IMG/VR virus record: IMGVR_UViG_3300021131_000048
Location: 1-23,569 of that record
Source: a virus
Length of the DNA: 23,569 nt
Reading direction: 5' to 3' (one strand)
Shown here: one piece after another, positions 1-23,569 of the stretch
Layout: each line of letters starts with the position of its first letter
Position numbering within the stretch: position 1 is the first letter of the stretch
Notes under the pieces: model-generated
What the model was told of the DNA's origin: nothing
What the model saw: only the letters and a program-made list of their open reading frames with translations
The model's database searches: none
Made by a program: the position numbers and the translations under genes

Positions 1-290
1 CTGCTTTAGAGAATTTATCTGCACAGTACCCTGACCTTCTACTTACTTTATCTTATGAAGAAGAGACAGGCTGGGGTGGGGAATGTGAATTCCTGCGTGG
101 TAAATATATTGCTGGTTTAGAATATGAAACCAAGTGCAATGAATGTGATGCATATGACTGTATGGAGTATTGCGAAGATTGCGAAAATGATGTATGCTCT
201 GTTTGTAGTTTTGGGGCAGAGGAAGAGTGTCAGTCCCATATGGTAGAATCAGAACTTCCGCCTAAAGTACAAGTTACGAAGAATGCATAA
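1..290 (+). CDS. Api92/YubB-type ferredoxin-fold phage protein, 5'-truncated
   Basis: The frame is open from the left edge (first full codon at position 3) to the TAA at 288-290, giving about 95 residues of a protein whose start lies outside the window. The visible start has the pattern of a hydrophobic strand followed by acidic residues and a Gly-Trp-Gly-Gly turn (LTLSYEEETGWGGE). This resembles the ferredoxin-like domain of Api92/YubB (DUF1281-type) phage and plasmid proteins, whose function is unknown. A cysteine-rich tail follows, with Cys pairs spaced like zinc knuckles (CNEC, CEDC, CSVC). The stop overlaps the next start as TAATG, so the two genes are probably translationally coupled. 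The family call rests on pattern memory only. Confidence 0.55.
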   Translation, partial: ALENLSAQYPDLLLTLSYEEETGWGGECEFLRGKYIAGLEYETKCNECDAYDCMEYCEDCENDVCSVCSFGAEEECQSHMVESELPPKVQVTKNA

Positions 291-919
291 TGGAAAAGCT
301 AGTTTCAACTAAGTATACCTTTGTATGCGATCCTGATTATTGTGATTGTTTAATTGAACTTACTACATCGGATAAGTTTGGATTTCCCGCCACTGTGACA
401 AACATCACATGCCCTTGCGGGCGTGTCTTGGAACCTTTGTCAGTGGTAGATGCTACAATACTCCCTATAACCGAACAGAAAGAAGAAACAATGGAAACCA
501 TGCAGGAGACCTACAACCCAAATGCTTTGGTCACTTACAAGAAGATTGTAGATGGTCAGGCTGAATATGTTACTACCAAGGTAACAGAACTTGACTGGGC
601 TATGGAACGTGCCCGTCAAGATGCAAAGATGGCTATGATTAGTTATGAGAAGGAAGTAGCACTCGAAGAACTAATTAAAGAGAACTACCTTGAATCTGGT
701 GATCAGGGAACTCTTCTGCAGATTGCAGAACTCTTTAGTATCTCATTAACTAAAGATGTTGAGTTTGTTGCAACTATCGAAATCTCAGGAACTGTTACAG
801 TTGATCTAACTGATGAGGATGCTTTGCAGACTCTATTGGAAAATAGCGTACATGTTTCTTCATATGATGGAGATCTAGATGTATCTGATTATGTATTAGT
901 CAACTATGAGGAGCGTTAA
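290..919 (+). CDS. Hypothetical phage protein with N-terminal Cys cluster
   Basis: A 209-residue acidic protein that I do not recognise. Near the N-terminus it has two cysteine groups (CDPDYCDC at about residues 13-20 and CPCG at about 41-44) that could bind one zinc ion. Residues 95-130 look helical and charged. The C-terminal 60 residues are rich in Val, Thr and Asp (EISGTVTVDLTDED) and probably form beta strands. The start overlaps the upstream stop and the stop overlaps the next start (TAATG), so it belongs to the tight plus-strand operon. No function is proposed. Confidence 0.7.
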   Translation: MEKLVSTKYTFVCDPDYCDCLIELTTSDKFGFPATVTNITCPCGRVLEPLSVVDATILPITEQKEETMETMQETYNPNALVTYKKIVDGQAEYVTTKVTELDWAMERARQDAKMAMISYEKEVALEELIKENYLESGDQGTLLQIAELFSISLTKDVEFVATIEISGTVTVDLTDEDALQTLLENSVHVSSYDGDLDVSDYVLVNYEER

Positions 920-1128
920 TGGCTATTGTTACAATTGATGCTGGCTCCCGCCAAACGGCGGGAGCATTAATGGTAGAGGCCTGGAAGCACGGGGTAGAGG
1001 TAGAAATGCTACATGATAACCAGATGGAACTAACATGTGCATATGATGACAAGATGAATAAGGTCTTAAATAAATATAAGGGTGTCAAAGTCCTACACAC
1101 AGAACTAATTAAGGAGATATTTGAATGA
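919..1128 (+). CDS. Small hypothetical protein
   Basis: A 69-residue protein, not recognised. Its N-terminus (MAIVTIDAGSRQTAGALMVEAWKHG) suggests a beta-strand, Ser/Gly turn, then a helix. The C-terminal half is Lys-rich. It is joined to its neighbours by a TAATG start overlap and an ATGA stop overlap, the arrangement of a translated operon gene. An opposite-strand frame over the same stretch has no such signals and is a shadow. Confidence 0.6.
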   Translation: MAIVTIDAGSRQTAGALMVEAWKHGVEVEMLHDNQMELTCAYDDKMNKVLNKYKGVKVLHTELIKEIFE

Positions 1129-1283
1129 CACTTATAGAACTAATTAATTTAATCTATACCGATATTGACGGGCATGCAAATGAATGTGACTGCAACATAT
1201 GTATAACTATGGATATTGTACAGGAATATATCCAGCGATATCACCTTGACAAGGTGGATGCTGGTGAGGAGATATTTAAATGA
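1125..1283 (+). CDS. Small hypothetical protein with Cys-X-Cys-X2-Cys
   Basis: A 52-residue frame that starts at the ATGA overlap with the gene before it and ends at an ATGA overlap with the gene after it. It begins MTLIELINLIYTDIDGHANE and continues CDCNIC, a compact cysteine cluster next to a histidine that might bind a metal, followed by a helix. A GGAGATATTTAAATG-type signal at its 3' end serves the next gene. The perfect chaining of start and stop codons supports it as real despite its size. Confidence 0.6.
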   Translation: MTLIELINLIYTDIDGHANECDCNICITMDIVQEYIQRYHLDKVDAGEEIFK

Positions 1284-1483
1284 ATGATCCACTAATTGAA
1301 TATATCAATTTACATATAATTAGTTTAAAACAAGATCTTGAGGATGCTCAAAACAATGTCCCTATTTCAGAAGATGAGTACTATGAATCAGATTCTTATT
1401 ATAACGGGTCTATAGAGACTGCTGAGCATATCCTTGACATGGCCCGTCAATTTGACGAGCAGTCCCTTTATATGGTAGGATAA
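1280..1483 (+). CDS. Small acidic hypothetical protein
   Basis: A 67-residue acidic protein, likely helical at both ends with a Tyr/Ser/Asp/Glu-rich middle (ISEDEYYESDSYYNGS). It starts in an ATGA overlap with a GAGGAGATATTTAA ribosome-binding sequence just upstream. Similar short acidic genes are common in accessory phage operons. No function can be assigned. Confidence 0.6.
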   Translation: MNDPLIEYINLHIISLKQDLEDAQNNVPISEDEYYESDSYYNGSIETAEHILDMARQFDEQSLYMVG

Positions 1484-1488
1484 CGCCC

Positions 1489-1845
1489 ATGGATATAACA
1501 ACACAGGAACGTATAGATATGCTAGTGGATGTAGAGATTAGTTTAACTAATTACTCTAATTCAAAAGCCAATTACCGTCCCGCTTTTGGTGATATTGCCG
1601 CTTATCATACATTGTTAAGTTTGTATGAGATGGACTATAGCGATATGGAGCCTGAGTACTTATGGCGCAAGAAGCCTGATGAGATCATGACGGTAGTCAT
1701 TGATGAGAATCATATCTTCTCACTTGAATACGGGTGGGATGACTTATATGAATCAGTCCGTGAATGGATTGTAGAAAAGGGTTTCGTCGTACATTGCGAC
1801 GAATTAGATGAAGAAGAATACCAACAACTAATGGAGGCAAAATAA
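1489..1845 (+). CDS. Acidic hypothetical protein
   Basis: A 118-residue, strongly acidic protein that I do not recognise. Predicted segments are an N-terminal helix (TTQERIDMLVDVEISL), a middle section with several Tyr and Trp residues, then a strand pair and a C-terminal acidic helix (DELDEEEYQQLMEAK). Such acidic profiles occur in DNA-mimic and host-takeover proteins, but nothing here proves that role. It sits 5 nt after the preceding gene and 1 nt before the Lsr2-like gene. Confidence 0.65.
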   Translation: MDITTQERIDMLVDVEISLTNYSNSKANYRPAFGDIAAYHTLLSLYEMDYSDMEPEYLWRKKPDEIMTVVIDENHIFSLEYGWDDLYESVREWIVEKGFVVHCDELDEEEYQQLMEAK

Positions 1846-1846
1846 T

Positions 1847-2044
1847 ATGGCAACAAAGGCAAAGTCAACAGCAGTACAAACAACACCAGCACAGTCCCCA
1901 CGTGAATTCCTAGTTTCAAAGGGCTTTACACCAGGGGCTCGTGGTCGCTTTAGCAAAGACATGGTCCTGGCCCTACAGGCTGCAGGTTATCCTGTCAAGG
2001 CTCCAAAGGAGCGTTCAAAGGTGGTTTCAACCCCTTTAGCGTAA
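1847..2044 (+). CDS. Lsr2-like C-terminal DNA-binding domain protein
   Basis: A 65-residue basic protein. Residues 19-47 line up without gaps with my recollection of the actinobacterial Lsr2 C-terminal domain: Arg-Glu then an aromatic residue, a Gly at residue 26, Arg-Gly-Arg at 32-34, then an Asp and an Ala-Ala end. In Lsr2 the Arg-Gly-Arg loop enters the minor groove of AT-rich DNA and the N-terminal domain oligomerises. Here only a Thr/Ala/Lys-rich arm replaces that N-terminal domain, so this may be a monomeric binder or an Lsr2 competitor. Just before the stop lies a possible -1 slippery heptamer (2032-2038) that could join the following frame. Confidence 0.55.
   Translation: MATKAKSTAVQTTPAQSPREFLVSKGFTPGARGRFSKDMVLALQAAGYPVKAPKERSKVVSTPLA
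2032..2038 (+). other. Candidate -1 ribosomal slippery heptamer C CCT TTA
   Basis: In the zero frame of the Lsr2-like gene the codons CCT TTA are preceded by C, giving the X XXY YYZ pattern CCCTTTA one sense codon before the stop at 2042. The -1 frame is open from here to 2232 without a start codon until GTG 2059 or ATG 2095. A slip would add about 64 residues with a Cys-rich end (CGDCEKHMSNCNC). There is no proof that it is used. Confidence 0.3.
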
Positions 2045-2094
2045 ACCCTTACCAAGATGTGCCCCCAGTCAGAGTCTCTCGTACACTTTACGGT

Positions 2095-2232
2095 ATGGAC
2101 AATCTGGGGGTACGCATTGGGTACGTAATGTGCGGGGATTGCGAAAAGCACATGTCAAATTGTAATTGTGAAGGTGGAGTAAAGGCTCCATCTCAAATAG
2201 TGAGAGCACTAGACAAACTCGTTAGAATATGA
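2095..2232 (+). CDS. Small Cys-rich ORF, possibly the frameshift extension of the Lsr2-like gene
   Basis: From ATG 2095 the frame encodes 45 residues (MDNLGVRIGYVMCGDCEKHM and on), with CGDC and CNC pairs that could form a zinc knuckle. No Shine-Dalgarno sequence precedes this ATG or the in-frame GTG at 2059. The frame is open well upstream, inside the Lsr2-like gene, with protein-like sequence (NPYQDVPPVRVSRTLYG), which suggests the true product may be made by a -1 frameshift. It ends 15 nt before the next gene. Confidence 0.45.
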   Translation: MDNLGVRIGYVMCGDCEKHMSNCNCEGGVKAPSQIVRALDKLVRI

Positions 2233-2247
2233 TAGGATAGGGGACTT

Positions 2248-2496
2248 ATGCAAAGTATAAACCAAAAGTATGTTAAACAGACTAATGATATGTTACTTAA
2301 CGCAGAGTCTAATCTAGAACTAATTGCTACTCAAATACACAGATTACCTGTTAGAGAGCAGCATAGATATCTTAGACTTGTTTTAAGTTATATAGATGTA
2401 TTGTCTAAAGCCAAGTTGGCTACTATGCGTGATTCTATTGCGCTATGCAAGGAACTAATGGAAGTAATTAACCTATACTATGAGGAGACAGAATAA
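2248..2496 (+). CDS. Helical hypothetical protein
   Basis: An 82-residue protein that is almost entirely helical in pattern (NDMLLNAESNLELIATQIHR and on), with heptad-like spacing of Leu and Ile suggesting a helical bundle or coiled coil. A GGATAGGGGACTT sequence upstream contains an AGGGG ribosome-binding site at normal distance, so the start is well supported. The stop overlaps the next start as TAATG. Function unknown. Confidence 0.6.
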   Translation: MQSINQKYVKQTNDMLLNAESNLELIATQIHRLPVREQHRYLRLVLSYIDVLSKAKLATMRDSIALCKELMEVINLYYEETE

Positions 2497-2843
2497 TGGG
2501 AGCAAGAACTAATTATACAATCATCACTACATCTAACCCCGCCCAAAACCTAAACGTTTATGCACACTGGGATGGCACAGAGTCAGTGGCGATTATGCAG
2601 GCTGCTATCAAGGCCGCTATGCCCCGTATCAAGACACGTGATACATCCTATGCCACTCGTATCCTAGTGGACCAGCTGACCAAACACGGGCGGGATTCTG
2701 AGACAGGCTATGGTATCTACATTGGAGAAGAAGTAGATCATGAAGAGCAATATGAATATAAGGAGATTAACTTAATTAATAATACAGTTACAGTTGGCTC
2801 TATGACATTCGAACTTAATCAATTTGTTGAGGTGCTAGTATGA
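2496..2843 (+). CDS. Conserved phage hypothetical protein (MGARTNY family)
   Basis: A 115-residue protein starting MGARTNYTIIT. A start of this kind, followed by a YAHW-x-G-TESV stretch, a SYATRIL-V-QL helix and a TGYGIYIG strand, recurs in many actinobacteriophages as a conserved protein of unknown function. It overlaps both neighbours (TAATG at the start, ATGA at the end). The gene is real with high probability; its role is unknown. Confidence 0.7.
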   Translation: MGARTNYTIITTSNPAQNLNVYAHWDGTESVAIMQAAIKAAMPRIKTRDTSYATRILVDQLTKHGRDSETGYGIYIGEEVDHEEQYEYKEINLINNTVTVGSMTFELNQFVEVLV

Positions 2844-2953
2844 GCCATAACCATAGTTGGGAATGCTCAGATGTCCCCGCAAATTATTACTGTGCTTGTG
2901 GATCAGAGGGATACTATAACTCAGTTGACAAGACTATAAATGCAGTGGTATAA
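2840..2953 (+). CDS. Very small Cys/His protein
   Basis: A 37-residue frame starting in an ATGA overlap and ending just before the operon terminator. Its His and Cys residues (MSHNHSWEC, then CACGSEGYY) could form a small zinc-binding unit. It is the last gene of the plus-strand operon. Its position and overlap are the main support. Confidence 0.5.
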   Translation: MSHNHSWECSDVPANYYCACGSEGYYNSVDKTINAVV

Positions 2954-3000
2954 TTATACAACGAGATAGGGCGTTCAGGCAAGTCTGCCAAGTCCATTAT

Positions 3001-3038
3001 AACCTCCACAGGTTCGGGTCCTGTGGAGGTTTTTTTTC
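3001..3038 (+). terminator. Strong intrinsic terminator of the plus-strand operon
   Basis: A perfect 12-bp stem (AACCTCCACAGG at 3001-3012 pairing with 3020-3031) closes a 7-nt loop TTCGGGT and is followed by a run of T. It lies 47 nt after the last plus-strand stop and is a textbook Rho-independent terminator. Confidence 0.93.
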
Positions 3039-3273
3039 TTACGAGTTTTTTTTTAAAATGGGATTACGATGGGGGCTAAAAATCTCCACGACTTTTATTG
3101 GCGGGACATTACGAAGAAGCTTAAAATCTCCCAACAAGTACTGGTAATATACCCTATATAAAACATATCAATAATCAAACAATATGTATAATAAACTAAA
3201 GAAACATAAACACTTATGGACATTTATATAGACATTCTGTCTATTTTTGTCCATTTTTGTGTAGCATATAAAA

Positions 3274-3293
3274 TATGACCACATATGACCACA
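3274..3293 (+). repeat. Two tandem 10-mers TATGACCACA
   Basis: TATGACCACA occurs twice head to tail with no spacer, directly upstream of the DnaA-box group. The 10-bp period puts both copies on the same face of the helix. This looks like an iteron-type protein binding site in a candidate origin. Confidence 0.6.
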
Positions 3294-3326
3294 TAAACAC
3301 TTGACACATATAATTTTATGTGTACA

Positions 3327-3435
3327 TGTGGATATACCTGTGGATAACTATATTACGATTTGACACGCCTTATATTATATGGTTTATATCATGATATCTA
3401 TATCTGTGGATAACCTGTGTATAAATTGTGGATAA
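3327..3435 (+). other. Phased DnaA boxes, candidate replication origin
   Basis: Four sites match the DnaA consensus TTATNCACA (seen here as TGTGNATAA): 3339-3347, 3405-3413, 3416-3424 and 3427-3435. A near match TGTGGATAT lies at 3327-3335. All have the same orientation. The last three start exactly 11 bp apart and the first two 12 bp apart, which is one helical turn. AT-rich sequence suitable for unwinding surrounds them. Phased DnaA boxes are characteristic of bacterial and plasmid origins. No replication gene lies beside it in this window. Confidence 0.6.
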
Positions 3436-3448
3436 GGGTATATGTATT

Positions 3449-3478
3449 CTCCACTATACTCCACTATGCTCCACTTCT
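3449..3478 (+). repeat. Three tandem 10-mers CTCCACTAT/CTCCACTTC
   Basis: The 10-bp unit CTCCACTATA, CTCCACTATG, CTCCACTTCT is repeated three times without spacers, starting 14 bp after the last DnaA box. The period of one helical turn suggests cooperative binding of one protein. It resembles iterons and supports the origin interpretation. Confidence 0.65.
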
Positions 3479-3706
3479 ATAGGGTCTATATGGCTCTATG
3501 AAGGGTTATCTATGGGTATTGGGGACGGGACTATGCACAATCCGTACAATAATTGATAGCCCTTATATGCTCGATAGAGCGATATATGGGTCTACCACAA
3601 CTTGAACATCTTAAATCTATAAGGTCTGATTTGGCTATATTGATCTTATAGCTTCTTGTATAATATAGTTTGGTTATATACCATAGTAATACTAGTAGTA
3701 GAAGTG

Positions 3707-4267
3707 TCATCTTAATCCCGCCCCTTTTTTAATATTGCATTTGCCATGTGATGGCCTTATATTCTCTATGGTGTCATCTCCACCTTTGGATAATGGAATA
3801 ACATGATCCAAATGTAATCCATATTCCCAGCCCTTATATCCAACCCTTTTAGGTAAAGTTAGATCAATTGGCTCTTGACATAAATGACAGATTGAGCCAT
3901 ATCTATCCAATACCTCTTCTCTGGTATATGGGCTTTGTATGGCATTTCCTCTAACTTCTCTAAGTCCTCTGCCTCTATCTTTAATTGTTCTTTCATGTAC
4001 CCAATGGGCTTTCATGGCTTCTCTACATTCATTACAAGGATCTTCAAACATTCCCCGAACATGCCAATCATAGCCATTTTTAGTTCCATGCGTAGGTATA
4101 TAATTAATTGAATATCTACCCAATTTTAGCATCCTTCGTTTATTAGATTTTTTAGATTCATTCATCTGCCCTTTAGAGGTATTACGATACCGCTTGGTTT
4201 TCTCTGCATCTGCTCCTGGATGGCGTTCACGCCATAATCTTGAGCGTTCTGTAGAAGTTAAGGCCAT
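3707..4267 (-). CDS. HNH endonuclease
   Basis: A 186-residue protein with a C-terminal HNH nuclease domain. C127-X2-C130 and H174-X2-C177 are the expected zinc ligands. The catalytic motif is Asp-His at 154-155 followed by the usual IPLSKGGDD loop and Asn169. The N-terminal 60 residues are Arg/Lys-rich (TERSRLWRERHPGAD and KKSNKRRMLKLGR) and probably bind DNA. C78-X2-C81 could bind a second zinc. In phages such enzymes act in DNA packaging, nicking or as free-standing homing endonucleases. Its place beside the candidate origin and away from packaging genes fits nicking or homing better, but this is inference. The start directly abuts the stop of the upstream 56-residue gene. Confidence 0.85.
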   Translation of the reverse strand: MALTSTERSRLWRERHPGADAEKTKRYRNTSKGQMNESKKSNKRRMLKLGRYSINYIPTHGTKNGYDWHVRGMFEDPCNECREAMKAHWVHERTIKDRGRGLREVRGNAIQSPYTREEVLDRYGSICHLCQEPIDLTLPKRVGYKGWEYGLHLDHVIPLSKGGDDTIENIRPSHGKCNIKKGAGLR

Positions 4268-4438
4268 TTAGATATCTAAATCTTCTTTATCTATATCCTC
4301 TGTAGCATCCCATTCCCACATAGTTCCCCACCACATATGAGGCTTTAGGAATATGGCTGATATTCTCCCGCAGATATTGCCTATGGTATTTAAGATCGGG
4401 TTATCCGATCCTTTGATCTGGTTCCAGTTTTCGCTCAT
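4268..4438 (-). CDS. Small Trp-rich hypothetical protein
   Basis: A 56-residue frame beginning MSENWNQIKG. Residues 15-43 are hydrophobic with several Trp (ISAIFLKPHMWWGTMWEW) and may touch the membrane, and the end is acidic. A GGGAGAAAAA ribosome-binding sequence sits at good distance from the ATG. Its stop is immediately followed by the HNH start, so the two are co-transcribed. Not recognised. Confidence 0.6.
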   Translation of the reverse strand: MSENWNQIKGSDNPILNTIGNICGRISAIFLKPHMWWGTMWEWDATEDIDKEDLDI

Positions 4439-4470
4439 TTTTTCTCCCTATGTAGTAATATATGTTGGTG

Positions 4471-4476
4471 TATAAT
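4471..4476 (+). promoter_or_regulatory. -10 element TATAAT giving a leaderless message
   Basis: A perfect TATAAT ends 6 nt before the ATG at 4483, so transcription should begin at the start codon itself. No clear -35 is present; a TG lies directly upstream of the hexamer, one base off the usual extended -10 spacing. This placement is the reason for preferring ATG 4483 over the ATG at 4462. Confidence 0.6.
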
Positions 4477-4482
4477 TACTGT

Positions 4483-5043
4483 ATGACTGCTATTACAATA
4501 ATACCAAACTTTATATCTGATGACCAATGCAAAACCCTAATGGATTTTATTGATTCAAATCTTAATTCATTTGAATTTTTAACCGATAGGCATATTAAAC
4601 TCTATGGTGAAGATAATTATCATAAAGAAAATAGTCCAGAAATAGATTGGGATTTTCTAAATTCAATTAAAGGTTTAGTTGAATTTATAGGAAAAAAAGT
4701 TGAAGATGCTGCAAAACTACAGTATGAAGATGACGATGTTCATTTATGTAATCTTTGGTTGTCCAAGCATGTTCCTGGTGCTAAATTAGCTTTCCATCAT
4801 GATATAGATCATGGTTTAAATCCATTTATTAAATATAGTTTAGTTCTTTATTTAAATACTATTGAAGATGGTGCTTTAAAGTTTCCATTTAGACGATATT
4901 CATACAAACCTAATGGTGGAGATTTAGTTATGTTTAAAAGTGGAGATATGTTAAATGGACATCAAGTTGATAAAATAAGCGATTATAGATATTCTATACC
5001 TATGTTTTTATCAGATAAAACTCACGCTTTATTTAACGTATAG
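4483..5043 (+). CDS. 2OG-Fe(II) dioxygenase
   Basis: A 186-residue protein of the 2-oxoglutarate/Fe(II) dioxygenase superfamily, prolyl-4-hydroxylase-like. The iron triad is visible as H105-X-D107 (FHHDIDHG) and distal H160 (NGHQVD). Arg169 (DYRYSIP) is the expected 2OG carboxylate ligand, and the double-stranded beta-helix strands (YSLVLYLN, GALKFPF, GGDLVMF) are in the right order. The substrate is unknown. It is the only plus-strand gene in the right part of the window and has its own TATAAT for a leaderless transcript. Its tail overlaps the convergent small ORF at 5029-5121. It is one of four members of this superfamily in the window. Confidence 0.85.
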   Translation: MTAITIIPNFISDDQCKTLMDFIDSNLNSFEFLTDRHIKLYGEDNYHKENSPEIDWDFLNSIKGLVEFIGKKVEDAAKLQYEDDDVHLCNLWLSKHVPGAKLAFHHDIDHGLNPFIKYSLVLYLNTIEDGALKFPFRRYSYKPNGGDLVMFKSGDMLNGHQVDKISDYRYSIPMFLSDKTHALFNV

Positions 5044-5121
5044 CTTTATAAAAGTTACTATGATTACTTCTGCTATAAGGATAGCAATTAGGCCTTTGGG
5101 CATTCCCGCCATTTTATTCAT
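5029..5121 (-). CDS. Possible 30-residue membrane peptide
   Basis: A 30-codon frame (MNKMAGMPKGLIAILIAEVI and on) with one clear hydrophobic segment of about 16 residues and a Lys at each end. It overlaps the preceding gene by 8 nt and the convergent 2OG gene by 15 nt. No independent ribosome-binding site stands out. It may be a small membrane protein or chance. Confidence 0.35.
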   Translation of the reverse strand: MNKMAGMPKGLIAILIAEVIIVTFIKLYVK

Positions 5122-5251
5122 ATTTAAATTTTTGTTTCTTTCTAAATCTTGCCAAATAGGTCTTTAGTTTCCACCTATTGGTGGTTATCTCATATAGACT
5201 GTGTATAAATGCATCGTGGTTTTCCACGTTTTCGCCCTCTTTTTTGCTCAT
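5114..5251 (-). CDS. Small basic hypothetical protein
   Basis: A 45-residue frame starting in an ATGA overlap with the upstream membrane protein gene. The N-terminus is Lys/Glu-rich and the C-terminus basic (RFRKKQKFKYE). The start-stop overlap is the support for translation. Not recognised. Confidence 0.5.
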   Translation of the reverse strand: MSKKEGENVENHDAFIHSLYEITTNRWKLKTYLARFRKKQKFKYE

Positions 5252-5502
5252 TTTTCTGGGTGATCGTTTCTATGTTCATATTGAATAGGTTCGAGCTTTA
5301 GGATCTTTTCTTTTAATTTTTTGTTTTCTAATTGCAAGAAGGTATAGTGTTCAGCATTGTTAGATCCTCTGGCTATACTTAATGCTCTCTTGTAGTCTTC
5401 GGCCATTACCTTATAATTATTTACTTTTTGCTCTGTATAGTGGATAAACCCTACAATAAATAGGCTTAAAAAGCCTAAATAAACTATTAATAATGTTGTC
5501 AT
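5248..5502 (-). CDS. Single-pass membrane protein with coiled coil
   Basis: An 84-residue protein. Residues 3-21 form a transmembrane helix (LLIVYLGFLSLFIVGFIHY), followed by a charged helical region with heptad Leu (FLQLENKKLKEKILKLEP) that looks like a coiled coil. This shape is shared by phage spanin-like proteins, but no lysis gene is adjacent, so the role stays open. It starts in an ATGA overlap with the MazG-like gene and ends in an ATGA overlap with the next. Confidence 0.6.
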   Translation of the reverse strand: MTTLLIVYLGFLSLFIVGFIHYTEQKVNNYKVMAEDYKRALSIARGSNNAEHYTFLQLENKKLKEKILKLEPIQYEHRNDHPEK

Positions 5503-5708
5503 GCATTGTCCCTTTCATACATAATACCTCTGAGATATACACAAAGATCTAAGGCTTCTTCATAAGCGTCTTGTAGCATATCTCTGCCATTATCTGCTTG
5601 AAGTCCCGTCCCGTAACGCTCTATGCCTAATTCTAGGCGTTTAGCCATGTCTTCCATGACTAGTTCTTGAAGAATTGGGTTTTTATTTATTATTGGTGAT
5701 GGTTGCAA
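5499..5708 (-). CDS. MazG-like helical protein (phage nucleotide pyrophosphohydrolase type)
   Basis: A 69-residue helical protein starting with TTG (an AAGG lies 8 nt upstream) directly after the stop of the CDGSH-like gene. The pattern ERYGTGLQ, then NGRDMLQDAYEEALDLCVYL, is what I recall from short all-alpha NTP pyrophosphohydrolase-like phage proteins, where the Asp and Glu residues in AYEEALD bind magnesium. At this length it holds only part of the MazG fold and may act as a multimer or lack activity. A later ATG (MEDMAKRL) is an alternative start. Confidence 0.55.
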   Translation of the reverse strand: MQPSPIINKNPILQELVMEDMAKRLELGIERYGTGLQADNGRDMLQDAYEEALDLCVYLRGIMYERDNA

Positions 5709-5891
5709 TTATTTAACCTTAGCTGCTGCCAAATGCCAAGAACAATCACAACTGTTGTTTTCTGGTTTATTCCATAAACAATTTGATGCAATGCTAATTT
5801 TTAAATCTTCTTTAACTTTTTTTACTACTTTATGAGTTCCGTTACAGTTTTTATCTGGATCTGTTGTATATCCACAACTACATGTTCCCAT
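5709..5891 (-). CDS. CDGSH-like iron-sulfur domain protein
   Basis: A 60-residue protein; the start is ATG 5891, which overlaps the upstream stop (TAATG) and is preceded by GGAGG at 6 nt. Residues 4-20 read C-X-C-X2-T then C-N-G-T-H, close to the CDGSH signature, whose three Cys and one His hold a 2Fe-2S cluster. All four ligands are present. The loop before the third Cys is one residue longer and Asn replaces the usual Asp. A second Cys/His group (CDCSWH) lies near the C-terminus. CDGSH proteins take part in electron transfer and iron-sulfur handling. It could instead be a zinc protein. Confidence 0.5.
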   Translation of the reverse strand: MGTCSCGYTTDPDKNCNGTHKVVKKVKEDLKISIASNCLWNKPENNSCDCSWHLAAAKVK

Positions 5892-6109
5892 TAGTATCCT
5901 CCCAAACAATTAATTGATTTAGTGTGTTTTTTATATTGCATTAAATACTCAGATTTACTAGGAGCATAAAATTCTTTATAACACGCACCACAATTTCCTG
6001 ACCATTCTTCTTCAAAGAAGTTAAAGGTCATAATTTTAATACGTGGATTTGTTGTTATTGGCGATGTCTTTTTTTGTTTCCGTATTTTTTCTCTACGTCT
6101 TGTTTGCAT
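5891..6109 (-). CDS. Small Cys-X2-Cys protein, start uncertain
   Basis: Up to 72 residues. The likely conserved part starts at MTFNFFEEEW (ATG 6031) and contains CGAC followed by aromatic residues and a later Cys, a probable zinc ribbon. The longer form adds a very basic arm (MQTRRREKIRKQKK) that overlaps the upstream gene by 55 nt. Only a weak purine run precedes ATG 6109 and none precedes 6031, so the start cannot be decided. The stop overlaps the next ATG as TAATG. Confidence 0.5.
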   Translation of the reverse strand: MQTRRREKIRKQKKTSPITTNPRIKIMTFNFFEEEWSGNCGACYKEFYAPSKSEYLMQYKKHTKSINCLGGY

Positions 6110-6204
6110 TTTTCTACAATCGCTTTCGTTAGTAGTTCAATACGACGGGATGATTCAAGAGCACGTATATCATCCCAGTCCATAGGATCTTCTTGTTGAT
6201 TCAT
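6055..6204 (-). CDS. Small charged hypothetical protein, leaderless
   Basis: A 49-residue frame (MNQQEDPMDWDDIRALESSR and on) ending in a basic tail (KKYGNKKRHRQ). Its ATG lies 5 nt after a -10 hexamer TAGTAT, so the message probably starts at the start codon. It is the first gene of a seven-gene minus-strand operon that ends near 5029. Not recognised. Confidence 0.55.
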   Translation of the reverse strand: MNQQEDPMDWDDIRALESSRRIELLTKAIVEKCKQDVEKKYGNKKRHRQ

Positions 6205-6209
6205 ACCTT

Positions 6210-6239
6210 ATACTATCAAATTTATATATTGTTTGTCAA
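6210..6239 (-). promoter_or_regulatory. Promoter TTGACA-N18-TAGTAT
   Basis: On the minus strand TTGACA (6239-6234) is followed after 18 bp by TAGTAT (6215-6210) with the TG extension TGA just before it. The start codon at 6204 coincides with the expected transcription start. The TGA stop of the upstream 2OG gene (6238-6236) lies inside the -35 hexamer. Confidence 0.75.
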
Positions 6240-6682
6240 TCTCTTAAGTAAAAAAATATTGACTTTCTTGTACCCTTAGTTATTGGTAGCACTTGATGCT
6301 CGTAATCGTTTGTTCCTATATGACAGACTAAAGATCTTTTTTTAGGTTTATATGTTATATTTTTTTTAATATAATTAATTTGCCCGCCTTCAAAATCTTC
6401 ATTTAAATATATTACTAATCCATATTTACATGTAAGAAGGCCATCCCTAACACACACAGAGCATTCGCAACCTTCATCGTGAGTATCTGAATGTGGCTCT
6501 AAATAATCACCCTCAAGCATTGTCCTAAGCATGCCAGTGCCTAAAAGTTTATATTCATCATTAAATAATTTACTTATTTTATTTTTTATTTCTGTTATAT
6601 TATTGGGGTGTTGAGATATTTCATCTTCTGATAAAAAATCATATATTATAAATATGCCTTCATCTAAATATTCTTTTTCCAT
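6236..6682 (-). CDS. 2OG-Fe(II) dioxygenase with Cys cluster (paralogue 1)
   Basis: A 148-residue 2OG-Fe(II) dioxygenase: iron ligands H64-X-D66 and H129 (YEHQV), 2OG ligand R139 (GTRKS), and beta-helix strands YGLVIYLN and QINYIKKNITYKP. Directly after the HXD come a third histidine (H68) and C72-X-C74-X2-C77, a feature not usual in the family. It is a tandem paralogue of the next gene upstream, sharing the N-terminal layout (YLDEGIFIIYDFLSEDEIS) and every one of these ligands. The start overlaps that gene's stop as TAATG. The substrate is unknown. Confidence 0.82.
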   Translation of the reverse strand: MEKEYLDEGIFIIYDFLSEDEISQHPNNITEIKNKISKLFNDEYKLLGTGMLRTMLEGDYLEPHSDTHDEGCECSVCVRDGLLTCKYGLVIYLNEDFEGGQINYIKKNITYKPKKRSLVCHIGTNDYEHQVLPITKGTRKSIFFYLRD

Positions 6683-7137
6683 TAATTAGTTTCTTCTATC
6701 CAAAAGAATACAGATTTTCTTTCGCCTTCTTTAATTTTAGAAACTCTATGGGTATATTCTGAAGTTCCTAAATGACAAATTAAAGATCCTTTTTCTGGTT
6801 GATAAACTATATTTTGATAAAAATAAGTAATTTCTCCACCACCTGAAAAATCATCATTTAAATATATTACAAATGCGTATTTTGATCTTAACTGACCATT
6901 TTTGCTGCACCATTCACAAACACAAGTTAATCTGTGGCTATCATAATGTATATAATCAAAATCTTCTGGAAGTTGCGTTCTTACAAATCCTAAGCCTTTT
7001 ATTAAATATTCATCATTAAATAAACTACTTACTCTAGATCTTACTTCTTTTAAATTTTTTGGAAATTTAGAAATTTCATCATCTGATAAAAAGTTTTTTA
7101 TAACAAATATGTCTTTGTCTAAATATACTCTTTCCAT
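6682..7137 (-). CDS. 2OG-Fe(II) dioxygenase with Cys cluster (paralogue 2)
   Basis: A 151-residue tandem paralogue of the gene at 6236-6682. Iron ligands are H64-X-D66 and H130 (YTHRV), with R140 for 2OG. The H68 and C72-X-C74-X2-C77 insert is conserved at the same positions. Divergence elsewhere is considerable, so the duplication is not recent or was followed by specialisation. It is transcribed after the glutathione-peroxidase-like gene in what looks like one operon starting at the promoter near 8170. Confidence 0.82.
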   Translation of the reverse strand: MERVYLDKDIFVIKNFLSDDEISKFPKNLKEVRSRVSSLFNDEYLIKGLGFVRTQLPEDFDYIHYDSHRLTCVCEWCSKNGQLRSKYAFVIYLNDDFSGGGEITYFYQNIVYQPEKGSLICHLGTSEYTHRVSKIKEGERKSVFFWIEETN

Positions 7138-7144
7138 TATTTAT

Positions 7145-7930
7145 TTAGTTCTTAGGATTAATGATTGATTTTTTGCCAGCTATTAATTCTTCAATGTTGT
7201 TACATATAATTGACCATTCTTCATCAAAAACATTTTTTGATCTTCCAGGACCAACATTTATTTTTCTGCCTTCTTTTTCTGCCATTTCTTTAACAGTTTT
7301 TTCAGAATCCCAGTTTAATACTGTGCATTGGTAGTGTTTGTCAACAAATCCATCTTTATCAACTAAATATTTTTCAAAATTTCCACCCATTGATTGTCCA
7401 TTATACGGACCAGCATTTAACCAATATGAAAAATATCTATTTTTATAAATTTCATCAGTATCAAAACCAAATTCAGCATACTTATCTTTTGCAGCAAACT
7501 GGTGGGTTCTTATTTCTTTATAAAGATCATGGGGTTCACCAAAAGGTTGACCTAAACCATTGTACCCAGCTGGCTGACCTAATGTTGAACTAACTGCTTC
7601 GTTAGGATTTGAACTTACCATTTCTGAAAATTGAAATGTTGTTCCATATACGTCTTTGCCGTAGTTTGCAGAATCTGCTCCACATGTAATACCCTGTGAC
7701 CACTTGCCATGGGTTATTCCTGGCCCGCAGTAATCATTTGTTGGTATAGCTACAACTTGAAAATTATCTCCGCCATATTTATCTTGAAGCCATTGTAAGA
7801 CTTCCATCTGATTTGCATTTCCACAACCAACAGTTGTGTTTACAATTAAAGTTGCTTTTCCTTTAAATTGATCTAAAAAATTTGGCTTCCCATCGGAAGA
7901 ATTTAAAGATATATCGTAAATTGATTTCAT
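7145..7930 (-). CDS. Glutathione-peroxidase-like thiol peroxidase with long insert
   Basis: A 261-residue thioredoxin-fold protein of the glutathione peroxidase family. The N-terminal part fits well: IYDISLNSSDGK, then TLIVNTTVGCGNANQ with the peroxidatic Cys at 36, then VVAIPTNDY. The C-terminal NFEKYLVDKDGFV (from 184) matches the family's WNF-KFLVD strand but lacks the Trp. About 100 residues between these blocks have no counterpart in ordinary 160-residue GPx proteins and include extra Cys (68, 83). It should reduce peroxides with electrons from thioredoxin or another thiol. An AAGGGGT ribosome-binding site precedes the ATG. The protein is notable for its length and the altered active-site neighbours. 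Confidence 0.72.
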   Translation of the reverse strand: MKSIYDISLNSSDGKPNFLDQFKGKATLIVNTTVGCGNANQMEVLQWLQDKYGGDNFQVVAIPTNDYCGPGITHGKWSQGITCGADSANYGKDVYGTTFQFSEMVSSNPNEAVSSTLGQPAGYNGLGQPFGEPHDLYKEIRTHQFAAKDKYAEFGFDTDEIYKNRYFSYWLNAGPYNGQSMGGNFEKYLVDKDGFVDKHYQCTVLNWDSEKTVKEMAEKEGRKINVGPGRSKNVFDEEWSIICNNIEELIAGKKSIINPKN

Positions 7931-7943
7931 GTTGTTTTACCCC

Positions 7944-8138
7944 TTATGGGAATAGTTTAGCATCTATTCTTTCAGAGACCAAATGAGCCATATGGTTAAC
8001 TCCCTGTACATTGTCAGAAATAAGCTTATCAACATCTTCTGGTGACATATTGTTCATTGTGCCATATTGTCTATAATTTTCAACCATGGTATCAATAATT
8101 ATACCCTCAATTGCTGTTAATCTATCTTGCCGTTCCAT
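7944..8138 (-). CDS. Small helical hypothetical protein
   Basis: A 64-residue protein, probably helical, not recognised (MERQDRLTAIEGIIIDTMVE and on). A strong AAGGAG ribosome-binding site lies 7 nt before the ATG, and a consensus promoter lies at 8168-8197, so it is the first gene of the GPx/2OG operon. Confidence 0.6.
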   Translation of the reverse strand: MERQDRLTAIEGIIIDTMVENYRQYGTMNNMSPEDVDKLISDNVQGVNHMAHLVSERIDAKLFP

Positions 8139-8167
8139 TTTTTTCTCCTTTTTGAGTTCTATTTTAT

Positions 8168-8197
8168 ATTATATCAAAAAATATATTTACTAGTCAA
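8168..8197 (-). promoter_or_regulatory. Promoter TTGACT-N18-TATAAT
   Basis: On the minus strand TTGACT (8197-8192) and TATAAT (8173-8168) are 18 bp apart, with a TG extension (TGATATAAT). It lies 30 nt upstream of the gene starting at 8138 and should drive that gene, the GPx-like gene and both 2OG genes. Confidence 0.85.
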
Positions 8198-8204
8198 CAA
8201 CCAA

Positions 8205-8224
8205 AATGGCCCCGCAGGGCCATT
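8205..8224 (-). terminator. GC-rich hairpin, probable weak terminator
   Basis: AATGGCCC (8205-8212) pairs perfectly with GGGCCATT (8217-8224) around a 4-nt loop. On the minus strand the stem is followed by only a short T stretch. It separates the DUF1003 operon from the promoter at 8197, so a terminator role is likely. Confidence 0.5.
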
Positions 8225-8255
8225 CTGGCTTATCATATTTATGAGATTTTAGTAT

Positions 8256-8351
8256 TTATTTATCTTGTTTAAGATTTTTATATTTACAATATAATCTCAT
8301 ATTGGATTGTATGAGTACAATGATGATACCTAAGAGAAGAAGATTGATCAT
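8256..8351 (-). CDS. Small membrane peptide
   Basis: A 31-residue frame starting in an ATGA overlap with the end of the DUF1003 gene. The first 15 residues are hydrophobic (MINLLLLGIIIVLIQS), followed by a basic tail. It may be a one-pass membrane peptide translated by coupling to DUF1003. Confidence 0.45.
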   Translation of the reverse strand: MINLLLLGIIIVLIQSNMRLYCKYKNLKQDK

Positions 8352-8713
8352 GTTTCAGATCCCTCCCCTTCCCCTGTAACATATTCTTTGATCTGACTTA
8401 ATTCTTCATGCATATGCTGTAATAACTTTTGAGTATCTAAAGATACTCGCAAGTCTCTGTTCATAACCTTACGGTCACGCTCAGATTCCCTGTCAGTTGC
8501 AGATAAAATTAAACCAGATAGCAGGATAGCTTCTAATGAAACTATCATTGTTAAAAGTCCATATGGGAACGGTTCTACTTTGAACAGCACCCAAGATGCA
8601 AACCAAATCAGATGCGTAATAAGAAACCACGGGCTTCCAGCTACGTGTGCTGACCAATCTGCTAGACTTTCTATGCTTTTTTCTATATGCTTTATTGCTT
8701 TTTTGATATCCAT
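8348..8713 (-). CDS. DUF1003-family membrane protein
   Basis: A 121-residue protein (one residue longer if the adjacent GTG at 8716 is used). After an amphipathic N-terminal helix it has two transmembrane segments (WFLITHLIWFASWVLF and LLTMIVSLEAILLSGLIL), then a charged helix beginning SATDRESERDRKVMNRDLRV. The SLEAI motif and the DRESERDR sequence after the second helix are typical of DUF1003, a family of bacterial membrane proteins of unknown function. The ribosome-binding AGAGG is very close to the start. A stem-loop occupies the 5' end of its message (8721-8750). Confidence 0.78.
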   Translation of the reverse strand: MDIKKAIKHIEKSIESLADWSAHVAGSPWFLITHLIWFASWVLFKVEPFPYGLLTMIVSLEAILLSGLILSATDRESERDRKVMNRDLRVSLDTQKLLQHMHEELSQIKEYVTGEGEGSET

Positions 8714-8720
8714 CACCTCT

Positions 8721-8750
8721 TTGTAGCAGTAATGAGAGATACCGCTACAA
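8721..8750 (-). promoter_or_regulatory. 5'-terminal stem-loop in the DUF1003 message
   Basis: An 11-bp inverted repeat (TTGTAGCAGTA at 8721-8731 and TACCGCTACAA at 8740-8750, one G-U pair in the RNA) with an 8-nt loop. The RNA would start at about 8748 from the -10 at 8755-8760, so the hairpin forms its very 5' end and ends just before the ribosome-binding site. Confidence 0.6.
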
Positions 8751-8754
8751 GATA

Positions 8755-8760
8755 ATTATA
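8755..8760 (-). promoter_or_regulatory. Extended -10 TGATATAAT
   Basis: TATAAT with a TG extension, no good -35 at 18 bp (TATCTA). It would start transcription at the foot of the stem-loop at 8750 and drive the DUF1003 gene. Confidence 0.55.
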
Positions 8761-8785
8761 TCATTATTTAACTACTTATAGATAA

Positions 8786-9013
8786 TTATTTAAGTTCTAT
8801 TTTTGGTGTTTGTGCTAAACGTTGTGTGTCCATTAATGAATTAATGTAATACATGTAACGCTCAACAATAAAAATAACTTCATCTAAAACTTCAGCAGAA
8901 ATTTCTTCTGTGATCGTTTCGATCTTCCCGTCAATTGCACGTTGTTCAGCTACATCACGAGCAACATTATAAACTACTTCATTTAAATCATTTGGGCTTA
9001 CTGGAATTTCCAT
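8786..9013 (-). CDS. Small helical hypothetical protein
   Basis: 75 residues from ATG 9013, which has an AGGAG site 7 nt upstream; a longer form from 9049 would overlap the dUTPase end and is not preferred. The protein is acidic and helical (NEVVYNVARDVAEQRAIDGK and on). It is the last gene of the dUTPase operon. Not recognised. Confidence 0.6.
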   Translation of the reverse strand: MEIPVSPNDLNEVVYNVARDVAEQRAIDGKIETITEEISAEVLDEVIFIVERYMYYINSLMDTQRLAQTPKIELK

Positions 9014-9014
9014 T

Positions 9015-9440
9015 TTATTCTCCTGTTGATCCGAATCCATCTGTGCCACGCACAGAATTAGATAATTCTTTTACTTCTTTAAATACTGCTTCATGATAAA
9101 CCTGAAACACAAGCTGTGCTATTTTATTGCCTTTTGCAACATAAAAATCTTCATCTGTGTTATTAACTAAGATTACTTTAATCTCTCCACGATATCCAGA
9201 ATCAATAGTTCCTGGTGCATTTAAGATTCCTATACCCTTCATAGCCATGCTTGATCTAGGATTTACATATGCTACATACGATTTAGGAAGTTCTATAGCA
9301 ATACCAGTTGGCACCGCACCTACACGATGTGCTTTTACTATAAAATCTTGTGAAGCATACAAATCAGCTCCCGCATCTCCTGGATTTGCATAATGCGGAA
9401 CAATTGCATCTTTTGAAACTTTCTTAAAATTAACAAACAT
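9015..9440 (-). CDS. dut: dUTPase (deoxyuridine 5'-triphosphate nucleotidohydrolase)
   Basis: A 141-residue trimeric-type dUTPase that hydrolyses dUTP to dUMP and pyrophosphate, keeping uracil out of DNA and feeding dTMP synthesis. All five motifs are visible: 1 at 22-28 (DAGADLY), 2 at 61-68 (PRSSMAMK), 3 at 77-85 with catalytic Asp80 (GTIDSGYRG), 4 at 103-112 (KGNKIAQLVF) and the glycine-rich motif 5 at 131-140 (RGTDGFGSTG) at the very C-terminus. Motif 2 has Ser-Met in place of the common Gly-Leu. Length is normal. It lies between two probable nucleotide-metabolism or unknown small genes. Confidence 0.96.
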   Translation of the reverse strand: MFVNFKKVSKDAIVPHYANPGDAGADLYASQDFIVKAHRVGAVPTGIAIELPKSYVAYVNPRSSMAMKGIGILNAPGTIDSGYRGEIKVILVNNTDEDFYVAKGNKIAQLVFQVYHEAVFKEVKELSNSVRGTDGFGSTGE

Positions 9441-9441
9441 A

Positions 9442-9576
9442 TTAATCTCTTTCTAACTCTTCTTTAATCTTTTTTCTTAAAAGATATAATGTGTATGGGG
9501 CATCGTCATCTTGTTCATTCAAAAAATCTAGTATCTCTTGAAATACTTTTTTTCTAATTAACTTGACAGCTCCCAA
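9442..9576 (-). CDS. Small hypothetical protein, possible TTG start
   Basis: A 44-residue frame between the DUF6378 gene and dUTPase, best start TTG 9576. It encodes a helical, charged peptide (KVFQEILDFLNEQDDDAPYT and on) whose composition looks protein-like. A GGGAG lies too close to the TTG to serve it. It fills an otherwise empty 139-nt gap and ends 2 nt before the dUTPase ATG. Confidence 0.4.
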   Translation of the reverse strand: MGAVKLIRKKVFQEILDFLNEQDDDAPYTLYLLRKKIKEELERD

Positions 9577-9578
9577 TT

Positions 9579-9899
9579 TTAATCAGACAATCCTTCTAAT
9601 GCACCTTGCACTAAACTTCTTATCTTTCTTGCTCTACGTTCTTCTTTTACCATTTGCAATGTTTCAAAGTATCCAGCCCCATCTACGATGTTATCTCTCT
9701 TAGGACGATTTACTTCACGACTAATCTTAAGTCCAACCATGCACAATGCTACATCTTCTGGAGTAACTTTTGTTCCCAGAATTGCTGACCAGATTTGAGC
9801 GGTACGAGAAAAGTCCTCAAAAGGATGACCATAGTTTTCTCCACGATCACCATGCACAATTCTTTTAGCTTCATCTAAAATTGATTCATTTTTAGGCAT
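9579..9899 (-). CDS. DUF6378-type phage protein
   Basis: A 106-residue helical protein. The sequence GDRGENYGHPFEDFSRTAQI, then TPEDVALCMVGLKISREVNR and KRDNIVDGAGYFETL, is what I recall as DUF6378, a family very common in phages and often placed near nucleotide genes. The Glu/Asp spacing resembles MazG-type all-alpha NTP pyrophosphohydrolases, so a nucleotide-related role is plausible, but this is inference. It overlaps the upstream basic gene by 8 nt. Confidence 0.75.
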   Translation of the reverse strand: MPKNESILDEAKRIVHGDRGENYGHPFEDFSRTAQIWSAILGTKVTPEDVALCMVGLKISREVNRPKRDNIVDGAGYFETLQMVKEERRARKIRSLVQGALEGLSD

Positions 9900-10086
9900 T
9901 TAAATAATCCTTGAGATATCTTTCGCCTGCCTTAAGATTTGTTTTCAAATTAAGTTCACGTCCATACTTAAACATAAGCTTTGATACGTACATTAAATTA
10001 TTTAATTTGTTTTGCTTTCTTGCAATAGTCTTTGCTCTACGCTTATGACCTCTTGCTTGTGCTTTTGCGCCTAAACCCTTATGCAT
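9892..10086 (-). CDS. Small basic hypothetical protein
   Basis: 64 residues from ATG 10086, which follows a GAGGATAATA ribosome-binding sequence inside the end of the GroES gene; a longer frame from 10149 would overlap GroES heavily. The N-terminal half is very basic (KAQARGHKRRAKTIARKQNK), suggesting nucleic acid binding. Not recognised. Confidence 0.6.
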   Translation of the reverse strand: MHKGLGAKAQARGHKRRAKTIARKQNKLNNLMYVSKLMFKYGRELNLKTNLKAGERYLKDYLNA

Positions 10087-10393
10087 TATTATCCTCATAT
10101 CCAAATAGTACTCCGCTATTAACAAAGTAGAACTTTTCTCCAACTGCATCTTTAATCTCAGTTGCGTGGTTTGGAGAATAGTATACTACCATGCCCTCTT
10201 TAATTGTGTCAACTGGGTACAAGGTTCCGTTAAATGAACTAACCTCTCCTGGCCCCACCTTTACTACTGTACCTCTTTTGAGATCTTGCTCCGTTGCAGT
10301 AGCAGTTAAAACTAAACCAGAAGCAGTTTTTGATTCTGTAGTTTCTATTTCCTTAACAAGCAAAAGCTTGCCTAAAGGATTAATACTCGTCAT
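10079..10393 (-). CDS. groES: GroES-like co-chaperonin
   Basis: A 104-residue Cpn10/GroES-fold protein. It has the N-terminal PLGKLLLVK strand, a mobile loop at about 17-34 with a hydrophobic tripeptide (GLVL) that would contact GroEL, the GTVVKVGPGE turn, and the late strand pattern with a Gly-Glu-x-phe (VGEKFYFV). No GroEL gene is in the window, so it would work with host GroEL, as T4 gp31 does for capsid folding. Similarity to bacterial GroES is moderate. It overlaps the zinc-ribbon gene upstream by 14 nt. Confidence 0.85.
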   Translation of the reverse strand: MTSINPLGKLLLVKEIETTESKTASGLVLTATATEQDLKRGTVVKVGPGEVSSFNGTLYPVDTIKEGMVVYYSPNHATEIKDAVGEKFYFVNSGVLFGYEDNNA

Positions 10394-10595
10394 CTTCCAT
10401 ATCCATTTCTATTTTGTCTGGGCTATCCATAGGGGTTCCTATAGTGTATTTTGTATGACATTCAAAACATTCACCGTTTATCCCGTACATACCAATTTCA
10501 TAATCATTTGGATCAACGATGATCCAAGTTAAAAATCTTGAACTACTGCAAGCAGGACACACTGGAGAAGGTATACCAGTATAATCTATGCTCAT
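10380..10595 (-). CDS. Zinc-ribbon hypothetical protein
   Basis: A 71-residue protein with CPAC at about 13-16 and CFEC at about 43-46, a two-knuckle zinc ribbon of the kind seen in many small phage proteins. The C-terminus is acidic. Its ATG overlaps the upstream stop (ATGA). The target of the ribbon is unknown. Confidence 0.65.
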   Translation of the reverse strand: MSIDYTGIPSPVCPACSSSRFLTWIIVDPNDYEIGMYGINGECFECHTKYTIGTPMDSPDKIEMDMEDDEY

Positions 10596-10771
10596 CCAAG
10601 ATAACTTATTCTAGTTACTGTCATGCATGGGTCTCCGCCATCTTCCCATTCTTTAACTTCTTCTTCAGTCATAACATCGTATCCTCCGTCATGAGTTTGA
10701 CAAAATGGATTAGTTACCCACCCCTTGTGAACTCCAATATTAAACCAATCCCAAAATTCTGTATCTGACAT
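10592..10771 (-). CDS. Conserved actinophage hypothetical protein (WDWFNIG-GWV)
   Basis: A 59-residue protein: MSDTEFWDWFNIGVHKGWVT, then CQTHDG and an acidic stretch leading to GGDPCMTVTR. This mix of an aromatic N-terminus, Cys-x-Thr-His and a Gly-Gly-Asp-Pro-Cys end recurs in short actinobacteriophage proteins; its Cys and His may hold zinc. Its ATG overlaps the stop of the peptidase gene (TAATG) and its stop overlaps the next start (ATGA), so it is a true operon member. Confidence 0.65.
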   Translation of the reverse strand: MSDTEFWDWFNIGVHKGWVTNPFCQTHDGGYDVMTEEEVKEWEDGGDPCMTVTRISYLG

Positions 10772-11325
10772 TATTTAGCCTTCACTATCTTATTTGCTTT
10801 TTGTTGCCTTACAATCTGAAATGGTCCAGAAGTGTAAACATCATTGTTAGCAGCAATCTCTAGAGCTTTTTCTACATTAGCCCCAGCGTACAACGCACCA
10901 ATAGCGAATGATGAGCCACTGCCCACCCCATATATGCCGTCGCTATTCAGCAAAACACTAAAATCATTACCTATATCAAACACTTCTCCATTATAAGCAA
11001 AAAGCATATTGAAGCCAGCATCTTTATCGTTTGGATCTTCTTTCCAATTATTCTCTTCTAAAACTTCTTTCATAGCTGGAACAAATTTAGTTATCATAAA
11101 CTTGTAAAGATCTTCTCGCTCTTTTGCATTGGGAACTGGTGGTACAAAAATATGTTGCAGAATGTCACATGGCTGAGAATCACCACTTCCTGCAATAAGC
11201 CACCCATTATTTTTGGTAATCTTTTCCATTTGAGCATGCTTATGCGGTCTTGCTCCATCAGTTACCTGAGAATCAGCACCAATAGTTACATTACCGTTTT
11301 TTACAACAGCAACAATGCTTGTCAT
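10771..11325 (-). CDS. HslV/proteasome-like Ntn-hydrolase
   Basis: A 184-residue protein of the Ntn-hydrolase fold, like HslV and 20S proteasome beta subunits. Thr2 directly after the start Met (MTSIVAVVKNG) is placed to be the nucleophile after Met removal. Asp18 (GADSQVT) and Lys35 match the catalytic Asp17 and Lys33 positions, and GVGSGSSFAIGALYAG is the conserved late helix of the family. There is no HslU ATPase in the window. It may act as a free peptidase, degrade misfolded protein or process virion parts. Phage-borne versions exist but their targets are unknown to me. It overlaps the thioredoxin gene by ATGA. Confidence 0.78.
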   Translation of the reverse strand: MTSIVAVVKNGNVTIGADSQVTDGARPHKHAQMEKITKNNGWLIAGSGDSQPCDILQHIFVPPVPNAKEREDLYKFMITKFVPAMKEVLEENNWKEDPNDKDAGFNMLFAYNGEVFDIGNDFSVLLNSDGIYGVGSGSSFAIGALYAGANVEKALEIAANNDVYTSGPFQIVRQQKANKIVKAK

Positions 11326-11618
11326 CCATTTACCTGTTCTATGATTTCATCTGAATTTTTTGCAGTAATCTTTGTTCCAAGAATACCTTTATTAATTTTA
11401 TATACTTGGGGTATGCTTTGAATCGAGTATTGCTTAAGATAATCTGGATCAACTTTATCAACATCAACAAAAAAATAATCACGAGATTCATCTTGCATAG
11501 CAGCTTTAGCCATTTGAGGCTTTAATTGCTTGCAGGGGCCACACCATTCAGCACTAAAATAGACTACAGCATCTTTAGCAGCTATTACCTCTGCCATATC
11601 ATTTGTGATCTTAATCAT
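11322..11618 (-). CDS. Thioredoxin
   Basis: A 98-residue thioredoxin with the active site WCGPC (Cys26, Cys29) and the cis-Pro motif SIPQVY at about 75-80. It is near the normal length (about 105). It reduces protein disulfides and could donate electrons to the AhpC-like and GPx-like peroxidases of this phage. A good AGGAGAAAAAA ribosome-binding site precedes the ATG. Confidence 0.93.
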   Translation of the reverse strand: MIKITNDMAEVIAAKDAVVYFSAEWCGPCKQLKPQMAKAAMQDESRDYFFVDVDKVDPDYLKQYSIQSIPQVYKINKGILGTKITAKNSDEIIEQVNG

Positions 11619-11627
11619 TTTTTTCTC

Positions 11628-11858
11628 CTATGCAATCAATTCGTTAGCAAGAATTTCTTTGCCAATGTATCTGCGTTTAATTATAAAGTCTCTAACTGAA
11701 TCTGGACCCTTAGATCTTGCACAAAGTACAACTACCCACCTAGGCTCAAACTTAGAATCAATACATAATTGACACATAAGAGATGATACACCATCAATTA
11801 ATTCTGACTTCTTTGGATGCAATTCATTCTTTTGTTTTCCACAAGAATAACATTTCAT
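11628..11858 (-). CDS. Zinc-ribbon hypothetical protein
   Basis: 76 residues from ATG 11858, which overlaps the upstream stop (ATGA) and has GGGAGA 8 nt upstream. CYSC at the N-terminus and CQLC about 25 residues later form a zinc ribbon, followed by a short hydrophobic strand and a basic helix (VRDFIIKRRYIGKE). Proteins of this plan are widespread in actinobacteriophages with no known role. Confidence 0.65.
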   Translation of the reverse strand: MKCYSCGKQKNELHPKKSELIDGVSSLMCQLCIDSKFEPRWVVVLCARSKGPDSVRDFIIKRRYIGKEILANELIA

Positions 11859-12028
11859 TCTTCGTTCTCCCAATCATCATAAAGCATTTCATAATCATCG
11901 TTTTCGACAACTACATCGTACATAACACCACCATATATATATCTAACTCTAGAAGCATAAGCTCCCTCTGCAATTAAATCGGCATAAACGCCTTCTTTAA
12001 TTAAGAATACTTTTCTGTGTAGGGACAT
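11855..12028 (-). CDS. Small acidic hypothetical protein
   Basis: A 57-residue frame (MSLHRKVFLIKEGVYADLIA and on), with a strand-rich Tyr/Val middle and an acidic tail (DDWENEE). It has an AAGGA ribosome-binding site 7-8 nt upstream, overlaps the end of the preceding gene by 32 nt and couples to the next start by ATGA. Not recognised. Confidence 0.6.
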   Translation of the reverse strand: MSLHRKVFLIKEGVYADLIAEGAYASRVRYIYGGVMYDVVVENDDYEMLYDDWENEE

Positions 12029-12239
12029 ATTTTATTCCTTCTATTTCACATCGAACCCCAAAGGATTCAATTAACTGTCTGCAAAGTAACAAGTACTCCA
12101 TGATATCTGCTCTCTTATCAATTTCGTATTGCATTATGTTTTCTTCGTATACAGTTAAAGCTAGATAATTTGGCCTGGCTCTTACATCCATTCTAAGATC
12201 TTTAACAGGCATCTTAACTTTTCTAATGGCTTTAGCCAT
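11997..12239 (-). CDS. Conserved phage hypothetical protein (MPVKDLRM)
   Basis: 80 residues from ATG 12239, with a further ATG at 12266 as an alternative. The chosen start leaves the sequence MAKAIRKVKMPVKDLRMDVR, a basic strand pattern I associate with actinophage proteins of unknown function, followed by helices with NYLALTVYEENIM and a Cys near the end. Neither start has a clear ribosome-binding site, so translation probably couples to WhiB. Confidence 0.55.
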   Translation of the reverse strand: MAKAIRKVKMPVKDLRMDVRARPNYLALTVYEENIMQYEIDKRADIMEYLLLCRQLIESFGVRCEIEGIKYVPTQKSILN

Positions 12240-12246
12240 AGATACG

Positions 12247-12567
12247 TTATAAAATATTTTTTCCATGAATTTTCTTTAGAGTATCCCAAGTTTCTTTAGT
12301 CTTATGTGCATTATTTTGTTTATCTACACGACCAAGATCCATAAAGATCCCGCCACGTACGCCAAATTCTTTCATGGAAACACCCTCTTTGTAACATTGC
12401 TTAATTACTGGACAACTTAAACATACTTCATCAGCAGTTTGTGCCGTAATCTTATCATTTTCGTAATCATCATAAAACCAATTAATGCTCATGCCTTTGC
12501 ATGCAGCAAGATGATACCACTTTAGGTCTTCTTCATCAATACCTAATTCTTTAAGAATGCTTGACAT
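12247..12567 (-). CDS. WhiB-family Fe-S transcription regulator
   Basis: A 106-residue WhiB-like protein. Four Cys ligands of the 4Fe-4S cluster are present with family spacing: C23 (LAACKG), C49-X2-C52-X5-C58. The turn motif follows as GVRGGI at 69-74, where many members have GVWGG. WhiB-like proteins bind the primary sigma factor of actinobacteria and DNA and respond to redox state; phage WhiB proteins are known to block host WhiB functions. This gene is therefore both a host-range marker and a probable regulator. It overlaps the upstream gene by 17 nt. Confidence 0.9.
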   Translation of the reverse strand: MSSILKELGIDEEDLKWYHLAACKGMSINWFYDDYENDKITAQTADEVCLSCPVIKQCYKEGVSMKEFGVRGGIFMDLGRVDKQNNAHKTKETWDTLKKIHGKNIL

Positions 12568-12784
12568 ATTTAGATGGAATTAACCATGTACCCTTACTTG
12601 TTAGTGGGTACTTATTTGCATAGCCCCATTTATTGTTTTTAAACATGCCATTGGTTTGAGTATAACCATTATGTCCTGGGGACCACTTTACAATTGTGTA
12701 TCCATCCCAGTAAAATCCAGCCTTTTTGTTTGATTCAACAAAATCGTGGGCTTGCTTGTAACTTAGCTCTTCTAGATTTTTCAT
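12551..12784 (-). CDS. Hypothetical protein, aromatic-rich
   Basis: A 77-residue protein. After a helix (LEELSYKQAHDFVESNKKAG) it is rich in Trp, Tyr, Gly and Asn (FYWDGYTIVKWSPGHNGYT), suggesting a small beta fold. It starts in an ATGA overlap and lies directly before whiB. Not recognised. Confidence 0.6.
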   Translation of the reverse strand: MKNLEELSYKQAHDFVESNKKAGFYWDGYTIVKWSPGHNGYTQTNGMFKNNKWGYANKYPLTSKGTWLIPSKYVKHS

Positions 12785-12903
12785 ATCTGTCTTGGTAACT
12801 TGCTTTCTCTTTTTGTTTTTTGTTCTTTTAACATGTCTTTAATTTCTGTTAAAAGGCTTACTATCTGAGTAAGCTGAACTTCTATTGTATCATTTTTAGG
12901 CAT
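12781..12903 (-). CDS. Possible small coiled-coil ORF overlapping a promoter
   Basis: A 40-residue frame (MPKNDTIEVQLTQIVSLLTE and on) that looks like a short coiled coil and ends with an ATGA overlap. However, its ATG lies inside the spacer of a good promoter (12884-12913), so transcripts from that promoter lack the start codon. It may be translated from read-through RNA, or be chance. Confidence 0.4.
   Translation of the reverse strand: MPKNDTIEVQLTQIVSLLTEIKDMLKEQKTKRESKLPRQI
12856..12874 (-). promoter_or_regulatory. Stem-loop at the predicted 5' end of the whiB message
   Basis: GCTTACT (12856-12862) and AGTAAGC (12868-12874) form a perfect 7-bp stem with a 5-nt loop, followed on the minus strand by CTTTT. 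The RNA start predicted from the -10 at 12884 is about 12877, so the hairpin forms the 5' end. The T run raises the option of an attenuator. Confidence 0.55.
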
Positions 12904-12913
12904 TATCTGTCAA
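12884..12913 (-). promoter_or_regulatory. Promoter TTGACA-N18-TGATACAAT
   Basis: Minus-strand TTGACA (12913-12908), 18-bp spacer and TACAAT (12889-12884) with a TG extension. The TGA stop of the SLOG gene (12912-12910) lies inside the -35. It should drive the genes from 12784 leftwards, including whiB, thioredoxin and groES. Confidence 0.7.
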
Positions 12914-13281
12914 GCACTTTCTACTAAAAGATATGGGATTCCATATTCTTTTAATACCTTCATTGAAGATTTTGTTCTAGCACAACCCGTTGAAAATATA
13001 ATTGCATACTCTAAGCCCGATTCAATCACAGCCATATCATTGATGACTGGAGACTTCCCACGATGCAATTCTTCTTTTAATTTAAAATTCTTTTGTTTTA
13101 AAAACTTTTCAGTTTTTCCCACATATTCCGTGATCATATTTTCTGCACCCTTTAGCCCAGTATGGACTAATAAAATGTTATCATGACCTAGCTCATGCGC
13201 TTCTTGAATGAATACGGTCATATTGCGTATAAGATCTGAGTAATCTGTCCAGTCTTTACTGCCGAATATTCCAACCTTCAT
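12910..13281 (-). CDS. SLOG/DUF2493-like Rossmann protein
   Basis: A 123-residue protein with a Rossmann-type N-terminus (MKVGIFGSKDWTDYSDLIRN) and a later block (NILLVHTGLKGAENMITEYV) where DUF2493/YspA-type SLOG proteins have the Gly-rich nucleotide contact. The C-terminal part fits the final alpha/beta unit (DMAVIESGLEYAIIFSTG). SLOG domains bind nucleotides or nucleotide-derived ligands; some serve as sensors in phage conflict systems. The ligand cannot be read from the sequence. A TAAAGGAG ribosome-binding site precedes the ATG and an intrinsic terminator lies just upstream. Confidence 0.65.
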   Translation of the reverse strand: MKVGIFGSKDWTDYSDLIRNMTVFIQEAHELGHDNILLVHTGLKGAENMITEYVGKTEKFLKQKNFKLKEELHRGKSPVINDMAVIESGLEYAIIFSTGCARTKSSMKVLKEYGIPYLLVESA

Positions 13282-13300
13282 TTTTCTCCTTTAGAAATAA

Positions 13301-13328
13301 AACAGCGGAGGTTTTAATCCCCGCTGTT
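13301..13328 (-). terminator. Intrinsic terminator after the Ala/Thr-rich gene
   Basis: AACAGCGG (13301-13308) pairs with CCGCTGTT (13321-13328), and two further GC pairs form past a bulged A. On the minus strand the stem is followed by TTTTATTT. It separates the gene ending at 13347 from the SLOG gene. Confidence 0.85.
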
Positions 13329-13346
13329 ATATAGTTTTAAATAAGA

Positions 13347-14093
13347 TTAAAGCTTACCGTTAATTCTTGGTGCGAATGCTCCGCCCCAAACAGATTTCTT
13401 CATCTCTTTTGCTTCATCTTCCTTAGATTCTGAAGCCTCTTCTTCTGCAGACTCTTCTTCGTCTGCTGCCTTAGCAATGCTATCAAATCCTGCTGCTTCA
13501 TGGTTTGGAGCAGTTTCTGCTGATACTACTGAAGCACCATCTACTGTCTTTTCCATTGGCATTGACTGACCACAATGTGGGCACTTCTCTGCTGCTGCTT
13601 TGGACATACCATCGCACATGCACATAGTCATAGCCTTGCCACAATCTGGGCAATTTGCTGCCTTCTCCATAGGTTCTGTTGTCTCGCCCTTAGAAGGAGC
13701 TTCCTCTGTTGTATTTGCAGTTGTACCTACATGAGTTGTAGGGATCTCTGCTGACTTTGTAATTGCAATTGCACTCTGAGCATCTGGCTCTGTTGTAGCA
13801 GATGCTGGATTAGCATAAGAATTCTCTGTTGTTGTTGATGCGTTAACATCTAGTGTCTTTTCTGTCATTTTTGTTTCACCGCCATTCGTAAATAAATTTG
13901 AGCTAAACATTGATGCAATATCTACATTTTCTGATACCACATGTTGCTTAACATAATGTTCTAAATGGTTATCGCTAACCTCTTGATGCTGACTGCTTGA
14001 TGAGGAAAATGGAGAAACAACGCCAGGGTCTGGCTTCCACGACTTTAAAATTTCTGCAGTTAATTTTACTACTTTATCGTAGACGCTCTCCAT
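13347..14093 (-). CDS. Low-complexity protein with zinc knuckles and SVWGG-type tail
   Basis: A 248-residue protein. Residues 1-75 are mixed; 80-140 are Ala/Thr/Ser/Glu-rich and likely disordered. C148-X2-C151, C158, C160 and C171-X2-C174 form zinc knuckles (NCPDCGKA, KCPHCGQS). An acidic stretch (EEEASESKEDEAKE) precedes the tail KSVWGGAFAP at 233-242. That tail resembles GESIWSGVFVP in the protein at 19077-20129. It also shares the short motif TAP-[DN]-H with the next gene upstream. An AAGGGGG site precedes the ATG; an internal ATG (residue 76) is an alternative. A structural or assembly role is guessed from composition only. Confidence 0.6.
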   Translation of the reverse strand: MESVYDKVVKLTAEILKSWKPDPGVVSPFSSSSSQHQEVSDNHLEHYVKQHVVSENVDIASMFSSNLFTNGGETKMTEKTLDVNASTTTENSYANPASATTEPDAQSAIAITKSAEIPTTHVGTTANTTEEAPSKGETTEPMEKAANCPDCGKAMTMCMCDGMSKAAAEKCPHCGQSMPMEKTVDGASVVSAETAPNHEAAGFDSIAKAADEEESAEEEASESKEDEAKEMKKSVWGGAFAPRINGKL

Positions 14094-14107
14094 TATTCCC
14101 CCTTAAA

Positions 14108-14365
14108 TTAGTTAGCTGTTGGGCGTGTTGCGTTGTTTACGCTACCCTGCTCTGTTGATACGATTGGGCCACCGAATGCTGCACCTGTAGTCATTGACTC
14201 GTTTGCGCCTGTAAGTGGGCTCTGAACTGAAGCTCCTGCCATTGTCTTTGGCTCGTTAACTCCAAGATTTGTTACTGAAGCTGAAGCACCGTGATCTGGA
14301 GCTGTTGCTGCTGTTACCTCTGGCTTGCCTGCTGCCTGAGATGGGGTCTGCTGATTGTTATCCAT
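14108..14365 (-). CDS. Disordered Ala/Thr/Gly-rich protein
   Basis: An 85-residue protein of Ala, Thr, Gly, Ser, Asn and Pro with almost no hydrophobic core (GKPEVTAATAPDHGASASVT), so probably disordered in full. It has an excellent GGAGGTGA ribosome-binding site, which implies high expression, and its own -10 at 14394. The TAPDHGA stretch is echoed as TAPNHEA in the next gene. Not recognised. Confidence 0.6.
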   Translation of the reverse strand: MDNNQQTPSQAAGKPEVTAATAPDHGASASVTNLGVNEPKTMAGASVQSPLTGANESMTTGAAFGGPIVSTEQGSVNNATRPTAN

Positions 14366-14393
14366 ATTTCACCTCCATAGTGATTGTGTTTAT

Positions 14394-14399
14394 ATTATA
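14394..14399 (-). promoter_or_regulatory. -10 element TATAAT
   Basis: TATAAT on the minus strand 29 bp upstream of the ATG at 14365, without a recognisable -35. It plausibly starts the two-gene unit 14365-13347, which ends at the terminator at 13301. Confidence 0.45.
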
Positions 14400-14411
14400 T
14401 CGTATAAGTGA

Positions 14412-14714
14412 TTAATTTGGGAATGGAAAATCTAAATCGTTATCTTCCATCCACCTTATACCTTTTTCTGTGGCTTTAAACCTTGCGTTTAGGTCTTCAT
14501 CATAGTCAATTTCAACAAATCCCTCTTGATAAAGGACCATCAAATCGCTATCAATGTCTGCCATGATTTCTGTATAAAGCTCTGGCATGACTACCTTTAG
14601 CTTTTCTAAATCGAACTTAAAGATGGCCTCTCCAAATTCGTCCATACCATCCCAAATTAAGGCTTTTTTCTCTTCAAGCCATCCAATAATTTCATCATCG
14701 CTTTTATCAAACAT
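14412..14714 (-). CDS. Acidic hypothetical protein, winged-helix-like pattern
   Basis: 100 residues from ATG 14714; a longer frame from 14756 would run back into the protease gene and has no ribosome-binding site. Acidic, helical, with an end (LYQEGFVEIDYDEDLNARFK then TEKGIRWM) that resembles the wing and last helix of small winged-helix proteins. The overall charge is unusual for DNA binding. It follows the subtilase by 4 nt. Not recognised. Confidence 0.55.
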   Translation of the reverse strand: MFDKSDDEIIGWLEEKKALIWDGMDEFGEAIFKFDLEKLKVVMPELYTEIMADIDSDLMVLYQEGFVEIDYDEDLNARFKATEKGIRWMEDNDLDFPFPN

Positions 14715-14718
14715 AATA

Positions 14719-15606
14719 TTATTGTACAGCCTTTGCAATATTAATAGCAAGCACATTCTGTTTTACCATAATATTTGTATAATTTGTTCCAGTAGATTTA
14801 ATTAGGGCATACTCGTTTGCATAAGATAGGTTTTTAGCATTAAGAATCTTAAGCCATCCCGTCCCAAAAGTTGCTACGGATAAGGATGTGCCGTAGTCTG
14901 ATTTATACTGATTGCCTGGAACTGCTACAGTTAGACTTCCTGGAGAAGCAAAATCTACTCTAGAAGAATAGTTGGCATAGAGTGCAAGGCGACCTTTATC
15001 ATCTATTGAACTAATTGCTAGCACTCCTGGCAGACATGCTGGATTATCAATGTTAGTATAGTTAAAGTCATTACCAGTTGGGAAGATTACAGCAATTCCC
15101 AATGCCGTCAACTTGTTAATCGGAGTTGCATATCCTGCTGCAATATTGCAAGATGGTGACAATGAACCTAATGGTGAAACAACTGCGCCAATATTAAACT
15201 TATCTTTATTTAGATATACCCAGTTTAACGCTGTTGTCAACATATCAGGATTGCATCCGATATAGCCATTTGTTCCGATTAATGAAGCACAACGAATTTC
15301 AATAATCTTTACGCTTGAATCAGTTTGTGTTGCAGCGGATGCAACCTCTGTTCCATGATTCCATGATGCATTTGTATACATTGCTGGAGTTACTGTTGCT
15401 GCTCCAGTTCCCTCCATAAAGTTTTGTTTATTAGGGCAACCATTATATCCAGATACACATACTTCATAAATAATATTATTTTTAATTGCTGGGTGCTGAA
15501 TATCAACACCATTATCAATAATTACTAAAACCTTTGGTGTGGCAGCGTGGACTGGGACTGAAATGGCAGCAAACAATACAGCCAAAATTGTAATTAACTT
15601 TTTCAT
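14719..15606 (-). CDS. Secreted subtilisin-like serine protease
   Basis: A 295-residue S8 peptidase. Residues 1-21 are a signal peptide (MKKLITILAVLFAAISVPVH, cleavage near AHA-A). The catalytic triad is Asp31 (IIDNGVD), His84 (WNHGTEVAS) and Ser241 (YGTSLSVATF), with oxyanion Asn179 (FPTGND). Six Cys (50, 57, 106, 118, 153, 191) could form three disulfides, consistent with export. There is no pro-domain between signal and catalytic part, which is unusual because subtilases normally need one for folding. Its own consensus promoter lies at 15637-15665. A lysis, envelope-processing or superinfection role is possible; the sequence does not tell. Confidence 0.88.
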   Translation of the reverse strand: MKKLITILAVLFAAISVPVHAATPKVLVIIDNGVDIQHPAIKNNIIYEVCVSGYNGCPNKQNFMEGTGAATVTPAMYTNASWNHGTEVASAATQTDSSVKIIEIRCASLIGTNGYIGCNPDMLTTALNWVYLNKDKFNIGAVVSPLGSLSPSCNIAAGYATPINKLTALGIAVIFPTGNDFNYTNIDNPACLPGVLAISSIDDKGRLALYANYSSRVDFASPGSLTVAVPGNQYKSDYGTSLSVATFGTGWLKILNAKNLSYANEYALIKSTGTNYTNIMVKQNVLAINIAKAVQ

Positions 15607-15636
15607 TATATTCTTTTCTCTAGTAGTTATAGGTAT

Positions 15637-15665
15637 ATTATACAGTTAGAAAATAACCGTGTCAA
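15637..15665 (-). promoter_or_regulatory. Perfect consensus promoter TTGACA-N17-TATAAT
   Basis: Both hexamers match the vegetative sigma consensus exactly with the ideal 17-bp spacer (-35 at 15665-15660, -10 at 15642-15637). It begins 2 bp after the Dps stop and gives a leader of about 24 nt before the protease ATG. Confidence 0.92.
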
Positions 15666-15667
15666 TG

Positions 15668-16111
15668 TTAAACGACTGTTTTTTTAATTGTGCTGGAAAG
15701 CTGCCAGTTCCACTTTTGATGTGCTGACTCTCTGATCTCAAGATCACTAGCAATACCAATTTGTCCCACTGCTTCTGCAGCAGCATGGGCAACACGAATA
15801 TCGTTAATCAAAACTTCATTAGACATTAAGAAGCTTTCGATTTGGTCCAATGCATTGTTTCCAAAATAAATTGATGATATGTTTCTATTTTCCATAAATT
15901 GCTCTAACATATGCGGGGCGGGAGTGTTAAGTTTTCTTAACATTTCTGAAACATCGTCAATAGACTCATACACATCTTCGTAAATTTCTAAGAACTTAAG
16001 ATGAATTTCTGGGAAAAGCATACCTTCAACATTCCAATGATACCCATGAATTTGAAAATAAGCAGTTACTATATCTGCTTGTAGTTTTTTTAATGCCTCT
16101 ACTAAATCCAT
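15668..16111 (-). CDS. dps: Dps/ferritin-like DNA-protecting protein
   Basis: A 147-residue four-helix protein of the Dps family, which forms 12-mers that oxidise iron with peroxide and shield DNA. The signature IHGYHWNVEGMLFPEIHLKF at 21-40 holds the ferroxidase ligands H25 and H37; D52 and E56 fit the second pair. The acidic residue four positions after H37 in typical Dps is Leu41 here, so one ligand seems missing, with Glu42 next to it. A C-terminal AHQKWNWQLSS is conserved in the family. It starts in a TAATG overlap with the DUF2061 gene. Confidence 0.85.
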   Translation of the reverse strand: MDLVEALKKLQADIVTAYFQIHGYHWNVEGMLFPEIHLKFLEIYEDVYESIDDVSEMLRKLNTPAPHMLEQFMENRNISSIYFGNNALDQIESFLMSNEVLINDIRVAHAAAEAVGQIGIASDLEIRESAHQKWNWQLSSTIKKTVV

Positions 16112-16308
16112 TACTTTAATTTCTCCTTAATCCAAATCCACAAATGCTCGTGCCAGTAATAAAGTGCTGTTTCAAATAACATTTCGGCGGAAGCCAATTT
16201 TAATCCTACTGTCCAGTCACTAGTAATAATTGTACCAAGAATTGACACCATTGAAAAATGGAACAAATACCAGCTTAGGGTTTTAAGTAAGATTATCTTA
16301 TTTTTCAC
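16111..16308 (-). CDS. DUF2061-family membrane protein
   Basis: A 65-residue protein with a GTG start, which overlaps the stop of the preceding gene (GTGA). Two hydrophobic segments (LFHFSMVSILGTIITS and LASAEMLFETALYY) and the end YYWHEHLWIWIK match DUF2061, a short membrane family whose members end with Tyr-Tyr-x-His-Glu-Arg-Trp-like motifs. Function unknown. Confidence 0.7.
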   Translation of the reverse strand: MKNKIILLKTLSWYLFHFSMVSILGTIITSDWTVGLKLASAEMLFETALYYWHEHLWIWIKEKLK

Positions 16309-16430
16309 TTTGTTTTTGCGTATCCAGTCTTCTTTTTGTTCATAGATCCTGGAAGCTTGCCTCCTGGACCCTTATGGTTTTTCTGTCTAATTTCTAATGC
16401 TTTTTTAATTTTCTCAGTATTGCTTGGCAT
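16305..16430 (-). CDS. Small basic hypothetical protein
   Basis: A 41-residue, Lys-rich frame (MPSNTEKIKKALEIRQKNHK then GPGGKLPGS). An AGGAGAATC site precedes the ATG and its stop overlaps the GTG of the DUF2061 gene, so it is probably translated. The Gly-Pro-Gly-Gly and basic character suggest a nucleic-acid or virion-associated peptide, without proof. Confidence 0.5.
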   Translation of the reverse strand: MPSNTEKIKKALEIRQKNHKGPGGKLPGSMNKKKTGYAKTK

Positions 16431-16439
16431 GATTCTCCT

Positions 16440-16448
16440 ATTATATCA
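16440..16448 (-). promoter_or_regulatory. Extended -10 TGATATAAT
   Basis: TATAAT with TG extension on the minus strand, 9 bp before the ATG at 16430 and right after the end of the DUF7455-type gene. No -35 is visible. Transcription would start close to the start codon. Confidence 0.4.
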
Positions 16449-16676
16449 TTAATTGCTAGATTGAGAGGGCTTGTTGTTGATATATTCTCTCTCATCAATA
16501 ATTTCATATGCTTGATTGTTTAACTTATCTTGATTCTTAACGTAATGATGTCCACAAAACATCAACTCCCCGCTAATTAATCTAACCATTACAAAAGCTT
16601 GTGACCCACATGCATCACATCTATCAATTACTTTTAATACACGATCTGCTTTTTCTTGTGTCATAGTCATACTCAT
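16449..16676 (-). CDS. DUF7455-type zinc protein
   Basis: A 75-residue protein with DRCDACGSQAFVMVRLISGE, then LMFCGHHYVKN and a Tyr/Asp/Glu tail. The Cys-X2-Cys plus Cys-X2-His pattern and the spacing are those of DUF7455, a small zinc protein I associate with actinobacteria and their phages. An AAAGGATATACT site precedes the ATG. The family function is unknown; the gene supports an actinobacterial host. Confidence 0.72.
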   Translation of the reverse strand: MSMTMTQEKADRVLKVIDRCDACGSQAFVMVRLISGELMFCGHHYVKNQDKLNNQAYEIIDEREYINNKPSQSSN

Positions 16677-16712
16677 AGTATATCCTTTTATGTTAGTAGT
16701 TACAAGTTTTAG

Positions 16713-16785
16713 TGTCCCCAGCAGGTTTCGATCCTGCGACCCGTTGCTTAAAAGGCAACTGCTCTACCAACTGAGCTATAGGGAC
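16713..16785 (-). tRNA. tRNA-Lys(UUU)
   Basis: 73 nt with full cloverleaf: acceptor GTCCCTA/TGGGGAC, D stem GCTC/GAGC, anticodon stem GTTGC/GCAAC with loop CTTTTAA, T stem GCAGG/CCTGC. The T loop is ATCGAAA, slightly unusual. CCA is not encoded (CTA follows the discriminator A). Confidence 0.95.
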
Positions 16786-16789
16786 ATGG

Positions 16790-16862
16790 TACCCCAAGTT
16801 GGATTCGAACCAACGCTGTATGGATTTTAAGTCCACTATCTCTACCACTGGATTACTGGGGC
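16790..16862 (-). tRNA. tRNA with anticodon UAA (Leu) but short variable loop
   Basis: Acceptor GCCCCAG/TTGGGGT (with G-T pairs at both ends), D stem ATC/GAT, anticodon stem GTGGA/TCCAT with loop CTTAAAA giving anticodon UAA, variable loop of only 5 nt (ACAGC), T stem GTTGG/CCAAC with loop TTCGAAT. Discriminator A is followed by an encoded CCA (16789-16787). The anticodon calls leucine, but bacterial tRNA-Leu normally has a long variable arm, which is absent here. Confidence 0.85.
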
Positions 16863-16866
16863 TAAG

Positions 16867-16939
16867 CCCCCTCGGCACGATTCGAACGTGCGACGCAGGC
16901 CTTAGAAGAGCCTCGCTCTATCCTCTGAGCTACGAAGGG
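16867..16939 (-). tRNA. tRNA-Arg(UCU)
   Basis: 73 nt: acceptor CCCTTCG/CGAGGGG, D stem GCTC/GAGC, anticodon stem AGGCT/GGCCT with loop CTTCTAA (anticodon UCU, reads AGA), T stem GCACG/CGTGC. Discriminator G; CCA is not encoded. AGA is a favoured codon in AT-rich genes and rare in many GC-richer hosts. Confidence 0.94.
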
Positions 16940-16946
16940 AAACCTA

Positions 16947-17471
16947 TTAAAGTGTTGCGCCACCAATTGGTCGTGCACACGCTGTCTTTTCACCAGTTTG
17001 CAATGCATCTAGAATACGCAATGTTTCTTCTGGATTACGTCCTGTGTCAAGATTATTAATTGTTACATGCTGAATAACATCATTATCATCAACAATAAAT
17101 GTCGCACGAAGTGCTACTCCGCCAGATGTTAAAATGTTTAACTGCTTTGCCAAGCCAAGTTCAAGATTCTGATCTGCAAACATAGTTGATCTAATATTAG
17201 TTAATTGTGGGTCAGCTTGCTTCCATGCAATCTTAACATATTCATTATCAACTGATCCAATTAAAAGCTTTGCATTTCTTAAGCCAAACTGTTCATGCAA
17301 AGAATCATAGCCAACAATTTCTGTTGGGCAAACAAATGTGAAGTCTTTTGGATAAAAAACAATAACTTTCCATTTGCGTCCAAATGTATTGTTAGTTATT
17401 TCAAAAAAAGAATTATCTGCTCTGACTCCAGTAATCTTAAAGTCAGGCAACTTATTTCCTACTGTGTACAT
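16947..17471 (-). CDS. ahpC: AhpC/2-Cys peroxiredoxin
   Basis: 174 residues from ATG 17471, which follows an AAGGAG site; the frame extends further upstream only through the tRNA-Asp gene and is not real there. The peroxidatic Cys48 is in FYPKDFTFVCPTEIVGY and the resolving Cys165 is in TACARPIGGATL, so this is a typical 2-Cys peroxiredoxin that reduces H2O2 and alkyl peroxides. Its electrons would come from AhpF, AhpD or the phage thioredoxin. It lies between tRNA-Asp and tRNA-Arg in one transcription unit. The protein fits the AhpE/AhpC class common in actinobacteria. Confidence 0.93.
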   Translation of the reverse strand: MYTVGNKLPDFKITGVRADNSFFEITNNTFGRKWKVIVFYPKDFTFVCPTEIVGYDSLHEQFGLRNAKLLIGSVDNEYVKIAWKQADPQLTNIRSTMFADQNLELGLAKQLNILTSGGVALRATFIVDDNDVIQHVTINNLDTGRNPEETLRILDALQTGEKTACARPIGGATL

Positions 17472-17488
17472 ACTACTCCTTATATAAG

Positions 17489-17502
17489 AAGGCTTGCGCC
17501 TT
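17489..17502 (-). promoter_or_regulatory. GNRA-type hairpin between tRNA-Asp and ahpC
   Basis: AAGGC/GCCTT forms a 5-bp stem around the tetraloop GCAA on the minus strand, just after tRNA-Asp and before the ahpC ribosome-binding site. It could be a processing or stability element of the mixed tRNA-mRNA transcript. Confidence 0.4.
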
Positions 17503-17503
17503 G

Positions 17504-17577
17504 CGATCTCAACGGGACTTGAACCCGCAACCTCCACCGTGACAGGGTGGCGATCTAACCAATTGATCTATGAGATC
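17504..17577 (-). tRNA. tRNA-Asp(GUC)
   Basis: 74 nt: perfect acceptor GATCTCA/TGAGATC, D stem GATC/GATC, anticodon stem CCACC/GGTGG with loop CTGTCAC (anticodon GUC), T arm GCGGG/CCCGT with loop TTCAAGT. Discriminator G, the usual Asp identity base; CCA not encoded. Confidence 0.95.
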
Positions 17578-17581
17578 CTAG

Positions 17582-17655
17582 TGGAACAGGTCAGACTTGA
17601 ACTGACGATTACCGAATTATGAGTTCGGGGCTTTGACCAACTAAGCTACTGTTCC
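17582..17655 (-). tRNA. tRNA-Met(CAU), elongator or Ile2
   Basis: 74 nt: acceptor GGAACAG/CTGTTCC, D stem GCTT/AAGC, anticodon stem CCGAA/TTCGG with loop CTCATAA, T stem GTCAG/CTGAC-type pairing. The first pair is G-C, so it is not an initiator. With anticodon CAU it could also be tRNA-Ile2 if C34 is modified to lysidine. Discriminator A; CCA not encoded. Confidence 0.9.
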
Positions 17656-17659
17656 TTGG

Positions 17660-17733
17660 TAGAATGTTTGCGAATTGAACGCAACTCTAGGGAGGATATA
17701 AGCCACCATCTGACCACCAGCCAGCCACATTCC
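17660..17733 (-). tRNA. Candidate tRNA-Ile(UAU), partly degenerate
   Basis: Acceptor GGAATGT/ACATTCT (one G-T), T stem TTGCG/CGCAA with loop TTCAATT, discriminator A and encoded CCA (17659-17657) argue for a tRNA. The anticodon arm GGTGG/CCTCC has a central T-T mismatch, with loop CTTATAT (anticodon UAU, reads AUA). The D stem is only 3 bp (CTG/CAG) and position 8 is G rather than T. It is either an unusual or a decaying tRNA. Confidence 0.65.
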
Positions 17734-17734
17734 G

Positions 17735-17807
17735 CTGGGGAAACAGGGCTCGAACCTGTGACCTAGGCATTAACAGTGCCCCGCTCTGCCGACTGAGCTA
17801 TTCCCCA
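17735..17807 (-). tRNA. tRNA-Asn(GUU)
   Basis: 73 nt: acceptor TGGGGAA/TTCCCCA, D stem GCTC/GAGC, anticodon stem GGGCA/TGCCT with loop CTGTTAA (anticodon GUU), T stem ACAGG/CCTGT. Discriminator G, the Asn identity base; CCA not encoded. Its 5' end is 4 nt after the stop of the 2OG gene, so it is co-transcribed with that gene. Confidence 0.95.
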
Positions 17808-17811
17808 AAAA

Positions 17812-18399
17812 TTAAAATGGAACTTTTTCCATTATTGATTCGTCTATTTCACAAACAATGTTTATTACTACTGAAGATCTAAAATCAGATTCTTTTGGAT
17901 ATTCCCAATTGTGAAAAATATCTCCATCAAAAAATAAAGCATACCCAGCTTTTGGTTCAAAAGATTTGAACAATGTTAAACTGTTTGGATCAACTTCTTC
18001 TCCAGTATATCTTTTATCGTAAAGGTTTGTATTTCCTTCAGAATCATTAACATAATACACGAAAGTGTAATGTTTTTCAACTCTTCTTAAATCTACGTGA
18101 GGATCCATAGGTCTTTGTTCTTTAGATCTAAATGTAAGATTTCCTCTTTGCCTAAGTATTTTTTTAATTTTTACATTATTTTTTTCTGCAAATTTATTAA
18201 TTAAAAAGGTAGCAAAATTTAAATCAAGAAAATCAACAACCATTATTCCATTATCAGAAAAATTATTGCTAGTTAAACCAACAACATTATCTTTAGCTGC
18301 GCCTATTGATTCTATGAATCTATATTTTTGAGAAAATAAAAAATTTCTTGCATATATAACTTCTTCTTCTGTTAAAAAGTTATTTACATAAAGATACAT
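17812..18399 (-). CDS. 2OG-Fe(II) dioxygenase
   Basis: A 195-residue 2OG-Fe(II) dioxygenase of prolyl-hydroxylase type. Iron ligands are H101-X-D103 (DPHVDLRR) and H163 (IFHNWEYP); Arg174 (DFRSSVVINI) binds 2OG. The strands HYTFVYYVN and AGYALFFDGD are in family order. It is only distantly related to the tandem pair at 6236-7137 and lacks their Cys cluster. The gene is preceded by a long structured leader (18419-18536) and followed at once by tRNA genes. An AAAGG site lies upstream of the ATG. Substrate unknown; hydroxylation of a host or phage protein, or of nucleic acid, is possible. Confidence 0.83.
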   Translation of the reverse strand: MYLYVNNFLTEEEVIYARNFLFSQKYRFIESIGAAKDNVVGLTSNNFSDNGIMVVDFLDLNFATFLINKFAEKNNVKIKKILRQRGNLTFRSKEQRPMDPHVDLRRVEKHYTFVYYVNDSEGNTNLYDKRYTGEEVDPNSLTLFKSFEPKAGYALFFDGDIFHNWEYPKESDFRSSVVINIVCEIDESIMEKVPF

Positions 18400-18418
18400 T
18401 TTGTTCCTTTAATTAAAG

Positions 18419-18536
18419 GTACGGTAAGCAAATTTCCTAACTGCATGAATGACCCAGATCCACCACGAATCCCATACCAGGTCTCATGTATGTAATATGT
18501 AACTATTCCATCCTAAGAAAGTGTTGCTTACCGTAC
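18419..18536 (-). ncRNA. Structured 118-nt leader closed by a 13-bp stem
   Basis: GTACGGTAAGCAA (18419-18431) and TTGCTTACCGTAC (18524-18536) are perfect complements enclosing 92 nt. The promoter at 18544-18573 predicts transcription to start at about 18537, that is at the foot of the stem. Inside, an imperfect inner helix can form (CATGAGACC with GGTCATTCATG). The element ends just before the ribosome-binding site of the 2OG gene. No start-to-stop frame of useful size fits on the minus strand. It could be a riboswitch-like leader, a 5' stability element or a processed small RNA. No known family is recognised. Confidence 0.6.
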
Positions 18537-18543
18537 TATGTAT

Positions 18544-18573
18544 ATTATACTAGGTGGTTATTTATTATGTCAA
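18544..18573 (-). promoter_or_regulatory. Promoter TTGACA-N18-TATAAT
   Basis: Both hexamers match consensus on the minus strand (-35 at 18573-18568, -10 at 18549-18544, 18-bp spacer). The -35 abuts the TAG stop of the Hsp20 gene. It drives the structured leader, the 2OG gene and the tRNA/ahpC unit. Confidence 0.88.
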
Positions 18574-18990
18574 CTATTTGATTTTGATTTGCTTTGGTTT
18601 TTTTGCTTCTGGTACTTCTCTTTCAAGCATAATACAAAGCATTCCATTTTCAACTTCTGCACTCTTGACTTCGATATATTCAGCTAATGAAAATGTGCGG
18701 GTAAATTTACGTGTTGCAATCCCCTTGTGAATAAACTTATCTTCTTTATCTGTTTCAATATCTCCTTTTACAGTAAGAGTTTGATCTTCTACAGATACGG
18801 ATAGGTCATCTTTTGAGAATCCCGCCACCGCTATATCAATACAGAAGTTATCATCATCAATTTTAATGATGTTAAATGGTGGGTATGATTGATTAATTGC
18901 GTTTTGATGAACTTGATTCATCTGTGCTATTTGGCGATTGTAGCCAATAAAAAAAGGATCATTAAAAAGATCCCATAGGTTGTTTGTCAT
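18574..18990 (-). CDS. Hsp20/IbpA-type small heat shock protein
   Basis: A 138-residue small heat shock protein. The alpha-crystallin domain spans about 38-128 (YPPFNIIKIDDDNFCIDIAV, then GFSKDDLSVSVEDQTLTVKG and FTRTFSLAEYIEVKSAEVEN). The C-terminal Ile-Lys-Ile (KQIKIK) is the IXI anchor for oligomer assembly. Such proteins hold unfolded proteins without ATP; they are also found in T4-like phages of cyanobacteria. A GGAG site precedes the ATG and the message has a 5' hairpin at 19023-19043. Confidence 0.93.
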   Translation of the reverse strand: MTNNLWDLFNDPFFIGYNRQIAQMNQVHQNAINQSYPPFNIIKIDDDNFCIDIAVAGFSKDDLSVSVEDQTLTVKGDIETDKEDKFIHKGIATRKFTRTFSLAEYIEVKSAEVENGMLCIMLEREVPEAKKPKQIKIK

Positions 18991-19022
18991 AATTTGCTCC
19001 TTTTAAGCGAGTTATTTAAATT

Positions 19023-19043
19023 CAGGCCCCCATAGGCAACCTG
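19023..19043 (-). promoter_or_regulatory. 5'-terminal hairpin in the hsp20 message
   Basis: CAGGTTGCC and GGGGGCCTG can pair (two G-U, one G-G mismatch) around a 3-nt loop. The predicted RNA start is about 19044, so the hairpin is at the very 5' end. About 25 nt lie between it and the ribosome-binding site, so it does not by itself hide the site. Confidence 0.45.
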
Positions 19044-19050
19044 TATATAC

Positions 19051-19080
19051 ATTATATCAAACTGTTAGAGTTATTGTCAA
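19051..19080 (-). promoter_or_regulatory. Promoter TTGACA-N18-TGATATAAT
   Basis: Consensus -35 (19080-19075) and -10 (19056-19051) with an 18-bp spacer and TG extension on the minus strand. The TGA stop of the upstream gene (19079-19077) lies inside the -35. It drives hsp20. Confidence 0.9.
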
Positions 19081-20129
19081 ATAGTTGTGTTATTAGAAGA
19101 TCTGTTCCCGTACCCCACAGATGGCTTGCCATCATTTTCATATGTCGCTCTTGACGGGAAATAGTATCTTGCATCTTGATCCTGTGAATTAAAATCAGGA
19201 CCCATTTGACCTTTATTAGATGGAACAAATACACCAGACCAAATTGATTCGCCCTTTTCCATCTTATTTTCTCTTTCAACAATTGCACGAGACCATGCAA
19301 ATCCTGCATCTCCGCCCCATGCGTACCACATAACTTTACCATGTGAAGGCTTATCCCACTCTTTACCCTGCTTGTCAACTTCATGGCGTGAGAAGAATGA
19401 ATACATACGCTTTACAGTATCAAGACTTAAAGACTCTCCATTAACAATTTGACGGGCTCTGCCCCAACCTACGGCTGTACCAGCTCCAGTTGCCTTGCCA
19501 TCTTCTTTCCATTTAATTGCTTTGTGTGCTGCAGCCTTCATACCTGCATTTGGCTTATAGCCAGAATCTGATTTCTTTACTTCTTTAGGAATGCAATCTG
19601 GAACAGTTTTACCATTCTTTTCTTTTGTACCCGCATACTCATAACCATCCCAGCAAGGACCTTGACCCTTGGTCATGCAACTTAAACATTTTTCTTCATC
19701 AGAAATATAATGATGATCATTTCCTAAATCATCACATCCGCATGTCATACATTTATTCACTACGTTATTCTCCTTATATTCCTCTGGAGTTTTAGTTGTC
19801 CTAACTTCATCGCTGAGTAGGTCTATTTTGGGGTTATCTAGGCCTTTGAGAGCCTCTTCTGCTTCTGCCCTAGTCAAGTAGCAGCCTATTGATTGACCCG
19901 TTCCAGACTTCATTATAGCATATCCATGCTGACAATCTGGAGTATTAAATTCAATTGACCAGCCGTCTCCACCTGTAAATATCATTTTCTTTACATCTGG
20001 CACGTTTGTATATAAAGCACCTAATTGTGCCTGGGCCTGGGCTTTAGACGGATGTGTTCCAACAACCTTACCAGTAGCAGTAACTACTACTTGATACTTG
20101 TTACCTTCACGTCTGATATTATATGGCAT
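19077..20129 (-). CDS. Multidomain phage protein with SFFSRHEV domain and zinc knuckles
   Basis: A 350-residue protein. Residues 1-40 look like a short strand-strand-helix repeat (KYQVVVTATGKVVGTHPSKA). About 127-152 hold CMTCGC and CLSC, a zinc site, followed by CWDGYEYAGTKEKNGKTVPD, a linker seen in many phage structural proteins. Residues 190-285 (MKAAAHKAIKWKEDG, then RMYSFFSRHEVDKQ and YAWGGDAGFAWSR) match a domain common in phage head-region proteins, function unknown to me. Near residue 295 comes GESIWSGVFVP, echoing the end of the protein at 13347-14093. A TATAAT 6 nt before the ATG implies a leaderless message. A virion or head-assembly role is inferred. Confidence 0.7.
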   Translation of the reverse strand: MPYNIRREGNKYQVVVTATGKVVGTHPSKAQAQAQLGALYTNVPDVKKMIFTGGDGWSIEFNTPDCQHGYAIMKSGTGQSIGCYLTRAEAEEALKGLDNPKIDLLSDEVRTTKTPEEYKENNVVNKCMTCGCDDLGNDHHYISDEEKCLSCMTKGQGPCWDGYEYAGTKEKNGKTVPDCIPKEVKKSDSGYKPNAGMKAAAHKAIKWKEDGKATGAGTAVGWGRARQIVNGESLSLDTVKRMYSFFSRHEVDKQGKEWDKPSHGKVMWYAWGGDAGFAWSRAIVERENKMEKGESIWSGVFVPSNKGQMGPDFNSQDQDARYYFPSRATYENDGKPSVGYGNRSSNNTTI

Positions 20130-20135
20130 ATGACA

Positions 20136-20141
20136 ATTATA
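20136..20141 (-). promoter_or_regulatory. -10 TATAAT giving a leaderless message
   Basis: TATAAT on the minus strand separated by 6 nt from the ATG at 20129, with a possible -35 TTGGCT 18 bp upstream. Transcription should start at the start codon of the 350-residue gene. Confidence 0.6.
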
Positions 20142-20150
20142 CCGTATTTA

Positions 20151-20399
20151 CTATAATCCAGCCAATATTTCATCATCTGGAGTATCTGGGTTATTTTCTG
20201 TATAAAGAGCTTTAAGAGTCTTTTTATTTTCTACTCTTTGAACAGATTCTCCCATACCTATGACAAACATAATTGTTGGAATAATTATATCTATGGGTAT
20301 ATTAGGAAAGCTTTTATTTAAATAAATAATTAAAGCAGAAATATACCCAGATACTCGTGAGGGATGTTTTCTAAGATATTTAGATATTTTATGCAACAT
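20151..20399 (-). CDS. Small membrane protein, holin-like
   Basis: An 82-residue protein with a basic N-terminus, a hydrophobic segment (VSGYISALIIYLN) and a second one (IDIIIPTIMFVIGMG), then an acidic tail. Size, two possible membrane helices and position after two other small membrane genes fit a phage holin group, but holins have no sequence signature that would prove it. It overlaps the preceding gene by one base (TAATG). Confidence 0.55.
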   Translation of the reverse strand: MLHKISKYLRKHPSRVSGYISALIIYLNKSFPNIPIDIIIPTIMFVIGMGESVQRVENKKTLKALYTENNPDTPDDEILAGL

Positions 20400-20761
20400 T
20401 AATCTCCTAATGAAGTTTTATTATCTACTGCTGAAAATGAAGCATTAATTTCATCTATGGTTAATTTACCATCATCCATAAATCCACGTGCTAAACCTTC
20501 AACAACTTTTGCTACACCTAAAGTTCCCGCCATAAAAACAGCTGTTAAAGTTTTAATTCCAAAAATGGAACCTGCCCCTATGACTGAAAGACCAGTTGCT
20601 GCAAATACTGCTAATATTCTCATAATGATATTATTAACACTTGCTATTACACCACTTCCAACTTGTTGTGGGATATCTGCAGGTGTTAATGGCTTTGCTG
20701 CTATCGCTGCTGCTTCGGCTTTAATTTTATTTATTGCATATGTTGGTTCTAATTGAGACAT
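20399..20761 (-). CDS. Membrane protein with EF-hand-like loop, holin-region
   Basis: A 120-residue protein. Residues 43-90 hold two hydrophobic helices (IIMRILAVFAATGLSVIGAG and TLTAVFMAGTLGVAKVVEGL). Then FMDDGKLTIDEINASF at about 94-109 resembles an EF-hand or dockerin calcium loop, as in some actinophage holin-region proteins. It belongs to the three-gene membrane group downstream of the fibre gene. Role inferred only. Confidence 0.6.
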   Translation of the reverse strand: MSQLEPTYAINKIKAEAAAIAAKPLTPADIPQQVGSGVIASVNNIIMRILAVFAATGLSVIGAGSIFGIKTLTAVFMAGTLGVAKVVEGLARGFMDDGKLTIDEINASFSAVDNKTSLGD

Positions 20762-20765
20762 ATTT

Positions 20766-20948
20766 TTACTCCTTTCCCTTTGGATTTCTTAATCTAAATG
20801 TTGCAATCCACAAGAAGATAGAAATAAGAATTGCATCTCCAACAACTGTCTTTGCGGATCCCGTCAAAACTAGCCACGCAGAGAATAGACCAACGAAAGT
20901 CCAAATCTGATTGGCTAGGTCTGACATTAAACCTTTAATTAGTTTCAT
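20766..20948 (-). CDS. Two-helix membrane protein, probable holin
   Basis: A 60-residue protein with two transmembrane helices (IWTFVGLFSAWLVLTGSA and AILISIFLWIATFRL) and a basic end (RNPKGKE), the standard outline of a class II holin. It starts in an ATGA overlap with the end of the fibre gene. No endolysin is seen in the window. Confidence 0.6.
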   Translation of the reverse strand: MKLIKGLMSDLANQIWTFVGLFSAWLVLTGSAKTVVGDAILISIFLWIATFRLRNPKGKE

Positions 20949-23569
20949 TTGCCGAACCTCCTTCTAAGTGCTGCTATTTGTCCTACGACAAGTGTAGTCA
21001 CTAAGATTTTTTTAGCTTTCTTTCTTGTTACAGGCGACATATCATTGCCAATATTAGCCATTGCAACAAATGCTTGATTGATTGCTTGCACTCCAGGAAC
21101 TGAAGCAAGTGTACCAGTTATTGGGGTTAATACCACAGGGACAGCAACATCTGGAGCATTAAAACTATCTCCCCCTGGTTGACCGATAAATGTATCAGCA
21201 GTAGTGATTGCATCTGCAGGAATAGGTAAACCAGATCCTGGAGGTGGGGCAGGAGGTGTAAGATGACCATCTTCTCCAACAACTTGAGGTGCACTTTGTG
21301 TACCAAAGAATTGAATACCGCCATTTTCTACTCCTTTTACATCTACTTGAATATGTGGAACTAAAACTTCTGCTGGAGCAGGCTTTGGAATGTCAGTTGG
21401 CAGTTGTGCGGGATTGTTTGGAACGACGCCAGTTGATGTTACTAACGCTTTGTCTGCTGCTACTTTTTCTGCTGCTTGCTGTGCAGCTTTATCTGCTTCT
21501 GCTTTAGCAGCATCAGCTTTTGCCTGTGCATCTTTTTGTGCTTGTATAGCAGCATCCTGTGCGGCTTTTGCATCTTTTGCTTGTTGCTCTTTAGCTGCTT
21601 GTTCAGCAGCAATTCTATCCGCTTCTGCTTTTTGTTTATCTGCTTCTGCTTTAGCATTTGCAGATTCTTGTGCAGCTTTTGCTGCCTCATCTTTAGCTTT
21701 TTGTTCTGCTAGTGCAGCATCTTGTTCGGCTTTTGCTTTTGCGTCCGCCTCTGCTTTAGCAGCGTCTGCTGCTGCTTGAGCATCTTTTGCTGCTTGAATT
21801 TTTGCGTCTTCTGCTGCTTTGTCTGCTGCTGCTTGTGCTTCTTTGGCTGCTTGTTCAGCAGCAATACGTGCATCTTCTGCAGCCTTGGCTTCCGCTGCTG
21901 CTTTTTCATTTGCTGCTTGCTGTGCAGTTGCTGCTGCATCTGCTGCAGCTTTATCTGCTGCTGCTTGTTCTGCCAATGCTTGTGCTCTTGCTGCCCTAGC
22001 TTCTGCATCTGCTTTTTGTTGTGCAGCTAATGCTGCGTCAGATGCTGCTTTATCGGCTGCTGCTTGTGCTATTGCAGCTTGACGATCTGTTTCTGCTTTA
22101 ATTGCTGCTTGTCTTGCAGCCTCTGCCTCTGCAGCAAGTCTTGCTTGTTCTGCATAATAATCTTGTGTAACAGTAACTGCATTTCCAGTAGCAGTATTTG
22201 CATCTTGAACAGCAACAGTTGCAGTATCTGCAAGAGAGTTAGCAGTTTGCAATGTAGCATTTGCTGTATTTTGAGCATCTGTTAAATTTTGTTTTTGTAT
22301 AGACAAATTTTCCTGTGCTGTTGTTAGATCTCTTTGTGCTAAATTATATGCTTGTTGTGCTGCATCTATAACAGATTGTTGGGCATTTACATCATTAACT
22401 GCATCGTGAAGTGCTTGTACTGCTTGTGCTACTACCTGTGCTTGTGCATCATATGCATTTTGAGCAGAAGTTAAATTAATTTGTGCTGTAGATACTGAAG
22501 CGGTCAATGTTGGATTTGGAGCAGAAGTAGTAGATATTACATGACTAAAATTAGTTGATGTAGGGGATGTAAAATATTGATTATTAATCATATAACCTAA
22601 AGTTACTCCAGCACCTCCGCCATTTTCATAATACCAAAGAATAATATCTTGCGTTGTGCCAGCGGTAATATCAAATGATTGACTATAAGGACTCCAAGCT
22701 AATCCTTGATCTCTCCAGTTATTAATAACTAAATTACCATCAATATAAAGTTTTGATCCATCGTCTGAGTAAACAGCATATTTAACAACTGTTGCATCTG
22801 ACGGTAATGTAATCTTGCCTTCAAATTTTACAATTACATGATCTGATAATCCAGAATTAAGTATTTGACCACTTCCCCAATTATAAGTAATCTGAGGTAC
22901 TGTCAGAACCTCTACTGGAGTAGCATTTGCAGCGGGGAGTGCAGGAGAGGCACCATTTGCTGCATGATAAACTGTTGCTATAAGTCCTGGTTGAGTAACA
23001 TCAACAGTTGTTAATGGAGCAGAATTCAGTGCAGTTTGGGCATTTGTTAAATCAGTTTGGGCATTATTTAGGTCTGTTGATTTTTGATCAAAGGTAGAAT
23101 TTTCAGCATTTGCTGTAGATTGTGCATTTGATGCAGTAGATTGTAAATCTGGCAACTTAGCAGTTTCGGTTGTTAGAATAGTTTGAGCATCAACCGCTTT
23201 AACTGTAGCGGTATCTACAGTAGTAACGGCTTGCGTTACTATTGCTGTTTGTGTATCCACTGTAGCAATTGCTGTTTGTGCAACCTGTGTTGCAGCTGTA
23301 GCAGAATCAATTGTTTGTTGAGCTATTTGAATTTTAGTATTTGCTTCAGCAACAGCAGATGCCATGGGTTCTTGTGTAGTAGCTATAGAAATTGCTGTTG
23401 AGGTATCTGTATTGGGAACGTTTGCTTGAATTGTTGAAATTATTGCATTCCCGTTTGCTTCTGAAGTTGTTTGAAGGCTTGAAATGGCTGCATTAATTTT
23501 ATTTTCTATAACAGCAACTGTAACAGTTGATGTATCAATAACAGCATTTACTGTTGAAGTATCTGTTAT
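20945..23569 (-). CDS. PA14-domain coiled-coil fibre-like protein, 5'-truncated
   Basis: The frame is open to the right edge, so the start lies outside; at least 874 residues are present. An ATG at 23365 exists but the reading continues unbroken through it with the same Thr/Ala/Val-rich sequence. In order: a repetitive N-terminal part with TVDTxT-like units; a PA14 domain (about 22990-22570) with the hallmark DDGSKLYIDG and GLYNWG-type strands, usually a carbohydrate binder; a long Ala/Lys/Glu/Gln coiled coil like TolA (about 22160-21415); a Pro-rich linker; and a C-terminal hydrophobic segment (ILVTTLVVGQIAAL) followed by RRRFGK. This suggests a fibre or adhesin that contacts surface sugars. 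The membrane-like tail is odd for a virion protein. Confidence 0.72.
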   Translation of the reverse strand: MTDTSTVNAVIDTSTVTVAVIENKINAAISSLQTTSEANGNAIISTIQANVPNTDTSTAISIATTQEPMASAVAEANTKIQIAQQTIDSATAATQVAQTAIATVDTQTAIVTQAVTTVDTATVKAVDAQTILTTETAKLPDLQSTASNAQSTANAENSTFDQKSTDLNNAQTDLTNAQTALNSAPLTTVDVTQPGLIATVYHAANGASPALPAANATPVEVLTVPQITYNWGSGQILNSGLSDHVIVKFEGKITLPSDATVVKYAVYSDDGSKLYIDGNLVINNWRDQGLAWSPYSQSFDITAGTTQDIILWYYENGGGAGVTLGYMINNQYFTSPTSTNFSHVISTTSAPNPTLTASVSTAQINLTSAQNAYDAQAQVVAQAVQALHDAVNDVNAQQSVIDAAQQAYNLAQRDLTTAQENLSIQKQNLTDAQNTANATLQTANSLADTATVAVQDANTATGNAVTVTQDYYAEQARLAAEAEAARQAAIKAETDRQAAIAQAAADKAASDAALAAQQKADAEARAARAQALAEQAAADKAAADAAATAQQAANEKAAAEAKAAEDARIAAEQAAKEAQAAADKAAEDAKIQAAKDAQAAADAAKAEADAKAKAEQDAALAEQKAKDEAAKAAQESANAKAEADKQKAEADRIAAEQAAKEQQAKDAKAAQDAAIQAQKDAQAKADAAKAEADKAAQQAAEKVAADKALVTSTGVVPNNPAQLPTDIPKPAPAEVLVPHIQVDVKGVENGGIQFFGTQSAPQVVGEDGHLTPPAPPPGSGLPIPADAITTADTFIGQPGGDSFNAPDVAVPVVLTPITGTLASVPGVQAINQAFVAMANIGNDMSPVTRKKAKKILVTTLVVGQIAALRRRFGK

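What the first reader, a model, noticed from the sequence alone, without database searches (positions are those of the whole stretch)
18419..18536. 118-nt structured RNA leader of unknown family ahead of a 2OG oxygenase/tRNA operon
A perfect 13-bp stem encloses 92 nt; the predicted transcription start is exactly at the stem foot, and the element ends just before the ribosome-binding site. Such layout fits a riboswitch-like regulator (for example of iron, 2OG or redox state, given the gene) or a stable processed RNA.
Basis: partly seen in the sequence, partly recalled or inferred. Interest (0 to 1): 0.72.

Follow-up and report, generated by a model that had tools for sequence, protein, structure and literature searches.

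The report
Phage RNA antisense to host ribosomes
The stem-sealed RNA in this freshwater phage belongs to an undescribed family of small phage RNAs, most of them in or at the head of phage tRNA gene arrays, whose conserved sequence is complementary to helix 69 of the host's 23S ribosomal RNA, so these phages probably make an RNA that binds the bacterial ribosome directly.

Summary
In detail: minus strand, perfect 13-bp stem (P1) closing 92 nt, consensus promoter with its -10 seven nt before the stem foot. The riboswitch reading is not supported. I found 56 distinct relatives in IMG/VR with 41 different P1 arms and strong covariation; 30 start 0-2 nt after a tRNA gene, 24 start 5-8 nt after a -10 box. 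Downstream genes vary, and 2OG-gene homologues elsewhere lack the element. Rfam has no match even at E<=10. The core CUUAGGAUG-N(1-5)-AUAGUUAC is antisense to actinobacterial 23S helix 69 and its 3' flank (GUAACUAU-AAC-CAUCCUAAG, E. coli 1910-1929); 18 of 24 contigs tested carry WhiB. The variable part is also antisense, collinearly, to 23S ~1932-2008 with helix 71 skipped (0 of 1000 shuffles): a circularly permuted antisense strand sealed by P1. Other phage contigs carry CUUAGGAC-NGUU-AUAGUUAC, matching the CGGUCC-type 23S, often just after head-protein genes and before a terminator. Best mechanism: a processed trans-acting RNA that pairs with the interface side of free or assembling 50S subunits and alters subunit joining or translation. 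Pairing is strongly supported by sequence; expression, binding and effect are inferred.

The parts
18544..18573 (-). sigma-70 type promoter TTGACA-18-TATAAT; expected start at 18536/18537
   Evidence: a -10 box at 5-8 nt from P1 recurs in 24 of 56 distinct relatives
18419..18536 (-). whole RNA element, 118 nt
   Evidence: covariance model, 51.5 bits, E 2.3e-11
18524..18536 (-). P1 5' arm GUACGGUAAGCAA
   Evidence: perfect pairing; P1 covariation in relatives
18509..18517 (-). core part 1 CUUAGGAUG, antisense to CAUCCUAAG (23S 1921-1929 in E. coli numbering, actinobacterial sequence)
18507..18508 (-). spacer GA, imperfect opposite A1918-A1919-C1920
   Evidence: spacer tally
18499..18506 (-). 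core part 2 AUAGUUAC, antisense to GUAACUAU (23S helix 69 loop, 1910-1917)
18453..18472 (-). module C GGAUUCGUGGUGGAUCUGGG, imperfect antisense to 23S ~1990-2008
   Evidence: weaker than the core
18433..18451 (-). module B CAUUCAUGCAG...GGAAA, antisense to 23S ~1962-1972 and ~1939-1942
18419..18431 (-). P1 3' arm UUGCUUACCGUAC
17812..18399 (-). downstream 2OG-oxygenase-like ORF; not part of the RNA unit, since relatives lack it
   Evidence: (PF13640 under cut-off)
17503..17807 (-). tRNA-Asn, -Ile, -Met, -Asp; tRNA-Asn directly follows the element in L089, L092, L093, L095

Best explanation
The element encodes a trans-acting small RNA. It is transcribed from its own promoter here, or cut out of a tRNA array in relatives, and its ends are locked by the P1 helix. 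Its core base-pairs with helix 69 and the 3' flank of host 23S rRNA; modules B and C pair with 23S ~1932-1942, 1962-1976 and 1990-2008 around helix 71. This region faces the small subunit, so binding should occur on free or maturing 50S subunits and compete with 70S formation, letting the phage restrain or remodel host translation. Shown by sequence: the family, covarying P1, starts defined by promoters or tRNAs, antisense complementarity matched to actinobacterial 23S, one copy per phage contig. Inferred: expression, processing, actual binding, and the direction of the effect on translation.
For: P1 covariation and 25/25 unfiltered core loci with P1>=11 bp against 3.9% of random positions. 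Stem-only search with no core in the pattern returns only core-bearing elements. Helix 69 is the best rRNA duplex for 15/17 divergent cores. Core AUG is complementary to the actinobacterial CAU and hosts look actinobacterial (WhiB in 18/24). Variable part: 59 antisense 6-mers to 23S 1930-1985 against shuffle mean 15.8, maximum 31 of 1000; collinear alignments with p<=0.05 in 19/25. Host-type match: CUUAGGAC cores have spacers ending in GUU in 22/66 where ~1 is expected, with terminators on the same strand only. Scrambled motif control 21 stretches against 110. A PNA against helix 69 inhibits E. coli growth (PMC7038079).
Against: No expression or binding data. Most relatives were found with the core as key, so core invariance is partly built in, and relatives are not independent. 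The actual host 23S was not available; a Tsukamurella copy stands in. The centre of the duplex is imperfect in all 56 members. Module C is weak. Duplex energies of the variable part alone rank only mildly (median percentile 0.14). A phage also needs ribosomes, so plain inhibition would need timing or selectivity.
Confidence: 0.6

Rival explanations
1. Same antisense binding but protective: the RNA shields helix 69/70 of free 50S from host rRNA-cutting toxins or abortive-infection nucleases, alongside the phage tRNAs that can replace cleaved tRNAs.
For: Position in tRNA arrays. Module B covers 23S UUCC at 1939-1942, within the UUCCU cut by actinobacterial MazF-mt6, which acts on 50S and not on 70S (PMC5408214).
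Against: The best-conserved part is the helix 69 core, not the MazF site; covering helix 69 should itself block 70S formation.
Confidence: 0.13
2. Same binding, but the RNA assists or diverts 50S assembly or rRNA modification (RNA chaperone, or blocker/guide of enzymes acting on helix 69 such as TlyA at C1920) rather than inhibiting translation.
For: Several separate antisense modules around one domain, with an unpaired centre opposite A1918-C1920 in all 56 actinophage elements; TlyA methylates helix 69 and matters for ribosome assembly (PMC12805891).
Against: No modification enzyme or guide-like box was identified; perfect centres do occur in the CUUAGGAC class.
Confidence: 0.12
3. Cis-acting 5' leader (riboswitch or attenuator) of the downstream operon.
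For: In the window it is the 5' leader and ends before the ribosome-binding site.
Against: 2OG homologues lack it; relatives lie between tRNAs or before unrelated genes.
Confidence: 0.03
4. Stable structural RNA (for example a 5' cap or spacer that stabilises tRNA precursors) descended from an antisense rDNA fragment, with the complementarity a relic without function.
For: P1 seal and position at the head of tRNA arrays.
Against: The complementary positions are the ones kept while P1 and the rest diverge; the same core occurs in other architectures and host-matched versions.
Confidence: 0.07

Closest known systems
T4 RNA C and RNA D (species 1/2 stable RNAs)
   Same: Small phage RNAs of similar size (139 and 119 nt) encoded next to the tRNA cluster
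   Different: No CUUAG or UAGUUAC motif, so no shared core
GOLLD and ROOL RNAs
   Same: Phage RNAs often near tRNA islands; GOLLD is reported to bind ribosomes in pull-downs (PMC12286853)
   Different: Hundreds of nt long, elaborate folds; no Rfam match of our elements to them
Trans-encoded antisense sRNAs of bacteria and phages
   Same: Imperfect, multi-part base pairing with a target encoded elsewhere
   Different: Known examples (own knowledge) target mRNAs; here the target is the functional centre of 23S rRNA
Ribosome-associated ncRNAs and archaeal/eukaryotic rRNA guide RNAs (own knowledge)
   Same: RNAs that act on ribosomes or rRNA, the guides by base pairing
   Different: No C/D or H/ACA arrangement was noticed by eye; phage-encoded, bacterial host
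Helix 69 peptide nucleic acid inhibitor (Kulik et al. 2017, cited in PMC7038079)
   Same: Antisense agent against the same 23S helix
   Different: Synthetic; here an apparently natural counterpart

Membership tests
Riboswitch / cis-regulatory leader | conserved association with one gene or pathway in cis | tested here: not met
   diverse downstream genes, many members between tRNAs; 2OG homologues lack it
Riboswitch / cis-regulatory leader | ligand binding | not testable with these tools
   needs in-line probing
Any family of Rfam 15 | covariance-model match | tested here: not met
   no match on the RNA strand at E<=10 for the window element or two relatives
Y RNA / YrlA | Ro60 (TROVE) protein in the phage and a match to the family model | tested here: not met
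   no TROVE in 18 contigs; no Rfam match. Some contigs are fragments
T4 RNA C/D | sequence homology to T4 RNA C or D | tested here: not met
   no shared core
Trans-encoded antisense RNA | complementarity to a target encoded elsewhere, conserved across members | tested here: met
   23S 1910-1929 for all 56 cores and ~1932-2008 for most variable parts
Trans-encoded antisense RNA | demonstrated base pairing and regulation | not testable with these tools
   needs binding and translation assays
Retron msr-msd | adjacent reverse transcriptase | not tested
   considered because of the terminal inverted repeat; no RT profile search was run

The most novel reading that the evidence does not exclude
Phages of several bacterial groups carry antisense RNAs against the 23S rRNA helix 69-71 region, matched to the host group's rRNA and built in several architectures (P1-sealed and circularly permuted in tRNA arrays; hairpin plus terminator after major head genes): a general, unrecognised RNA-based way for viruses to control host ribosomes.
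Probability: 0.55. Interest if true: 0.96.

Novelty: categorically new. Interest (0 to 1): 0.9.

Why it matters
If right, phages use RNA, not only proteins, to grip one of the most conserved functional parts of the bacterial ribosome. No phage RNA antisense to rRNA turned up in Rfam or in the papers searched, and the roles of small phage RNAs in tRNA clusters (T4 RNA C/D, GOLLD, ROOL) are open, so this gives a directly testable mechanism. It also suggests a natural antisense design against helix 69, a site already shown to be sensitive to antisense inhibition.

Tried and rejected
Rfam at gathering threshold and at E<=10: only tRNAs and chance matches. BLAST of elements against named phages and plasmids: nothing beyond one 21-nt match in an unannotated gut phage. 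Y RNA/Ro60 idea: no TROVE gene. A two-codon minigene AUG-NNA-UAG in the core: rejected because spacer length varies 1-5 nt. A CsrA-like AGGAUG site: rejected because those bases change in relatives and are explained by rRNA complementarity. Hit in a Synergistaceae genome (L129): no stem seen around it, taken as chance. T4 RNA C/D as homologues: no shared motif. A sense-strand 23S decoy made from the other strand: rejected because promoters, tRNAs and, in the other class, terminators lie on the antisense strand. Duplex energy of the variable part alone was only mildly ranked; longer GC-rich windows dominate that measure. Counting A-C flanks for strand asymmetry was not informative.

Full report
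OBSERVATION. On the minus strand, 18536 to 18419 reads GUACGGUAAGCAA-(92 nt)-UUGCUUACCGUAC, a perfect 13-bp terminal stem. The RNA strand folds at -39.7 kcal/mol, z -4.3, with none of 200 dinucleotide shuffles as stable. A perfect sigma-70 consensus promoter lies at 18573-18544, its -10 seven nt from the stem foot. Downstream are a weakly 2OG-oxygenase-like ORF (PF13640, 21.7 bits, under the cut-off of 27) and seven tRNAs. Rfam has nothing on this strand, even at E<=10.

NOT A 2OG-GENE RIBOSWITCH. Homologues of the 2OG protein with the same Hsp20 neighbour in other contigs (L002, L003, L006) have no such element. A search of IMG/VR for the stem alone, CGGTAAGCAAN{70,100}TTGCTTACCG, with nothing specified inside, gave eight stretches. 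All share the promoter and a constant 5' part, then differ. In L089, L092, L093 and L095 the element is followed directly by tRNA-Asn; in the window the 2OG-like ORF lies between them. ORFs found near other promoter-borne members are unrelated to one another.

THE FAMILY. Scans with the shared core and a stem filter gave 56 distinct elements with 41 different P1 5' arms, 77 to 136 nt long. Of these, 30 begin 0-2 nt after a tRNA gene, 24 begin 5-8 nt after a -10 box, and 2 do neither, so the RNA's start is placed at the P1 foot in two independent ways. Without any stem filter, 25 of 25 distinct non-truncated core loci have P1 of at least 11 bp, against 3.9% of random positions in the same loci. 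A scrambled core of equal composition gave 21 stretches instead of 110, and one of 21 had such a stem. On a 10-sequence alignment 99.2% of P1 cells pair and 11 of 13 pairs change on both sides; the whole structure pairs in 94.6% of cells, against at most 52.5% when slid. A covariance model finds the window element at E 2e-11. The core occurs once per contig in 22 of 22 large contigs searched.

WHAT THE CORE MATCHES. The core CUUAGGAUG-N(1-5)-AUAGUUAC is antisense to helix 69 and its 3' flank in 23S rRNA. In E. coli the segment GUAACUAUAACGGUCCUAAGG is 23S 1910-1930. Among 745 windows of 16S, 23S and 5S, helix 69 gives the best duplex for 15 of 17 divergent cores (rank 2 for L132, rank 5 for L014). 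With the bare core, 0 or 1 of 150 shuffles did as well; for L012 the bare core's best window was elsewhere in 23S. E. coli leaves part of the core unpaired. An actinobacterial 23S (a Tsukamurella plasmid copy, L217) reads GUAACUAUAACCAUCCUAAGG, so CUUAGGAUG pairs completely. This fits the hosts: WhiB, an actinobacterial regulator, is in the window and in 18 of 24 contigs tested. The centre, opposite A1918-A1919-C1920, is imperfect in every one of the 56: the exact GUU never occurs although one-step neighbours are common.

THE VARIABLE PART IS ANTISENSE TOO. With P1 and core removed, 25 representatives have more antisense 6-mers to the 90-nt 23S windows starting at about 1881-1946 than to any other window of 23S or 16S (84 against mean 29.5, sd 11.5). 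Against 1930-1985 they have 59; 1000 sets of shuffles average 15.8 with maximum 31, and the sense orientation has 19. Local alignments to the actinobacterial sequence are collinear, cover AUUCC (1938-1942), CUGCAC-GAAUGG (1962-1973) and, less well, the stretch near 1990-2008, and usually skip the helix 71 hairpin; 19 of 25 have p<=0.05 against their own shuffles. In RNA order the antisense runs 1929-1910, then about 2008-1932, so the molecule is a circularly permuted antisense strand whose ends, sealed by P1, fall near 1930. L146 shows another permutation, with the core next to the 3' arm.

OTHER HOST TYPES, OTHER ARCHITECTURES. E. coli and many other bacteria have CGGUCC where actinobacteria have CCAUCC. 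Searching for CUUAGGAC-N(1-6)-AUAGUUAC gave 71 distinct sites. Of 66 that were not the perfect complement, 22 have spacers ending in GUU, the complement of A1918-C1920, where about 1 is expected; 14 of these 22 are followed by a terminator-like site on the same strand, 0 of 22 on the other. Several lie within a few nt of the stop codon of head or virion structural protein genes from two PHROGs. Thirteen of the 71 sites carry UCGCUAC, antisense to 23S 1931-1937, within 110 nt downstream, often in a terminator loop; the one upstream case looks like antisense rDNA. I regard this host-type match as the strongest indication of function. Which hosts these contigs infect was not determined.

MECHANISM. 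Shown by sequence: family, covarying seal, starts, strand, complementarity, match to host-type rRNA. Inferred: the RNA accumulates, is cut from tRNA arrays by tRNA-processing enzymes, pairs with free or assembling 50S, and changes subunit joining or translation. Helix 69 bridges the subunits and takes part in decoding (PMC12805891); neighbouring helix/loop 70 is cut by MazF-mt6 in 50S but not in 70S (PMC5408214), which shows that the region is reachable in free 50S; and a PNA against helix 69 inhibits E. coli growth (PMC7038079). In many members the core lies in a hairpin that shows AUAGUUAC in its loop, which would suit loop-loop contact with helix 69, but the 3' side of that hairpin is not kept in all (L015). 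Whether the phage shuts down, holds, protects or adapts ribosomes is open.

LIMITS. Most members were found with the core as key, so its invariance is partly built in; the stem-only search is the clean test and is small. Relatives are not independent, so shuffle counts are not strict probabilities. The true host 23S was not available. No expression data exist here, and no named phage carries the element in the collection searched.

Noticed in passing
L139, L140, L222, L226, L235, L247, L257: Anti-helix-69 hairpins a few nt after the stop codon of capsid-type genes (major head or virion structural PHROGs for L139 and L257), followed by terminators, with cores matching non-actinobacterial 23S or variants.
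   Followed up: partly
L231, L236, L251, L259, L263, L265, L284, L292, L293, L297, L313: Core CUUAGGAC...AUAGUUAC followed by a hairpin that shows UCGCUAC, antisense to 23S 1931-1937, in or near its loop.
   Followed up: partly
L146, minus strand, 4671-4771 in that orientation (also L171): Circularly permuted member: the core sits next to the 3' arm of a 13-bp stem instead of the 5' arm.
   Followed up: partly
L154, L158, L165, L168: Core followed by a GC-rich terminator-like hairpin, downstream of cell-wall-lysis-like ORFs (by eye) in L154, L165 and L168; some have module-B-like sequence before the core.
   Followed up: no
L319 1499-1660 (MT835492, human gut phage): Noncoding stretch with GUUAGGACUGUUAUAGUUAC, then ACCUUAG and a terminator; possibly another anti-23S RNA.
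   Followed up: no
window 19080-19051 (-): A second perfect TTGACA-18-TATAAT promoter upstream of the Hsp20 gene.
   Followed up: no
window 4462-5043 (+), 6236-6682 (-), 6682-7137 (-): Three further ORFs that look, by eye, like small 2OG/prolyl-hydroxylase-type oxygenases; not scanned with Pfam.
   Followed up: no
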